DNA of 62,529 nucleotides, from the NCBI RefSeq assembly GCF_025175675.1, contig NZ_JANIOA010000027.1:1-62529 (forward strand), given 5' to 3'. Origin of the DNA: Sedimenticola hydrogenitrophicus. Its GTDB lineage: Bacteria > Pseudomonadota > Gammaproteobacteria > Chromatiales > Chromatiaceae. The notes below the pieces were generated by a model. The model ran no database searches. It was not told the origin of the DNA and saw nothing but the letters and a program-made list of their open reading frames with translations. Both the position numbers and the translations under genes were made by a program. Of this stretch, positions 1 through 62,529 are shown piece by piece; within the stretch, counting starts at the first letter, position 1; every line of letters starts with the position of its first letter.

Positions 1-141
1 TTTATATCATCCAGTCGTTTACGCAGTTCCAGCAGAGTGGTGAACACGAAATGCTCTGTCCAGGCTGCATCACATCCGGGGTTGTGCCGGTGTGCGATGA
101 CAGAGATGTTTTTGAAACTGCTGTCCGGCTATTGAATTCAC
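1..141 (-). other. Open coding-like frame at left edge, no clear start
   Basis: Read on the minus strand, an open frame runs from just after a TAG at about 142-144 to the window edge. It gives a plausible protein-like sequence including NPGCDAAWTEHF and LLELRKRLDDI. No ATG occurs in it; a GTG lies before FTTLLELRK. It could be the start of a gene continuing left of the window, or a decayed remnant. The family is not recognised. Confidence 0.25.
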
Positions 142-148
142 TCGAGGC

Positions 149-1105
149 ATGGCGATGGTACCTCACGAACAGGAACAGCCTAGATTCGCTTACGCGGCGG
201 CAACGGAACGACAGGCGCTGTTGGCAACCAAGATGCTGCGCGGAATCCCACAGAAGGCCGATGACCGGTTGTTGGCAGCCACCTGGAATCTGACCAACTT
301 TGGCCTTCAGGAGCGGACGGATGATGATATCGCGCTCATGGCCGAGATCATTGGCTGGTTCGACCTGGTAGCGATTCAGGAGATTGCCGACTCACTTGCC
401 CACCTGCATCTGCTTCTAAGCCACCTGCCAGCCAGTTACCGCGTCATTCTCTCCGATATCGGCGGCAATGATGAGCGGGCGGGGTTCCTCTACGACAGCG
501 ACAAGCTCACCCGGCTGGAACTGGCTACCGAGGTGGCGGTGCCGCCGAGTGATCGGCACTATATCCGGCTGAAGGGGGTGTCCGGTGCCTTCGAGGGGTT
601 TGACCGCAATCCCTATGCAGTGGCATTTCGGGCCGGCGCACTGGAGTTTACTGCGGTTTGTGTTCATCTGTTTTTTGGCAGCCATGCCTATTATGACGAG
701 GACCGGCGTGCGCTGGAAGCTTATGCGCTCGCCCGCTGGGCCGACCAGCGCCACAAGGCAGCCGGGGCCTACTCCCAGAACATCCTGGTTTTGGGTGACA
801 TGAACCTGCCGATTCGGGACAACTCCAGCAATGTCTACACGGCATTGAAAGCCAAGCGTCTGATATTGCCGTAACATTCCACAGCCATGGGAAGTAACCT
901 TGCGGGTGACAAGGATTATGATCAGGTAGCTTTCCACGCCGGTGGCATGCAAGCGGCTTATCGGGGGCATTCGGGAGTATTCGATTTTGATCATGATCCT
1001 TTCTTTATCGATGCCTGGAATACAGGGCCGGACTATTTCAATCGGGCGGTGAAGTATCACATCGCGGATCACAGACCCTTGTGGGCGGAGTTTGAAGTAG
1101 CATAG
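149..1105 (+). pseudogene. Endonuclease/exonuclease/phosphatase family gene interrupted by an in-frame TAA
   Basis: One continuous reading frame encodes an EEP-superfamily (DNase I-like) metal-dependent phosphodiesterase. A TAA at 872-874 splits it, and the frame resumes without any shift. The first 241 codons carry the family's N-terminal blocks: ATWNLTNFG, the metal-binding Glu in VAIQEI, and LGDMNLP, the GDxN motif. The remaining ~77 codons carry DKDYDQVAFH and IADHRPLWAEF, the catalytic Asp-His block. A truncated product would lack the catalytic His, so the gene is probably inactive unless the stop is read through or is a sequencing error. The start at 149 is the first ATG in frame; ATG 155 is an alternative. 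A second EEP gene lies at 13228-13917. Confidence 0.75.
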
Positions 1106-1208
1106 GCCTGTATCGCGCTTTACCGGTATCGGCGCATCGACAAGGTGCATCAGGATGCGCTCGGCTGGACTAAGCTATACAGGGAGTGCAGACGATACGG
1201 AGGGTGTC

Positions 1209-1391
1209 ATGAGCGATCTACCGCACTTTACCCAGGCCGCCAGTGAGCTTACAAAACAGTACACCCAGGCGCTGGATCAGATTGCCCGGGAACTGGGCCG
1301 GCAGGGGACGCCCGAAGACCGGGTCGACTGGGAGCAGGTCAATCAGCGGATGGCCGAGTGGTGGAAACAACAGGGCTACCGGTTTCCCTGA
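1209..1391 (+). CDS. Small acidic hypothetical protein (60 aa)
   Basis: Starts at ATG 1209 behind a GGAGG-like ribosome site (about 1199-1203) and encodes 60 aa. The product is hydrophilic and probably helical, with no signal peptide or membrane segment. It contains LTKQYTQALDQIARELG and ends in WWKQQGYRFP. The good ribosome site and typical composition argue that it is real. It stands alone between the broken EEP gene and the RND operon. Family and function are not recognised. Confidence 0.5.
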   Translation: MSDLPHFTQAASELTKQYTQALDQIARELGRQGTPEDRVDWEQVNQRMAEWWKQQGYRFP

Positions 1392-1715
1392 CCGGTTTCC
1401 GCTCCATGTTCGCTGCCGGAGATGTCCATTCCAGGGAGACGCGGTTGCGTGGCCAGCGCGGCGGCGCGCGCCTGCCGCCAACGGGTAGGCTTTCCGAAGC
1501 CGTTGAGCCTGCAGGTTGCCGCACCTGTTTCCGGTCAAAAATGCCGAATATTGATGTAAAAAACACGGATTACTTTATTTCTGTCGAATCACGCCGCGAT
1601 TCCTCCTGGAAAGCGCTGCAGTTGCAGTACCCTTCCTGAACTGATTGACCCGCTTGATCCGGTGCCTTAGCCTAGGTCGGTTAATCCAAAATCCGAGTGA
1701 GAGGGTCTTTTTGCG
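1392..1715. other. Gene-free stretch upstream of the RND operon
   Basis: This 324-base gap separates the 60-aa gene from the efflux operon and must contain the operon's promoter. I see no clear hairpin terminator, operator palindrome or RNA gene in it. The ribosome site for the next gene is the GAGAGG around 1699-1704. Confidence 0.4.
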
Positions 1716-2807
1716 ATGCGTCGTTTTTCCTATTGGGGGTTGCTGGGAGGTCTGGCGGTGGTCCTTTTTGGCGCCGCCTATCACTTCCTCTACCAGGGTG
1801 GCAATCAGTGGATTGCATCACCTCCGCCGAAAGCCGTCAGCACACCCGTCGAAAAGGTTACCCGGGTTGAGGCCGCGCCCGTTTCGGTCGAAACGGTACT
1901 CGAATCCATTCATGCGGTCGCCACGCTGAGACCAAACGAGGCGGTTATTGTCGCGCCGGAGATTGCCGGGCGCATTGCGAGTCTGCCCTTCGACGAGGGC
2001 GACACGGTCGAGGCCGGTGCGGTACTGGTCGAACTTGATTCAACCATACTGCAGGCCGAACTGCGTAAGGCGCAGTCCGAACTGGCCCTCGCCAAAGCCA
2101 ACCAGAACCGCATCATGACGCTGGCAAAACAGGGGACCGGTACACTACGCGAGCGCGACGAGGCGGTGGCCGCCTACCAGTCGGCAACCGCGAACGTGGC
2201 GCTCGCCAGGGCAAGACTCGGCAAGTCAACGATTACCGCGTCATTGTCCGGCGTGGTCGGTGTACGCGCGGTCAGTGTCGGGGCCTATGTCAGTCCCGGT
2301 CATCATATCGTTGAACTCGTGGATATCGACCCGATCAAGGTGGATTTCCGGGTGCCCGAGCTCTCCCTTCCCGCGGTGCGGGTCGGGCAGTCGGTTCGCG
2401 TCACCGTCGACGCCGTGCCGGGACAGACTTTTGCTGGCGAAATCTACGTTATCGATCCCGTCGTTGATGCCAACGGCCGCGCCATTCGATTGCGCGCGCG
2501 CATCCCGAATCCTGACGGCCGGCTATCGCCGGGTTTGTTCGCCCGTGTACAGATCATTGTTGACCGGCGGGAAAATGCCTTGCTGATTCCGGAGTCGGCC
2601 GTCTTCGCCGACGGTCAGAAACGTTATATCTATCGGGTGGTCGATGGGCGCGCGGTACAAACCGAGATTGAGCTGGGGCAGCGGTTGCCGGGCAGGGTGG
2701 AAGTACAGCGCGGGTTGGCAAGCGATGCGGTCGTTGTCACCGCCGGTCACCAACAGATCAGGGATGCAAGCCGCATAACGATCACTGCAGCTCGCGCAGG
2801 AACCTGA
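1716..2807 (+). CDS. RND efflux periplasmic adaptor (membrane fusion protein)
   Basis: The 363-aa adaptor links the inner-membrane RND pump encoded next to it with an outer-membrane channel. Residues ~7-26 form an uncleaved anchor or signal segment. A lipoyl-like half-motif follows (APEIAGRIASLPFDEGDTV, about 82-100), then an alpha-hairpin rich in Ala/Gln/Glu (~110-165) and the second lipoyl half (ASLSGVVGVRAVSVGAYV). The beta-barrel and membrane-proximal domains include DPVVDANGRAIRLRARIPN and end near residue 350. The pump gene starts 1 bp after its stop, so the two are co-transcribed. No tolC homologue or regulator is adjacent. The substrate cannot be inferred. Confidence 0.93.
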   Translation: MRRFSYWGLLGGLAVVLFGAAYHFLYQGGNQWIASPPPKAVSTPVEKVTRVEAAPVSVETVLESIHAVATLRPNEAVIVAPEIAGRIASLPFDEGDTVEAGAVLVELDSTILQAELRKAQSELALAKANQNRIMTLAKQGTGTLRERDEAVAAYQSATANVALARARLGKSTITASLSGVVGVRAVSVGAYVSPGHHIVELVDIDPIKVDFRVPELSLPAVRVGQSVRVTVDAVPGQTFAGEIYVIDPVVDANGRAIRLRARIPNPDGRLSPGLFARVQIIVDRRENALLIPESAVFADGQKRYIYRVVDGRAVQTEIELGQRLPGRVEVQRGLASDAVVVTAGHQQIRDASRITITAARAGT

Positions 2808-2808
2808 A

Positions 2809-5800
2809 ATGGGGTCCTTTGAATTCTTCATTCGCCGGCCCGTCTTCGCGACGGTCGTGAGCCTGATCATTGTTTTGATTGGCATCGTCTCCTATTCGAA
2901 GCTCACGGTCCGGGAATATCCCAATATCGACGAACCCATCGTCTCCGTCCGGACCAACTATCTGGGTGCCAGTGCCGAGATCATCGAGAGCCAGGTGACC
3001 CAGGTTCTGGAAAGCTCCATCGCCGGCATCGAAGGCATTGATACGTTGACTTCGAGCAGCAAGCCGGAGGAGAGCCGGATCACGGTGCGCTTTCGCTTGA
3101 GCACCGACCCGGATGTGGCCGCCAGCGACGTGCGCGACCGCGTGGCGCGCGTGCGTGGACGGCTGCCCGCAGAGATTGAAGAGCCGGTGATCGCCAAGGT
3201 GGAAGCGGATGCCCAAGCGATTGTGTACATCGCCTTTACCAGCGATCGCCATGAAACGATCGAGATCTCCGACTATGCCGATCGCTATGTGCGTGACCGT
3301 CTGCAGAATATCCCCGGTGTTGCCGAAGTACGCATCTTTGGTGAACGGCGTTATGCCATGCGCATCTGGCTCGACCGTGCCCGACTGGCCGCCTATGACC
3401 TGACGGTGTCGGACATCGAAAATGCCCTGCGCGAGCAGAATGTGGAGGTGCCTTCGGGGCGGATCGAGAGCCTGGACCGCGAGTTCACGGTGCTGTCGCG
3501 CACCGGGCTGGTCACGCCGGCACAGTTCGAACGCATCATCATCAAGGACGCGGGCGGCTTTCCGGTACGTCTGCGTGATGTGTCGAAGATTGCACTCGGT
3601 CCCCAGGACGAGCGGCGTATTACCCGGTTCAATGGCAACCGCGCTGTTATCCTCGGCATTGTCAAGCAGGCGACAGCCAATCCACTCGACGTCTCCCGGG
3701 CCATGCACAAGGTCCTGCCCGAACTGACCGATGAACTGCCCCAGGGCATGAGCGCCACCATCGCCTACGACAAATCCATCTTTATCGATCGTTCGATTGC
3801 GGCCGTCTATACCACGATTGCCGAGGCGGTGGCGCTGGTGGTTATCTTCATCTTTATCTTTTTGCGCACGGTGCGGGCGACCATCATCCCGCTCGTCACC
3901 ATTCCGGTTTCGTTGATCGGCGCCTTCGCGCTGATGGAACTGTTGGGTTTTTCCATCAATTCATTGACGCTCCTGGCGATGGTGCTGGCCATCGGACTCG
4001 TGGTCGACGATGCGATCGTGGTACTGGAAAATATCCACCGCCATATCGAGGCGGGTATGAAGCCGTTCCGTGCGGCAATCGTCGGCATCGGTGAGATCTC
4101 CAGTGCGGTCGTCGCCATGACCCTGACGCTTGCCGCGGTCTATATGCCGGTTGCCTTCGCGCCCGGACGGACCGGCAAGCTGTTTGCGGAGTTTGCCCTG
4201 ACCCTGGCCGGTGCGGTCCTGGTCTCCGGCCTTGTCGCGCTGACCCTCAGTCCAATGATGTGCTCCCGCCTGTTGCGCGATCACGAAAGGCACGGCCGTC
4301 TGTACAATTATTTCGAGCGTCTCATCGTGGGTCTCAATAGCGGCTACAACAGGACCCTTGCCGCCACACTGCGCATGCGTCCGCTGGTTGTGGTCATCGC
4401 CTTGTTTGCCGCGGGTGCGGGCTATTTTCTTCTCACGGAATTGAAGTCGGAACTGGCACCGATCGAGGATCGCGGCGTGCTGTTTACCGCCGGCCAGGCG
4501 CCCGAAGGCTCCACCATCGATTTCACCGGCCGTTACGTCGAGGATTTCGAGACCCTGCTACGGGAGATCCCGGAGGTGCAGCACGCCTTTGTGATCATCG
4601 GTTCGCGCGCGGTGACCGAATTGATATCGTTCTCGCAACTGATTCCGTGGGAACAGCGCGAGCGCACCCAGATGGAGATCCTGAGCGAGCTTCAGCCAAA
4701 ACTCCGCGATGTCACCGGGGTTCGCGCATTTGGCAACAATCCCGGTTCGTTCGGCCAGAGCGCGCGCAACAAGCCGATCGAGTTTGTCATCCAGACTCCC
4801 GAGAGCTATCAAAAGCTGGATCAGTACCTGGCGCTCATCCTGGCCGAGGCCGAGCAGTACCCCGGCCTCATCAACCTCGACAGTGACCTGCGGCTCAACA
4901 AACCACAGATCGACGTGGAGGTGGATCGCGAACGCGTCGCCGACATGGGTGCCGGCGTGCTGACCGTGGGCAGAACGCTCGAAACCCTGCTGGGCGGGCG
5001 GCAGGTGACGCGCTTCAATCAGAACGGCGAACAATACGATGTCATCGTTCAGGTTGCCGCGGACGACCGGCGCACACCGGGTGATCTCAACGACATCTAT
5101 GTTCGCGGCAGTGGTGGGACCATGGTGCAACTTTCGAACCTGGTGAAGATGCACGAGAGTGTCGCGCCCAAGGAGTTGAACCGTTTCAACCAGTTCCGCT
5201 CGGCGACCATCACCGGCAATATCGCTCCGGGTTATTCACTGGGCGAGGGGCTCGATTTCCTTGAAGCGGCGGCCGGGCGCGTGTTGCCGCCGACGGTACG
5301 TTACGATTTCGCCGGCGAATCGCGTGAATTCAAGGAAGCGGGCAGCAGCCTGCTGTTTGTCTTCGTGCTCGCGCTCGGGTTCATCTTTCTTGTCCTGGCG
5401 GCGCAGTTCGAGAGCTTTGTCGACCCGCTTATCATCATGCTGACGGTGCCGCTGACCATGACGGGCGCGCTGCTGGCGCTCAACCTCAGCGGGGGGACGT
5501 TGAACATCTACAGCGAGATCGGCCTGGTCACCCTGATCGGTCTGATCAGCAAGCACGGCATCCTGATTGTCGAGTTCGCCAATACGCTACAGGCCCAGGG
5601 CAAGCCGCTCCGGGACGCGGTGATTGAAGCGGCTGGCCTGCGTCTGCGGCCGATCCTGATGACGACGTCCGCCATGGTGGCGGGTGCGTTGCCCCTCGCC
5701 CTGGCCACCGGTACGGGCGCGGAGAGCCGGCAGGAGATCGGTTGGGTGATTGTGGGTGGCATGACATTCGGCACCTTCCTGACCCTGTTTGTGTTGCCGA

Positions 5801-5892
5801 CCGCTTACACCCTGCTGGCCAAGGACCTCTCCAGGACCAAAGCCGTTGGCGAGCTGGCGGTGGATCTGCCGAAGACAACCGGGCAAGCATAG
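2809..5892 (+). CDS. RND efflux pump, HAE1/AcrB-like inner-membrane permease
   Basis: This 1027-aa proton-driven exporter has the standard RND length and layout. TM1 is near residues 10-30, a large periplasmic loop follows, then TMs 2-6, a second loop, and TMs 7-12. The proton-relay pair is present in TM4 (GLVVDDAIVVLENIH, Asp400-Asp401, equivalent to AcrB Asp407/408). The matching Lys lies in TM10 (LISKHGILIVEFAN, Lys915, equivalent to AcrB Lys940). It overlaps no other gene and follows its adaptor by 1 bp. The C-terminus ends soon after TM12, as is usual. Drug, solvent or metabolite export is possible; the substrate is unknown. Confidence 0.95.
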   Translation: MGSFEFFIRRPVFATVVSLIIVLIGIVSYSKLTVREYPNIDEPIVSVRTNYLGASAEIIESQVTQVLESSIAGIEGIDTLTSSSKPEESRITVRFRLSTDPDVAASDVRDRVARVRGRLPAEIEEPVIAKVEADAQAIVYIAFTSDRHETIEISDYADRYVRDRLQNIPGVAEVRIFGERRYAMRIWLDRARLAAYDLTVSDIENALREQNVEVPSGRIESLDREFTVLSRTGLVTPAQFERIIIKDAGGFPVRLRDVSKIALGPQDERRITRFNGNRAVILGIVKQATANPLDVSRAMHKVLPELTDELPQGMSATIAYDKSIFIDRSIAAVYTTIAEAVALVVIFIFIFLRTVRATIIPLVTIPVSLIGAFALMELLGFSINSLTLLAMVLAIGLVVDDAIVVLENIHRHIEAGMKPFRAAIVGIGEISSAVVAMTLTLAAVYMPVAFAPGRTGKLFAEFALTLAGAVLVSGLVALTLSPMMCSRLLRDHERHGRLYNYFERLIVGLNSGYNRTLAATLRMRPLVVVIALFAAGAGYFLLTELKSELAPIEDRGVLFTAGQAPEGSTIDFTGRYVEDFETLLREIPEVQHAFVIIGSRAVTELISFSQLIPWEQRERTQMEILSELQPKLRDVTGVRAFGNNPGSFGQSARNKPIEFVIQTPESYQKLDQYLALILAEAEQYPGLINLDSDLRLNKPQIDVEVDRERVADMGAGVLTVGRTLETLLGGRQVTRFNQNGEQYDVIVQVAADDRRTPGDLNDIYVRGSGGTMVQLSNLVKMHESVAPKELNRFNQFRSATITGNIAPGYSLGEGLDFLEAAAGRVLPPTVRYDFAGESREFKEAGSSLLFVFVLALGFIFLVLAAQFESFVDPLIIMLTVPLTMTGALLALNLSGGTLNIYSEIGLVTLIGLISKHGILIVEFANTLQAQGKPLRDAVIEAAGLRLRPILMTTSAMVAGALPLALATGTGAESRQEIGWVIVGGMTFGTFLTLFVLPTAYTLLAKDLSRTKAVGELAVDLPKTTGQA

Positions 5893-6113
5893 CGGCGAGC
5901 GTCAAGCGGAATTCCCGGCAGCGGAATCAAACATTTTCCTCCAATCTCCTGTTGACACGGCTCCCGGACAGCGGTGAAACTGGGCGCATGAAAACCCATC
6001 TCCTACGCAAACCGGAATACCTGGTCGCATGGCGTCTACCGCGACGTGCTGTGCCCTGTGCGCCGGTCAGTGTGAGGTGATTTTGCATTAAATAGCGTTA
6101 TACCCGACACTGA

Positions 6114-6151
6114 AAAGGCCGCAGGTTCCGACGAATCTGCGGCCTTTTTTT
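6114..6151 (+). terminator. Rho-independent terminator
   Basis: An 11-bp GC-rich stem (AAAGGCCGCAG paired with CTGCGGCCTTT) closes a 12-nt loop and runs into a T-tract. It lies between the RND operon and the EamA transporter gene and should end the RND transcript. Confidence 0.85.
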
Positions 6152-6178
6152 ACCGCCCCAAAAAAAGGAGATGGGACC

Positions 6179-7087
6179 ATGTCAGTACCGATGGCGTACC
6201 TCGGCGTTATCGTGATCTGGACCACCACCCCGCTGGCGATTCAGTGGAGTGGCGACGGACCGGGTTTCCTGTTTGGCGTCGCCAGCCGCATGAGTATCGC
6301 GGCGGTGGTGGCGCTGATCATGGTCGCCCTGCTCGGCTATGGCATGCGCTGGGACAGGCCGGCACGACGCGCCTATGTCGCCGCCGGTCTGGGTATCTAT
6401 CTCGCCATGCTCTGCGTCTACTGGTCGGCGCAGCAGATTCCGTCCGGCTGGATCTCGGTCATCTTCGGCCTGTCACCCTTGATCACCAGCCTGTTCGCCT
6501 ATCTGTGGCAGGGGGAGCGGGGTGTCTCCCCCGCCCAGGTGGGCGGCATGCTGCTCGGTGTCCTCGGTCTGGCGGTGATGTTCGGCAGCAGCCTGGACAT
6601 GGCCAGTAGCGTGGCCTACGGCATGCTGGCGATCCTGTTCGGGGTCACCTTTCACTCGGCCAGCGGCGTGATCGTCAAGCAGATCAATGCCGACATCCCG
6701 GCCATCGTGCAGACCGCCGGCGGTCTGCTGGTGGCGACGCCGCTGTTCGATCTGACCTGGTATCTGTTCGATGGGGTCTGGCCGGTCAGCCTGCCGTTCA
6801 AGGCCGCGCTGTCGATCCTCTATCTGGCCACCTTCGGTTCGGTACTGGGTTTCGCGCTCTACTTCTTCGTACTGAAGCGCCTGGCGGCCACCCAGGTGGC
6901 GCTGATCACCCTGATCACCCCGGTCGGGGCGTTGCAGCTCGGCCATCTGGTCCAGAATGAACCGCTGTCCCTGACCATCATCGTTGGCACCGCGTTGATC
7001 CTGTGCGGCCTGGCCCTGTTCCAGTTCGGTGCCGTGCGCCTGGCGCGGCTGCAACGGCTACAACTCGCCGCCGGCGAGGAGGGGTGA
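6179..7087 (+). CDS. DMT-superfamily EamA transporter
   Basis: The 302-aa inner-membrane protein has about ten hydrophobic helices arranged as two EamA repeats (roughly residues 5-137 and 147-290). The N-terminal WTTTPLAIQWS and the second repeat's GSVLGFALYFFVLKRLAA are typical of the family. A strong AGGAG ribosome site lies just upstream (about 6166-6170). It is preceded by a terminator and followed by a convergent gene, so it is probably monocistronic. EamA proteins export amino acids, metabolites or cofactors; the substrate cannot be told from sequence. Confidence 0.9.
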   Translation: MSVPMAYLGVIVIWTTTPLAIQWSGDGPGFLFGVASRMSIAAVVALIMVALLGYGMRWDRPARRAYVAAGLGIYLAMLCVYWSAQQIPSGWISVIFGLSPLITSLFAYLWQGERGVSPAQVGGMLLGVLGLAVMFGSSLDMASSVAYGMLAILFGVTFHSASGVIVKQINADIPAIVQTAGGLLVATPLFDLTWYLFDGVWPVSLPFKAALSILYLATFGSVLGFALYFFVLKRLAATQVALITLITPVGALQLGHLVQNEPLSLTIIVGTALILCGLALFQFGAVRLARLQRLQLAAGEEG

Positions 7088-7145
7088 TGCGCATGTCGGG
7101 GTGGGCCGGCTGCAAGCACGTTGGGTTGTGGTGTTATCGGCAACG

Positions 7146-8777
7146 TCAGGGGCTGTGCTGCGTTTGTCCAAGCCGTTGCAGCACGGCCGTACGTAGATCG
7201 TCGAGCCGTATATAATCCCGGGATCGCGCCGGGAGCGGGGCGTCCCGTGGCAGCAGACTGAAGCAATGGGTCTCATCGGGTGTGGCACCCGCATGCGAAC
7301 CGCCCTCGGTGGCGAAGGTGATCGGCGTTGCCCCCTGGTGCCAGCCCAGCAGGATGACATCCCCCGCATCGGGATGCCGGCACAGGCTTATCAGGTCCTG
7401 TTCGAGCTCGCCGAGAAAGGGATGGTCGGCGCCAAACAGTTCGGCAGCCTGTCCCGGCAGCGTAAACTCGGCCGTTGCTGTCCAGGCATGGATCCGCTGC
7501 GAATCCTCCGCAATCAGGGTGACCGGCACCTGATGACGTCGGGCCAGATCACGGGCCACCTGGCGGCGCTGGTCGATATCCAGTTTATCGGGCGCGTAGA
7601 CCTGTCCGACCGGACCCAGTGCCGCCACCTGCGCGGTTTCCTCCCCTTCCGGTTCCGCGGCCAGGCCGGCCACGGCGAACAGACGCTGGAAGCGGTGGCC
7701 GCCCAACAGGCGGACCCGTTGGGTCTGGATGCCGTTCGGCGACGTTGCCCGCGAACGGGTGGATACGCTTTGCAGGCGGGAGAAGACCTCCGCCACGGCG
7801 GTTTCGATACCGCCCTCCTGCAGGTATTTGTAGGGTAGGGCCGCGTGTTGGCCGTGATCCGAGTAGACCCAGACCTGATAGCGGCGCCTGGGCGCGTGCC
7901 GGGTCGCACGCCAGAGCCGGGCGATGGCATCGTCGATGCCTTTGAGCGTCCAGTGGGCGAACAGGGAATCCGGTCCGCGGCGATGCGCCTGCTCGTCGTA
8001 GCCGAGAAAATTGATATGGATGATGGGCAGGCCCCGGTTGATATCGATCTTGCCACCGATGACGCACAGCTCGCGCAACAGGATGGAGATGGCGACGCGG
8101 GCGGGGATGAATTTAAGCTCCTTGATAAAGTCGTGTCCGTGTGAAATGCCGCGCATGAAATCCATCAGTGCCAGGAGCAGTTCCAACCCCAGGAGCACGC
8201 CGATACGGAGAAAGCTGTAGAAATTGCTGATCAGGAATACCAGCAGCGCAAGGGGGTTGGCGGTGCGCAGCGCCGGACCCCAGCCCAGCGATGCGGGGCA
8301 GAAATGCGCCTCCGCCGCGCCACCGGTGAAGTTGTCGGCATAGGCGCTGCCGCCGGCCAGCAAGGCCGCGTTGCCACTTTGCCGCAGGCGGCTTTCCACC
8401 CGGCTAGCGGCATCGGGTTCGTACATGCGGATGATCTTCCCGCTCTCCTGATCCCTGAATGAAAAGGCCGGGACCGCGGTCTTTACGCCATAGAAGAGTT
8501 CCGCCTGAGCGGCCGGTGTGGCTGCGGGGAGACCGGAATACTGGGAGTGAAGACGATACTGTTCCCGCCTGAGCAAGCGCCTGAGAAAGGGCATTTCACC
8601 CTTCTTCAGCGCCTGCCTGAGCTGCGGCTCGGAGAGCCCGTCGACCTGGATCAGCACCACCCCTGGCCGGCTAGCGGGGCCCTCGGAGACCGGCAGCCGG
8701 AACAGACGGGTCAGCCAGTGGCTGCGGTTGAGGTAACGCCGGATGCCCCGCAGCAGCGTGTTGATTCGCGCCATCAT
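7146..8777 (-). CDS. Alkaline-phosphatase-superfamily phosphodiesterase, membrane-associated
   Basis: This 543-aa protein has type I phosphodiesterase/nucleotide pyrophosphatase motifs. VLIQVDGLS (about 41-49) gives the first metal-binding Asp, and SGLPAATPAAQ contains the likely Thr nucleophile. HINFLGYDEQAHRRG and VYSDHGQ supply further Asp/His metal ligands. GGSHAGATPDETHCF near the C-terminus fits the last block. Two adjacent hydrophobic helices (about 183-215) interrupt the catalytic domain, so it is probably a membrane protein. Either of two adjacent ATGs (8777, 8774) may be the start. It is the last gene of a five-gene minus-strand cluster, 40 bp after the glycosyltransferase. A glycolipid or phospholipid substrate is plausible but inferred only from neighbours. 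Confidence 0.8.
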   Translation of the reverse strand: MMARINTLLRGIRRYLNRSHWLTRLFRLPVSEGPASRPGVVLIQVDGLSEPQLRQALKKGEMPFLRRLLRREQYRLHSQYSGLPAATPAAQAELFYGVKTAVPAFSFRDQESGKIIRMYEPDAASRVESRLRQSGNAALLAGGSAYADNFTGGAAEAHFCPASLGWGPALRTANPLALLVFLISNFYSFLRIGVLLGLELLLALMDFMRGISHGHDFIKELKFIPARVAISILLRELCVIGGKIDINRGLPIIHINFLGYDEQAHRRGPDSLFAHWTLKGIDDAIARLWRATRHAPRRRYQVWVYSDHGQHAALPYKYLQEGGIETAVAEVFSRLQSVSTRSRATSPNGIQTQRVRLLGGHRFQRLFAVAGLAAEPEGEETAQVAALGPVGQVYAPDKLDIDQRRQVARDLARRHQVPVTLIAEDSQRIHAWTATAEFTLPGQAAELFGADHPFLGELEQDLISLCRHPDAGDVILLGWHQGATPITFATEGGSHAGATPDETHCFSLLPRDAPLPARSRDYIRLDDLRTAVLQRLGQTQHSP

Positions 8778-8817
8778 GGGGGCGCCCGGTTACAGCGGCG
8801 TGGCGGCGGCAGCGGCA

Positions 8818-10107
8818 TCAGCGGTTACCTTCGTCCGTAGCCCGGGGGTTGCTCAAGGCCCCATCGCCGGCACGGGTCACACTGCCGATAATCTCCCATT
8901 CCGCCTTGATCCGCGCCATCACCTGTTCCCAGCCGCGCTCGGCCTCGTGGCTATGCTTCGCCGTTGCTTGCTGCAATGATGCAAAGCATTCGAGCGCCTG
9001 GTCGGCCGACCGCGACATGGAAAAGGCCTCGGCCGTCTCGCGTGCGGCGGCGATATGTTGCTCCATCTGTTCCGCCGGCAGGTCATGTGCCCAGGCTAGC
9101 GCGCCGCTGAACGCCTCGATGGTCTGCTCCTGCAGTAGGCGGCCGTTTTGCTGGTCCCTGACCACTTCGCGCACGCCCGTGGCGTCCAGGGCAACCACCG
9201 GCAGACCGGCGGCCATTGCTTCGGTCAGTACCATCCCCTGGGTCTCGCTTTGCGAAGCGAAGGCAAACAGGTTCATCGCGCTCAGTGCATCGCCTAGCTC
9301 CCGGGGTGGCAGGATGCCGCAAATCAGCAGCTGCGCTTCGAGCCCGGCCTGGGAAAAGATTCCCCGTATCGCGGCCTCCGCGGGGCCGGTGCCGATGACC
9401 AGAAACCATGCTTGGCGATGCGAGCGGATAAATTCGGCAACCGCCCTGGCGAGGAATTCCAGATTCTTCTCCGCTGCCAGGCGTCCCAGGTGGCCGACGA
9501 CAAAACTGTCCGCGGGTATGTGGTGCTGTTTTCGAAAGGCCGCTCCGTCACCCTGTGCAAACTGTTCCACTTTCACGCCGGTGGGCAGGACCCGGATGGG
9601 TGTGGTGACGCCGCGCTCGAGCAGCAGCGCGCGGATACTTTCGCTCGGGGCAAAGACCTGATGCGTCAGGTTGGCGTAATGGGTGGCCAGTTCGATGACG
9701 AAGCGTTTCAGTAGCGGAGAGTCGCCCGGCACATAGTGGGTGTACTGCTCATAGAGGGTGTGATGGGTGAAGACGAGGGGCAGTTGAAAATAGCGGGCGG
9801 TGCGTACCGCAGTCATACCCAGTAGAAAGGGGTGTTGCGCATGGACTATGTCCGGCTGGAATGCCTCCAATTTGTCGGTCAGGCCGGTGGGGATGGGCAG
9901 GGCCACGGAGAAATCGCTGGTGTTGAAGTTCTGGATCGCCGGTATGCGGATGACATCGATCTCGTTTTTCGGAGTGTTGGCAAATTCCGGTGCGACCACC
10001 AGTACCCGGTGGCCACGTTCACGGTAGGCTTCGGTAAAGGCTTCCACCGAGCGGGCCACGCCGCCGACATGTGGCGTAAAGGTGTTGCTGAAGATGACGA
10101 TATTCAT
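8818..10107 (-). CDS. GT4-family glycosyltransferase
   Basis: The 429-aa protein has the GT-B fold layout. The N-terminal domain begins IVIFSNTFTPHVGGVARSVE, with the acceptor-side glycine loop. A C-terminal Rossmann domain carries VGHLGRLAAEKNLEFL and the donor-binding E-x7-E block in QSETQGMVLTEAMAAGLPVV. The arrangement resembles diacylglycerol glucosyltransferases and other lipid-linked GT4 enzymes, but the acceptor is not certain. Its ATG overlaps the stop of the upstream glycosidase gene by 4 bp (ATGA), implying translational coupling. No signal peptide is present; a peripheral inner-membrane position would fit. Confidence 0.88.
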   Translation of the reverse strand: MNIVIFSNTFTPHVGGVARSVEAFTEAYRERGHRVLVVAPEFANTPKNEIDVIRIPAIQNFNTSDFSVALPIPTGLTDKLEAFQPDIVHAQHPFLLGMTAVRTARYFQLPLVFTHHTLYEQYTHYVPGDSPLLKRFVIELATHYANLTHQVFAPSESIRALLLERGVTTPIRVLPTGVKVEQFAQGDGAAFRKQHHIPADSFVVGHLGRLAAEKNLEFLARAVAEFIRSHRQAWFLVIGTGPAEAAIRGIFSQAGLEAQLLICGILPPRELGDALSAMNLFAFASQSETQGMVLTEAMAAGLPVVALDATGVREVVRDQQNGRLLQEQTIEAFSGALAWAHDLPAEQMEQHIAAARETAEAFSMSRSADQALECFASLQQATAKHSHEAERGWEQVMARIKAEWEIIGSVTRAGDGALSNPRATDEGNR

Positions 10108-12353
10108 ACCTTCATGACCTTTCTGCGCAGGGTGAGGGCGTGCTGGCCGGACTCAACAGTGACCGCGGTGAAGCCGGGCAGGCGGATCTCCATGGCCGGT
10201 TGATCGCTATGCCAGGCGCCCTGCCAGTCGATCCGGACCCGCTCTTCATCGGTCGGGGTAAGGGTGATCGAAATCGACCCGAACGCGGTCGGGGCCGGTC
10301 CGAAACCGATGGGCTGGCGCTGTTCGAGCCAGCGGCCGGGGATACCGCCACAGAGGGTCAGGCGGTCATCCTCCTCGCGCACGAAGCAGTTGCGGATTAT
10401 CATCACCCATTCGGCGGAGGCCCATACGTGATGGCCGTCGCCCATGCAGCCGCCCCCGGTGCGTGGGTGGATCGCTTCCGGCCATTGTCCGGTGGAGGTT
10501 GCCAGGGCGGCGACCGTATCCATCAACTCGAGATAACGCGGGTCAGCGGCCCGCAGCAGGACCTGGGCCACATGCAGGGTCAGATAGGCATTGAGGCCGG
10601 AATGGATCATGTCCTGAAAAAATGCGCCGTCAACAAAACATTTAGACAACAGAAATTCGACACAATCCAGTAAGCGTGGATCGTCAGGTGGACAATCCTG
10701 CAGCGGATAGCCGATGGCCAGTGAGCCGATGGCCCCGGCATCCAGCCGGCGATAGGGCGAGGCGGGCATGGCCTGGCGGCCCAGGCGCCGGGCACAACTA
10801 TCCAGGCTGCGATCGACCGCGGCGGTGAACGCCTGTGCCGCGCGAAGGTAACTTTCGCCGAGGTCGGCCGCGTGCCCCTTGATCAGTTCATGGGCGGCGT
10901 GCAATCCGGCGATGCACCAGAAGTCATCCCAGTAGTAATAATCGTTCGGGCCCAGATGTTCGGCGCTGAATCCGGCCGGCAGCAGCCCGGCATGCGGGGC
11001 GTCGATGTCATCGGCCAGCCGCTTGCGGATGATCCAGCGGGCACCGCGCTGGATAGGCGTGTGCCAGTCGGCTGTGAGCCTTTGACCGGTCAGCTGCTCG
11101 AACCGGGAGAGTATCCACAACACCTCGCCGTTGGCGTCCCACTCACCCTCCTGGGAGCGGAAATAGCCCAGCGGGGTCTGCCGCTCCGGAAAACGTGACA
11201 GTGCCCGTTCGGCCCGATCGTTCAGCCCCAGGCACAACAGGGCGTGGATGATGAAGGCGGCATCGCGAAACCAGAAGCGTTTATAGGTGTAGGGACCGGG
11301 ATAGACATCGTGGGGGGAGTGCAGTACCAGCGAGGTGACCGCGGCATCGTAGAGAAACTGGTAACGCGCTTCGGGGCAGCGCAGCCTGCAGGCCTGCTGG
11401 CGCACGCTCGGCCAGTCACTGTCCGGTTGGCTCGCGCCGTTGTTATCCAGGGGGATGCGCACGTCCAGTGCGGTCTCGCCATGGGCCGCGATCGGGAACA
11501 GCGCGGCGGCCGTGACCATGCCGAGGTCGCACAGCCCTTCAGCCTGATCCTCAAGCTCTGAGAGGTGGATAAAGACGTCGCCGGCACGATAATCGGATAT
11601 GTGATGGCGTTCGGCCGGTGCGCTGAATTCGATCGTGTGGTTCGTGTCGACCGTCCAGCGTCGGCGATCCGCAGAGAGGCTGACCTGGTGGATGAAGCTG
11701 ATCCCTTCGGGGTTGTAGGGCCGCAGTACCAGGGCCAGCCAGGCCGGAGTGGTGCTACCGGCGGTCAGCGTCAGCCGGCATACCGGCCTGCCGGCAACGG
11801 GATGTACGCTGGCCTGGCTGGTCAAAACCATGCCATCGGCCTGGCAGCGGGTGGTTATCGATAAGCCGTCCGCCATATCCTGTCGCTGCTCGCTGGTCAC
11901 CGCCAGGGACGGCAGCAGGGTGCGGCCGTCTTCCGTGATCACCCAGCCGTCCAGCGACCAGCCGTCAAAACAGGGGGTGAGCAGGCCGCGAGGGTCGACC
12001 AGGGAGAGCTCCTCGCTACCGGGATAGCCGATGGCGGTCCAGTTGCGATGGGTGAGATTGATGTGGGAGAAGGAGAATGCCCGCGGGGTGAAGGAGACGT
12101 CGTGGGGATCGAACTGGCGTTTGATCCAGTAGGGCCACACCCAGTCCAGGTTGTTCTGAATGACCTTGCTGTTGATCAGGCCGCGGGCATGGAATACCAC
12201 GCCGGCGCGCAGCAGTTCGATCGGCTCTCCCACCTCGGAGGGCTGGGCAAAGCTGCGCAGCCTGGCCATCAATTCGATGGGATCGAGAAAGCCCTGGCTG
12301 CGTATGGCCCGGCGGATGATGAAACGCAGCGGCAGCCATTTCGTCCAGCTCAC
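10104..12353 (-). CDS. Six-hairpin glycoside-hydrolase-like protein (GH15/GH63-like)
   Basis: I start this gene at GTG 12353. It overlaps the DedA-like gene's stop in a GTGA junction and has a strong GAGGAGGT ribosome site just upstream. The product is 749 aa, with no signal peptide. The N-terminal ~350 residues look like a beta-sandwich. The rest resembles an (alpha/alpha)6 barrel, with YKRFWFRDAAFIIHALLCLG matching the 'RFWFRD' block of GH15/GH63/glucodextranase-like enzymes, and NDYYYWDDFWCIAGL. A longer upstream frame exists but only overlaps the previous gene. Substrate and activity are unknown; it may act on a glycolipid or storage glucan, judging from the GT4 partner. Confidence 0.75.
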   Translation of the reverse strand: MSWTKWLPLRFIIRRAIRSQGFLDPIELMARLRSFAQPSEVGEPIELLRAGVVFHARGLINSKVIQNNLDWVWPYWIKRQFDPHDVSFTPRAFSFSHINLTHRNWTAIGYPGSEELSLVDPRGLLTPCFDGWSLDGWVITEDGRTLLPSLAVTSEQRQDMADGLSITTRCQADGMVLTSQASVHPVAGRPVCRLTLTAGSTTPAWLALVLRPYNPEGISFIHQVSLSADRRRWTVDTNHTIEFSAPAERHHISDYRAGDVFIHLSELEDQAEGLCDLGMVTAAALFPIAAHGETALDVRIPLDNNGASQPDSDWPSVRQQACRLRCPEARYQFLYDAAVTSLVLHSPHDVYPGPYTYKRFWFRDAAFIIHALLCLGLNDRAERALSRFPERQTPLGYFRSQEGEWDANGEVLWILSRFEQLTGQRLTADWHTPIQRGARWIIRKRLADDIDAPHAGLLPAGFSAEHLGPNDYYYWDDFWCIAGLHAAHELIKGHAADLGESYLRAAQAFTAAVDRSLDSCARRLGRQAMPASPYRRLDAGAIGSLAIGYPLQDCPPDDPRLLDCVEFLLSKCFVDGAFFQDMIHSGLNAYLTLHVAQVLLRAADPRYLELMDTVAALATSTGQWPEAIHPRTGGGCMGDGHHVWASAEWVMIIRNCFVREEDDRLTLCGGIPGRWLEQRQPIGFGPAPTAFGSISITLTPTDEERVRIDWQGAWHSDQPAMEIRLPGFTAVTVESGQHALTLRRKVMKV

Positions 12354-13114
12354 GATACCTCCTCTTCCGCGTCGGTGCCGCGGGTGTAGCGGTGCAGTGC
12401 GCGGCGTGCCAGCCGGTTGAAAAACACGATCGCGACCACGGTGGCGATAAAGCCGGTGGCGTAGAGCACCCACTCCAACGGACTGCGGCCGATCTCCTGG
12501 TTACCCAGGGTGGCGAGATCGGCGGCGATGGAGCCGAGATAGACGTTGTGTAGGGAGAAGGGGATGAAACCGATCAGCGAGCCCAACACATAACCGCGAA
12601 ATGAGAAACCGGTCAAACCGAAAAAGTAATTGGATATTTTGCTGGGAAAAAACGGGATGAGCCTGGTCAACAGGACCACTTTCCAGTCGTGGCGGGTCAT
12701 CTCCTCGCTCACCACCCGCAGTCGGCTGTGCGCCACGATAAAACGCCTGGCGCGTCTGCCGAACAGATAACGGGCGATCAGAAAGGCGAGGGCGGCGCCC
12801 AGTGTGGTACCGAGAACGACATAGAGCGTGCCTTGCAGCAGACCGAAGACGAAGCCGGCCCCGGTGGTAACCAGAATACCCGGGAGCAACAAGACCACCA
12901 CCGCCGCCATGATCAGGATGAACAGGGTCGCGGCCCACGCCCCCTGTGCGTCGACCCACTGCAACAGGCTCAGCAACTGTTCATGAACGCCGAAGTAGAT
13001 CAGCGCCCCCACGATCAGTGCGACGAACAGGATGCTCCCGGCCATGGCCCACAGGGGCGATTTCAGGTGCCTGATCGATGAATGGGTCGGCGAATGGGTC
13101 GGTGTGTCGTTCAT
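12350..13114 (-). CDS. DedA/VTT-domain membrane protein
   Basis: This 254-aa multi-spanning inner-membrane protein has the VTT (SNARE-associated/DedA) domain. Helices lie around residues 22-44, 56-78 and 84-112. The family block LLTRLIPFFPSKISNYFFG is followed by GLTGFSFRGYVLGSLIG. I chose ATG 13114; an upstream TTG at 13150 would add 12 residues. VTT proteins include lipid scramblases and flippases, which fits co-expression with a glycosyltransferase, a glycosidase and a phosphodiesterase. It is the first gene of the tightly overlapped part of the cluster, 113 bp downstream of the EEP gene. Confidence 0.87.
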   Translation of the reverse strand: MNDTPTHSPTHSSIRHLKSPLWAMAGSILFVALIVGALIYFGVHEQLLSLLQWVDAQGAWAATLFILIMAAVVVLLLPGILVTTGAGFVFGLLQGTLYVVLGTTLGAALAFLIARYLFGRRARRFIVAHSRLRVVSEEMTRHDWKVVLLTRLIPFFPSKISNYFFGLTGFSFRGYVLGSLIGFIPFSLHNVYLGSIAADLATLGNQEIGRSPLEWVLYATGFIATVVAIVFFNRLARRALHRYTRGTDAEEEVS

Positions 13115-13227
13115 CTGTGCCGGGTCATTGGGTAGGCTAATGGCGTACAAACAGTATAGTTGTCCGCCTGGCGATAATGGGGTCCACCGCGGGACGGGCG
13201 ACGGGATCGGGCGTCAGTGCGGAAACC

Positions 13228-13917
13228 TCATATTTTGATAACCGCCTTTAACGGCAGGTGATCGGAGGCGATACGCGCGAGCCTGCTGCGGTGCACCTGC
13301 AGCGTGCGCAATCGGCTACGCGGGCTTATCCAGATATGATCCAGGGCGAACAGCGGCCAACGCGCCGGGAAGGTGGCGTAGTTGGGTTTCGACTGAAAAT
13401 GCGCATGCAGCCAACGCAGGGGGCGACCCCACAGGAACCATTCATTGATGTCGCCCATCAGCACGGAAATATCCGCCGGCCTGGGCCGGTTAAACAGGGC
13501 CAGTAACTGTTGCACCTGGCGGCGACGTTCTCCGGGTGTGAGGCCAAGATGGGTGGCGACCATCTGCATGATCTGTCCGTGAAAATCAAAGGTGGCGTCA
13601 AGTGCGCCACGCGGTTCACGACCCGGTATGCTCAGGTCAAGCCGGTTCAGCGCCAGAAGCGGGAGTCTGGTCAGCAGGGCATTGCCATAGTGCCGGGTTT
13701 CCCGCAGCAGCGTGGGACCGGGGATCGCGCTGCATGCCAACTTTTCCGCGAGATAGTCCAGCAGATCCAGATCGCCCACCTGATGGTGTTCGACCTCCTG
13801 CAGTGCCACCAGATCCGCATCTAGCTCGGCTAACACTGCGCAGATACGATCGGGAGCAAATTCCCCGTCCGCACCGATACCGGCGTGAATGTTGTAAGTG
13901 GCGAGGGTAATATCCAT
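13228..13917 (-). CDS. Endonuclease/exonuclease/phosphatase family protein
   Basis: The 229-aa protein is an intact EEP-superfamily enzyme. Motifs in order are LATYNIHAGIG (about 5-15), the metal-binding Glu in LVALQEVEHH, the catalytic-His region VATHLGLT, GDINEW (GDxN), and ASDHLPLKAVI at the C-terminus. No signal peptide is seen. Genes of this type often sit beside DedA-like genes and lipid-modifying enzymes, as here. It lies 57 bp downstream of cydX on the same strand, so read-through from the cyd operon is possible. The substrate (nucleic acid, phosphoinositide-like lipid or other diester) is unknown. Confidence 0.88.
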   Translation of the reverse strand: MDITLATYNIHAGIGADGEFAPDRICAVLAELDADLVALQEVEHHQVGDLDLLDYLAEKLACSAIPGPTLLRETRHYGNALLTRLPLLALNRLDLSIPGREPRGALDATFDFHGQIMQMVATHLGLTPGERRRQVQQLLALFNRPRPADISVLMGDINEWFLWGRPLRWLHAHFQSKPNYATFPARWPLFALDHIWISPRSRLRTLQVHRSRLARIASDHLPLKAVIKI

Positions 13918-13973
13918 GGCTCTTTACGATGCTCTCACCCGGTTGAATCCGTCCGTAACCGATGTCTGCGTCA

Positions 13974-14105
13974 TCATCCGGCCTCATCCTCATCCTCATC
14001 CTCATCCTCGTCGCCGAGACTCAGTTCTGCTTCCAGCCACATGACATTGATAATGCCCAGTGCCACCGCCAGCAGCGAACCCAGTATCCAAGTGAAGTAC
14101 CACAT
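13974..14105 (-). CDS. cydX: Cytochrome bd oxidase small subunit CydX
   Basis: The 43-aa protein starts MWYFTWILGSLLAVALGI, the hallmark of CydX: one transmembrane helix and the conserved Trp/Tyr N-terminus. It continues INVMWLEAEL and ends in an unusual acidic tail of alternating Glu and Asp. The tail is encoded by a GAGGAT hexanucleotide repeat. The ribosome site GGAG is followed by ATG 14105, 22 bp downstream of cydB on the same strand. CydX stabilises the haem-d active site of the CydAB complex in the inner membrane. Its length is normal for the family, though the repeat tail is atypical. Confidence 0.92.
   Translation of the reverse strand: MWYFTWILGSLLAVALGIINVMWLEAELSLGDEDEDEDEDEAG
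13982..14010. repeat. Hexanucleotide microsatellite inside cydX
   Basis: CCTCAT is repeated four times, plus CCTC, on the plus strand (GAGGAT on the coding strand). It encodes the Glu-Asp tail of CydX. Because the unit is six bases, expansion or contraction would change tail length without a frameshift. Confidence 0.85.
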
Positions 14106-14127
14106 CGTCTCTTCTCCTGCTCCGTTA

Positions 14128-15270
14128 TCAATAGGCCGAGTGGGTGTTTTCCTGGATCTGCTTCACCGTGACCTTGCCCCATAGCGCCCGGTAGGACCAG
14201 AAGGTATACAGCAGGATCAGCGGCACGAAAATCGCCGCCGCCCAGAACATCACCATCAGGGTCAGGTGGCTCGATGGGGCATCCCACACGGTGAGGCTGC
14301 TGTTCGGAACCGTACTGGAGGGCAGGATGAAGGGGAACATGGAGAAGGCGGCGGTAAGGATCACTCCCGTCATGGACAGGGCGCTGGTGATGAAGGCCCA
14401 GCCGGGACGGCGAATGGTTGCCAGCAGGAAGGTGCCGACGCCGCCGGCGAAGGCGACGACCGGCGCCAGTATCATCCACGGATAACGGCCATAGTTGTTC
14501 AGCCAGGCGCCGTCGGCGATCTCCACCACCTTGGCGAGTGGATTGGACGGGGCATCGGTGGGCGGCATGGAGACGATGCGGTAGCCGTCGACGCCGAAGG
14601 CCAGCCAGATCCCGGCCAGCGCGAAGGCCGCCAGCATGATCAGCACCGCGATGCGCGCCGCCGCCCGCGCCCGCGCCGCGATTGGTGCCTCGGTGCGCAG
14701 CTGCAGCCAAAGGGCGCCGTGGGTCATCAGCATGGCGAGGCTGAGAACGCCGGAGAGCAGCGCGAAGGGGTGCAGCAGTCCCCAGAAACTGCCGCTGTAG
14801 CTGGGACGCAGAAACTCGTCGTGGGAGAATGGCACCCCCAGCAGCAGGTTGCCGAAGGCGACGCCGAACAGCAGCGCCGGCACCGCGCCGCCGGCGAACA
14901 GCCCCCAGTCCCAGGCCGTGCGCCAGCGCGGATCGGCGATCTTGCTGCGGTAATCGAAACCCACCGGGCGGAAGAACAGGGCGAACAGCACCAGCAGCAT
15001 GGCGATGTAGAAGCCGGAAAAGGCCGCCGCATAGACCGCCGGCCAGGCGGCAAAGATGGCGCCGCCGGCGGTGATGAACCACACCTGGTTGCCCTCCCAG
15101 TGCGGACCGATGGTGTTGATGATGACACGCCGCTCGTCGTCATCCCTGCCGAGAAAGGGGAGCAGGGCGCCGACACCCATGTCGAAGCCGTCGCTGATGA
15201 CAAAGCCTATAAGCAGCACTCCTATCAGGACCCACCATATCAGCTTCAGGGTTTCGTAATCGAAGATCAT
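14128..15270 (-). CDS. cydB: Cytochrome bd ubiquinol oxidase subunit II
   Basis: The 380-aa inner-membrane subunit has about nine helices. It starts with the family's LIWWVLIGVLLIGFVISDGF and DMGVG block. WEGNQVWFITAGGAIFAAWP (about 58-77) is the conserved CydB signature. It pairs with CydA to form the bd quinol oxidase that reduces O2 to water at low oxygen. It starts 12 bp after cydA's stop and is followed by cydX, giving the order cydP-A-B-X. The length is normal. Confidence 0.96.
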   Translation of the reverse strand: MIFDYETLKLIWWVLIGVLLIGFVISDGFDMGVGALLPFLGRDDDERRVIINTIGPHWEGNQVWFITAGGAIFAAWPAVYAAAFSGFYIAMLLVLFALFFRPVGFDYRSKIADPRWRTAWDWGLFAGGAVPALLFGVAFGNLLLGVPFSHDEFLRPSYSGSFWGLLHPFALLSGVLSLAMLMTHGALWLQLRTEAPIAARARAAARIAVLIMLAAFALAGIWLAFGVDGYRIVSMPPTDAPSNPLAKVVEIADGAWLNNYGRYPWMILAPVVAFAGGVGTFLLATIRRPGWAFITSALSMTGVILTAAFSMFPFILPSSTVPNSSLTVWDAPSSHLTLMVMFWAAAIFVPLILLYTFWSYRALWGKVTVKQIQENTHSAY

Positions 15271-15282
15271 CGGATTCTCCCG

Positions 15283-16869
15283 TTACTGCTGCTGGTCCAT
15301 GGGTTGGCCGGCCGCGCCGCCGGAGGAGCGTTCAAAGTGATAACGCCCGGTGTGCAGGCTGCTGGGTCCGAGGCGGGCGAAGCGGAACATCAGGTAGAGT
15401 TCCACCACCAGCAGCAGGGTGTAGAAGCCGACCAGGCCGGCCAGCGAGAACCACAGGTCGCCGGTGGTGCGGGACGAGACACCCAGGAAGGTGGGCAGGA
15501 CCTCGCCGATGGCCCAGGGCTGGCGGCCGTACTCCGCCACGATCCAGCCCGCCTCGGCGGCGATCCACGGCAGCGGGATACCGTACAGGGCCAGGCGCAG
15601 CAGCCACCGCTTGCGGTGTTCGCGACGTTTGGCGCAGTAGTAGAAGGCGGCGGCAAAGATGAACAGCATGAGAAAGCCCGCCGCCACCATGATGCGGAAA
15701 CTCCAGAACAGTGGCGCCACCCGGGGGATGGTGTCGCGGGCCGCCTGCTTGATCTGCGCCTCGGTGGCGTCCACCACGTTGGGGGTGTAGCGCTTGAGCA
15801 GCAGGCCGTAACTCAGGTCCTTCTTGGCTTCCTCGAAGGCGGTCCTGTCGGCCTCGTCAGGATCACCGCTGCGCAGTTTCTGCAGCAGCGCGTAGGCGGT
15901 GATACCGGTGCGGATGCGCGCCTCGTGATCGACCAGCAGGTCCTTGATGCCGTAGACCGGTTCAGTGAGGGTGCGGGTGGCGATCAACCCCAGCAGGTAG
16001 GGGATGCGAATGGCATAGTCGGTGGTCTGGGTCTCCTCGTTGGGCAGGCCGATGAGGATGAATCCCGCCGGCGGTTCATGGGTCTCCCACTCAGACTCGA
16101 TGGCGGCCAGCTTGGTCCGCTGCACGTCACCCAGGTTGTAGCCGCTCTCGTCCCCGAGCACAATCACGGAGAGGATCGACGCGAGTCCGAACCCGGCGGC
16201 CACGGCGAACGAGCGGCGCGCGAACGGCAGATCGCGCCCCTTGAGCAGGTAGTAGGCGCTGATACCGAGGACGAACATGGAGCCGGTGACGTAGCCGGCC
16301 GCAACGGTGTGGACGAACTTCACCTGGGCCACGGGATTGAACAGGAGTTCGTAGAAACTGGTCATCTCCATGCGCATGGTCTGGTAGTTGAATTCGGCAC
16401 CGACCGGGTTCTGCATCCAGGCATTGGCCACCAGGATCCAGAGCGCCGAGAGATTGGAGCCGAGGGCGGTGAGAAAGGTGACGGTGAGGTGCTGTACCTT
16501 GCTGAGGCGTTCCCAGCCGAAAAAGAACAGGCCGATGAAGGTGGACTCGAGGAAGAAGGCCATCAGCCCCTCGATGGCCAGGGGGGCGCCGAAGACGTCA
16601 CCCACGTAGTGCGAGTAGTAGGCCCAGTTGGTACCGAACTGGAACTCCAGGGTAATGCCGGTGGTGACGCCGAGGGCGAAGTTGATGCCGAACAGTTTGC
16701 CCCAGAATTGGGTCATGTCCCGGTAGATCTGCTTGCCGGTCATGACGTAGACCGTCTCCATGATCACCAGCAAAAACGAGAGACCCATGGTCAGCGGAAC
16801 GAACAGGAAGTGGTACATCGCGGTAATGGCAAACTGCAGGCGCGATAGCTCGACGACCTCTTCTACCAT
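15283..16869 (-). CDS. cydA: Cytochrome bd ubiquinol oxidase subunit I
   Basis: The 528-aa catalytic subunit carries the haem ligands. His20 lies in [16 protein letters not shown], at the position of the E. coli haem-b595/d ligand His19. The GRQPW block is at about 448-452. The quinol-binding Q-loop is long (about 245-385), placing it in the E. coli-like long-Q-loop class. Substrates are quinol and O2, with the active site on the periplasmic side of the inner membrane. The start ATG 16869 lies 11 bp after cydP. The protein ends in a short hydrophilic Gln-rich tail. Confidence 0.97.
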
Positions 16870-16880
16870 GTTGTACTCCT

Positions 16881-17111
16881 TTACTCGTTATTGTGTCGCG
16901 GTACGGCCGGCCGGTCCGTGCCTCCGCCGACAATGGCCTCACTGACACGATCCGCCGTGAGGCGTGGGGAAACAGGCTCGCTGAAGAAGGCCATCCAGAT
17001 AACATAGAGCGCGATCGACTTGACCACCAGCACCACGGTGATTTCACGCGCCAGGCGGCTGGAAAACAGCCGGTTGGGTGAGCGCGCTGTGGTGGTGGAT
17101 GAGTTGTGCAA
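16881..17111 (-). CDS. cydP: Cytochrome bd oxidase accessory small subunit CydP-like
   Basis: The 76-aa protein has one membrane helix (about residues 24-43). The preceding [13 protein letters not shown] and following IWMAFFSEP match the CydP-type small proteins encoded just upstream of cydA in many gammaproteobacteria. The N- and C-terminal tails are hydrophilic and variable. It is the first gene of the cyd operon, so the promoter lies upstream of 17111. The name rests on this short motif plus position. Confidence 0.75.
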
Positions 17112-17414
17112 TGGATCGGCCGTGTTATTGATGACTGTGAGGTACGAAACACCGCCCGGGCGCTGAACATTGCGGCAGCCCGTGTCTCGCTGTTCCCCTA
17201 TCGGGACAACGTCTGCTCCGCCGCCTGGGCGACAAGCGTTCGGTCATGTGTAACTAATAGCAGAAAGCGGTTCGATTGCCAGAACGCTGTTGGTTTGTAG
17301 GTCCGCGGCTTGATCCGGGGTAAACCGATGCCGCCCCGCGGCCGGCTCCTGCGGCGAGCGTTGGAGGAAAGCCTTTATGGTTTCGAGGATACCCATGTTA
17401 TTGGCAGCCGGTGT
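17112..17414. other. Gene-free stretch upstream of cydP
   Basis: This 303-base gap lies between the end of the haem-oxidase operon and the cyd operon on the same strand. It should hold the cyd promoter. I looked for a TTGAT-N4-ATCAA FNR/ANR box and for a hairpin with T-run and found neither convincingly. Confidence 0.4.
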
Positions 17415-18638
17415 CTACTCGGCCTCATCAAAGGCCTCGTCACCGGTGGGCTCCAGATGCGCGACGTCGTTCATCTGCTGGCGGAATTTGGACAGCTCGT
17501 AGTACATACGCCGGCGGGCGCGGCTCTGGTTGCCCAGCGGACGGTGTTCCGGGATGCAGTGCCAGGGGTTGATCTTCAGGCGCTTGGCGAATTCGAACTG
17601 GGCCGGTGAATCGAATTTCTGGCGTGGAATATGGATAGTGGCGGCGGCAATGAAGGGTGAGAGTTTTTCCGGCCAGCGCACCGCGGCGTTCTCGATCGGC
17701 ATGCGGTGCGGGTCGGTCTGCAGCTGGATCTGCAGGTCGAACTCCACATCCCTCTGGTTCAGGGTCTTCACCATGTTGTCACGCAAGTAGTTGAAGGAGG
17801 GCGAGCCGAACGGCAGTCCGGGAATTTCCCGTGGCACCTCGGTTTTCGGCACGAACGAGTACATCATGGCCTGGCCCTCGCCGAGCAGGTAGGGTACGCA
17901 GCTGTAGTAGCGGTGGCCGAGGGGGTTGTACTGGGTTTCATTCCACAGCGCCTGCATGAGGAAGTCCCGCAGGTGGGAGTCGAAGGGATTGATGAAGTAG
18001 TAGAGCGGCATGTCCACCAGGCTCCAGTACTGCAGCTTGGCGTTCTCGCGCACATCCGGGGTGACGAAGGTGGGGGTGCAGACCCCCATCATGTCCTGGG
18101 TAAAGCGCTCCTCCTCCATCAGTTTCTCACCCGGCACGTCCATGATTTTTACCGCCATGCTGGAGAAGCCCACATCGCGGATATCCGCCGGCACGTCCGG
18201 ACCAGGACCGGAGTAACGCACGTAGGCGGGGTAGCTGCGCTGGCTGGCGAAAATGCCGCGCCGCAGGTGTTCCGGCAGATCCGCGCGCACGGTTACCGTG
18301 GCGCGCACGATGCCATGGGTCTTGGTGTTGCCGCCGCGTTCGTAGCCGCCGGGTTTGAAGTGACCACGCATCTGGTCGGCCATGAGATCGATAATGTCAT
18401 CGAGCGCCTGCTCCTCCCAGTCGAAGATTTTCTCCTCGGCCAGTCCCAGGCCAAGGTTGGGGCGATTGCGGTTGATCAGGTACTGCAGCAGCCGCGCCAG
18501 CGGCTCCCTGGTCAGGTGGTTCAGCGTCGGCCGGAACCAGGGCTCCAGACGGCGTTCCAGGTGCATGCCGGCCACCATCACCCGGTGCAGGGCATCCAGC
18601 ACCGGATAGATCCGTTGGCGCAGTGCCTTGCTCATCAT
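17415..18638 (-). CDS. Catalase-like haem protein (cytoplasmic paralogue)
   Basis: The 407-aa protein belongs to the small catalase-like family (SrpA-like). The distal-His block is intact (NTKTHGIVRATVTV, His108), followed by RSYPAYVRYSG and RDVGFSSMAVKIMDVPG, the catalase core. YNPLGHRYYSCVPYLLGEG and the C-terminal HRPLGNQSRARRRMY are typical of this branch. No signal peptide is present. Catalase-like proteins act on H2O2 or on fatty-acid hydroperoxides (allene oxide synthase, hydroperoxide lyase). It is the last gene of the six-gene haem operon and overlaps the DyP gene by 4 bp (ATGA). A secreted paralogue lies upstream at 21947-22993. Confidence 0.85.
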   Translation of the reverse strand: MMSKALRQRIYPVLDALHRVMVAGMHLERRLEPWFRPTLNHLTREPLARLLQYLINRNRPNLGLGLAEEKIFDWEEQALDDIIDLMADQMRGHFKPGGYERGGNTKTHGIVRATVTVRADLPEHLRRGIFASQRSYPAYVRYSGPGPDVPADIRDVGFSSMAVKIMDVPGEKLMEEERFTQDMMGVCTPTFVTPDVRENAKLQYWSLVDMPLYYFINPFDSHLRDFLMQALWNETQYNPLGHRYYSCVPYLLGEGQAMMYSFVPKTEVPREIPGLPFGSPSFNYLRDNMVKTLNQRDVEFDLQIQLQTDPHRMPIENAAVRWPEKLSPFIAAATIHIPRQKFDSPAQFEFAKRLKINPWHCIPEHRPLGNQSRARRRMYYELSKFRQQMNDVAHLEPTGDEAFDEAE

Positions 18639-20167
18639 GCGCTGTCATCCTTGGCCGCGGCGCGGCCGGCCAGATAGCGCAGGGCGCGAATTCCCGGCAT
18701 GAAGAAATAGGCGCCACCCTGCACGGTGATGAAGGGTGGCAGACCCTGGGTGTCCCGGGACGGCCCCTGCGGGTCGGGCTGGCTGAAGTGGTCGGTCGGT
18801 TGGCCGTCGGCAAGCGATTGCCGGTTGCCCAGCAACGGGTCGGACTCGTTCGGGAGTCCGGCAAATTTGCAGCCCATGGTCCAGGCGTTCTGCACGAATT
18901 CAAACTGGCGCGAGATATTGGCCACCAGGCAGATAAAGTGCAGGCCCCGGGGCTCGTCGGATGCGTCGGTCTCCAATGCCTGTTCCGGCGTCAACGGCGC
19001 GCCATAGACCCGGCCGCGACGCAGCAGTCGATGAAAACGGGTGGATGCGATCAGGTCGTCGTCCGGGAAGCGGCGGCCGAAGCCGAAGATCCGTTTCAGG
19101 CGTGACAGCAGTCCGGTCACCCCCGGAGGAAAATCACCCGTGCGGGGATTGGAGCGGCGGATGTGGGCGCCGATCGGACACTGGTGGCCGTGCGGGTCCT
19201 CGGCAAAATCAAACTGGTTGAGGTCGGCCTGCCGACCGCTCTCCTCAATACCTTCGATGGCTTGCGTGGTGTGCGCGACCAGCGGCGTGCCGTCGCGTTG
19301 GCGTCCCACCATGCGGCTGGCCAGCCGCTCCCGCTGTTGCAGGTCGCCGTCGGCCTGGTGATCCACAAAGCGCCAGAACCCCGCCACGTCCTGATGCAGT
19401 TGGCGCATCACCAGGTAGCTGCCGTTGCGTCCCAGGTCGTGCAGCTCGGGTTGCTCTTCCGCGGTCGGTAACAACCGTGCCGCAGGGTCGGAAAGCGGAT
19501 CAACCAGCGGACGGCGGGTGTATTGGCCGTATTCATTGGGATAGCCCAGCAACAACTCGCCCAGGGAGAGCAGGTTGGAGTAGCGGTCGCGGCGGTGCAG
19601 GTCGGTAGTCTGGCGGCGCTCCCAGTCGATGGCCGGCTGGCTGATGCCATCCACAAAGCCGAACGGCTCGCGGTCGCCATGATCCGCGGTAGGCAACTCT
19701 GCCACGGTGCGGAAAGCCCGGTTAAAGAGATCTTCTTGCAGGGTCGCCTTCCGGGCCTCCAGTTGGCCGGTCCGGGCGTAGAGCATCAGCAGCAGATGCG
19801 GCACGCTGTCTGGGCCGCCCCCCCAATGCCAGTGCGACGGGTCGTTGTGGGCCACATCCCCAAGGCGCCGCGAGCGGCTCGGCTCGGCGGCCATGCCGGC
19901 GATAAACGCTTCCGAGAAACCATCCAGCATCGCCTCGTCGAGCCCCAGGGCACGCAGGCCATCTACGGTGAAGGCCACCTGCAGGGCCGTTTCCGGTGCC
20001 GGCGTGGTCCATTCGGCGCTACTCACCGGGGCGTTATTGAGCCAGTCACCCGCCGCTGCCGGATCGGCAATCTCCAGCAACAGGAACAGCGCCTCTTTCA
20101 GGCCGCCGTGGCCGAAGCGGGCCAGGGCCTGGATGTCGCTGTATTCCGCGCTGCCGGGGCCGCTCAT
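18635..20167 (-). CDS. DyP-type haem peroxidase
   Basis: This 510-aa protein has the DyP signatures. The GxxDG motif is GFVDG (170-174, catalytic Asp173). The proximal haem ligand lies in GAHIRRSNPR (His335). Conserved aromatic and Arg positions follow, and MGCKFAGLPNESDP is near residue 425. It is longer than compact bacterial DyPs and has no Tat or Sec signal, so it is probably cytoplasmic. It starts 13 bp after the upstream gene and overlaps the downstream catalase-like gene by 4 bp. DyPs oxidise bulky substrates with H2O2. In this operon a lipid peroxide or its product is a possible substrate, but that is inference. Confidence 0.9.
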   Translation of the reverse strand: MSGPGSAEYSDIQALARFGHGGLKEALFLLLEIADPAAAGDWLNNAPVSSAEWTTPAPETALQVAFTVDGLRALGLDEAMLDGFSEAFIAGMAAEPSRSRRLGDVAHNDPSHWHWGGGPDSVPHLLLMLYARTGQLEARKATLQEDLFNRAFRTVAELPTADHGDREPFGFVDGISQPAIDWERRQTTDLHRRDRYSNLLSLGELLLGYPNEYGQYTRRPLVDPLSDPAARLLPTAEEQPELHDLGRNGSYLVMRQLHQDVAGFWRFVDHQADGDLQQRERLASRMVGRQRDGTPLVAHTTQAIEGIEESGRQADLNQFDFAEDPHGHQCPIGAHIRRSNPRTGDFPPGVTGLLSRLKRIFGFGRRFPDDDLIASTRFHRLLRRGRVYGAPLTPEQALETDASDEPRGLHFICLVANISRQFEFVQNAWTMGCKFAGLPNESDPLLGNRQSLADGQPTDHFSQPDPQGPSRDTQGLPPFITVQGGAYFFMPGIRALRYLAGRAAAKDDSA

Positions 20168-20180
20168 GGTCGCGTTCCTG

Positions 20181-21479
20181 TCATGCCTGAATCTGTGCCA
20201 GCCATTGGCGTATCTCCGCGTCGCTGTCCTGACGTACCTGCACGCCTTTGCGTATGCGGCTGTTGCGGGCCAGATCGAAGGCCGTCAGGCCGGGGTAGGC
20301 CTTGTACCAGACCTGGGTCGGCAGTGCCCGGCGCTTTAGAAAGTATTTGAATTTCTGCTCCTGTTCGGCACCGTCCTTGATCAGCCAGCGCGTGGATGGG
20401 TAACCGGCGCCGTTGCTGAACACCAGGTTCAGTCCCCAGGCCACCTTGTTGATGAAGTCGTCCATATAGCTTTCCAGGCTACCGTCGTAATTGCTGGCGA
20501 ACAGCAGGCGGCGGTTATCGTCCAGCATTACCCAGCGGGCAAAGTGGATGGTCTGCACCCGGGTCAGGTAGCCACGGTTATAGACGTGCCGGGCGGAGTA
20601 ATCGAGCAGCCAGAGAAAGAAGCGTACCGCGTGGCGCCGGAATGCCTGTGGCTTGACCTCGCCGTAGGCGCTGAAGGGATTGGTGACATCCTGGTCCTCC
20701 AGCGCGGAGAGCTCCTGCAGGTGTTCCCGGGGCGGCCGCCCAACCAGCTCCGGATCACGGCTTTCCAGCGTGCGCAGCCGCAGGATCAGGTAGGGCGACA
20801 GCAGCAGGAACAGCGGCGACAGGAGCAACAGCAGCAGCGGCACCCCGTATTTGTGCAGGCGGTTTTTCAGCCACCACTCCACCGGTGTGGGTGCCGGGGG
20901 CGTAAGGGTCAGGTGCCCGGCCGCGGTTTCCCGTTCGACAAACGACAGCAACTGCTGGCGAATGGCGCGCGAATCGTCCCGGCCGATATCCTGCACAATC
21001 CGCCGCAGCTCCCCGGACAGGGCGCGGTGCAGCGCCTCTTCCTCATGGACCTGGGTCACGGTGCGGCCGATCCAGTTGATGTAGTTGGCCGCCGGTTTCA
21101 CATCGTGCCGCTGCATCCAGTTCACCAGGCTCTCCGGCTCCCCAATGAAGTCGGCGCAGTGGCCGAAGATATGTCGCAGCTGCGGACCGGCCAGCACCGC
21201 CATTTCCGCGATAAAGCTATCCGCCGGGCCGTCATAGTCGCCGAGAAACAGCAGTCGTGGCGGCGCATCAGGCAGGGTGGTCAGCTCATCCTCCAACAGC
21301 GCTTGCAGTATCAGAAACCGGGCCACGTGCAGGCGTCCGAAACGGGCAAACGGAAACAGCGGGTTGTCGGGATCGACCATGCCCGGTTCGCGGTTCATGC
21401 TCTCCAGCAGGGCGCGCAGCGGCCCCAGCTGCCCGTTGGCGATGTCGGCAATAATCATGAACGTGGATTGGGGCGTCAT
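20181..21479 (-). CDS. Unknown membrane protein with two similar halves (432 aa)
   Basis: I do not recognise this family. A strong hydrophobic stretch around residues 214-236 (GVPLLLLLLSPLFLLLSPYL) separates two globular parts that look alike. The first has LHVARFLIL, then RLLFLGDYDGPADSFIAEMA and HIFGHCADF. The second has IHFARWVMLD, then RRLLFASNYDGSLESYMDDF and LVFSNGAGY. Both read as strand-helix units of a dimeric alpha/beta-barrel type, a fold also used by DyP and chlorite-dismutase proteins. It sits 15 bp after the 151-aa gene and 13 bp before the DyP gene, so it is part of the haem operon. A membrane-bound partner or assembly factor is possible. Confidence 0.7.
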   Translation of the reverse strand: MTPQSTFMIIADIANGQLGPLRALLESMNREPGMVDPDNPLFPFARFGRLHVARFLILQALLEDELTTLPDAPPRLLFLGDYDGPADSFIAEMAVLAGPQLRHIFGHCADFIGEPESLVNWMQRHDVKPAANYINWIGRTVTQVHEEEALHRALSGELRRIVQDIGRDDSRAIRQQLLSFVERETAAGHLTLTPPAPTPVEWWLKNRLHKYGVPLLLLLLSPLFLLLSPYLILRLRTLESRDPELVGRPPREHLQELSALEDQDVTNPFSAYGEVKPQAFRRHAVRFFLWLLDYSARHVYNRGYLTRVQTIHFARWVMLDDNRRLLFASNYDGSLESYMDDFINKVAWGLNLVFSNGAGYPSTRWLIKDGAEQEQKFKYFLKRRALPTQVWYKAYPGLTAFDLARNSRIRKGVQVRQDSDAEIRQWLAQIQA

Positions 21480-21494
21480 GTCCGATCGTCCCGG

Positions 21495-21950
21495 CTATGG
21501 GGTGACATTTCGGGTCAGGGCGAAATCCAGCACCCGGGTCTTGCCCCACCAGACCTTGCCCAGATAGACCCCGGGCTCCACCTCGCGGATTTCGTCACGT
21601 ATCGCCTTGGCGAAAAACGAGGTCTTGGAATAGTCGATGACAATGGTCTCCTGGCCGTCCATCCAGCTGGCGTCGCGGTACACCTTGGCCACCACAAAGG
21701 TGAGGCTGAACGGGGTGATCTTGTTCACCAGGATGCCGTTCTGCCGGTCCGGCGGGAACAGGTCGAAGATCTTGCCCTGCCAGGCGAACAGGCGTGCGAT
21801 GGCCGCCAGGGTCTTGGAAAACAGCGAGCCGGTGACAATGGCGGTGCCGCGGGTATCGCCAGACGGGATGGTACCGGCGCCGGCGTTGCGATAGATCTCA
21901 TCCAGCTCGTCGCGGGATTTGTCCAGCCATTTTGCAACCAGTGGATTCAT
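21495..21950 (-). CDS. Unknown small protein in the haem-oxidase operon (151 aa)
   Basis: The family is not recognised. The 151-aa sequence has no signal peptide or membrane helix. Beta-rich blocks include GTAIVTGSLFSKTL, KIFDLFPPDRQNGILVNKI and VYLGKVWWGKTRVLDFAL. The alternating pattern would fit a small lipocalin- or barrel-like lipid-binding protein, which is speculation. Its ATG overlaps the stop of the upstream secreted catalase-like gene by 4 bp (ATGA), and the next gene starts 15 bp downstream. It is thus firmly within the operon and probably acts with the haem enzymes. Confidence 0.7.
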   Translation of the reverse strand: MNPLVAKWLDKSRDELDEIYRNAGAGTIPSGDTRGTAIVTGSLFSKTLAAIARLFAWQGKIFDLFPPDRQNGILVNKITPFSLTFVVAKVYRDASWMDGQETIVIDYSKTSFFAKAIRDEIREVEPGVYLGKVWWGKTRVLDFALTRNVTP

Positions 21951-22993
21951 GGTGCCTCCCGGTTTCTGAGTTGGGATGCCTCGATGTAGGTCTCTCTGCG
22001 CACCGCGTTCATGCGTCCCAGCGGTTGATGGGCAGGCAGGCTCTGCCAGGGGTTGAAACTGATCTTTTCACAGGCCGCCAGGGCCTCGGGGCTGTCGAAC
22101 GCCTGCGCGGGGATGGTGAGCGTGGCCACCGTGTGGAACGGCGCATCCTCCTCGTCCCAGATCACCGAGGCGTCCTCGATGGGCATCTCCACCGGCCGGG
22201 TACGCGGCTGGACCCCGAACTCCAGGCAGGCCGGGCCCTGGCTCAGGTGAGCCTGCATGGCGGCCCGCAGCTGATCCTTGCCGGAGGCCGCTTGCGATGG
22301 CTGCGGGTTGTCGCTGCAGGGGGTGACCGAATATTTGACCGCCGGGCCGTCGCTGCTGCCAAACCGGTAGGGCGTGGTGCTCCAGTAGCGGATGTTGAAG
22401 GGACTGTCGTGTACGGCCCGTGCCCGGAACAGAATCCACAGGGATTTCAGGTGCGGGTCGAACGGATTGATGAAGAAACGCAGCATGGCGTCGTCCTGGC
22501 GCGCCCGAATGAAGGCGAGGAAATCCTCCGGGGTGGCGACAAACAGCGCCGGATAGCTGTTGAGCAGAAAATCCTGGATGCCGGGCTCGCCCCACAGCGG
22601 CTCCCCGTCGACGTCGAACAGCTTGATGGACAGGCCACGGATATCCTTTTTCGAATCGTCCTGCTGGCTGGCGTTGGCGAAACGCAGCGTCGTCCGGTAA
22701 CTGGCCGGCCGGGCAAACAGTCCCTGCCTGAGCGCGGCATCGAGATCGCCGTGCACACGGAACGTGGCCTCTAAACAACCCAGGCTCTTGGCCTGGTTGA
22801 AGCGGGGAATGACGCCGTTGACCGCAGCGGCCCGGGTGATGGCCGCGATACGCTGGTTCATCTCCGCCACCAGTTGTTCGGTGCTGGGCGGTTCGGCGGC
22901 GCCCAGGCCGCCCGCCAACAGGAGCCCGGTTGCCAGCAGGGGCAACGGGTGTTTGCGGCGGTCTCTGCACTGGGTGGTCATTCCATTTACCAT
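21947..22993 (-). CDS. Secreted catalase-like protein lacking the distal His
   Basis: The 348-aa SrpA-like catalase-family protein has an N-terminal signal peptide (hydrophobic LPLLATGLLLAGGLGA, cleavage near residue 33). Core blocks are present: SYRTTLRFANASQ, KKDIRGLSIKLFDVDG, YWSTTPYRFG and HQPLGRMNAVRRETY. At the distal-His position it reads QAKSLGCLEATF, with Leu71 where the paralogue at 17415-18638 has His108. Without that His ordinary catalase activity is unlikely. It may isomerise or dehydrate organic hydroperoxides, or be non-enzymatic. It starts 6 bp after the peroxidase gene and is coupled to the next gene. Confidence 0.85.
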   Translation of the reverse strand: MVNGMTTQCRDRRKHPLPLLATGLLLAGGLGAAEPPSTEQLVAEMNQRIAAITRAAAVNGVIPRFNQAKSLGCLEATFRVHGDLDAALRQGLFARPASYRTTLRFANASQQDDSKKDIRGLSIKLFDVDGEPLWGEPGIQDFLLNSYPALFVATPEDFLAFIRARQDDAMLRFFINPFDPHLKSLWILFRARAVHDSPFNIRYWSTTPYRFGSSDGPAVKYSVTPCSDNPQPSQAASGKDQLRAAMQAHLSQGPACLEFGVQPRTRPVEMPIEDASVIWDEEDAPFHTVATLTIPAQAFDSPEALAACEKISFNPWQSLPAHQPLGRMNAVRRETYIEASQLRNREAP

Positions 22994-22999
22994 TTCAGG

Positions 23000-25915
23000 C
23001 TAGGGTTTGGGGGAGAAGGCCGGGTCGGCTTCAGCGCCCGGACGCGGTTTCCAGGAGATGTCGTAATAACTGCCCCGGTCCCGTGCCCAGGGATCAAAGG
23101 CGTTTTTCACCGGCAGCAGTTCCTCCCTGAGTTCGGGGATATTGCGGATCAGCAGGCGCTTGAAGGGCGAGACCGCCACCTGGTGACCGTTCACCGCGTC
23201 GGGTTCCAGGCATGCCTCGCTACCGTCCGCCCGGGTGCTGACCGGGAACGGGCACTCCTGCACGGGGCCGTTATCCATCACCCAGTCGTAACCCAGCCGT
23301 GAATAGAACTCGGGCCGGAAGCTGGAGGTGAAGAAGCGGTCGCTGAACAGACGCCGGGAAGCGTTGATGATGAAGATGTGAAACTGGGTCTCGGAGATGG
23401 CAAAGCCGTGCGGACGGGTGTACTCCGCCATCCAGCCGACGATGTTGTCCACGTCCTCGATATTGTCCACCCGGGTGCCGTCCGTCCGGCCATGGCAGTC
23501 GTTGATGAAACTGCCGTCGGGGTTGCGCTGGGCGGTAGAGATGATCTTCGACGCGTCGCACAGGTGGGTGCCGTAGATCTCCCGCAGGCGCCGCACGGTC
23601 TCCTGCTGGTGCTGACGCCAGGGATCGTTCTCATCCAGCCGCTGATCGACAAAATCATCAAAGCTGGTCAGGGTGCGCAGGCCGATCTGGCGGCGGAACT
23701 CGTTGAAGCGGGGCACCCCGCGCTCCCGGTCGCGCAGGATATCCAGGGCGATAATGTCGAGCTTTTTGCTCTCCGAGTCCAGGTGCGGCATGGGCAGGTT
23801 CTGCAGGAACAGCGGCGAGTTGCGCAACTGCAGCAGCCCGAGGCGCTGGCGGCCCATGCTCAGACCCCAGTTCTCCAGGCCGCGCCGGTGCATCTGTTCG
23901 GTGGCGCCCTGGCGCACGGTGGAGGCGACCGCGATCTTGTGGCTGATGTTGTCCGGAGCTTCGGTATTGCGGAATTCGATCAGGTCGGGGACCAGCGCAT
24001 GCAGGCGATACACCGAGGGAAACTCCTCGGGAAAGTTGAACGGTGAGCCGAAATGGTTGGTGCCGCCGTTGACATCCTGTTCCAGGTTGGTCAGATCCCA
24101 GCCGTCATGTTTCCACCACAGATGGCCCGCGGGCCGGCTGTTGCCAAGGCCGAAAATGCCGGCCCCGGAGGCGAACACCGAGTAGGCGCCGCCGGATTTC
24201 CTGGCATCCTCGGAAACTCCGAACCACTGTACCAGGCGCGACGAGACACGACTGAGAAAGTTTTCATCCCGGCCGGTGATGCGGCGCAGGATCTGCGATA
24301 CCCGGCTCTCCTCCTGATTGAACAGGCCGGACCAGTTCGCGTTCATGGCCTTGTTCAGGGGTTCGTTGTAGAGCAGCTGGGTGGTCCATTCAATGGTGTG
24401 AATCTTGGCGATCTCTGCGGAGATGACCAGCCGTGCCGCCTGATACAGCCGTTCATCGGTCACCTCTTTGTAGCTGATTACCCGCTCCGGCTGGTCCGGG
24501 TCGCGCAGCCCCGAGTCGGCGTCGGGGGTCTGTTGCTGCAGGGCACGGAAATTGTCGACGAATGTATTGTGCTCGCGGCTGAACAGGTTGTGATAGAAGC
24601 TGAGACCGATATTCCAGTTGTCCGGAAAGGCTGCCGCCTCCTGTCCGCGCCATTGCGGCTGCACCGGGCAATCCGCGCTGTAGGCCGGGCAGTCCGGCAG
24701 CAGGGGCAGGTAGTTGTCCCGCAGCAGCAGCTTCGCCGGGTCGTTCGGGTCGCGCGCCACACGCCGCAGTGAGACCGCGTCATGACCATAGATCTGTGAG
24801 GCGTCCCACCAGGCGGTGACCTGGTTGCTGGTGGTGCGGTAGGGCCGCTTTAGATAGCTCTGACCGTCATGGGTGAAGCTCTCCGGATCGGCGGTTTCGG
24901 CATACAGGGACGGCTGCAGCCGGTCCCCGGGCCGACAACCCAGGGCCTGGGCCTCGGCCGATTCACAGCCGGCGGATGCCAGCCGCTCCTCATTCAGCCC
25001 CTCCACGGCGTGCGAGAACCAGTCATGGGTCATGAACTGAATCCAGAACGCCGCCAGTACATTAAAAAACGGCGCCTTGAGATAGTCGCAATTCACCTCG
25101 GGCGAGGCCTCGGCATCCCCCAGGCCCTGGTTGCAGCCGTTGCCCGGGGTCTGCTCGCGGGTGAACAGCTTGCGGCTGAGCAGCTGTGGATCGGGTTTTA
25201 GCAGATCCAGGCGGCCGTCGTGCCGATTGCGCGTCAGCTCGGTCTTTTGCAGGCGCGGAAAGGTCTCCTCGAATCGGGCATTGCGGGCGAACGGTGTCCC
25301 GGTCGCGCCCATCAACGGGTTGGTCAGATCGTTGCAAATGCCGTTCAGGGTGCGATGGGTGATCAGCCCGCCTTTGCACAACTGCCTGCCGTCACCGCCG
25401 ACTGCCGCATAGTCCGGGTGGTCGGGGGGCAGGCGCATTTCATCCCACACGGTTGTTGACGCGCGCACCGGATCGGTGACAAAGCGCTGGTAGGTGCTGG
25501 GATCGAACAGGTTGAACTTGATCAGTTCGATGCGCTGGTACTCCAGGTCCATCAGCGCGCCGTCAACGCCACGTCCGTTCGGGTACAGATGCTCTCCCAG
25601 GCGGGTGATGGCCTGGTCACCCGGGTGCAGACTCTGCCCGTCGCCGGTGGCGTAATAGTTCTGCCAGTCCACCCAGGGGGTGTCGCGGTATTGCACCGCT
25701 TTGTCGCCGCCACGACAGCGGGCCGTATCGGCTTCCACCTTGCCCAGGAAGCGTCGGGTGGGGTCGTCGCCAATCTCCAGCAGACCGCTTTTGGCCATTC
25801 GCAGGCAGGCTTCGGTATCGCTTTCGGCCGATGCCGATGGGCTGAACAACAACAGGCCATAAAACAGTGGACCGGTCATGGCAATTGTTTTTCTGTACAA
25901 CTGACACTTCTTCAT
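23000..25915 (-). CDS. Secreted animal-type haem peroxidase, alpha-dioxygenase/cyclooxygenase-like
   Basis: The 971-aa protein begins with a Sec signal peptide (residues 1-31, ending SASA). The distal haem block is AFWIQFMTHDWFSH, with Gln293 and His297 spaced as in mammalian peroxidases. WWDASQIYG follows, then FSREHNTF with the catalytic Arg447. IAKIHTIEWTTQLL closely matches plant alpha-dioxygenases. The proximal block SVYRLHALVPD has His639 and, three residues before it, Tyr636. That is the Tyr-x-x-His arrangement of cyclooxygenases and fatty-acid alpha-dioxygenases, where the Tyr forms the catalytic radical. The protein is some 300 residues longer than plant alpha-dioxygenases. ATG 25915 has a GGGGGA ribosome site. 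It is the first gene of the six-gene operon. A lipid-oxygenating role is inferred; the substrate is unknown. Confidence 0.88.
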   Translation of the reverse strand: MKKCQLYRKTIAMTGPLFYGLLLFSPSASAESDTEACLRMAKSGLLEIGDDPTRRFLGKVEADTARCRGGDKAVQYRDTPWVDWQNYYATGDGQSLHPGDQAITRLGEHLYPNGRGVDGALMDLEYQRIELIKFNLFDPSTYQRFVTDPVRASTTVWDEMRLPPDHPDYAAVGGDGRQLCKGGLITHRTLNGICNDLTNPLMGATGTPFARNARFEETFPRLQKTELTRNRHDGRLDLLKPDPQLLSRKLFTREQTPGNGCNQGLGDAEASPEVNCDYLKAPFFNVLAAFWIQFMTHDWFSHAVEGLNEERLASAGCESAEAQALGCRPGDRLQPSLYAETADPESFTHDGQSYLKRPYRTTSNQVTAWWDASQIYGHDAVSLRRVARDPNDPAKLLLRDNYLPLLPDCPAYSADCPVQPQWRGQEAAAFPDNWNIGLSFYHNLFSREHNTFVDNFRALQQQTPDADSGLRDPDQPERVISYKEVTDERLYQAARLVISAEIAKIHTIEWTTQLLYNEPLNKAMNANWSGLFNQEESRVSQILRRITGRDENFLSRVSSRLVQWFGVSEDARKSGGAYSVFASGAGIFGLGNSRPAGHLWWKHDGWDLTNLEQDVNGGTNHFGSPFNFPEEFPSVYRLHALVPDLIEFRNTEAPDNISHKIAVASTVRQGATEQMHRRGLENWGLSMGRQRLGLLQLRNSPLFLQNLPMPHLDSESKKLDIIALDILRDRERGVPRFNEFRRQIGLRTLTSFDDFVDQRLDENDPWRQHQQETVRRLREIYGTHLCDASKIISTAQRNPDGSFINDCHGRTDGTRVDNIEDVDNIVGWMAEYTRPHGFAISETQFHIFIINASRRLFSDRFFTSSFRPEFYSRLGYDWVMDNGPVQECPFPVSTRADGSEACLEPDAVNGHQVAVSPFKRLLIRNIPELREELLPVKNAFDPWARDRGSYYDISWKPRPGAEADPAFSPKP

Positions 25916-26047
25916 GAGTCCCCCTAGGTTCCCTTAGGGATGGATACGATCCTGGTGCAGACTGGACCGGAGTCCACGGTGTCAATAATCAAGAAAGTGA
26001 CTAATATCATAGTATATCGTCACCAATATCATAGATCGGATGAATTG
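25871..26047. repeat. 177-bp direct repeat, copy A (promoter and start of the haem operon)
   Basis: This block recurs at 28111-28287 in the same orientation with 4 mismatches. It covers the first 15 codons of the haem peroxidase gene, its ribosome site and the upstream promoter region. Homology stops abruptly at both ends. The two copies bracket a two-gene TIR module. Confidence 0.95.
25963..26034 (-). promoter_or_regulatory. Putative promoter/operator of the haem-oxidase operon
   Basis: Two perfect direct repeats of AATATCATAG (26003-26012 and 26025-26034; CTATGATATT on the minus strand) are spaced 22 bp, about two helical turns. This is typical of tandem activator or repressor sites. Closer to the gene is a TTGACA-like -35 element and an inverted repeat TGGAC-CGGA-GTCCA (25963-25976). 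I see no good -10 at 17 bp, which would fit an activator-dependent promoter. The regulator is unknown. Confidence 0.45.
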
Positions 26048-26129
26048 CCGCGTTGCGCTTCAACTCAGTCGCGTGTGAGCGGATTGAGCTGCCGGCGCAG
26101 TCCAGGACAACCGGAAGACCAGGTTTATA

Positions 26130-26306
26130 GTGGTTCGGGTGGAATCCACAGACGACTTCTGGAGTTTTCTCGACCGTATACCGCTCCTGTTACAGCAGTA
26201 CAGCACCCGCTCCTATGTGTTGCTGCTGTTGCCCGGTCTGGCGGGCGTGATCTTGCTGGCATGGCACTACCGACAGACTCCTAGGGTCAGGGTCTCTCGA
26301 CACTGA
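26130..26306 (+). CDS. Possible small single-span membrane protein (58 aa) or gene fragment
   Basis: A GTG-started frame on the plus strand encodes 58 aa: a hydrophilic start (ESTDDFWSFLDRIPLLL), a convincing membrane helix (YVLLLLPGLAGVILLAWHY) and a short basic tail. No clear ribosome site is seen. It lies just outside repeat copy A and could be the 3' remnant of a gene displaced when the TIR segment arrived. The family is not recognised. Confidence 0.35.
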   Translation: MVRVESTDDFWSFLDRIPLLLQQYSTRSYVLLLLPGLAGVILLAWHYRQTPRVRVSRH

Positions 26307-26503
26307 TGTTCGCTGCTGGCGGCATAAGGTAGGGCGTCGGCTGCTCTATCGGCCGGGTCGGGGATAAATTGGCGGTGGTGTGCAGGTGTTTCTCGATGTC
26401 GAGGAGTGAAGGGCACGGTATTGAGGGGTGGTGGCAAAACGCGTGGCCATTCGTCACCTGTGAATCGAGCGTTGGCCAGCGTGCAAAAGAGCGTTTATCT
26501 TTC

Positions 26504-27034
26504 CTATTCCCGAATCTGCAGCAGCCCGAACTCCCGGGTTGCCGGTTCGATATCGCTACGCTCGCCCAGCCCACAGGGCGGCCGATTGTCCGTCGGCGGC
26601 GCGCTGATCAGGTTCAGATCCACCGCCTGCGGCTGCCCGACAATGCCCTCATCGGTGATATTCATCTTGTGGATCACCCCGTTCCACAGACGGGCACCGA
26701 ATTCTTTGGGCGACTTGTGCAGGAACAGGAAGGCGTGCTCCAGCCAGCTCAGGTCATTCGCCGTCACGCTGGCCGGATTGGAATACGGATAGCGCACATG
26801 GCAGAACACCTCTTGCTGCCCGGTCAGGCACTTGAACTCCTTCATGGACAGGAAATAATCCTGGAACACCTTGTGGTCGGGTTTGAACTCAAAGCCCACA
26901 CGATCGCCCTTCAGTGTAAACACGACTTCGCCCAGCATCACTGCCGAACCGTCTTTACGCGCCAGTTCGATCGGGTGTGTGCCGTTCAGCTCCCAGGCAA
27001 ACACGGGCATCGCCAGCACAGCTGACAACATCAT
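26504..27034 (-). CDS. Secreted unknown protein, partner of the TIR gene (176 aa)
   Basis: I start at the double ATG 27034/27031 behind a GAGGT ribosome site. This gives a clean signal peptide (MMLSAVLAMPVFA). A longer upstream frame overlaps the TIR gene and looks spurious. The mature protein contains ELARKDGSAVMLGEVVFTL, a Cys pair in EFKCLTGQQEVFCHVRYPY (a possible disulfide), and SWLEHAFLFLHKSPKEFGAR. The family is not recognised. It follows the TIR gene by about 100 bp on the same strand, inside the segment flanked by direct repeats. Since the TIR protein has a predicted periplasmic domain, the two could meet in the periplasm. Confidence 0.65.
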   Translation of the reverse strand: MMLSAVLAMPVFAWELNGTHPIELARKDGSAVMLGEVVFTLKGDRVGFEFKPDHKVFQDYFLSMKEFKCLTGQQEVFCHVRYPYSNPASVTANDLSWLEHAFLFLHKSPKEFGARLWNGVIHKMNITDEGIVGQPQAVDLNLISAPPTDNRPPCGLGERSDIEPATREFGLLQIRE

Positions 27035-27137
27035 CGCCGCGACCTCAAACCCACTCACTTGATCGACATCACACCTGTCTCCTGTCTGTGGCCGTCCAGC
27101 CGGCCTGCGCAAGATCGCGGGCGGTTGAACACAGGCC

Positions 27138-28043
27138 TCATGGCACCACCGGCGTGACGGTGAACTCCATTGGCGACGCCGGCGTGAATCCGCCATGGAT
27201 GGCGTAGTCGACGCGCCATTGCCGGGGAGCGGATCGCACCATGCGATAGCGATGAATCAACTGCCGACGCTCCTCGCCCATCACGCTTTCGGTCCGGGTC
27301 TCGAAGCTGAGCACGCCATCCGCCCAGGTTGCCTTATCAATCGCCAAGCCATGCCCAAGAAAGCTGGCCCGGCCGACGATGGAATTGCCCTGGCGCTCGA
27401 AACTAAAGTGCTCTTGATGGGTCGGCCCCCAATCGTAATGCACCTTTCCCTGCCACTGGCCTGACGGAAAGTCATCCCCCTGCATGAACCACCAGACGGT
27501 CACCGCCAGGGCAGTGAGGAGCGCGCCTGCCAGGGAAAAAAACACACGCCGTCGCATCCTCGCTTCGCCGCCAACAGCGGCGGCCGGCGGCACCCAGCGT
27601 TCGAGCGTGTCGATCAGCCGAGCCACATCGTCTCGCCAGCCTACGTCGGAGAGGCGCACCGCCTGGCGCTGGGCGAGCGCATGCAGCACATCGGGGAGCT
27701 GCTCGACCGTGGGCATGGGAGTCTCGTCGATCAGGACCGGCACCACCGGTTTGCCGCTGGCAAGCGCCTGGGCCACCTCGTTGCGCACGAAGTCATCCTC
27801 CCGATCCAGGCGTCGAACGCCGTCGCGCTCGGTATTGAGCCAGTGTGGTCCTATGAGCGCGAGCATGACCGCTGCGGCATCGATCCGTTGGGACAGCGCC
27901 TGGGGAAACGGCAGTCCAGGTGTCAAATCCTCCACGTCACGAAACACCTGGTCGGCGCCGAAATGCGCTTCGAGCGCCTCTTCAAGGCGCCCGGCATGCC
28001 CCGACGAGCCCTCGCGACGATACGAAATGAATATCTGGCCCAT
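27138..28043 (-). CDS. TIR-domain membrane protein with extracytoplasmic C-terminal domain
   Basis: The 301-aa protein begins directly with a TIR domain (residues ~1-150). Box 1 is IFISYRREGSSGHAGRLEE, VFRDVEDLTPG follows, then VMLALIGPHWL and DFVRNEVAQAL, with Glu89 at the likely NADase position. A Pro-rich linker precedes one transmembrane helix (about 165-187, FFSLAGALLTALAVTVWW). A beta-rich domain of ~110 residues then lies outside the membrane (GQWQGKVHYDW, SIVGRASFLGHG). Bacterial TIR domains often cleave NAD+ or make signalling nucleotides. The topology suggests sensing outside and acting inside. The ribosome site is GAGG just before ATG 28043. The gene lies 7 bp after a truncated copy of the haem peroxidase start, so copy B of the promoter repeat probably drives it. 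Confidence 0.85.
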   Translation of the reverse strand: MGQIFISYRREGSSGHAGRLEEALEAHFGADQVFRDVEDLTPGLPFPQALSQRIDAAAVMLALIGPHWLNTERDGVRRLDREDDFVRNEVAQALASGKPVVPVLIDETPMPTVEQLPDVLHALAQRQAVRLSDVGWRDDVARLIDTLERWVPPAAAVGGEARMRRRVFFSLAGALLTALAVTVWWFMQGDDFPSGQWQGKVHYDWGPTHQEHFSFERQGNSIVGRASFLGHGLAIDKATWADGVLSFETRTESVMGEERRQLIHRYRMVRSAPRQWRVDYAIHGGFTPASPMEFTVTPVVP

Positions 28044-28050
28044 GCCTCAC

Positions 28051-28155
28051 TTAGAAGAACGAAGCGAGTGCTGCCAGTGGTGGCGCCGGGTGTGAACGAA
28101 TAGAACCTATACCGGTCACGGCAATTGTTTTTCTGTACAACTGACACTTCTTCAT
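28051..28155 (-). pseudogene. Truncated N-terminus of the haem peroxidase gene in repeat copy B
   Basis: ATG 28155, with the same ribosome site as the intact gene at 25915, opens a 34-codon frame. Its first 15 codons match the start of the haem peroxidase (MKKCQLYRKTIAVTG; the intact gene has Met for Val at position 13). It then diverges into unrelated sequence and stops at TAA 28051-28053. The TIR gene starts 7 bp later. It is either a junction scar or a leader peptide coupled to TIR translation. Confidence 0.75.
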
Positions 28156-28287
28156 GAGTCCCCCTAGGTTCCTTTAGGGATGGATACGATCCTGGTGCAG
28201 ACTGGACCGGAGTCCACGGTGTCAATAATCAAGGAAGTGACTAACATCATAGTATATCGTCACCAATATCATAGATCGGATGAATTG
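28111..28287. repeat. 177-bp direct repeat, copy B (upstream of the TIR module)
   Basis: 173 of 177 positions match copy A at 25871-26047. The mismatches are at 28119, 28173, 28234 and 28245. The one at 28245 alters one of the two AATATCATAG boxes. Orientation is the same as copy A, so the same promoter points into the TIR gene. The low divergence suggests recent duplication or ongoing gene conversion. Confidence 0.95.
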
Positions 28288-28494
28288 GCACGGCGCTCAA
28301 TAGCGGATTGGTTAATGGGCGGGGAGCGGTCTCCCCGGGGTCAGGCGACCGAAATATTTGGGGGCATGGAGTTGGCGTGTTGCGGTGCGCAGCATCAGTC
28401 CGGCTCTCGCGCTCTGCAGTGCCGTTGTCGAATACCACCCGTCACCGGGCGAATGGTGCGAGAGCGTATCGGCCACTACTTCAACCCGCTTCCC

Positions 28495-31400
28495 TCAGCG
28501 CTCCACATCGTAGATCAGGTCCATGCTCTGGCTGCTGCCGGATTGCACCTCCAGGCGCAATCGCTCGCTCAGACGATAGCGCGTGACCAGGGCACCGCGG
28601 TTGTCGAACAGACCGACCGCGTAGCTGACATAGAGATCGGGTGAGAGGTATTTGCCCAGCAGCAGGGAGGTATCCTCCAGGGTCTCGCCTTCCTCGAAGC
28701 GGACCTCGTCCACCCCCAGTCCGCCGGCCAGCCGGTTGAGAATTTCCTGGCTCTTCTCCAGGCCCTTGGCGGCCGCGGCCTGGCGCAGCATGGCGGCGCT
28801 CCCCGGCCCCTCCTCGGCCAGGCCGCGGCCGGTGATCAGGTAGGCCAGGGCCTCCTCCTCCGGCAGGCTCGGGTCGCTGGAGACCTGTACCCGGGGGTCA
28901 CGCAGATTGCCGCTGAGGTTGAGTACGGCCGTCACCGAGCGGTCGTGCGAAAGTCGGGTAGCCCGGATATCCAGGCTTGGATTCTGCGGCGGTCCGTTGA
29001 ACAGCAGGCGACCCTGCTGGATGGTCAGGTCCTGGCCATAGGCGCGGTAGCGCCCCTCCTGCAGCGACAACTCACCGCGTGCCAGGGTCCGGTCTTCCCG
29101 GCTGTTCAGGGCGACCGCCCCCTCCAGCCGGGTCTTGAGACCGAAGCCGCTGAAACGGACCTGGTCACCGAGCTGGATGAACAAACGCGTCTCGATGGCC
29201 AGGGGGGGCGTGCTCTGTTCGGTTCCGGTTTGTCCGACGATGACCTCGTCCTCACTCACTTCCACGGCGCTTTCGGGCAGCTCCCGCAGCTGGATATCGG
29301 CCTTGGGGATTTTCAGGTTGCCCTCGACCTGGAGCCGGCGGTTGCGCAGGCCGATCTCCAGTTTGGGGGAGGCGTAGGCCACCGCCTCCGGCAGTCGCAC
29401 AACCTGGATCTCCTCGCCCTGCAGTTTGAGGCTAAGCGGCCAGCCCTGGGCGGCATCGAGTAGCAGGTCTCCCTGCAGCCTGAGGGTGCCGCCTCCGGAG
29501 ACCAGCTGACCCTCCAGCACCAGTCGTTCGTTGCCGCGGTTGCGGGCGGTCAGTTGCACCCCTTCCAGCATCAGGCCAAGCTGCGGTAGATTGGCGGCCC
29601 CCTCATCGAGGGTCGCCAGGGCTTCAATCCGCGGTTGGCCAAGGTCGCCGTCGAGGCTGGCCTCCGCCACCAGCCGGCCCCGGAGGTCACGCAGGCCCGG
29701 CAGCAACAATCCCAGGGGTTGCAGATCGGGCAGTTCGGCCTTGAGGTTTCCGGATACGGCGAGGGGTTTCCCCGCGTTGAAGGGGGCGGTGCGGGCATCG
29801 GCGGCGATCCGTCCGTCACCGGCTTTTATTTCCAAGGAGGCGCGGTTTCCCTCCGGGGTCATGCGCAGGGTCAAGAGCCCGTCCCGCAGGGCCAGCTGCA
29901 ACGGCTGATCCTCTGCCGCCTCCATCCGCAGGTTCCCCTGGGGCAGCGCCAGTCGCGCCTCGCCCGTGAGGGCGGGGAAGGTGCCCGCCAGGTGCAGTTC
30001 CCCGTCGAGGCTGCCGTTGACCGCCACCTCTGCCGGCAGCCAGTGCAGCAGGCGGTTCAGCGGGATGGCCGTGAGGTTGCCATCGACCCGGCTGCTCTTC
30101 GGAGTCCAGGCGCCGCTGGTACACAGGCGTGCCTGCTCCTGGGTCAGGCAGGTCTGCTCCAGATTGAATCGGTCGCTGCCGGCCAGCAGGGCCGAGCGGC
30201 CGGTCGTGGACCAGCGTCCGAACTGTGCCTGGTCTATGGCAAGCCGTTCCAGGTGGCCGCGCCAGAGCGGGGCGTTCCAGCCACCCTGCAGCGCGGTGTC
30301 GAGCCGGAGGTCGCTGGCCTCCAGGCTCAGCCGGACCTGGTGGGCTTCAGGGGTCCCGGTGAGGCTGAGTGACAGCCGGCGGCCCTGCCATTCGCCACTC
30401 TGCAGACCGGTCGCTGTCAGCTGGCCCTCGGCCCGACCCTGCAGCCAGGTCAGGTCCGCCTCCAGCCGGCCGATCCGCTGCTCCGCATAACTCAGGCCGG
30501 TGGCCCGGAGCCGGGTGCTGAATTCCGGCTGGTCCCGCGTGCCACCCAGCCGCCCGTCGGCCGTGATCGCCCCCTGCAGCGCCGGCCAGAAGGCCGCCAG
30601 CTTCGGCGCCTGCAGGTCATAGCGCAGATCCAGCCGTTCGCCCAGACGACCCTGCAGCTTGAGCCCGTTGGGTCCGCTCTGCAGATCCAGCGCCTGCAGT
30701 TCGAGGCCGTTGTGGTCGTAGCGCCCGCGCCCGCTGGCCGTCACCGGCTGCTGTTGCAGGGTGCCGTCCAACCGCCGCAGTTCGGTGCTCAGCCAGAGCC
30801 CCTGATCCGAGATGCCGCCCTGCAGCGTGGCCTGCAGGGCCAGTTTGCCGGGCCACTCCGGCCACTGGCGCGCCGGGTTCAGGGAGTCGCCGCTGATCGC
30901 CAGGTTCCAGTCGATGGCCGGGGCCCAAGTCACCTGGCCCTGGCTGCGCAGGGTACCGTCCAGCAGTTCGGCCTCGAGGGTCATGTCGGAGAGGCCGCCG
31001 GCGCTCAGCTGGCCCTGCAGTCGTGCCTGAATGTCCGGCGCCCCGCCCTGCGGGAAATGCAGGTCGGCCTGGCTCTCCAGGTGCGGATTCGTGACCGGGC
31101 CGCTGAGCCGGAAGCTGCCGTTCGGGCTCTCATTGAAGGCTTCGCTCAACAGGGGCCAGCGGACCTGCATCCATTCACCACGCAGATCCAGTTGCGGTTC
31201 CTCGCCCGCCAGCCGGACCGCGCCGGTGACCCGCAGCTGTAGCGGCGACAGTCCCGCCGCGCGGATCTCCCGCACCTCCAGGTCCAGATCGGTCAGGCCG
31301 TCGGGGGAGAGCCGGGTCTCCAGCCGCGCCTTGAACGGCGGGGTATCGGTACCGGGAAACAACAGCTCGGCCTCGCTGCTCAGCCGCGGGGACTCCAGCG

Positions 31401-32220
31401 GGCCGCTCAGTCGATACTGGCCACCGGCGCTCTCCACCACGGCATCCTGCGGCGGCCAGGCCAGTGGCCGCCAGTCGCCTTCGAGCGTCAGCTCGGGGCT
31501 CTCGCCGGACAGGTCGACCTGACCCTGGGTGCGGATCCCGAACGGCCTTTCCAGGGTGTGTTGGAGGGTCAGTCGTTGCAGGTTGCCGTTGATCTCTCCG
31601 CTACCGCGCGCCGGCCCGAACTCAGGCCCAAGCTCCGACAAGTCCCCCTGCCAGCGGATCTTTAACTGCAGCGGGTAGTCCTCGGCCAGCTCGATTTGCC
31701 CCTCCACCTCGGCCCGGTAAGCGGCGTAGTCGACCTGGAGGTTGAGGATCTCCAGCGTGTCTTCCCGGGTGCGGGCGTTGAGGGCGAGGCGGCCGATCGA
31801 CTGCGCCTCGTCGCCGTCCCCTATGCGGATATCATCCAGCTCGACCTGGTCCAGGCGCAGCGTCAGCGGCAGCTGTGGCGGGGCGGGGCTCGCCGCCGTT
31901 TCGGCCGGGGCTAGGGAGACGTAGTGAATGCCGCTCGCCTGCAGCTGCCGGATATGCAGCAGGCCGCCGAACAGGGCGGTTGGCTCCCAGCGCAGGTGCA
32001 GGTTCTCGATGGTCAGCCGCAGTTCACCGTCACGATACGCCACCCCCTGCAGGTCCAGTCCCTGGAGCAGGGTGCCGGCATAACGTTCGATGCGCAGGTT
32101 GTCACCCAGGGTCCACTCTAGCAGACGCCGGTTGCCCTGCTCGCTCCCCAGCAGCCAGGCAGCGCCACCTACTATGCCGAGCAGCGTCAGCAACAACACC
32201 AGGAGCAGCGGCCGCCTCAC
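28495..32220 (-). CDS. tamB: Translocation and assembly module inner-membrane protein TamB
   Basis: The 1241-aa protein has an N-terminal anchor (LLLVLLLTLLGIVGGAAWLL, about 5-24). A very long repetitive beta-rich region follows, as in AsmA/TamB-like bridge proteins that span the periplasm. The C-terminal DUF490 domain contains LSGNLRDPRVQVSSDPSL and EEEALAYLITGRGL. It works with TamA in outer-membrane protein assembly and in phospholipid transport to the outer membrane. Its ATG overlaps tamA's stop by 4 bp. The length is close to the E. coli protein (1259 aa). Confidence 0.95.
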   Translation of the reverse strand: MRRPLLLVLLLTLLGIVGGAAWLLGSEQGNRRLLEWTLGDNLRIERYAGTLLQGLDLQGVAYRDGELRLTIENLHLRWEPTALFGGLLHIRQLQASGIHYVSLAPAETAASPAPPQLPLTLRLDQVELDDIRIGDGDEAQSIGRLALNARTREDTLEILNLQVDYAAYRAEVEGQIELAEDYPLQLKIRWQGDLSELGPEFGPARGSGEINGNLQRLTLQHTLERPFGIRTQGQVDLSGESPELTLEGDWRPLAWPPQDAVVESAGGQYRLSGPLESPRLSSEAELLFPGTDTPPFKARLETRLSPDGLTDLDLEVREIRAAGLSPLQLRVTGAVRLAGEEPQLDLRGEWMQVRWPLLSEAFNESPNGSFRLSGPVTNPHLESQADLHFPQGGAPDIQARLQGQLSAGGLSDMTLEAELLDGTLRSQGQVTWAPAIDWNLAISGDSLNPARQWPEWPGKLALQATLQGGISDQGLWLSTELRRLDGTLQQQPVTASGRGRYDHNGLELQALDLQSGPNGLKLQGRLGERLDLRYDLQAPKLAAFWPALQGAITADGRLGGTRDQPEFSTRLRATGLSYAEQRIGRLEADLTWLQGRAEGQLTATGLQSGEWQGRRLSLSLTGTPEAHQVRLSLEASDLRLDTALQGGWNAPLWRGHLERLAIDQAQFGRWSTTGRSALLAGSDRFNLEQTCLTQEQARLCTSGAWTPKSSRVDGNLTAIPLNRLLHWLPAEVAVNGSLDGELHLAGTFPALTGEARLALPQGNLRMEAAEDQPLQLALRDGLLTLRMTPEGNRASLEIKAGDGRIAADARTAPFNAGKPLAVSGNLKAELPDLQPLGLLLPGLRDLRGRLVAEASLDGDLGQPRIEALATLDEGAANLPQLGLMLEGVQLTARNRGNERLVLEGQLVSGGGTLRLQGDLLLDAAQGWPLSLKLQGEEIQVVRLPEAVAYASPKLEIGLRNRRLQVEGNLKIPKADIQLRELPESAVEVSEDEVIVGQTGTEQSTPPLAIETRLFIQLGDQVRFSGFGLKTRLEGAVALNSREDRTLARGELSLQEGRYRAYGQDLTIQQGRLLFNGPPQNPSLDIRATRLSHDRSVTAVLNLSGNLRDPRVQVSSDPSLPEEEALAYLITGRGLAEEGPGSAAMLRQAAAAKGLEKSQEILNRLAGGLGVDEVRFEEGETLEDTSLLLGKYLSPDLYVSYAVGLFDNRGALVTRYRLSERLRLEVQSGSSQSMDLIYDVER

Positions 32221-33950
32221 AGATCCGGCCCCATGGAGAAATGGATACGGAAGTTGTCCCGGCGCTGGTCGTCGGGGATAGCCAGGTCCAGCCGGATGGG
32301 GCCGACCGGAGAGCGCCAGCGCAGGCCGATACCGGCGGAGTGCTTGATTCCGTCACTCCAGGCGTCGAAGGCATTGCCGGCATCCACGAACAGGGCTGCC
32401 GACCAGGCACCCTGGATCGGATATTCGTATTCGACGCTGCCGGTGACCAGGTAACGGCCGCCCACCACGTCGCCACTGGCATTCTCCGGCCCCAGGGACT
32501 GGTATTCGTAGCCGCGCACGCTCTGATCACCGCCGGCGAAGAAGCGGTAGGAGGCCGGCAGATCGGTGAAGTCAGGGGTGAGGCTCATGCCGGTGTCGGT
32601 GCGCAGCAGCAGGCGCCCCTTGCCCAGCGGCAGCACCCATTTGCCGGCGGCCAGAATCTGCACGAAGCTGGCGTCCGAGAGCAGGCTCTCATGGGCGCCG
32701 CGCAGTTCGAGGTTGAGCCGCGATCCCCGGTTTGGCCGCATGCGATGGTCGGCCTGGGTGCGGGTCCAGTTGATGCCGGGTACCAGCAGCGTGGCCGAGG
32801 TGATTTCGTCGCCGATCAGGGACTCTTCCGATATCCAGTCCAGGTAGCGGGTCTCGTTCCAGCCGTTGCGTTTGCCCAGGGTGCGCAGACCCAGGGTGGC
32901 GGTGTCGCTAGTGGTGGTATCGGTGTCCTGTTCGCGGTAACCGGCACGGATGCTGAGCTGGTCGATATGCGGGCGCTGCATCGGGATCAGGTACTCCAGA
33001 CCCAGGGAGCTGTCCACACCGGAGAGGGTAAGCTTGGACTGCAGGCGGTGGCCGAGGCGGTTGATGCGGCGCCGGTCGTAGGCTAGGCTGAGGCGCGGTC
33101 CGGTGTCCGTGGCGGCGCCGATGCCCACCCGGTAGGCGGTGCGCTTGATCGGCTCCAGCTGTACCCGGACATTGATCCGGCCGTCCGCGGCCCCCTCGTA
33201 GTCGGGCTTCACGGAGACCAGTTCAAAATAGCCGCTGTCGGCCAGTCCCCGGTGCAGCGCCGCCAGTTCCCCGGCGTCGTAGGGATCACCGGAATGGATG
33301 TTCTGGTAGCGCTCCAGCAACCGGGGCTCATAGGTGTGCTGATCCAGCTCCAGGGTGCCGATGTGGTAGCGCCGGCCGGATCGGTAGTGCAGCGTGACGT
33401 CTGCCTGGCCGGCCGCCGGGTCGACCTGCAACGCCCGGCGGCTGAAAAGGCCGTCGAAATAGCCCCGTTCCGCCGCCAGGGTTTCGATCTGCGTCTTCAG
33501 CCTCTCGTAGCGACCGTGGTGCAGCTGGCCGCCGGGGCGCACCCGGGTCTCCTGCAACAGCTTGTTGAAGGCGGGATCGTCCCGCGCCTCGCCCTCGATG
33601 CGGATGTCGACCCGATCCAGGAGGATCGGCCGGCCCGGGTCGATGGTAAAGCGGGCTTGCCAGCACTCCTCCTTGAATTGCAGCTCCTTTTCCACCTTTA
33701 TCTGGTAGTACCCCAGAGCCCTGGCCGCCTGGTCCAGCTCTTGGTCGGCGCGGCGAAACAGCCGATTGACCCGCCACTTCGGGGCATCGCAGGACTCGGT
33801 GGTGAGGGAGAGCCCGCTACGCAGATTCAGTTGCAGCTCGCCACTGACACCGGTGAATTCGATCTCGGGTGTCGCCGCCCCCGCCGTGCCGATGCAGAGT
33901 GTGCCCCAAAGCGCATACCAGGGTGAATGATGCCGCCTTTTGGTCTGCAT
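32217..33950 (-). CDS. tamA: Translocation and assembly module outer-membrane protein TamA
   Basis: From ATG 33950 the product has a clean signal peptide (basic TKRRHH, then ALWGTLCIGTAGA). An upstream ATG at 33974 would add 8 residues. POTRA domains follow (about 30-260), with a 16-stranded Omp85-type barrel at the C-terminus. GRYLVTGSVEYEYPIQG and RWRSPVGPIRLDLAIP are barrel signatures, and FFAGGDQSVRGYEYQSLGP is the loop-6 region with the VRGY motif. It acts in the outer membrane with TamB, encoded immediately downstream with a 4-bp overlap. The length (577 aa) is typical. Confidence 0.94.
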   Translation of the reverse strand: MQTKRRHHSPWYALWGTLCIGTAGAATPEIEFTGVSGELQLNLRSGLSLTTESCDAPKWRVNRLFRRADQELDQAARALGYYQIKVEKELQFKEECWQARFTIDPGRPILLDRVDIRIEGEARDDPAFNKLLQETRVRPGGQLHHGRYERLKTQIETLAAERGYFDGLFSRRALQVDPAAGQADVTLHYRSGRRYHIGTLELDQHTYEPRLLERYQNIHSGDPYDAGELAALHRGLADSGYFELVSVKPDYEGAADGRINVRVQLEPIKRTAYRVGIGAATDTGPRLSLAYDRRRINRLGHRLQSKLTLSGVDSSLGLEYLIPMQRPHIDQLSIRAGYREQDTDTTTSDTATLGLRTLGKRNGWNETRYLDWISEESLIGDEITSATLLVPGINWTRTQADHRMRPNRGSRLNLELRGAHESLLSDASFVQILAAGKWVLPLGKGRLLLRTDTGMSLTPDFTDLPASYRFFAGGDQSVRGYEYQSLGPENASGDVVGGRYLVTGSVEYEYPIQGAWSAALFVDAGNAFDAWSDGIKHSAGIGLRWRSPVGPIRLDLAIPDDQRRDNFRIHFSMGPDL

Positions 33951-34091
33951 AAGCCGGGTTCGAAAACATCTCATTTGGGCAAGTATACGTCACGAGGTCA
34001 GCCGCAGGGCGTACCCGGGTGTTCGCGTCGTGGGTTCAGTGGCGATGAGTCAGCGTAGCGGGATGCACTCGCCGGGCACCGGTTGGGTCGG

Positions 34092-34421
34092 CTACTGGTC
34101 GACCCCGACGCATTGGTAGACGGTGAAGCGTTGCTGGCCGTCACTGATGTCAGAGGCCGGTACCACCGTGTCGCCCCCCATGCGGGCGGCACTGTTGCGG
34201 GCCAGCAGTTCCAGCTCCTTCCGCACTTTCTGCGGATCCCGTTCGATACCGGCGACCTTGTCCACAAGGGAGACCGTGGCGGCGCCAAGTTCCTTGCAGG
34301 TGGCGACCTCGGTCGCATCCAGAACCCGGACCTTTTCACCCTCGGGAGTGGTCTTCACCCAGGTGCATCCGCTTAACATCAGGATGCTCGCAATGGCACA
34401 GAGTGAGAATTTCTTATTCAT
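34092..34421 (-). CDS. DUF4156 lipoprotein
   Basis: The 109-aa protein carries a lipobox (ILMLSGC, Cys19). The mature part begins TWVKTTPEGEKVRVLD, followed by EVATCKELGAATVSLVDK and ARNSAARMGGDTVVP, the pattern of DUF4156 lipoproteins. Function is unknown; members are small outer-membrane or periplasmic lipoproteins. It is upstream of tamA but separated by about 140 bp, and is probably transcribed on its own. Confidence 0.85.
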   Translation of the reverse strand: MNKKFSLCAIASILMLSGCTWVKTTPEGEKVRVLDATEVATCKELGAATVSLVDKVAGIERDPQKVRKELELLARNSAARMGGDTVVPASDISDGQQRFTVYQCVGVDQ

Positions 34422-34657
34422 TAGAATTACCTCAATTAAGGCGTGGCCCGGCTATATGATTGATTGTATACCAGATCAGGGGACCTCTGTTCCACGTGGA
34501 GGTTGCGGCGGCACCAAGATCGGCCAACAAGGCAGGCCAATCACTTGCAGACCGGGTAAGGCGCGTAGGGCTGATACGAAGCTGGGCGGTTCTTCGCGTG
34601 CTTTGCGTCCTTCGCGGTTACCTGTACCACGCCTCACCCTGGAAATTCAGCGTCTTC

Positions 34658-35122
34658 CTAGTAGGCGACCCGGGTTACCCCGCCCTGTTTCAGCAGCCGG
34701 ATCCTGTCACCGGGGCGGAAATACTGGTCATTCTCCACTTCCTGGATAACCGAGAGGATCTCACCCGATTCCATGCGCAGGGTAATCTCCTGGCCCTGAC
34801 TGGTGGTCAGGCTCTTCTCCGCCGCTTGGCCGGCCAGACCGCCGGCCACGGCCCCGATTACGGTGGCGATGCTGCGCCCCTTGCCGCCGCCCACCGTGCT
34901 GCCGGCGAGACCGCCGACGATAGCGCCGGAACCGGTACCGACAATACCCTCGTTTCTGCCCTCGATCACCACCGGGGTGACGGACTCAACCGTGCCGTAC
35001 TGCACTGTTTGTACCCGGCGGGCTTCGTCACGGGTATAGGTGGTGCCGGTCAGGCCGCGGGTACAGCCGACCAGCGTCACGGATACCAACAGCGCGATGA
35101 ACAGATAGCCTGGTTTTTTCAT
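34658..35122 (-). CDS. Glycine-zipper (SlyB/Pcp-like) outer-membrane lipoprotein
   Basis: The 154-aa precursor has a lipobox (VTLVGC, Cys20). A double glycine-zipper segment follows (GIVGTGSGAIVGGLAGSTVG and IGAVAGGLAGQAAEK, about 64-105), which can insert into membrane. The C-terminal domain is soluble (GQEITLRMESGEILSVIQ, then FRPGDRIRLL). This is the layout of SlyB/Pcp lipoproteins, which stabilise the outer membrane. It is an independent gene on the minus strand. Confidence 0.85.
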   Translation of the reverse strand: MKKPGYLFIALLVSVTLVGCTRGLTGTTYTRDEARRVQTVQYGTVESVTPVVIEGRNEGIVGTGSGAIVGGLAGSTVGGGKGRSIATVIGAVAGGLAGQAAEKSLTTSQGQEITLRMESGEILSVIQEVENDQYFRPGDRIRLLKQGGVTRVAY

Positions 35123-35270
35123 GGGTGTTCCCCTTCTCTGTGCTGGGAGTCTGTCGCCGGTGGTGGCATGTCCCGGCCCGAATCAACCCGCAGAAAACGG
35201 CTCCACGGATTAACATTATTGACCACGGATGGGCGCATAAGGTCACTCCGACTCCGACAGAGGCGGGGAG

Positions 35271-36182
35271 TCAGCGCGGATTGGTGATGGTGGCTATCTG
35301 CTGCCCCATCCGTATCTCGGTATCGGCGCCAAGCGTATCGCTCCATGCGACGGCATCCTTCGGGAACAGCAGCACCACGGTCGATCCCATGTTGAAGCGA
35401 CCCATCTCTTCACCCTTCCCCAGGAGAACAGGGGTGGCCGACGGCAGCGGCCCGTAACGCCACTGGCTGATGTGTCGCGAGGCGGGGGCGACCGTGCCCG
35501 CCCAGACCGTTTCCATACTGGCCACGAAAATAGCCCCCACCATGATCACGGCCATCGGGCCCTGTTCGGTCTCGAACAGGTTGACCAGCCGCTCATTGCG
35601 GCTGAACAGGCGCGGCACCACCCGGGTGGTGGAGGGGCTGACGCTGAACAGGCGGCCGGGGATGTGCAGCATCTTTTTCAATTCACCGGCCAGTGGCATG
35701 TGAATGCGGTGGTAATCCCGCGGCGAGAGATAGAGGGTGGCGAAATGACCGTCGCTGAACCGCTCACACCACTCCGCGTCGTCGCCCAGCAGCTCCCGCA
35801 GCGTGTAGCTCTGCCCCTTGGCCTGGAAGATGCGGCCGTTTTCGATCCTGCCGAGCTGACTGACGGTGCCATCGACTGGTGAGAGGACGGCAGCCTCGGC
35901 CTCGGCAAACGGGCGGGCCTCGGGCCGCAGCGCCCGGGTAAAGAAGGCGTTGAAACTGGCATAACGGGTCGGGTCCGGTTCCACGGCCAGCTCCATGTCC
36001 ACCTTGTAGAGCCGGATCACGCCGGCTATCAGCCGGTCCTTGAGCGGTGGCCACTCGATCCGGGTCAGCCAGTGCATGGCCTGGGACAGCAGGTGGTGTG
36101 GCAGCAGGTAGAGCAGCAGGGCAAACAGCTTGTCGGCCAGGCCGGCCGTCTTGGCCGGGGCCTCGGATTGGGGTTGATTCAT
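35271..36182 (-). CDS. psd: Phosphatidylserine decarboxylase
   Basis: The 303-aa proenzyme converts phosphatidylserine to phosphatidylethanolamine at the inner membrane. The self-cleavage site is in RFNMGSTVVLLF; Ser267 of the GST motif would become the pyruvoyl group of the small subunit. VLSPVDGTVSQLG and FATLYLSPRDYHRIHMP carry the conserved Asp and His residues of the family. The length matches the bacterial type-I enzyme. No partner gene such as pssA is adjacent. Confidence 0.95.
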   Translation of the reverse strand: MNQPQSEAPAKTAGLADKLFALLLYLLPHHLLSQAMHWLTRIEWPPLKDRLIAGVIRLYKVDMELAVEPDPTRYASFNAFFTRALRPEARPFAEAEAAVLSPVDGTVSQLGRIENGRIFQAKGQSYTLRELLGDDAEWCERFSDGHFATLYLSPRDYHRIHMPLAGELKKMLHIPGRLFSVSPSTTRVVPRLFSRNERLVNLFETEQGPMAVIMVGAIFVASMETVWAGTVAPASRHISQWRYGPLPSATPVLLGKGEEMGRFNMGSTVVLLFPKDAVAWSDTLGADTEIRMGQQIATITNPR

Positions 36183-36270
36183 CTACAGCGGTTCCGTTGA
36201 TTGCGGATAGTGGGGGGATACTACCGGCATCACCGGGTGAGGTAAATGCGCCCGTACCGGGGGCGGGCGC

Positions 36271-37086
36271 TCAGGCGATTGGTGTATCCGGGCGGTTGCC
36301 CCAGTCCGACCAGGAGCCCGGATAGCCTTTCACCCGCGGGAATCCCTGCGCCTTGAGCATCACATAGGTGAGAGACGAGCGATGATGGGTATGGCAGTAG
36401 GTGATCACTTCATGCTCTTTGCGGATGCCGAGATCGGTCAGCATCTGTTCCAGATCGGCATCCGGCTTGAGACGCAGGTTGCGCTGCTGGTCCAGGGCGA
36501 GCAGCCAGTCCATGTTGATGGCCCCGGGGATGTGTCCGGCCTTTTCCGCATATTTCTTGACGCCGCTGTACTCGTCCGCGCTACGGGCATCGAGCAGGGC
36601 AATGCCGGCATCGCCCAAGTGCTGTTTGATGTAGTCCCCATCGGCCACCGGGTCGGTGGTGGGTTGGGCCTGGAACTGTCGGGGGCTGGGCGTTGCCGCG
36701 GTCTGTTCCAGGGGATGACCCTCATTGGCCCAGGCATGGAGGCCGCCGTTCAGCAGCGAGAAACGGGTGTGGCCCATCACCTCCAGGGTCCAGAGCAGCC
36801 GTCCGGCCTTGCCGCCGCCCTCGTCGTCGTAGGCGACCACATGCACCGAATCATCTATACCCAAGGCGGAGAAGATTCGCTCAAGCTCGGCGGTTTCCGG
36901 CAGCAGGCCCATGGTTGGCTTGCGTATGGCGATGATCTGCCCGTAATCGAGATAGACGGCACCGGGGATGTGCAGTTCGGCGTAGGTGGCGGGCTTGGTC
37001 AGGTCCACCACCAGCAGGCCACTGTTGCCCAGTATCGGTTCGAGTGCATCGGCTTCGAGAATCAGCGGCAGGTCGGGTGCGTTCAT
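36271..37086 (-). CDS. Two-domain rhodanese-type sulfurtransferase
   Basis: The 271-aa protein has two rhodanese domains. The first is inactive-type (about 10-130, LVVDLTKPATYAELHIPGAV). The second is catalytic (about 145-270), with DARSADEYSG, AGHIPGAINMDW and the active loop YCHTHHRSS, where Cys accepts sulfur. The short ATG 37086 fits homologues; an upstream GTG at 37107 would add 7 residues. Thiosulfate or 3-mercaptopyruvate could be the donor. The CHTHHR loop is closer to thiosulfate sulfurtransferases, but I cannot decide. It lies 88 bp upstream of psd on the same strand. Confidence 0.88.
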   Translation of the reverse strand: MNAPDLPLILEADALEPILGNSGLLVVDLTKPATYAELHIPGAVYLDYGQIIAIRKPTMGLLPETAELERIFSALGIDDSVHVVAYDDEGGGKAGRLLWTLEVMGHTRFSLLNGGLHAWANEGHPLEQTAATPSPRQFQAQPTTDPVADGDYIKQHLGDAGIALLDARSADEYSGVKKYAEKAGHIPGAINMDWLLALDQQRNLRLKPDADLEQMLTDLGIRKEHEVITYCHTHHRSSLTYVMLKAQGFPRVKGYPGSWSDWGNRPDTPIA

Positions 37087-37281
37087 GGTTGGTCGTCCGG
37101 CGGTCACCTAAAAATAGAATAATGGTGGCGGATCGCCGGCTTTCAAGGCTTTACCCGGGCGTGCGTTTATATCAGGCAGTAACGCAGTTTCGTGGGGTGA
37201 GGAGGGGTACAAGGATGTACCGTTGACAAACCTGGGGAGGGCAGGCGCTGGCGCTTATTCACCCGACGGCTGTCCAGCAGT

Positions 37282-37305
37282 CGCCGCCCGATTTACCGGG
37301 CGGCG
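37282..37305. terminator. Hairpin downstream of the binding-protein gene
   Basis: A perfect 9-bp stem CGCCGCCCG/CGGGCGGCG closes the loop ATTTAC, 15 bp beyond the stop of the minus-strand binding-protein gene. There is no T-run on either side, so it may act as an mRNA 3'-end stabiliser or a weak terminator. Confidence 0.5.
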
Positions 37306-37319
37306 GCGATCTGGTTCTG

Positions 37320-38684
37320 TCAGGCAGGCAGATAGGGGCCCAGCTCACCGCTGAAGGTGGCGTGGTCGTAGACGGTATCCTCGCCTTTCACCTGTTCCAC
37401 GGTCTTCAGCAGGTCATACTGGCCGGTCATGCTGTCCGGCCCGTTCCCCTTCATCACCAGCATGTCCTTGAAACACTGATGATCCTCTCCCCGGTAGAAG
37501 GTCTGTCCCGGGCCGATGCCGGTATAGCGGGAATTTTCCAGGGTCTTGATCACCTCGGGTGGATAGAAGGTGCCGGCCTTCTCGCAAGCGTTGGCGTACA
37601 GCAGGGTCTGTACATAGCAGGTGTGGGCGGCCTGTGACGGCGGGAAGCCATACGCCTTGGTGAAGCTCTTCACAAAGGTCTGTGAGCCCGGGTCCTGCAG
37701 CGTCCAGTTCCAGCCGGTGGTGCCGTACACACCGTCGATATTGGCGGCCCCGGCACCCTTGGCCATCACCCGGCTGAACAGGGGCACCACCACCTCGATG
37801 TTCTTGCCGTTCTTCTGCAGATCGCGCAGGCCGAACTCCACCGCCTGGGTCAGGGAGTTCACCATGTCCTTGCCGTAGTGGTTGAGGATCAGCACATCGG
37901 CGTCGGAGTTGAGGATGGCGGTGATGAACATGGAGAAGTCATTCGATCCCAGCGGTGTCATGATGTTGTTCACCGTGGTCCAGCCCTCCTGCTCGGTGAA
38001 CTCCTTCATCGAGGCATACTGGGTGTGTCCCCAGGAGTAGTCGGCGGTCAGGTGGAAGGCGCGCCGGTCCTTGCCGTAATTCCGCGCCAGAACCGGTGCC
38101 AGTGCCTTGCCGCTCATGTAGGCGTTGAAAAAGTGACGGAAGCCGTAGCGACGCCGGTCCTTTCCTGTGGTGTCGTTGGAGTGGGTCAGCCCGCACATGA
38201 AGATGACCCCTTTCTCCTGGGCCAGGTATTGCTGGGCGATGGCCACCGCGCTGGAAGAGCCGCCGGAGAACATGATGACGCCGTCCTGCTCGATCATGCG
38301 GCGCGCACTGGTGCGCGCCGGCCCCGGACTGGACTGGGTATCGCCAATCACATATTCGACTTTTTTCCCCAGCACCCCGTTGCCCTTCAGGGCCAGCGGT
38401 TGCAAGGTGTTGAGCATGCCGCCGCCGTTGTTGATGTGCTGGACGGCCAGCTTGTAGGCACGTCCCTCATCGGCCCCCTCGTCGGCGTAGGCGCCGCTCT
38501 GCGGGTAGTTGAAGCCGAACTTCACACTGCTGCCCCTGACCGGATAGTTGCCGACCGCGTTTTCGGCCCAGGCGTCTTTTATAAAGAATAGGGGGGAACC
38601 GGCCGCGGCCACCGAGGCGGCCCCCAGCTTTATGAATCCACGCCGGGAAAGGGTACTGGACTTGTCAGAACGGTGATCTGTCAT
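37320..38684 (-). CDS. Tat-exported branched-chain amino acid/urea-type ABC substrate-binding protein
   Basis: The 454-aa precursor carries a twin-arginine signal (SRRGFIK, residues 13-19, then a hydrophobic Ala-rich stretch to about residue 40). The mature protein is a type-I periplasmic binding protein of the Leu/Ile/Val-urea-amide class. Conserved blocks include FNYPQSGAYADEGADEGRAY, MFSGGSSSAVAIAQQYLAQE and YSWGHTQYASMKEF. No permease or ATPase genes lie nearby, so it is an orphan that must use another transporter or serve as a sensor. Tat export suggests it folds, perhaps with a cofactor, before export. Confidence 0.88.
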   Translation of the reverse strand: MTDHRSDKSSTLSRRGFIKLGAASVAAAGSPLFFIKDAWAENAVGNYPVRGSSVKFGFNYPQSGAYADEGADEGRAYKLAVQHINNGGGMLNTLQPLALKGNGVLGKKVEYVIGDTQSSPGPARTSARRMIEQDGVIMFSGGSSSAVAIAQQYLAQEKGVIFMCGLTHSNDTTGKDRRRYGFRHFFNAYMSGKALAPVLARNYGKDRRAFHLTADYSWGHTQYASMKEFTEQEGWTTVNNIMTPLGSNDFSMFITAILNSDADVLILNHYGKDMVNSLTQAVEFGLRDLQKNGKNIEVVVPLFSRVMAKGAGAANIDGVYGTTGWNWTLQDPGSQTFVKSFTKAYGFPPSQAAHTCYVQTLLYANACEKAGTFYPPEVIKTLENSRYTGIGPGQTFYRGEDHQCFKDMLVMKGNGPDSMTGQYDLLKTVEQVKGEDTVYDHATFSGELGPYLPA

Positions 38685-39207
38685 CGCTATATCATCCTCT
38701 CACTGGGGCTTTGGCCCATCTCGTTATTAGGCGATTTCTGTCAAAAAACATCCCCGCTTGCTGGTCTTTTCGTCCCCCTGCGGCGTTGCCCCAGGCATCA
38801 CATAGTCCGACTATGCTTCGCCTGGGGCGCCTTGCAGGGAAACGAAAATCCTAGGTAATCCGGGATGTGCATTTCCGGCAATCGCCTTAGTAGTTCGATC
38901 AATACCCCAGGGGGAGTTCCGGGCACAAGACAGCCCTGTCGAATGCTTGCCGGGAACAACGACACCACCTAATAACTCATTGACCAAAAGCGGGCACCAG
39001 GCCTTTCGGTATTGTATTTTTTTGACTGCTCGCGGGTGACTGCCGTGCGTGACAGGCCCGGCATAGCACTGCATCGGCCGCTTTGCCGATTAATTGAGGA
39101 TTATTGCCGGTGTGGCCGCATTTTGTGAACCACCCGACAGTCATCCGCCGCTGGCCGGGTTCACCGGTACCCATATCAGCGTTAAGTCCGGCAGACTCCT
39201 GGACATG
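38685..39207. other. Gene-free stretch between binding-protein gene and tRNA
   Basis: This ~520-base stretch has no convincing gene on either strand. It contains the promoter region of the binding-protein gene and a large imperfect palindrome at 38767-38848 that looks like a dispersed repeat. Confidence 0.5.
38767..38848. repeat. 82-bp imperfect palindrome, REP-like
   Basis: Outer arms TTTTCGT/ACGAAAA enclose CCCCCTGC/GCAGGG, GCCCCAGGC/GCCTGGGGC and a central CATAGTCCGACTATG palindrome. The nested arms can fold into a long cruciform or hairpin. I recall similar elements as dispersed repeats in gammaproteobacterial genomes. Only one copy is in the window. Confidence 0.65.
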
Positions 39208-39246
39208 AAAAAAACCCGCTGAGGGGTGTTCCACAGCGGGTTTTTG
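39208..39246 (-). terminator. Terminator of the tRNA-Leu transcript
   Basis: On the minus strand, AACCCGCTG pairs with CAGCGGGTT and is followed by a T-run of about seven bases. It lies 5 bp beyond the 3' CCA of the tRNA gene and forms a clean intrinsic terminator. Confidence 0.88.
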
Positions 39247-39250
39247 CGAC

Positions 39251-39337
39251 TGGTACCGAGGGTCGGACTCGAACCGACAAGGGGTTGCCCCCGGGGGATT
39301 TTGAATCCCCTGTGTCTACCAATTTCACCACCCCGGC
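39251..39337 (-). tRNA. tRNA-Leu (anticodon CAA)
   Basis: The 87-nt gene has an encoded CCA end, a 7-bp acceptor stem (GCCGGGG/CCTCGGT with one non-standard pair), and a D-arm with GAAATTGGTAGAC. The anticodon stem-loop is GGGGA-TTCAAAA-TCCCC (anticodon CAA, reading UUG), and a long class-II variable arm follows. GGTTCGAGTCC is the T-arm loop. An intrinsic terminator follows at once. It is divergent from queA. Confidence 0.96.
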
Positions 39338-39442
39338 ATACGAAGACGCGTAGTATAATCTTTTCATGGGGCAGTGCAATCCCTCCAGGGCGCGCCACAG
39401 AAGCCTTGGCGGGATAGCAGTCTATGGTAATATGCGCCCCCC

Positions 39443-40474
39443 ATGCAGAGAAGCGACTTCCACTACGATCTCCCCGATGAGCTGATTGCCCAGTTTCCGA
39501 CCGGAAACCGGCAGGACAGCCGGCTACTGCATCTGCCGGGCGGTACGGAGGCGCCGGTCGATCGCCTGTTTGTTGACCTGCCCTCGCTGCTGCAGCCCGG
39601 TGACCTGCTGGTGTTTAATGATACCCGGGTGATGCGGGCTCGGCTGTTCGGCCGCAAGGCGAGCGGCGGACGGGTTGAACTGCTGATCGAGCGGGTGCTG
39701 GAACCGGGCCTGGGTCTTGCCCATATCCGGGCCAGCAAGTCACCCAAGGCGGGTAGCCGCATTTTGCTGGAAGGCGGCGGTGAACTGGAGGTCCGGGGGC
39801 GGCAGGAGGATCTGTTTGTCATTGCCTCCCATGACGCCGATCTCCATGAACTGATGCGGCGGTCTGGACATATGCCGCTCCCTCCCTATATCTGCCGCGA
39901 CGATGAGGCACTGGATGAGGAGCGCTACCAGACCGTCTACTCCGATCGCGAGGGGGCGGTGGCGGCTCCCACCGCGGGTCTCCATTTTGACCATGACATG
40001 CTGCAACGGCTGGATGCCATGGGGATCGAGCGCGCCTGCGTCACCCTGCATGTGGGCGCCGGCACCTTCCGGCCGGTGCGGGTCGATCGCCTGGAGGCGC
40101 ACGTCATGCACAGCGAGTACGCGGAGGTGAGCCCGGAGGTGTGCGCGCGGGTGCGTGCGGCGCGTGCCCGGGGCAACCGGGTGGTGGCGGTCGGCACCAC
40201 CAGTGTGCGCAGTCTGGAGTCCGCCTCCCGGGAGGGGGAGATACAGCCGTTCTGTGGGGATACCCGGCTGTTCATCACCCCGGGTTACCGGTTCCGCAGA
40301 GTGGATGCCCTGGTGACCAACTTTCATCTGCCGGAATCCACCCTGCTGATGCTGGTGGCGGCCTTCTCCGGGTATGAGCGGATCATGGCGGCGTACCGGC
40401 ATGCGGTCGCCCGGCGTTACCGTTTTTTCAGTTATGGGGATGCGATGTTTCTGGAGCGTTCGGCCGGGCCATAA
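39443..40474 (+). CDS. queA: S-adenosylmethionine:tRNA ribosyltransferase-isomerase
   Basis: The 343-aa enzyme adds the epoxycyclopentane group to preQ1 in tRNA, the penultimate step of queuosine synthesis. Family blocks include [14 protein letters not shown] at the N-terminus, [32 protein letters not shown] and [18 protein letters not shown] near the C-terminus. The length is typical. It is the first of a run continuing with tgt, yajC, secD and secF, the usual gammaproteobacterial order. Confidence 0.97.
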
Positions 40475-40491
40475 TCGCCAGGCAAAAAAAA

Positions 40492-40512
40492 CGCGGCAAG
40501 TGGATTGCCGCG
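40492..40512. terminator. Hairpin between queA and tgt
   Basis: An 8-bp stem CGCGGCAA/TTGCCGCG closes a 5-nt loop and is preceded by an A-run on the plus strand. A T-run follows only on the minus strand, so it is not a canonical terminator for queA. It may stabilise the mRNA end. Confidence 0.4.
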
Positions 40513-40632
40513 TAAATAAATCCACCAAAGGAGGATGGAGGAGTGTGTACTGAGTTGTTTTTCAGTACATGCGTAGTTTCTAATATATGCTGCATTGTGT
40601 CAAGTCGTTAAAATCCATTTATGTTGATATAA

Positions 40633-41730
<1,098 letters not shown>

Positions 41731-41918
41731 TCTGCCGGCTTGAAAAACCATCCATGGGGTCTCATCTTCGGGTATCGCCCCGTCCTTGATCGGCCGGTGG
41801 TGGTGATAAATTCTTTAATCATAACAACTGTGGCATAATGCCCCGCTTGTGATTCCCGCACGGTGTGGTCCGTGCCGAATCAGTACATTTTGACCACTTG
41901 ACTTAAGGTAAGAACACC

Positions 41919-42251
41919 ATGAGTTTCTTTATTTCAGATGCCCTGGCCCAGGCGGCTGGCGACGGTGCGGGTTCAGCCGGTTTGGAAGGCCTGATCCTGC
42001 CGATCGGCCTGATTATCATGCTCTATTTCCTGATGATTCGTCCGCAGATGAAGCGTCAGAAGGAGCATAAAAAACTGGTCGAGACCCTGGCCAAGGGCGA
42101 TGAGGTACAGACCGAAGGCGGATTGATGGGCAGGATCTCCGATCTGGGTGAGAACTTCGTCAAGGTCGAAATCGCCGAAGGGGTCGAGGTCAAGATCCGC
42201 CGTCAGGCAGTGGCGGCCATCATGCCCAAAGGCTCCCTGAAAGAGCTGTAA
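41919..42251 (+). CDS. yajC: Sec translocase accessory protein YajC
   Basis: The 110-aa protein has one membrane helix (about 23-45, ILPIGLIIMLYFLMIRPQMK) followed by a cytoplasmic domain. That domain carries KGDEVQTEGGLMGRISDL, the YajC signature. It associates with SecDF and YidC at the inner membrane. Its gene sits directly before secD, as usual. The ~190-bp gap upstream may carry its own promoter. Confidence 0.96.
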   Translation: MSFFISDALAQAAGDGAGSAGLEGLILPIGLIIMLYFLMIRPQMKRQKEHKKLVETLAKGDEVQTEGGLMGRISDLGENFVKVEIAEGVEVKIRRQAVAAIMPKGSLKEL

Positions 42252-42257
42252 TCACTG

Positions 42258-42277
42258 GCCGGCCCGTGCGGGCCGGC
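42258..42277 (+). terminator. Hairpin between yajC and secD
   Basis: An 8-bp GC stem GCCGGCCC/GGGCCGGC closes the loop GTGC and is followed by TGTTTCG. The weak T-tract suggests partial termination or mRNA processing between yajC and secD rather than a full stop. Confidence 0.4.
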
Positions 42278-42342
42278 TGTTTCGTAGGGCCCCCGGGTTG
42301 CTCCGGCGTATCCCTGTAGAGTTTCCGCAACAACAGATAACG

Positions 42343-44196
42343 ATGAACCGATATCCTCTCTGGAAGAACCTCCTCGTAGTGGTGCTGGTGCTGTTTGGCC
42401 TGCTCTACGCCCTGCCCAATGTTTTTGACCAGGACCCTTCACTGGAGATCAGTGGCAGCCGTCGGGCCACGGTCGGTTCCGCGACCGAACAAACGGTTCG
42501 CACGGCCCTGGACAAGGCAAACATCGCAATCAAGTCAACCGATGCCGGCGACGACAAGCTGCTGGTCCGGTTCAACGACTCGGAGAGTCAGTTGCGGGCC
42601 AAGGAGATGCTGGAGACCACCCTGGGCGGCGATTATACCCAGGCCCTGACGCTCTCCACCGACGTGCCGGGCTGGCTGCAGAGCGTGGGCGCGCTGCCCA
42701 TGTACCTGGGTCTGGATCTGCGCGGCGGTATCCATGTGCTGATCGATGTCGACATGGACGCGGCGGTGAGCCAGGCGATGGAACGCTACAACGGTGATCT
42801 GCGCACCCTGTTGCGGGATGAGAAGCTGCGTTATAGCCGGGTGGCCGTCCGTGATGACGCCATCCTGGTCTCGTTCAAGGAGGCCGGGCTGCGCGACCAG
42901 GCGCTGGATGTCATCGGCAACGAGTACCGCGACCTGCAGTTGGAAGCCCTGGACGAGGGGGATGATTTTCTGGTCCAGGCGAAAATGAGTCCCAGCGAAC
43001 AGCGCGCGGTGAAGAAATTTGCCCTGGACCAGAACATTACCACCCTGCGTAACCGGGTCAACGCCCTGGGGGTCTCGGAGCCGGTAATCCAGCAGCAGGG
43101 CGAGCGGCGTATCGTGGTGCAGCTCCCGGGCGCCCAGGACCCCTCGAAACTCAAGGAGCTGCTCGGTGCCACGGCTACCCTGGAGTATCGCCTGGAGGAT
43201 ACCGAGCACAGCGTGGAGGATGCGCTGGCCGGCCGGGTGCCGCCCGGCTCCCGATTGTACCAGACCCGTGATGGCCGGCCGATTCTGTTGAAACGGCGGG
43301 TGATCGTGACCGGCAACCAGATCACCGACGCCTCGTCCGGCTTCGATCAGCGTACCGGCAGTCCCATGGTGTCGGTCAGCCTGGACAGTCAGGGTGCGCG
43401 GCGCATGCGCAATGTGACCACCGAAAACGTCAACAAGCCGATGGCGGTGGTGTTTATCGAAACCCGTAAGGATACCCGCCTGGTGAATGGCCAGCCGGTG
43501 ACCCGCAAGGTCCAGGTGGAGGAGGTGATCAGTGTTGCCAATATCATCGAGCCGTTCGGGCGCCGCTTCCAGACCACCGGTCTGGACAGCCCGGAAGAGG
43601 CCCACGACCTGGCGCTGTTGCTGCGCGCCGGTGCCCTGGCGGCGCCGATCGATATCGTCGAGGAGCGAACCATTGGTCCCAGCCTGGGGCAGGATAATAT
43701 CGATCAGGGCTTTGCCTCGGTACTGATCGGCCTGGCCGTGGTGATGATCTTCATGGCCATCTACTATAAGGTGTTCGGCCTGGTGGCCAATATGGCGCTG
43801 TTGCTGAACCTGGTGTTCATCGTGGCGGTGCTCTCCATGCTGCAGGCGACTCTGACTCTGCCCGGTATCGCCGGTATCGTGCTCACGGTCGGTATGGCGG
43901 TGGATGCCAATGTACTGATCTTCGAGCGTATTCGTGAGGAGATTCGCAACGGCAGCACCCCCCAGGCGAGCATCTTTGCCGGTTACGAGAAGGCGCTCTC
44001 CACCATCGTGGATGCCAATATCACCACATTGATTGCCGCCGTGGTGTTGTTCAGCTTTGGTACCGGACCGATCAAGGGCTTTGCCGTCACCCTGTTTATC
44101 GGCATCCTGACCTCCATGTTTACCGCCATTGTGGGCACCCGCGCCGTGGTCAATCTGATCTATGGCGGCAAGCGTGTCGCCCGGCTCAGTATCTGA
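42343..44196 (+). CDS. secD: Protein translocase subunit SecD
   Basis: Starting at ATG 42343 (MNRYPLWKN, as in homologues), the 617-aa protein has one N-terminal helix. A large periplasmic domain follows (P1 head and base, including DLRGGIHVLIDVDMD and LEYRLEDTEHSVED). Five further helices contain AGIVLTVGMAVDANVLIFER. SecD uses the proton gradient to pull proteins through SecYEG. A longer frame from 42298 would add 15 residues and is less likely. secF follows after 14 bp. Confidence 0.97.
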   Translation: MNRYPLWKNLLVVVLVLFGLLYALPNVFDQDPSLEISGSRRATVGSATEQTVRTALDKANIAIKSTDAGDDKLLVRFNDSESQLRAKEMLETTLGGDYTQALTLSTDVPGWLQSVGALPMYLGLDLRGGIHVLIDVDMDAAVSQAMERYNGDLRTLLRDEKLRYSRVAVRDDAILVSFKEAGLRDQALDVIGNEYRDLQLEALDEGDDFLVQAKMSPSEQRAVKKFALDQNITTLRNRVNALGVSEPVIQQQGERRIVVQLPGAQDPSKLKELLGATATLEYRLEDTEHSVEDALAGRVPPGSRLYQTRDGRPILLKRRVIVTGNQITDASSGFDQRTGSPMVSVSLDSQGARRMRNVTTENVNKPMAVVFIETRKDTRLVNGQPVTRKVQVEEVISVANIIEPFGRRFQTTGLDSPEEAHDLALLLRAGALAAPIDIVEERTIGPSLGQDNIDQGFASVLIGLAVVMIFMAIYYKVFGLVANMALLLNLVFIVAVLSMLQATLTLPGIAGIVLTVGMAVDANVLIFERIREEIRNGSTPQASIFAGYEKALSTIVDANITTLIAAVVLFSFGTGPIKGFAVTLFIGILTSMFTAIVGTRAVVNLIYGGKRVARLSI

Positions 44197-44210
44197 TTGG
44201 GATAACTCTG

Positions 44211-45149
44211 ATGCAGATTTTTAAACGAACGACCGAAATCGACTTCATGGGCAAGCGAAATCTGGCCGCGACCCTCTCGGTGCTGCTGGTGCTGATCTCG
44301 CTCGGTTCCGTCCTGGTGCGCGGACTGAGCCTCGGGATCGACTTTACCGGGGGAACTCTGGTCGAGGTCGGTTACGAGCAGGCGGTGGAGCTGTCCAAGG
44401 TGCGGGGAGTCCTGGGTGAGGGCGGCTTCGGCGATGCGCAGGTACAGCACTTCGGTACCTCCCGGGATGTGCTGGTGCGGCTACCGCCCCAGGCGGAACT
44501 GGCGAGCGCCGAACTCAGCGACCGTGCCTTCGCCGCGCTGAAACAGGCGCAGGCCGGCGAGGCCACGCTGCGTCGGGTGGAGTTCGTCGGTCCCCAGGTC
44601 GGTGACGAGCTGACCGAGGATGGAGGGCTGGCGATGCTCTACGCCCTGATTGGCATCCTGGTCTACGTGGCGCTGCGTTTCGAATACCGCTTTGCCCTGG
44701 GCTCGGTGATCGCCCTCGTTCACGACGTGGTGATCACCCTGGGCATCTTCTCCCTGTTCCAGATCGAGTTCGATCTGACCGTGCTGGCGGCCATTCTGGC
44801 GGTGATCGGCTACTCGCTGAATGACACCATCGTGGTGTTTGACCGTATCCGGGAAAATTTCCGCAAGATGCGCAAGGGGAGTGCGGTGGAGATTATCAAC
44901 AGTTCGCTGAACCAGACCCTGTCGCGTACCCTGATGACCTCCCTGACCACGCTGCTGGTGCTGGTCGCCCTGTTCGTGTTTGGTGGCGAGATCATTCACG
45001 GCTTTGCCTTTGCGCTGATTATCGGCGTCCTGGTCGGTACCTACTCCTCGATCTATGTGGCCAGCACCGCGGTGTTGATGCTGGGCATCAGCAAGGCGGA
45101 CCTCATGCCGGTGGTCAAAGAGGGTGCCGAGGTGGACGCCGAACCCTGA
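44211..45149 (+). CDS. secF: Protein translocase subunit SecF
   Basis: The 312-aa inner-membrane protein begins MQIFKRTTEIDFMGKRN. SLGIDFTGGTLVEVGYE lies in the periplasmic part. The C-terminal helices contain VIGYSLNDTIVVFDRIREN and NQTLSRTLMTSLTTLLVL. It forms the SecDF complex with the preceding gene's product. A strong terminator follows at 45177-45215. Confidence 0.97.
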   Translation: MQIFKRTTEIDFMGKRNLAATLSVLLVLISLGSVLVRGLSLGIDFTGGTLVEVGYEQAVELSKVRGVLGEGGFGDAQVQHFGTSRDVLVRLPPQAELASAELSDRAFAALKQAQAGEATLRRVEFVGPQVGDELTEDGGLAMLYALIGILVYVALRFEYRFALGSVIALVHDVVITLGIFSLFQIEFDLTVLAAILAVIGYSLNDTIVVFDRIRENFRKMRKGSAVEIINSSLNQTLSRTLMTSLTTLLVLVALFVFGGEIIHGFAFALIIGVLVGTYSSIYVASTAVLMLGISKADLMPVVKEGAEVDAEP

Positions 45150-45176
45150 GGCCGGCGGGAAAATAACAAGCAGTAA

Positions 45177-45215
45177 AAAGCCCGGCGGGGGAGAGCCACC
45201 CGCCGGGCTTTTTTT
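45177..45215 (+). terminator. Terminator of the yajC-secDF operon
   Basis: CCCGGCGGG (45181-45189) pairs with CCCGCCGGG (45199-45207), extended by AAAAG/CTTTT, and is followed by a T-run. It is a clear intrinsic terminator; the A-tract on the other side could make it bidirectional for the small minus-strand gene. Confidence 0.92.
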
Positions 45216-45229
45216 GTGTGTGGTCGAGG

Positions 45230-45475
45230 CTATCCGCAGGCGCGTTTGAGGTTGGGAAAATCGATAATCGCTGCCTCGGTTTTCCTGGCATCTGTCCGCC
45301 GCTGGTTTGGTCTGCCGGTCTGTGCCGGACGGATCTCGAGGATTTCGAAATCGGTGGTATCGGCACAGAGTGAGGATTCCAGAGAGAGTTCAAGCAGGCC
45401 ATCCAGCACGTCGCGCATGATCATCTCAAGTGCACGATCACTGATCGTAACGGTGATATTTGAATTGTCCTTCAT
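45230..45475 (-). CDS. Small hypothetical protein (81 aa)
   Basis: The 81-aa protein starts at ATG 45475 behind a good GGAGGT ribosome site. It is soluble, with a helical core (ALEMIMRDVLDGLLELSL) and a basic C-terminal part (TGRPNQRRTDARKTE). It has one Cys near the centre and one near the end. No family is recognised. It converges on secF and shares the bidirectional terminator region. Confidence 0.6.
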   Translation of the reverse strand: MKDNSNITVTISDRALEMIMRDVLDGLLELSLESSLCADTTDFEILEIRPAQTGRPNQRRTDARKTEAAIIDFPNLKRACG

Positions 45476-45621
45476 GGCACCCGACCTCCAAAGTGCCCAA
45501 TGAATGTGGCACCTCCTATGAACTTAACCGGGTTATCGGGCCGGGTCTGAAAAACTTTAGGTCCCGCTCAAGAATAATTCCGTAGTACCGAGGGTGTTGT
45601 TGGGTCACGCAGGCCGTACTC

Positions 45622-45692
45622 AGGGGGCGGAGTCAAGCCGGTCGAAATGGATTAACCGATTTCCGGAAATACGCGGCTTGACTCCAACCCCT
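45622..45692. repeat. Inverted repeat with GGGGNCGGAGTCAA arms
   Basis: GGGGGCGGAGTCAAGCCG (from 45623) is mirrored by CGGCTTGACTCCAACCCC (to about 45691). The same GG(T/C)CGGAGTCAA/TTGACTCCGACC core recurs in the 55948-56083 element. I recall similar arms around RAYT-type (Y1 transposase-associated) repeats in gammaproteobacteria. No transposase is present. Confidence 0.6.
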
Positions 45693-45747
45693 CTCGATCA
45701 AGTGGTGATTTGGGGCTGTAGCCGAGGTGCGGCGGGCCCCCGAACCA

Positions 45748-46545
45748 TCAGGCGCGCAGTCGCTCGGTGAGGTGCGGACGGATCACGCCGGCCATGGCGG
45801 AATGGAGTCGCAGACCGCCGGCAATGAGGTTGCCGGTCTCGAAGAAGCGGCCGCCGCCATTGATATCCGACACGGTACCGCCGGCCTCTTTGACCAGCAG
45901 GGCGCCGGCGGCGAAATCCCACTCGGAGAGGCCCAGCTCCCAGAACCCGTCCAGGCGTCCGGCGGCCACGTAGGCCAGGTCCAGTGCCGCCGATCCCGGC
46001 CGGCGGATGCCGGCGGTATCCTTGATCAAGTCCCGGAACATGCCCAGATAGGCGTCCAGATTGGATAGGTCGCGGTACGGAAAACCGGTTCCGAGCAGCG
46101 CCCCTTCCAGCGTTTTCCGATTGGTTACCCGGAGGCGCCGGTCGTTCAGCAGCGCGCCGTCTCCGCGGCTGGCGGTAAACATCTCGTCGCGCAGCGGATC
46201 ATAGACCAGCCCGTGCTCCAGTATGCCCTTGTGTTTCAGGGCGATGGAAATGGAGAACTGGGGGAATCCATGCAGGTAGTTGGTGGTGCCATCGAGCGGA
46301 TCGATGATCCACTGGAACTCATTGCCGCTCCTGCTCCCGCTCTCTTCCGCCAGGATGGCGTGGTTGGGATAGGCGCTCCGCAGGGTGTCGATAATGGCCT
46401 GTTCGGAGGCCCTGTCCACTTCGGATACGAAATCGTTACGGCCCTTCTGGGTAATCGTCAGGGTGTCGGATCGCTCGTAATAACGGAGGAGTATGTTACC
46501 GGCGCTACGCGCGGCACGGACAGCAATATTCATCATCGGGTGCAT
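45748..46545 (-). CDS. suhB: Inositol-1-monophosphatase (SuhB)
   Basis: From ATG 46545 (MHPMMNIAVRAAR) the product is 265 aa, matching SuhB length. A longer frame from 46638 is not supported. Metal-binding motifs of the IMPase family are LAEESG, WIIDPLDGTTNYLHG and LSEWDFAAGALLVKEAGG. Beyond hydrolysing inositol phosphates, SuhB homologues take part in rRNA transcription antitermination complexes. The gene is divergent from trmJ, as in many gammaproteobacteria. Confidence 0.96.
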   Translation of the reverse strand: MHPMMNIAVRAARSAGNILLRYYERSDTLTITQKGRNDFVSEVDRASEQAIIDTLRSAYPNHAILAEESGSRSGNEFQWIIDPLDGTTNYLHGFPQFSISIALKHKGILEHGLVYDPLRDEMFTASRGDGALLNDRRLRVTNRKTLEGALLGTGFPYRDLSNLDAYLGMFRDLIKDTAGIRRPGSAALDLAYVAAGRLDGFWELGLSEWDFAAGALLVKEAGGTVSDINGGGRFFETGNLIAGGLRLHSAMAGVIRPHLTERLRA

Positions 46546-46661
46546 GGGCGTGGAAGATACATCAACCCGCGCCGCTAATAAAGGAGAAATCACTTTCCAC
46601 GGCAAGATTTTTCGTTCAATCCAGCTGAGAAATGGCACCGAATCAGGTAGGCTTTGCGGCT

Positions 46662-47390
46662 ATGCTGAAGAACATCAAAATTATCCTCATCGAGACCACT
46701 CATCCGGGCAATATCGGCGCCGCCGCCAGGGCGATGAAAAACATGGGGCTGACCCGGCTCTGTCTGGTCGCCCCGCGCACCTTCCCCAGCGCGGAAGCGA
46801 CCGCCCGGGCGGCCGGCGCGGACAGTATCCTGGAGCAGTGCCGGGTCGTTGAGACGCTGGACCAGGCCCTGTCGGGGTGTCGGTTGGTGGTCGGGGCAAG
46901 CGCCCGGCTCAGGACGGTGGAGTGGCCGCAACTACTGCCCCGCGCCTGCGCCGAGCAGGTGTGGGCCGAGGCGACCCAGGGCGAGGTGGCGATCCTGTTT
47001 GGCCGCGAGAGCTCCGGACTGCGCAACAGCGAGCTGGATCGCTGTCACTATCTGGTGCATATCCCGGCCAATCCTGAATACAGTTCCCTGAATATCGCCC
47101 AGGCGCTGCAGGTGATCGCCTATGAAATCTACCTGCAGTCACTGGCGGCAGCCGAACCCCGGGAGTCGGAGCTGGCAGCGGCGGCGCCGGTGGAGGCGAT
47201 GGAGGGATTTTTCCAGCATCTGCAGCAGGCGCTGCTGGATATCGGTTTCAGTGATCCCCGACAGTCGGCGAAACTGCAGCGGCGACTGCGGCGGCTGTTT
47301 CTGCGGGCGCGCCCGGATCCGGAGGAGCTCAATATCCTGCGCGGTATCCTGAGTGCGGCGCAAGGCCGTAAATCGATGCGGTGCGAATAG
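46662..47390 (+). CDS. trmJ: tRNA (cytidine/uridine-32-2'-O)-methyltransferase TrmJ
   Basis: The 242-aa SPOUT-family enzyme begins MLKNIKIILIETTHPGNIG. It has the trefoil-knot blocks AILFGRESSGLRNSEL and HIPANPEYSSLNIAQALQV, which bind S-adenosylmethionine. The C-terminal helical extension (DPEELNILRGIL) is typical of TrmJ. I chose ATG 46662, preceded by AGGTAGG; ATG 46632 would add 10 residues. It is divergent from suhB. Confidence 0.95.
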   Translation: MLKNIKIILIETTHPGNIGAAARAMKNMGLTRLCLVAPRTFPSAEATARAAGADSILEQCRVVETLDQALSGCRLVVGASARLRTVEWPQLLPRACAEQVWAEATQGEVAILFGRESSGLRNSELDRCHYLVHIPANPEYSSLNIAQALQVIAYEIYLQSLAAAEPRESELAAAAPVEAMEGFFQHLQQALLDIGFSDPRQSAKLQRRLRRLFLRARPDPEELNILRGILSAAQGRKSMRCE

Positions 47391-47507
47391 GCGGTTTTGG
47401 CGGATAAGACCCCCTGCCTCCTTCTTTATAAGTGCATTTCCCCCGCCACGCGGTGCTCGATCAAGGAGGGGTGCGTGGGCCATGTGACCGTCAAAACGAA
47501 TCGCCCA

Positions 47508-47571
47508 TAGGAGTGGCTCCGCCGCAAATTCTTCGATGCACAGCAAAAACTTCGCGGCGGAGCCACTCCTA
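47508..47571. repeat. Inverted repeat TAGGAGTGGCTCCGCCGC
   Basis: Perfect 18-bp arms (47508-47525 and 47554-47571) flank 28 bases in the ~300-base gap between trmJ and cysE. A single near-identical arm (TAGGAGCGGCTCCGCCGCG) recurs at 60999-61017. This is a REP-like dispersed palindrome. Nothing else recognisable lies in the gap apart from the cysE promoter region. Confidence 0.75.
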
Positions 47572-47694
47572 CAGGCGGTGGTTTGCCGCGTCGGGATTGC
47601 GGGTGCCGGCGCTGGTCAGTCGGTGAAATAATCGAGTAGAATAGTCGGGAATAGCAGTTTACTGATGTCGTGCCGGAGTAGATGGAATCCCCTA

Positions 47695-48522
47695 ATGTTC
47701 ACTCGTCTCAAAGAAGATATCGCCAGTGTATTTGAACGCGACCCGGCGGCCCGCAACACCTTCGAGGTACTCACCACCTACCCCGGCCTGCACGCCCTGC
47801 TGATGCATCGCTTGACCCACTGGCTGTGGGGTATAGGCCTCTGCTGGATCGCCCGATTCCTCTCCACCTTCGCGCGCTGGACCACCGGGATCGAGATCCA
47901 TCCGGGGGCCTCCATCGGGCGCCGCTTCTTTATCGATCACGGCATGGGTGTGGTCATCGGGGAGACGGCGGTAATCGGCGACGACTGTACCCTGTATCAC
48001 GGCGTCACCCTCGGCGGTACCAGCTGGCAGAAGGGCAAGCGCCATCCGACCCTGGGTAATAATGTGGTGGTGGGGGCCGGCGCCAAGGTGCTGGGCCCGA
48101 TCGAGATCGGCGACGGTGCCCGAATCGGCTCCAACGCGGTGGTGCTGAAAGCGGTCCCGCCGGGCACTACGGTGGTCGGTGTGCCCGGGCGCCTGATCGC
48201 GGCGGCGTCCGGCGCCACCAAGGCGCGGCGTTCGGAGATCGCCGAGAAGATGGGCTTTGACGCCTACGGTGCCACCAGTGATGCACCCGATCCGGTCGCC
48301 CACGCCATCAACTGCATGCTGGATCATATCCACGTCATGGATCAGCGCATGCAGACCATGTGTCAGATACTCCGGCGTGTCAGCGAAGATCACCCCGACC
48401 TGGAGATTCCCGAGATAGACACCTCCGAATTCGCCTCGACGGCCGAAGAATTGCTTAAAATACAAGGAGCTGAGGGCCTGGAGTTGGAGGATCCGGTGAA
48501 AGAAAATAGCGGCCCTGAATAG
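47695..48522 (+). CDS. cysE: Serine O-acetyltransferase
   Basis: The 275-aa enzyme makes O-acetylserine, the direct precursor of cysteine. The N-terminal helical domain is followed by a left-handed beta-helix of hexapeptide repeats ([20 protein letters not shown], then [18 protein letters not shown]) with the catalytic His residues. A long acidic C-terminal tail ends in about 30 non-conserved residues. ATG 47695 is chosen to match homologues. The position directly before iscR, which supplies cysteine for the desulfurase IscS, is common in this lineage. Its stop codon overlaps the IscR site of the iscR promoter. Confidence 0.96.
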
Positions 48523-48551
48523 TTGACCGATTCACTCAGGTATTATATATT
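48519..48551 (+). promoter_or_regulatory. iscR promoter with type-1-like IscR binding site
   Basis: The 25-bp stretch at 48519-48543 (ATAGTTGACC...CTCAGGTAT) fits the type-1 IscR consensus at all but about two positions. It covers the -35 hexamer TTGACC (48523-48528). A -10 TATATT (48546-48551) follows at 17-bp spacing. [2Fe-2S]-IscR would therefore repress its own operon. The site begins inside the last codons and stop of cysE. Confidence 0.8.
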
Positions 48552-48581
48552 AGCGTCATCAAATATTTAGGAGTATCCGCT

Positions 48582-49100
48582 GTGAGGTTAACCACAAAAG
48601 GACGTTACGCCGTAACCGCCATGTTGGATCTGGCCTTCCATCAGGGGGAGGGACCGATCACGCTGGCGGATATCGCCGAGCGTCAGGGGATCTCCCTCTC
48701 TTATCTGGAACAGCTGTTTTCCCGACTGCGGAAAAAGTTCCTGGTATCCAGTGTCAGGGGGCCGGGTGGCGGCTATGTGCTCGGCAAGGAGGCCGACGAG
48801 ATCTTTATTGCCGCCGTCATTACCGCCGTGGATGAAAAGGTCGATACCACGCGGTGTGGCGGCAGCCATAACTGTCAGGACAACGAGCGCTGTCTGACCC
48901 ATGATCTCTGGCATGACCTCAGTGACCAGATTTACGACTATCTTAACCGGATCAGCCTGCACGATTTAATGGAGCGGCGCGGGGTTAAGAAGGTCGCGCA
49001 GCGACAGGATGAAGAGCGACGCCGGGCAGCTGAAAAGGCCGCCGTTACGGCCGATGTGAAATTTGCAGCTACCTCGGTGGGTACAGGCGTACGGGCCTGA
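48582..49100 (+). CDS. iscR: Fe-S cluster assembly transcriptional regulator IscR
   Basis: The 172-aa Rrf2-family regulator starts at GTG 48582 behind TAGGAG. The N-terminal winged helix ([18 protein letters not shown], then [14 protein letters not shown]) binds DNA. The [2Fe-2S] ligands are at the E. coli positions: Cys92, Cys98, Cys104 and His107 (in [19 protein letters not shown]). It controls the isc operon by sensing cluster supply. A type-1-like site lies on its own promoter. Confidence 0.97.
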
Positions 49101-49134
49101 TACCGCTCGACAAACTTAAGATTTTGGAGTGATG

Positions 49135-50349
49135 ATGAAATTACCCATCTATATGGACTATTCGGCAACCACGCCCGTTGATCCCCGGGTTGCGGAGAAG
49201 ATGTGCCAGTACCTGACTCCGGATGGCATGTTCGGCAATCCGGCCTCGCGTTCCCACAAGTTCGGCTGGGATGCGGATGACGCGGTAGAACAGGCGAGAA
49301 GCGATGTCGCCGCGCTGCTGAATGCCGATCCCAAAGAGATCGTCTGGACCTCGGGGGCGACGGAGTCCGACAACCTGGCCATCAAGGGGGCCGCCCATTT
49401 CTATCAGAAACAGGGCAAGCACATCATCACCTGCAAGACCGAACACAAGGCGGTTCTGGATACCTGCCGGCAACTGGAGCGTGAAGGGTTTGAAGTGACC
49501 TACCTGGATCCCGAGCCGGACGGCCTGATCGATCTGGGTAAGCTGGAAGCGGCGATGCGTGACGACACCATCCTGGTCTCCATCATGCACGTGAATAACG
49601 AGATCGGGGTCATTCAGGATATCGAGGCCATCGGCGAGCTGACCCGCGCGCGCAAGATTCTGTTTCATGTGGATGCCGCGCAGAGTGCCGGCAAGGTGCC
49701 GCTGGACATGGAGCGCATGAAGGTGGACCTGCTGTCGCTCTCCGCGCATAAGATCTATGGCCCGAAGGGCATCGGCGCGCTGTACGTGCGGCGTAAGCCA
49801 CGGGTTCGTCTGGAGGCCCAAATGCACGGCGGCGGCCATGAGCGCGGCATGCGTTCGGGTACCCTGGCCACCCACCAGATCGTCGGTATGGGCGAGGCGT
49901 TCCGTCTCGCCAAGGCGGAGATGGCGCAGGACAATGAGCGCATCATGCAGCTGCGTGACCGGCTCTGGAACGGCATCAAGGGGATGGACGAGGTCTATCT
50001 CAATGGCGATCTGGAACATCGGGTGGCGGGCAACCTCAATATCAGTTTTGCCTATGTCGAGGGCGAATCGCTGATCATGGCGCTGAAGGACTTTGCCGTT
50101 TCCTCCGGCTCGGCCTGTACTTCGGCAAGTCTGGAGCCCAGTTATGTGCTGCGCGCCCTCGGCCGGGAGGACGAACTGGCGCACAGCTCAATCCGCTTCA
50201 CTATCGGTCGTTTTACCACCGAGGAAGAGGTCGACTATGTCATCGGGCTGATCAGTCAGCAGGTGAACCGTCTGCGCGAGCTTTCGCCCTTGTGGGATAT
50301 GTTCAAGGAAGGGATTGATCTCCATTCGGTACAGTGGGCGGCACATTAG
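49135..50349 (+). CDS. iscS: Cysteine desulfurase IscS
   Basis: The 404-aa PLP enzyme takes sulfur from cysteine for clusters, tRNA thiolation and other uses. [20 protein letters not shown] at the N-terminus supports ATG 49135; ATG 49132 and GTG 49129 lie directly upstream. The PLP Lys is Lys206 ([10 protein letters not shown]). The active Cys is Cys328 ([10 protein letters not shown]), both at E. coli numbering. The C-terminal [19 protein letters not shown] is the IscU-binding tail. It follows iscR by 34 bp. Confidence 0.98.
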
Positions 50350-50451
50350 GTGCGAGTTACTGTCTGATTGGGTATATAAGGTTAATCTATTTGCAGTTTA
50401 CCAGTGTCACCGGCATATATTGGTCTGGGCACTGAATCCGGAGAATTGAGA

Positions 50452-50838
50452 ATGGCATACAGCGAGAAGGTCCTGGACCACTATGAGAACCCCCGCAACG
50501 TCGGTGTAATGGACAAGGATGCCAAGAATGTCGGTACCGGGATGGTCGGTGCACCCGCTTGTGGTGATGTGATGCGACTGCAGATCCAGGTGAATGAGCA
50601 GGGTGTGATCGAAGACGCCAAGTTCAAGACCTACGGTTGCGGTTCCGCCATCGCCTCCAGCAGCCTGCTGACCGAATGGGTGAAGGGCAAAACCCTGGAG
50701 GAGGCGCAGCAGATAAAAAATACCCAGATCGCCGCGGAGCTGGCATTGCCGCCGGTCAAGATTCACTGTTCCGTGCTTGCCGAGGACGCAATCAAGGCCG
50801 CTGTGCAGGATTACACGGCAAAGAATGCAAAGGGGTAG
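50452..50838 (+). CDS. iscU: Fe-S cluster scaffold IscU
   Basis: The 128-aa scaffold builds [2Fe-2S] and [4Fe-4S] clusters. Ligands are conserved: Cys37 and Asp39 (APACGDVM), Cys63 (YGCGSAIASS) and His105-Cys106 (KIHCSV). The chaperone-recognition LPPVK is at 99-103. The start MAYSEKVLDHYENPRNVG fixes ATG 50452. About 100 bp separate it from iscS, all on the same strand. Confidence 0.98.
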   Translation: MAYSEKVLDHYENPRNVGVMDKDAKNVGTGMVGAPACGDVMRLQIQVNEQGVIEDAKFKTYGCGSAIASSSLLTEWVKGKTLEEAQQIKNTQIAAELALPPVKIHCSVLAEDAIKAAVQDYTAKNAKG

Positions 50839-50911
50839 CCGTTAAGGCATTATATTGCCTCTGGAGTTGTTGTAGATCGGGATGCCGAAAGGGAACCCGG
50901 AGTGAGACGAT

Positions 50912-51235
50912 ATGACCATTACCATAACTGAAGCGGCTGCCACGCATGTTCGCAATTTTCTTCAAAACCGGGGGTCGGGCCTGGGTATAAGACTTGGTGT
51001 CCGCACCTCCGGCTGCTCGGGTATGGCTTACGTTCTTGAGTTCGCCGACGAAAGTGAAGCGGATGACCAGATTTTCGAACAGCATGGCGTCAAGGTGCTG
51101 GTCGATCCGAAGAGCCTGCTCTATCTGGACGGCACCGAGCTGGATTACACCCGCGAGGGGCTCAACGAGGGATTCAAGTTCAATAATCCCAACGTCAAGG
51201 ACTCCTGTGGTTGTGGCGAAAGCTTTAACGTCTGA
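50912..51235 (+). CDS. iscA: A-type Fe-S carrier IscA
   Basis: The 107-aa carrier has the three conserved cysteines: Cys35 in [10 protein letters not shown], and Cys99 and Cys101 in DSCGCGESF. It passes clusters from IscU to client proteins, mainly for [4Fe-4S] enzymes. The length and spacing match the family exactly. It follows iscU by 73 bp in the isc operon. Confidence 0.97.
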
Positions 51236-51312
51236 TGGGGGGTTCCCCTCTCGGCACCGAGCCCACATCACCCGATAACCGTCTAACGCCCAATAACAGT
51301 TAAAGCGAAGCG

Positions 51313-51858
51313 ATGCTGGATTTCTCAAAGAACTACTTTGAGTTGTTTGGCTTGCCGGTGGGTTATATCGTAGACACTGAACAGCTATCAGCTCATTACC
51401 GTGAGTTGCAGAGAGCAGTGCATCCCGACCGGTTTGCCAATGCAACAGAACAGGAACGCCGCCTCTCGATGCAGGGGGCGGTGCGCATCAACGAGGCCTA
51501 CGAAACCCTGAAAGATCCGGTCCTGCGTGCCAGCTATCTGCTCAGTCTGAACGGGATCGAGATGGAACACGGCCGGGAGACCACCCGGGACGCCGCCTTC
51601 CTGATGGAACAGATGGAACTGCGCGAGGAGCTGGAGGCGGCGCGTGACAAGCCGGATCCGTATGCGGTGATCGCGGAGTTCATGACCGATGTGAATCGAC
51701 GGATCAACGGCCTGATTGCTCAGATGGCGGTGCAGTTCGAGTCGGCGACGCCGGAGCAGCTGGCGGCGGCCAAAGAGAATCTGCTGAAGATGCAGTTCCT
51801 GAAAAAACTTCGTTTTGATGCCGAATCCCTCGAAGCCGAGCTGGATGACGCCCTATGA
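51313..51858 (+). CDS. hscB: Co-chaperone HscB (J-protein)
   Basis: The 181-aa protein has an N-terminal J-domain with HPD at 37-39 (LQRAVHPDRFANAT). A C-terminal helical domain binds IscU (KENLLKMQFLKKLRFDAES). It recruits HscA to IscU for cluster transfer. It starts 77 bp after iscA and is followed by hscA. Confidence 0.96.
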   Translation: MLDFSKNYFELFGLPVGYIVDTEQLSAHYRELQRAVHPDRFANATEQERRLSMQGAVRINEAYETLKDPVLRASYLLSLNGIEMEHGRETTRDAAFLMEQMELREELEAARDKPDPYAVIAEFMTDVNRRINGLIAQMAVQFESATPEQLAAAKENLLKMQFLKKLRFDAESLEAELDDAL

Positions 51859-51912
51859 TAAGCCGTTCTGATAGGCTGCGCTGTACAGCGATCGACTGAG
51901 GATCCCAGGATT

Positions 51913-53784
51913 ATGGCCTTACTCCAACTTTCTGAACCGGGACAATCCGTCGCGCCGCATCAACACCGGCTGGCGGTCGGGATCGACCTGGGCACCACCA
52001 ACTCCCTGGTGGCTGTTGTACGCAGCGGCAAGGCGGTCACCCTGCCGGACGAGGACGGTGAGCATCTGCTGCCGTCGGTCGTGCGCTACCTGGAAAACGG
52101 CATCGAGGTGGGTCGCCGGGCCCGGGAGATGGCGGCGCAGGACCCCCTGAATACCATCATCTCGGTCAAGCGCCTGATCGGTCGCGGGCTCGCGGATATC
52201 AAATCCCTCGGCAACAAGCTACCGTACCGGTTCCAGGAGGGCGACGCAGCCGTTCCGCGGATCCAGACCGTACGCGGTGAGGTCAGCTCCATCGAGGTCT
52301 CTTCGGAGATTCTCAAGTCCCTGGTGCGGCGTGCCGAGCATTCCCTGGGCGGTGAGCTGGAAGGCATCGTGATCACCGTACCGGCCTATTTCGATGACGC
52401 ACAGCGGCAGGCCACCAAGGATGCCGCCACGATTGCCGGCCTCAAGGTATTGCGGCTGCTCAATGAACCCACGGCGGCGGCGGTCGCCTACGGTCTGGAT
52501 ACCGGCTCGGATGGCGTGCATGCCATCTACGATCTGGGTGGCGGTACCTTCGATATCTCGATCCTGCGCCTCAACAAGGGGGTGTTCGAAGTCCTCTCCA
52601 CCGGCGGCGATTCCGCGTTGGGGGGGGACGACCTGGATCACGTAGTGGCCGAATGGATCATGGCCCAGGCCGGTATCGACCGGGATGCCGACCACTCCAT
52701 CCTGCGCCAGCTGATGCAGGTGGCCTGCAAGGCGAAAGAGGCGCTCACCGAGGCGCACAGTACCGCGATCACGGTAGCCCTGGCCGACGGCACGACCTGG
52801 CAGGGCGAACTGAGCCGCGCACAGTTCGAGAGCCTGATCGAACCCCTGATACGCAAGACCCTGGCGCCCTGTCGCCGGGCCCTGCGCGATGCCGGTCTGA
52901 CCCCGGAGCAGATCAAGGATGTGGTGATGGTCGGCGGTTCCACCCGGGTCCCGCGGGTGCGCGAGCTGGTGGGCGAGTTTTTCCGCACCGATCCGCTGGT
53001 GGACATCGATCCGGACCGGGTAGTGGCGATTGGTGCCGCCATTCAGGCGGATGTCCTGGTGGGCAACAAGTCGGACCACGAGATGCTGCTGCTGGATGTC
53101 AATCCGCTGTCGCTCGGGATTGAGACCATGGGCGGACTGGTGGAGAAGATCATCCCGCGCAATACCACCATTCCGGTGGCCCGGGCTCAGGAGTTCACCA
53201 CCTTCAAGGACGGGCAGACCGCCATGGCCGTGCATGTGCTGCAGGGCGAGCGGGAACTGGTTGCCGACAACCGCTCCCTGGCGCGCTTCGAGCTGCGCGG
53301 CATCCCGCCCATGGTGGCCGGTGCCGCACGCATCCGGGTCACCTTCTCGGTGGATGCCGATGGCCTGCTGAGTGTGGAGGCGCAGGAGCAGAGCAGCGGC
53401 GTCAAGGCGAGCGTCGAGGTGAAACCCTCCTATGGCTTGACCGATGGTGAGATCGAATCCATGCTGCGGGAATCCATTGACCATGCCAAGGAGGACATGG
53501 AGGCGCGGCTGCTGCGCGAACGGCAGGTCGAGGCGGAGCGCGTCATCGAGGCGCTGACCGCGGCCCTGCATGCCGATGGCGACGAGCTGCTGGATGCGAA
53601 GGAACGAAACGGCATAGAATCGGCTTTGCGGACGCTCGCGGAGATCACCCGGGAGGGGGATCAGGCCGCCATCAAGGCGGCCGTGGAGGCGTTGGAGAAA
53701 ACTTGCGAGTTCTATGTCGAAAGACGTATGAACGCCAGTGTGCGCAAGGCCATGTCCGGCCACCGCATTGACGACTTTGAATAG
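51913..53784 (+). CDS. hscA: Fe-S biogenesis chaperone HscA
   Basis: The 623-aa Hsp70-type protein has the ATPase domain blocks [19 protein letters not shown] and [15 protein letters not shown], and the linker-side [16 protein letters not shown]. The substrate-binding domain contains [18 protein letters not shown] and [17 protein letters not shown]. It works with HscB to release clusters from IscU. The length is typical of HscA (about 616 aa). Confidence 0.97.
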
Positions 53785-53806
53785 CGACAGCAGCATAGGA
53801 TTGAAC

Positions 53807-54145
53807 ATGACTCAGCTTATTTTTCTTCCCCATGAAGAGATCTGCCCGGAAGGGGCGGTGATCGAGGTGGAGCCCGGCATCTCCATTTGCGATGCGGCCA
53901 ATCAGAATGGCATAGAGATCGAGCATGCCTGTGAAAAATCCTGTGCCTGCACCACCTGCCACGTGATCATCCGCGAGGGTTTCGACTCGCTGGGAGAGGC
54001 GGATGAGGTGGAGGAGGATCTGCTGGACAAGGCGTGGGGGCTGGAGCCGGAATCCCGCCTCAGCTGTCAGGCGCAGGTCGGTGATGAGGATCTGGTAATC
54101 GAGATACCAAAATACACCATCAATATGGTTTCAGAAACTCACTGA
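53807..54145 (+). CDS. fdx: [2Fe-2S] ferredoxin of the isc system
   Basis: The 112-aa adrenodoxin-type ferredoxin has ligands Cys42, Cys48, Cys51 and Cys87 (ACEKSCACTTCHV and RLSCQAQ). It supplies electrons for cluster assembly on IscU. The start MTQLIFLPHEEICPEG fixes ATG 53807. It follows hscA by 22 bp and precedes iscX by 13 bp. Confidence 0.97.
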   Translation: MTQLIFLPHEEICPEGAVIEVEPGISICDAANQNGIEIEHACEKSCACTTCHVIIREGFDSLGEADEVEEDLLDKAWGLEPESRLSCQAQVGDEDLVIEIPKYTINMVSETH

Positions 54146-54158
54146 ATTGGGGCAGATT

Positions 54159-54359
54159 ATGGGTTTGAAATGGACGGATTCCTTCAATATCGCGATCGAA
54201 CTGGACGAGGCGCATCCGGATGTCGATCCCAGTCACGTCAACTTCGTCGACCTGAACAAGTGGGTCATGGCGTTGCCCGATTTTGATGATGACCCGAAGC
54301 ACACCGGGGAGCGGATCCTGGAAGCCATCCAGATGGCCTGGATCGAGGAGCGGGAGTAG
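54159..54359 (+). CDS. iscX: Fe-S assembly protein IscX
   Basis: The 66-aa acidic protein (MGLKWTDSFNIAIELDEAHP, then FVDLNKWVMALPDFDDDPKH) matches IscX (YfhJ). IscX binds IscS and iron and tunes sulfur transfer. It ends the isc operon. An in-frame ATG 12 bases upstream is possible but less typical. Confidence 0.96.
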   Translation: MGLKWTDSFNIAIELDEAHPDVDPSHVNFVDLNKWVMALPDFDDDPKHTGERILEAIQMAWIEERE

Positions 54360-54415
54360 GTCGCTGCCTAGCCGGATGGCGCCTTTCCGCTCGCCCGACC
54401 CGCGGCCGTAGCGCG

Positions 54416-54537
54416 GTAGGATGCGGTGAGTAACACGAACCGCATCGTGTCTGTCCGTAATTGATGCGGTTCGCAAGCTCACCGGCATCCTACGATTCCT
54501 GTGAGGTTGGTAGGGTGGGCACGCTTTTTGTGCCCAC
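54416..54537. repeat. Palindromic repeats in the 329-base gap after iscX
   Basis: GTAGGATGCGGTGAG (54416-54430) is mirrored by CTCACCGGCATCCTAC (54478-54493), with inner GAACCGCATC/GATGCGGTTC arms. A separate hairpin GTGGGCAC-GCTTTTT-GTGCCCAC lies at 54515-54537. Both look like dispersed REP-type elements. The rest of the gap holds only the probable promoter of the DUF1015 gene. Confidence 0.6.
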
Positions 54538-54688
54538 GCGGGATGACTAAATCCTCCCATCCCCGCGCGTACACCGAAACCGCCCCTAATATCGCAATAA
54601 GCATCACTGTCTGGACAGCGTCCGAACGCTTTGGAACAATGCGCGCTGAATAAGTCGCCGTTCCCAAGCATATCCTTCGAGGAGAGTC

Positions 54689-55927
54689 ATGTCGCTGATC
54701 AGAGCATTCCCCGGGCTGCGGCCCGCCGCCGGACGCGCGGAGGAGGTCGCTGCCCCGCCGTATGATGTGATGAGTGACACCGAGGCCAGGGCGATGGTCG
54801 AAGGGAGGCCCTGGAGTTTTCTGCGCATATCCCGCCCGGAGGTCGATCTCCCCGCCGATGTCGATCCCTACGCCCCAGAGGTCTATGCCAAGGCGGCGGA
54901 AAATCTCGCCACCATGCGCCGTGAAGGGGTGTTGGTCCAGGACAGCGGTGACTGTTTCTACGTCTATCGCCTCACCATGGGCACCCATACCCAACTGGGT
55001 GTGGTGGCTGCCGCCTCGGTGGATGCCTATGATGATGGTCGGATCAAACGCCATGAGCTGACCCGCCCGGCCAAGGAGCTGGATCGGGTCAAGCAGATTT
55101 CTGCGCTGAATGCCCAGACCGGCCCAGTGTTTCTGGTCTACCCGAGCGATGAGCGGATCGACGGCCTGCTCGACGGTGTGGCCGAGGGCGATCCCGACAT
55201 GGAGATGACGGGAAGCGACGGGGTGCGCCACCAGATCTGGGTGGTGTCGGACAAAACCCGGATAACCGCCCTGACCCTGCTGTTCGAAGGGCTGCCGGCC
55301 CTCTATGTGGCCGATGGCCATCATCGCTCGGCCGCGGCGTCCCGCGTGGCGGCGCAATGCCGGGCGGGCAATCCCCAACATACCGGGGAGGAGCCGTACA
55401 ACTACTTCCTGTCGGTCATCTTTCCCCACAAGCAGACCCGCATCCTGGATTACAACCGTGTCGTCAAGGATCTGAACGGGATGACCGGCGAACAATTTCT
55501 GCGCGCGATCGGCGAGCAATTCCGCGTCAGGGAGATGGATCAGCCGGTCAAGCCGGAGCAAACGGGGCATTTCGGCATGTACCTGGCGGGCACCTGGTAC
55601 CGGTTGGAACTGGAGGATGCGCGTATTCCCTCAAGCGATCCGGTAGCGAGCCTCGATGTGAGCCTGCTGGCCAATGAATTGCTGGAACCGCTGCTCGGGA
55701 TAGCCGATCAGCGCACCGACAACCGGATCGACTTTGTCGGCGGCATCCGTGGGCTGAAGGCCCTGGAGCAGCGGGTGGACGGCGGCGAGTGGGCGGTTGC
55801 CTTCGCGCTCTACCCGACCACCATGAACGCCCTGATGGCGGTGGCGGATGCCGGTAAGATCATGCCACCCAAATCCACCTGGTTTGAGCCGAAGCTGGCG
55901 GATGGCCTGGTCAGCCATCTGCTCTGA
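54689..55927 (+). CDS. DUF1015-family protein (possible serine-kinase-like)
   Basis: The 412-aa protein belongs to DUF1015. The N-terminal AFPGLRPAAGRAEEVAAPPY and DVMS block is followed by RHELTRPAKELDRV, FLVYPSDERIDGLLDGV and VADGHHRSAAASRVA. The DGHHR motif is the catalytic-site signature of this family. An archaeal member (SerK) is a free-serine kinase feeding cysteine synthesis, so a role in serine/cysteine metabolism near cysE-isc is possible. Bacterial members are largely uncharacterised. GAGG lies before ATG 54689. Confidence 0.88.
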   Translation: MSLIRAFPGLRPAAGRAEEVAAPPYDVMSDTEARAMVEGRPWSFLRISRPEVDLPADVDPYAPEVYAKAAENLATMRREGVLVQDSGDCFYVYRLTMGTHTQLGVVAAASVDAYDDGRIKRHELTRPAKELDRVKQISALNAQTGPVFLVYPSDERIDGLLDGVAEGDPDMEMTGSDGVRHQIWVVSDKTRITALTLLFEGLPALYVADGHHRSAAASRVAAQCRAGNPQHTGEEPYNYFLSVIFPHKQTRILDYNRVVKDLNGMTGEQFLRAIGEQFRVREMDQPVKPEQTGHFGMYLAGTWYRLELEDARIPSSDPVASLDVSLLANELLEPLLGIADQRTDNRIDFVGGIRGLKALEQRVDGGEWAVAFALYPTTMNALMAVADAGKIMPPKSTWFEPKLADGLVSHLL

Positions 55928-55947
55928 TAACGCTTTCAGGATAGCGC

Positions 55948-56083
55948 CAGGGGTCGGAGTCAACCCGTGAGACGATACCATGGGGTCGGAGTCAACCCGT
56001 GAGACATGGTAAGTTACAACCACCAGGGGTGGACGGGATTGACTCCGACCCTTGCCTGCGGACGGAATTGACTCCGACCCCTG
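55948..56083. repeat. Compound repeat with GGGGTCGGAGTCAA arms
   Basis: GGGGTCGGAGTCAACCCGTGAGAC occurs twice in tandem (about 55950-55973 and 55982-56005). It is mirrored by two TTGACTCCGACCC copies (56039-56051 and 56068-56080). This matches the element at 45622-45692. The layout resembles decayed termini of RAYT/Y1-transposase-associated elements. No transposase remains. Confidence 0.7.
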
Positions 56084-56168
56084 CCTGTTAATTCTTTTGC
56101 GAGCCCTTCAAGTTCTCCCGTCCCTGCCGATACCCTGTACCAGGAACAGGTAGAAGCGGGATGTCCCG

Positions 56169-56510
56169 TCAGAGGATGTCGTCATCCTCGATCAGCACCG
56201 TGTCTTCCAGCAGGAATTTGGCGCGCAGGCGTTTGCGCATAACCAACTTCTGTTGCGCGGCGGCGGGCAGGTCGGTGAACAGTATGAGGTTCTTCTTGAT
56301 CAGCAGGTCAATGACGTCCTCCACGACCCGGATCATCTCGTCATCGGTTTGCGACAGGTAGCTCTTGGTCTCGGTCTGGTCGGTGTTGCCGGAGAGCAGA
56401 AATGCCAGCACCTCTTCATGACTCGCTGGTATCGCCTCCCGCGCTTCCGCCTGCGGTTCGCTGAAGAGAGCAATGATCCGACCCTGTTTATCGCGCTGGG
56501 CAAATGGCAT
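56169..56510 (-). CDS. Conserved small protein ('tryptophan synthase beta-like' family)
   Basis: The 113-aa protein from ATG 56510 begins MPFAQRDKQGRIIALFSEP. It continues with EEVLAFLLSG, DDEMIRVVEDVIDLLIKKN, LILFTDLPAAAQQKLVMRKR, and an acidic end. I recall this family being annotated misleadingly as 'tryptophan synthase subunit beta like'; nothing in it resembles TrpB. It is soluble and helical, with no catalytic motif visible. It is divergent from the type I secretion operon. A longer frame to 56570 is possible. Confidence 0.8.
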   Translation of the reverse strand: MPFAQRDKQGRIIALFSEPQAEAREAIPASHEEVLAFLLSGNTDQTETKSYLSQTDDEMIRVVEDVIDLLIKKNLILFTDLPAAAQQKLVMRKRLRAKFLLEDTVLIEDDDIL

Positions 56511-56617
56511 AGGGGTATGTTGTTGGTCCTGGAAAGTTGGTGGATATAATCCACATTGATTAACCATCACGTTAGTATAATGTGCAAAAAAAATCGACAG
56601 GAACGTGATTTAATCCG

Positions 56618-58795
56618 ATGAATGTCTCAGTAGAAGCGCAAATAGACAACGTCTGGACCCATCCGCGTGATGGTTCCGCCCATGATGACCCCTTGCTGGC
56701 TTCGCTGGTTATTGTCGCCAGGCTTTCCGGGAGAAGTTATTCGGCGGAAGCGCTGAGAGCCGGCCTGCCGCTGGTGGACAACTGCCTGACCCCGGAGCTG
56801 TTTCCCCGTGCCGCGGCGCGGGCGGGACTCTCCTCCCGGGTGGTGAAACGCGCGATCGGGCGTATCTCGGACTTTGTGCTTCCCGCCGTGATGCTGATGA
56901 AACGACGGCAGGCCTGTATTCTGCTCTCGGTCGATCCCGTGTCGGGCATCGCGACCATCATCCAGCCGGAGAGTGGTCACGGGGAAAAACAGCTGCCGCT
57001 GGCGGAGCTGGAAGCCGAATACAGCGGCTATGCAATATTCATCCAGGCCCAGCATCAGTTCGATGACCGGGCGCCCGAGGTGCTCAAACTACGCGAGCGG
57101 CACTGGTTCTGGAGCACCCTGTTCAGCTCCTGGCGCATCTATCGCGATGTACTGGTGGCCTCATTCCTGATCAACCTGTTCGCCCTGGCCAGCCCGCTGT
57201 TCATCATGAACGTCTACGACCGGGTGGTACCCAATAACGCCGTCGAGACCCTCTGGGTGTTGGCGATCGGCGTTTCCGTGGTGTTCGGCTTCGATTTTCT
57301 GATGCGGGTGCTGCGCGGTTACTTTATTGACCTGGCGGGTAAAAAGGCCGATGTGCTGCTTTCCGCGCGGATATTTGAACAGGTGATGGGCATGAAGATG
57401 AATGTCCGGCCACCCTCGGTCGGCGCATTTGCCAATAACCTGCGTGAATTTGAAAGCATTCGCGACTTCATCACCTCAGCCACCATCACCACACTGGTGG
57501 ATCTCCCCTTTATCGTCTTCTTTCTGCTGGTGATCTGGTTTATCGGCGGTCCGATCGTGCTGGTGCCGCTGGTCCTCATCCCCCTGGTGGTGATCTATGG
57601 CTGGCTGATACAAGCGCCGCTGCGCAAGGCCGTTGAAAGCTCGTTTCGCGCCTCGGCGCAGAAAGGGGCCACCCTGATAGAGACCCTGACCGGCATCGAA
57701 ACCATCAAGCATCTGGGTGCCGAGAGCGCCATCCAGCGCAAATGGGAACAGCTGACCGCCCATATCGCCCAGTGGGGTGTGCGCTCCCGTCTGATTTCCT
57801 CCTCCGCGGTCAATGTGGCGGTGTTTTTTCAACAGTTTGCCCAGGTGGCGGTGATCATCACGGGGGTTTACCTGGTCGTAGAGGGCGAACTCAGCATGGG
57901 CGGGCTCATCGCCTCGGTGATGCTGACCGGCCGGGCATTGGGCCCCATGAGCCAATATGCCAATCTGGCGGTCCGCTATTTTCAGGCCAAAACCGCCCTG
58001 AGCAGTCTCAATGGCATCATGGAGATGCCGGTGGAACGCCCCCTGGGGCAATCCTTCGTCAGCCGTCCCAGCCTCTTGGGCGGCATCGAGTTCGACAATG
58101 TCAATTTCCAATATCCGGGTGAAGAGAACCGGGCATTGACCAATGTCTCCTTCGTCATCCGACCCGGCGAGCATGTGGCGATTATCGGTCGGGTGGGGTC
58201 GGGTAAGACCACCATAGAGAAACTGATGCAGGGGTTGTTCGAGCCGACGGAAGGTGCCGTGCGGGTCGACGGAACCGATATGCGCCAGATCGACCCCGCC
58301 GACTTGCGGCGCAATATGGGCTACGTGCCGCAGGATATCATGCTGTTTTTCGGCTCGGTGAAGGACAACATCCTGATGGGTGCCCCCCATGTCGACGATG
58401 CGGATATCCTGCGCGTGGCGGACTTGTCCGGCACCTCTGAATTCGTCAATCGCCATCCCCTGGGATTTGATCTCCAGGTCGGCGAGCGTGGCGACAATCT
58501 CTCCGGCGGCCAGCGCCAGAGCATTGCCATCGCCCGCGCCCTGGTCAATGACCCGCCGTTTCTGCTGATGGATGAACCGACCAACTCGATGGACCATACC
58601 TCGGAAGAGCGCTTGAAGCAGAATCTGGTCGATTATGTGAGAAACAGAACCCTGGTGCTGGTGACCCACCGTACCTCCCTGCTGGGGCTGGTGGATCGGC
58701 TGATCGTGCTGGATGGCGGGCGCGTCATGGCCGATGGGCCGAAAGACCAGGTGCTGCAATCACTCCGGGAAGGGGCGTTGCGCACGGGTCAATGA
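56618..58795 (+). CDS. Type I secretion ABC exporter (LapB-like)
   Basis: The 725-aa exporter has an N-terminal C39-like domain (about 20-140) that lacks the catalytic Cys (DDPLLASLVIVARLSG), so it is non-proteolytic. Six membrane helices follow (about 165-440), then an ATPase domain. Walker A is GRVGSGKTT (Lys530), the signature is LSGGQRQSIAIARAL, Walker B is FLLMDEPTNSMD (Asp652), and the H-loop is VTHRTS. The adaptor gene begins 34 bp downstream and an adhesin gene follows, so this is the LapB-type pump for a large RTX/biofilm adhesin. The outer-membrane channel is not in the window. Confidence 0.94.
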   Translation: MNVSVEAQIDNVWTHPRDGSAHDDPLLASLVIVARLSGRSYSAEALRAGLPLVDNCLTPELFPRAAARAGLSSRVVKRAIGRISDFVLPAVMLMKRRQACILLSVDPVSGIATIIQPESGHGEKQLPLAELEAEYSGYAIFIQAQHQFDDRAPEVLKLRERHWFWSTLFSSWRIYRDVLVASFLINLFALASPLFIMNVYDRVVPNNAVETLWVLAIGVSVVFGFDFLMRVLRGYFIDLAGKKADVLLSARIFEQVMGMKMNVRPPSVGAFANNLREFESIRDFITSATITTLVDLPFIVFFLLVIWFIGGPIVLVPLVLIPLVVIYGWLIQAPLRKAVESSFRASAQKGATLIETLTGIETIKHLGAESAIQRKWEQLTAHIAQWGVRSRLISSSAVNVAVFFQQFAQVAVIITGVYLVVEGELSMGGLIASVMLTGRALGPMSQYANLAVRYFQAKTALSSLNGIMEMPVERPLGQSFVSRPSLLGGIEFDNVNFQYPGEENRALTNVSFVIRPGEHVAIIGRVGSGKTTIEKLMQGLFEPTEGAVRVDGTDMRQIDPADLRRNMGYVPQDIMLFFGSVKDNILMGAPHVDDADILRVADLSGTSEFVNRHPLGFDLQVGERGDNLSGGQRQSIAIARALVNDPPFLLMDEPTNSMDHTSEERLKQNLVDYVRNRTLVLVTHRTSLLGLVDRLIVLDGGRVMADGPKDQVLQSLREGALRTGQ

Positions 58796-58829
58796 CCTTG
58801 GTGGCGGCATACAGGACAGAGCCTAATCA

Positions 58830-60230
58830 ATGAAGAGCGAACAGCAGAGCAGCACAATCGGACAGGTAGCGACGGCCCAGGTCTCAGATGGCCAGAAAGG
58901 CATCCATCCTCGGCCTGGAAATGCCGAGGATCTGGAGTACATGACCGATGTGGCGGCGGCCCAGCTGATCAGAACCCCGAAGGGTGGTCGCCTGATCCTG
59001 TGGATCGCGGTGCTGTTTGTTCTGATCGCGTTTGTCTGGGCCGATTGGGCCGAACTGGATGAGGTGACCAAAGGTATTGGTCAGGTGATCCCTTCCAGCC
59101 AGGTGCAGATTGTGCAGAATCTGGAGGGCGGTATCGTTGCCGCCCTGCGGGTTGCCGAGGGCCAGAAGGTCGAGAAGGGGCAGATCCTGTTGCAGATTGA
59201 TGATACCCGGTTCGCCTCGTCGCTGCGGGAGACGCGCACCCAGTATCTCGCGCTGAAGGCAAAGGCGGCGCGCCTTCAGGCCGAGGCGGAACTGTCCGAG
59301 TTTGTCCCGCCGCCGGAGGTGTCGGCGGAAAGTCCGCACCTGGCTCGACAGGAGCAGAGTCTGTATCGGGCGCGACGCTCCGAACTGGAGAATAACCGCA
59401 GTATTTTCAAAGAGCAGACCGCGCAACGCGAGCAGGAACTGGAGGAACTGGCGGCCAAGCGGAGCCAGCTCAAGCGCAGCCTCAATCTGGTACAGCGCGA
59501 GCTGACCATGACCCAGCCACTGGTCAAGGCCGGTGCCATCTCCGAGGTGGAGGTACTGCGGCTTGAGCGTGAAGTGAACGAACTGGCGGGTCAGCTCGAA
59601 TCCACCACGCTCTCCATTCCCCGCATCCAGTCGACATTGGATGAGTCGCACCGAAAGCTCGAAGAGCTGGAGCTTCGCTTCAAGAGCAAGGCGCGGGAGG
59701 AGTGGAGTGCGGTCAGTGCCGAGCTCTCCTCCCTGACCGCCTCCAGCGTGGCGCTGGAGGACCGGGTACAGCGCACCGCCGTGCGCTCGCCCGTCCGCGG
59801 GACCATCAAGCAACTGATGGTCAACACCGTGGGCGGTGTGATCCAGCCGGGGATGGAACTGGTGGAGATCGTGCCGCTGGAAGACAGCCTGCTGGTGGAG
59901 GCCAGGATTCGCCCCGAGGATATCGGCTTTCTGCAACCGGGACAGAGAACGGTGGTCAAGTTCACTGCATTTGATTTTGCCATTTTTGGCGGTCTGCAGG
60001 GTCAACTGGAGCACATCAGTGCCGATACCATCAAGGATGAGGAGGGAAAACATTTTTATCTGGTACGGGTGCGGACCGCGCATAATCAGCTGGGCAATGA
60101 GGCCAATCCGTTGAGCATCATCCCGGGCATGCAGGCGGAAGTGGATATCCTGACCGGCAAGAAGAGCGTGCTCAGTTATCTGCTGAAGCCGGTACTTCGC
60201 GCCAAGGAGCGGGCATTACGTGAGCGGTAG
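58830..60230 (+). CDS. HlyD-family type I secretion adaptor (LapC-like)
   Basis: The 466-aa protein has a cytoplasmic N-terminus and one membrane helix (about 49-70, LILWIAVLFVLIAFVWADW). A periplasmic lipoyl/coiled-coil part follows (GQVIPSSQVQIVQNLEGGIV, then helices to about residue 300). The C-terminal beta domain contains AVRSPVRGTIKQLMVNTVGG and IRPEDIGFLQPGQ. It bridges the ABC exporter and a TolC-type channel. The next gene's GTG start overlaps its last codons. Confidence 0.94.
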   Translation: MKSEQQSSTIGQVATAQVSDGQKGIHPRPGNAEDLEYMTDVAAAQLIRTPKGGRLILWIAVLFVLIAFVWADWAELDEVTKGIGQVIPSSQVQIVQNLEGGIVAALRVAEGQKVEKGQILLQIDDTRFASSLRETRTQYLALKAKAARLQAEAELSEFVPPPEVSAESPHLARQEQSLYRARRSELENNRSIFKEQTAQREQELEELAAKRSQLKRSLNLVQRELTMTQPLVKAGAISEVEVLRLEREVNELAGQLESTTLSIPRIQSTLDESHRKLEELELRFKSKAREEWSAVSAELSSLTASSVALEDRVQRTAVRSPVRGTIKQLMVNTVGGVIQPGMELVEIVPLEDSLLVEARIRPEDIGFLQPGQRTVVKFTAFDFAIFGGLQGQLEHISADTIKDEEGKHFYLVRVRTAHNQLGNEANPLSIIPGMQAEVDILTGKKSVLSYLLKPVLRAKERALRER

Positions 60231-60900
60231 TAACATGATCCTGTTGTGCAGTGGAGACAGTGAAGTCAGGGATCACTGGTTCAAAGGTCTTGCGATAGCG
60301 CGGATGGCCGCAGAGGCGGTTTGCGACGTGGAACAACTGCGCCGGCGCCTCAATGGTAGCCGCAATCCCCTGGTCATTCTGCATATCGATGTTCCCGACA
60401 GTGAGGCGGTCGATCTGGTCACTGGGTTGTTGCGTGACCACCCATCTGTCCGCATCTTCTCCATGACCACAAAACCGGAGCCCAGGCAGGGGGTGGCGCT
60501 CGCGCGCGCCGGTGTGCGCGGTTATGGCAATTGCTGGATGCATCCCCAGACCCTGAGTCAGTCGGCGAGCCTGATCCAGGCAGGTGAAGTCTGGCTGGGA
60601 CTGGAGGTCATTCAGCATCTGATCCGGGGGGTGGCGGAGGGTGGCGCTGCAGCGGCTATCCCGAACCCACAGGCCGCACAACGCCTGGAGGAGCTCACCA
60701 CCCGGGAGCACGAAATTGCCCGACGGATCGCCGGCGGCGAAAACAACAAACAGATCGGCAACGAACTGGGCATCACCGAGCGCACGGTCAAGGCCCACCT
60801 GGGCAACATATTCCAGAAAACCGGCACTAAAAACCGTCTCCAGCTCGCCCTGCTGGCTAATGCGGCGTCATCGTTACACAGATCCGTGGAATTCACCTGA
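60220..60900 (+). CDS. LuxR-type response regulator of the adhesin locus
   Basis: The 226-aa protein begins at GTG 60220, overlapping the adaptor gene, with AAGGAG upstream. ATG 60235 is an alternative. The N-terminal receiver-like domain is degenerate (LLCSGDSEVRDHWF, VILHIDVPDSEA). The C-terminal LuxR/FixJ helix-turn-helix is intact (LTTREHEIARRIAGGENNKQ, then ITERTVKAHLGNIFQKTG, about 157-216). No sensor kinase is nearby. Its position between exporter and adhesin suggests local control of adhesin expression. Confidence 0.88.
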   Translation: MSGSNMILLCSGDSEVRDHWFKGLAIARMAAEAVCDVEQLRRRLNGSRNPLVILHIDVPDSEAVDLVTGLLRDHPSVRIFSMTTKPEPRQGVALARAGVRGYGNCWMHPQTLSQSASLIQAGEVWLGLEVIQHLIRGVAEGGAAAAIPNPQAAQRLEELTTREHEIARRIAGGENNKQIGNELGITERTVKAHLGNIFQKTGTKNRLQLALLANAASSLHRSVEFT

Positions 60901-60998
60901 ATCATAGGGCGCCCCGTAGGCGCCGTATGGCGGGATGCCGGACGGGAAGTCGGGTATGACCCTGTCCCCGGTCAGCCCTTCTCTCCACCCTCCACCAG

Positions 60999-61020
60999 TA
61001 GGAGCGGCTCCGCCGCGAAT
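60999..61020. repeat. Single REP-like arm TAGGAGCGGCTCCGCCGCG
   Basis: Nearly identical to the arms of the inverted repeat at 47508-47571, with one base different, and itself partly self-complementary (GGAGC/GCTCC). It marks a second copy of the same dispersed element family. Confidence 0.55.
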
Positions 61021-61111
61021 TCGGCCCGCCGGGTGAAGTTATTCAAGGGTTTCCTAGTACCAGGGTCCAATAGAATCGGCATTCGTTTTGGATCAGGATT
61101 ACGGTAACGGA

Positions 61112-61126
61112 TACCCATTTTGGGTA
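61112..61126. promoter_or_regulatory. Palindrome TACCCATTTTGGGTA upstream of the adhesin gene
   Basis: A 6-bp inverted repeat with a 3-base centre lies 38 bp before the adhesin ATG and near a TATATAA stretch (61146-61152). It is a candidate operator, possibly for the neighbouring LuxR-type regulator. This is inference from symmetry and position only. Confidence 0.35.
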
Positions 61127-61163
61127 AACCCACAAAACCTGACCGTATATAAAGGGGTAAGTT

Positions 61164-62529
61164 ATGGCCGATTCAACCACAACCGCAAATCAAGCCAGCG
61201 CCATTGGCTATGTTAAGTTGATCAGCGGACAAGTTACCGCCATCGACAGCGCGGGCGTAGAGCGGGTATTGCAGCTGGGCGATACGGTCTTTGCGGACGA
61301 TGTGGTCATGACCAGTAGCCGGGCCAGCGTGGTGATCGAACTGCGGGACGGCACTAACCTCACCATGGGCGGAGGCGGTGAAACCCTGCTGAACGACGAG
61401 GTGTACGACCCCGCCGTAGCACAGGATATCGCCGACCGCAGCAGCAATATCGACGCGCTCCAGCAGGCGATCCTGGCCGGCGCCGACCCCACGCAAGTGC
61501 TCGACGCACCCGCCGCCGGAGCCGGTGAGGCCGCCGGTGACGGCAATCAGGGCACAGTCTCGGTCGAACGCACTGGGGCGGAAACCACACCGGAGAGCGG
61601 TTTTGAAACCACTGGCTTGAACCAGGATGCGGAGGTTCCACAGGCGCAAGAGGGGGGCTTATCACCTACAGGCACAGGAACGGGTACCGATACCTCGCCG
61701 GCCAACAACCCGCCGGTAGCTAGTGCAACCACTGTGGTTGTGCAGGAGGATGGTGTGACTGTCGCCGGGCCGGTTGCCCTGGCTACGGACGGTGCTGTGA
61801 TGGTGCTTTCCGTTGCCATCACCGAACCCAACCAGGTGTTTTCGTTCGACTGGCAGTTTAATGCCGGTGATTACCTGCCGTACAACGACTTTGCCTTTGT
61901 CCAAATCGACGGCCAGCCAGCCATGACGCTGAGCGATGTCGCCAGCGTGGGGAATTACGGCAACTCCGGACCACAAAACTTCAGTTTCGAATTCGTCACA
62001 CCCGGCACTTATCAGGTAGTTATTGGTATATCTGATGTAGGCGATACAGGGGTTAATTCTTCGTTGGTGATCACAAATCTGCCGGCAGACCTGATTGTCT
62101 CCACGACTTCTGTCGGTAGTGCCAGCGAGGCGGGCGGAGCCTGGACGCTGACAACCAATGGTGCAGACAACTCGACGTTGAATGGTGTGCTTGGACAACC
62201 TGCCGGTCAGTTGCAGGCATCCGATATCGATGCTGGCGCAGTACTGACGTTTGGTCTGGTTGGCGATGCTCCCGCCGGATTTGTACTGAACTCGGATGGT
62301 AGCTGGACATTTGATCCGAGTGATGCGGCGTATCAATCCCTGGCGGTTGGCGCCAGTCAGGTGCTTGTCATTCCCTATACCGTGACTGACGAACATGGCG
62401 CGATGGGCAGCAGCACACTAACGATAACAGTCATGGGTGCCAATGATGGCCCTGTTGCGGTGGACGACACGGTGGCGGCCACGGAAGACACCCCGGCGAC
62501 CTACACCCTGGCGGACCTGGTCGATCCGA
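61164..62529 (+). CDS. Giant Lap-type surface adhesin, N-terminal part (runs off the window)
   Basis: ATG 61164, behind an AGGGG ribosome site, opens a frame that stays open to the window edge (455 codons visible). Residues ~15-85 form the adhesin retention module (YVKLISGQVTAIDSAG, FADDVVMTSSRASVVIEL). PAAG at 116-119 is a LapG-type protease cleavage motif, near the position of the TAAG site in Pseudomonas LapA. A Thr/Gly-rich linker and cadherin/VCBS-like repeats follow (YTVTDEHGAMGSSTLTITV, then AVDDTVAATEDTPATYTL). No Sec signal is present, as expected for a type I substrate whose signal is C-terminal. It is the likely cargo of the exporter upstream. LapG and LapD genes are not in view. 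Confidence 0.9.
   Translation, partial: MADSTTTANQASAIGYVKLISGQVTAIDSAGVERVLQLGDTVFADDVVMTSSRASVVIELRDGTNLTMGGGGETLLNDEVYDPAVAQDIADRSSNIDALQQAILAGADPTQVLDAPAAGAGEAAGDGNQGTVSVERTGAETTPESGFETTGLNQDAEVPQAQEGGLSPTGTGTGTDTSPANNPPVASATTVVVQEDGVTVAGPVALATDGAVMVLSVAITEPNQVFSFDWQFNAGDYLPYNDFAFVQIDGQPAMTLSDVASVGNYGNSGPQNFSFEFVTPGTYQVVIGISDVGDTGVNSSLVITNLPADLIVSTTSVGSASEAGGAWTLTTNGADNSTLNGVLGQPAGQLQASDIDAGAVLTFGLVGDAPAGFVLNSDGSWTFDPSDAAYQSLAVGASQVLVIPYTVTDEHGAMGSSTLTITVMGANDGPVAVDDTVAATEDTPATYTLADLVDP

What the first reader, a model, noticed from the sequence alone, without database searches (positions are those of the whole stretch)
25871..28287. TIR module bracketed by 177-bp direct repeats that duplicate the haem-operon promoter
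Copies at 25871-26047 and 28111-28287 agree at 173 of 177 positions and end sharply. Each holds the haem operon's promoter region, ribosome site and first 15 codons. Copy A feeds the intact oxygenase gene and copy B feeds the TIR gene. Two adjacent, functionally different units thus appear to share the same regulation. The repeats would also allow loss of the TIR module by a single recombination.
Basis: partly seen in the sequence, partly recalled or inferred. Interest (0 to 1): 0.85.

Follow-up and report, generated by a model that had tools for sequence, protein, structure and literature searches.

The report
Duplicated promoter captures a TIR gene
In one Sedimenticola species the start region of a haem-peroxidase operon has been copied and now sits in front of an inserted gene for a membrane-anchored TIR (immune-receptor-like) protein, so the two may be switched on together; the copy is real, the shared control is not yet shown.

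Summary
In detail: 25871-26047 and 28111-28287 agree at 173 of 177 bases, and a search of the genome found only these two copies. The genus is Sedimenticola. Four congeners have the operon; all four show a single copy (R) before the peroxidase gene and no TIR module. A frameshifted remnant of the gene that neighbours R in two of them still abuts copy A, so A is probably native and B the duplicate. B brings two genus-conserved boxes, the ribosome site and 15 codons, which run into a 34-codon leader that stops 7 nt before the TIR start. Best reading: a segmental duplication put an inserted TIR gene behind a copy of the operon's control region. Shared expression and repeat-mediated loss are inferred, not shown. 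A roughly 95%-identical sister species lacks the whole 11.2-kb block, but its breakpoints lie outside the repeats. The TIR protein is predicted as SARM1-like TIR, membrane helix, and (tentatively) calycin-like barrel. Different TIR genes adjoin the same operon in two other lineages (co-directional at its 3' end; divergent upstream): a possible functional link, weakly supported and tested after the fact. No recombinase was found in the insert.

The parts
25871..26047 (-). Repeat copy A (probably native): upstream region, ribosome site and first 15 codons of the haem-peroxidase gene
   Evidence: 173/177 to copy B; single homologous copy before the peroxidase gene in 4 congeners
28111..28287 (-). 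Repeat copy B (probable duplicate) in front of the TIR gene
25997..26035 (-). Two direct 17-base boxes (CTATGATATTnGTnAC type, 22-bp period) in copy A: candidate regulator sites
   Evidence: pattern search; conserved in the alignment with 4 congeners, second box degenerate in G003
28237..28275 (-). The same two boxes in copy B (one substitution in the downstream box)
28051..28155 (-). 34-codon hybrid leader frame: 15 peroxidase codons plus 19 others, stop 7 nt before the TIR start
   Evidence: translation
27138..28043 (-). TIR gene, 301 aa: SARM1-like TIR (1-150), hydrophobic helix (about 167-188), 8-stranded C-terminal domain (197-298)
   Evidence: Pfam TIR_2 1.4e-13; AlphaFold, helix region under pLDDT 50; Foldseek SARM1; hydropathy
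26504..27055 (-). ORF of 183 aa (an ATG-started frame could begin at 27196), possibly secreted by look, family of unknown function
   Evidence: no Pfam or NCBIfam family; relatives in 16 of 209 other family genomes, and a paralogue in its own
26139..26327 (+). Truncated, frameshifted remnant of gene X, which is the divergent upstream neighbour of the peroxidase gene in G007 and G008
17415..25915 (-). Haem operon: animal haem peroxidase, catalase-like, two without family, DyP-like, catalase-like (the last by similarity to the first catalase-like gene)
   Evidence: same gene order in 4 congeners
28495..32220 (-). tamB, upstream neighbour of R also in G002 and G003
   Evidence: Pfam TamB 1.1e-65
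17337..28494 (.). 11.2-kb block (operon, both repeats, TIR module) absent from the sister species G006
   Evidence: no R match in G006 at E 0.1

Best explanation
Segmental duplication with regulatory capture. The native control region of the haem-peroxidase operon (copy A) was duplicated, and the copy (B) now lies directly upstream of an inserted TIR gene, between the operon and tamB. B supplies the operon's candidate operator boxes, transcription start and ribosome site. The 15 peroxidase codons became a short leader whose stop lies 7 nt before the TIR ATG, so TIR translation is probably coupled to it. The regulator that acts on the operon should therefore also act on the TIR gene. Shown: repeat, gene content, single-copy state and absence of the module in relatives, X remnant beside A, leader geometry. 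Inferred: A is the original, B is active, the regulation is common, translation is coupled, the TIR protein is an NADase or receptor, and a single A x B crossover could delete the module while leaving the peroxidase gene in frame.
For: 173/177 identity and no third copy found in the genome. One R homologue before the peroxidase gene in G002, G003, G007 and G008, without the TIR module. Remnant of gene X beside A, matching the X-R-peroxidase order of G007/G008. Both copies seem to carry changes of their own: at position 43 A agrees with G002, G007 and G008 (B with G003), at position 115 B agrees with all four relatives; positions 54 and 169 are unclear. Boxes conserved in the genus and nearly unique in the genome. 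Intact TIR frame with a full-length relative of 43-45% identity.
Against: No expression data. No sigma-70-like site found on the operon strand. Upstream flanks of A and B show no clear homology to the intergenic regions of four relatives (8 comparisons; the best two were reached by 7 and 8 of 300 shuffles), so the exact pre-insertion state is unknown. B carries one substitution in a conserved box. Draft assembly: a 177-bp repeat exceeds some short reads. Alternative routes (circle integration, template switching) are not separated.
Confidence: 0.7

Rival explanations
1. Integration of a circular or incoming DNA piece (R plus TIR, ORF183 and the X remnant) by one crossover in R, the way a non-replicating plasmid or a satellite element integrates. 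The chromosome was in the G002/G003 state (tamB-R-peroxidase) before.
For: Outcome R-cargo-R with an intact target gene is what one crossover gives. tamB next to R is the state of G002/G003 and X next to R that of G007/G008, and the window shows both.
Against: No recombinase family in the frames searched inside the insert: TIR and ORF183 and the overlapping other frames 26369-27025, 26406-26792, 27484-28095, 27681-28103 (+) and 26287-26574 (-). No close TIR relative among plasmid or viral records. B's outer flank is not detectably like the tamB-R spacers of G002 or G003.
Confidence: 0.2
2. Assembly artefact: the true chromosome has tamB-R-peroxidase with the TIR piece elsewhere or as a circle, and the assembler threaded it through R.
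For: Draft of 132 contigs; 177 bp is longer than many short reads; relatives G002 and G003 have exactly the empty arrangement.
Against: The copies differ at four places, of which one points each way, and each has its own flanks. The X remnant links the insert to copy A as in G007/G008.
Confidence: 0.07
3. Neutral leftover: B is a passenger of a random duplication and has no role in TIR expression, and the TIR gene has its own start or is silent.
For: No measured expression; no sigma-70-like site on the operon strand; one change in a conserved box of B.
Against: TIR frame intact and conserved against distant relatives; leader stop 7 nt from its ATG, leaving only 28044-28110 outside the repeat for a separate start; a transcript from R would run straight into it.
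Confidence: 0.25

Closest known systems
Direct-repeat-bounded excisable wzy locus of Salmonella Typhimurium (PMC12074656; outline and abstract seen)
   Same: A chromosomal gene bracketed by direct repeats.
   Different: There the repeats are perfect and excision and return were observed. Here the repeats are 98% alike, contain a control region and gene start, and no excised state of the same species is known.
Bacterial TIR_2-domain proteins with a membrane anchor
   Same: TIR_2 domain over its Pfam cut-off; the solved relatives found by sequence are SARM1 entries and SARM1 ranks first by fold; relatives in G002, G006 and Methylomicrobium also have a TIR, a hydrophobic stretch and a tail of about 100 residues.
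   Different: Far below the NCBIfam cut-off for Thoeris ThcB4 (38 against 220 bits). PADLOC hits cover only parts of the models.
Promoter or enhancer capture by segmental duplication (general evolutionary process, recalled)
   Same: A gene placed behind a copy of another operon's control region.
   Different: Here the duplicated piece also brings 15 codons that form a leader frame ending just before the captured gene.

Membership tests
Mobile element with attachment-site repeats (integrative element, cassette) | Carries or neighbours a recombinase | tested here: not met
   Pfam on 7 further frames in and around the insert gave none, on TIR and ORF183 TIR_2 only; immediate neighbours are the haem operon and tamAB
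Mobile element with attachment-site repeats (integrative element, cassette) | Same insert or repeat at other sites or in other genomes | tested here: not met
   Two repeat copies in the genome; of 189 other genomes 7 gave module-DNA matches, all of about 200 bases or less (in which only the best 2 candidates per genome were scored); no full-length TIR match in 141 others
Repeat-mediated excisable segment | Site with one repeat copy and no insert in relatives | tested here: met
   G002, G003, G007, G008 have one R copy and no module; these are other species, so an ancestral absence fits equally
Repeat-mediated excisable segment | Excised product observed within the species | not testable with these tools
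   One genome per species is held; no reads
TIR domain NADase | TIR fold | tested here: met
   TIR_2 1.4e-13; Foldseek to SARM1 TIR, E 8e-8, target TM 0.85
TIR domain NADase | Catalytic glutamate (SARM1 E642; role recalled, the mutant E642A appears in a PDB title) | tested here: inconclusive
   E89 is invariant in 5 of 5 aligned TIRs and lines up with a glutamate of SARM1 in DWVHKEI; that this residue is E642 is recalled; activity not tested
Thoeris / CBASS / SPARTA-type defence TIR | Whole-length match to a defence model or partner genes | tested here: not met
   PADLOC hits of the window protein cover 56-118 residues only; NCBIfam ThcB4 far below cut-off; neighbours are the peroxidase operon and tamAB

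The most novel reading that the evidence does not exclude
TIR proteins have been recruited repeatedly, by three different routes, into the regulon of a bacterial animal-type haem-peroxidase operon: promoter duplication in this species, attachment to the operon's 3' end in two congeners, and divergence from a shared intergenic region in a pair of gammaproteobacterial MAGs. In each case the protein seems (by eye) to have a membrane anchor. The peroxidase is exported and makes an oxidised lipid or oxidant; the periplasmic domain (here a lipocalin-like barrel) senses it, and the TIR turns it into an NAD-derived signal or cell shutdown: a bacterial pairing of peroxidase and TIR receptor.
Probability: 0.12. 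Interest if true: 0.85.

Novelty: new variant of a known kind. Interest (0 to 1): 0.45.

Why it matters
It would be a clear natural case of regulatory capture: a receptor-like TIR gene wired to an oxidative operon by copying that operon's control region, in two adjacent copies still 98% alike. If the TIR-peroxidase linkage recurs for functional reasons, it would give a handle on what membrane TIR proteins of environmental bacteria sense, which to my knowledge is largely open.

Tried and rejected
Mobile cassette: no recombinase family in the frames searched, no third repeat copy, no further copy of the module found. Phage or plasmid origin of the TIR gene: 6 plasmid records match, the widest covering 78% of the query at 28%, and 2 viral contigs give short 36-40% matches. 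Known RNA element in R: no Rfam match at the gathering threshold in 25000-29000. Known defence system: partial PADLOC and sub-cut-off NCBIfam hits only. Operator boxes as a wider peroxidase feature: of 22 loci scanned (of 80 plus congeners), only the Sedimenticola loci L040 and L063 (the same locus) and L064 were at or below 2 mismatches; the other 19 needed 5-8, about what shuffles give. Telling circle integration from template switching by flank homology: inconclusive. A remnant of the peroxidase gene beyond codon 15 inside the module, expected if a whole-gene tandem duplication had decayed: only matches of 14-22 bases, best E 0.06. A TIR relocated from the G006/G002 TIR locus: only 42-44% identity, so not the same gene. 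A genome-contig scan with the TIR protein found nothing. Literature searches (2 to 15 top rows of each listing seen) showed no title that describes a TIR gene next to such an operon; beyond listings I saw the outline and abstract of PMC12074656 and passages of PMC7075850 (not used for a claim). Not followed: a search for the transcription factor.
Full report
Observation. The repeat is as described: 25871-26047 and 28111-28287, 173 of 177 identical; looser extensions reach 182 nt at 97% and 189 nt at 95.8%. It is the only direct repeat over 40 nt listed in the window, and the search of the 4.71-Mb genome found no third copy. The repeat (R) is 44% G+C in a 62% G+C window.

Where it is. The kinship labels of the genome search put G001-G008 in the window's genus. 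On the minus strand the order is tamA, tamB (Pfam), copy B, TIR gene, a 183-aa ORF, a remnant of gene X (opposite strand), copy A, then the six-gene haem operon starting with an animal-haem-peroxidase gene.

Relatives. Eight congeners came up in the searches. Four have the peroxidase gene (G002, G003, G007, G008; 80-84% identity). Four gave no match (G001, G004, G005, G006), of which G004 is 65% complete. In G002 and G003 tamB is followed directly by one R homologue and the operon. In G007 and G008 the upstream neighbour is a divergent gene X. None of the four has this TIR module. Of 189 other genomes searched with the module DNA, 7 gave matches, all of about 200 bases or less; one of them, in G007, is gene X (only the best 2 candidates per genome were scored). 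The protein search found no full-length match among 141 other genomes. The window keeps codons 1-43 of X in frame, then a piece in another frame, and no further similarity, right beside copy A. So A with X is the older neighbourhood and B is the likely duplicate. The four A/B differences do not all point one way: at position 43 A has the base of G002, G007 and G008 and B that of G003; at 115 B has the base of all four; 54 and 169 are unclear. Both copies seem to have changed since the duplication, which also argues against a simple assembly error.

Sister species. G006 is 93-97% identical over the long aligned blocks, but the stretch 17337-28494 (operon, both repeats, TIR module) is missing: window 28495 (the last base of tamB) and 17336 are 9 bases apart there. 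No R match is found in G006 at E 0.1, though that search also missed the diverged R of G003 and G008. Since G002 and G003 share the tamB-operon neighbourhood, loss in G006 is the simpler reading.

What R carries. Aligned with four congeners, R shows two direct boxes of the type CTATGATATTnGTnAC with a 22-bp period (second box degenerate in G003) and a conserved ribosome-site region. With up to three mismatches the 17-base box occurs five times in the genome: twice in each copy and once elsewhere; the reversed control pattern occurs once. I infer an operon-specific regulator that is not identified. A sigma-70 scan found no site on the operon strand and Rfam has no match at its gathering threshold. 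In copy B the 15 peroxidase codons run into a 34-codon frame that stops 7 nt before the TIR ATG.

The TIR protein. 301 aa; TIR_2 over the Pfam cut-off. The 17 solved sequences found at E 1 are all SARM1, and by fold SARM1 TIR domains rank first. E89 is invariant in five aligned TIRs and lines up with a SARM1 glutamate. A hydrophobic stretch from residue 167 follows three arginines, which by the positive-inside rule (recalled) puts the TIR in the cytosol and the rest in the periplasm; the model is poor there (pLDDT under 50 at 159-190). The last 100 residues fold as eight strands (pLDDT 77 alone; block means mostly 50-73 in the whole model). Foldseek gives weak matches to lipocalin-, avidin- and nitrobindin-like barrels, none at E 0.001 or better, so 'calycin-like barrel' is tentative. 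The best full-length relative found is in the genome of locus L097, a Methylomicrobium (43-45%), far from its peroxidase gene. Relatives of the 183-aa ORF lie in 16 of 209 other family genomes. None of the five such loci that I fetched has a TIR relative in the stretch, and in the two that I annotated (L155, L156) the neighbours are PQQ-alcohol-dehydrogenase genes. So the two genes of the module have no evident common history.

TIR genes beside this operon. In G007 and G008 another TIR gene (about 680 aa) follows the last operon gene on the same strand, the frames 34 and 67 nt apart. In two 95%-identical MAGs (L088, L090) a third kind of TIR gene is divergent from the peroxidase gene, 0.6-0.7 kb away. 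In L134 a TIR gene lies 2.5 kb downstream on the other strand. As control I counted TIR relatives in the genomes of all 80 named loci: 52 in 365 Mb (sizes rounded by the tool), in 24 of 80 genomes. Four of the 52 fall in the 1.38 Mb of fetched loci (L064, L088, L090, L134), where 0.24 are expected. Counting the two MAGs once leaves three (simulated P 0.002); also dropping L134, where the TIR gene is not next to the peroxidase gene, leaves two (P 0.024). One further weak ORF hit (L129, 7e-5) is not among the 52 and was dropped. The test was made after the fact, and 76 of 80 loci have no such neighbour in the stretch held, so I treat a functional link as a lead. The window and G008 are not in these counts. 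The long TIR gene of G007/G008 has relatives elsewhere in other congeners, such as G000:C88, so in those two species the neighbourhood, not the gene, is special.

Mechanism. Most likely a segmental duplication or template switch put a copy of the operon's control region in front of the incoming TIR gene. A single crossover of a circle carrying X, R and TIR would give the same layout and cannot be excluded. What follows for the cell, that peroxidase and TIR are made together, is inference. A crossover between A and B would remove the module and leave the peroxidase gene in frame, because both copies carry the same 15 codons; no such product was seen.

Changes after checking. 

Noticed in passing
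genome G000 and G006, e.g. G000:C2:3984-4147: A roughly 160-bp interspersed repeat: the query gave 84 matches in G000 and 93 in G006, most of the listed ones to this stretch (MITE- or REP-like by look). One copy lies just upstream of the G006 TIR gene.
   Followed up: no
window 39290-39309 against G006 C33: G006 holds about 8.8 kb extra at this point, another large insertion/deletion between the sister species.
   Followed up: no
L160 (G006:C27) against G000:C47:70550-71377: G006 and G002 carry a TIR gene of similar layout; in the window's genome the flank was found but not the gene (40 of 123 candidates scored), and its three TIR relatives are others.
   Followed up: partly
L088 and L090: A TIR gene with a reversed layout (N-terminal part, hydrophobic stretch, C-terminal TIR) is divergent from the same peroxidase gene in two 95%-identical MAGs.
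   Followed up: partly
window 17415-25915: Six-gene set of peroxidase, two catalase-like, DyP-like and two proteins without family keeps its order in many of the 80 loci, in gammaproteobacteria and some Desulfobacterota genomes; its product is unknown.
   Followed up: partly
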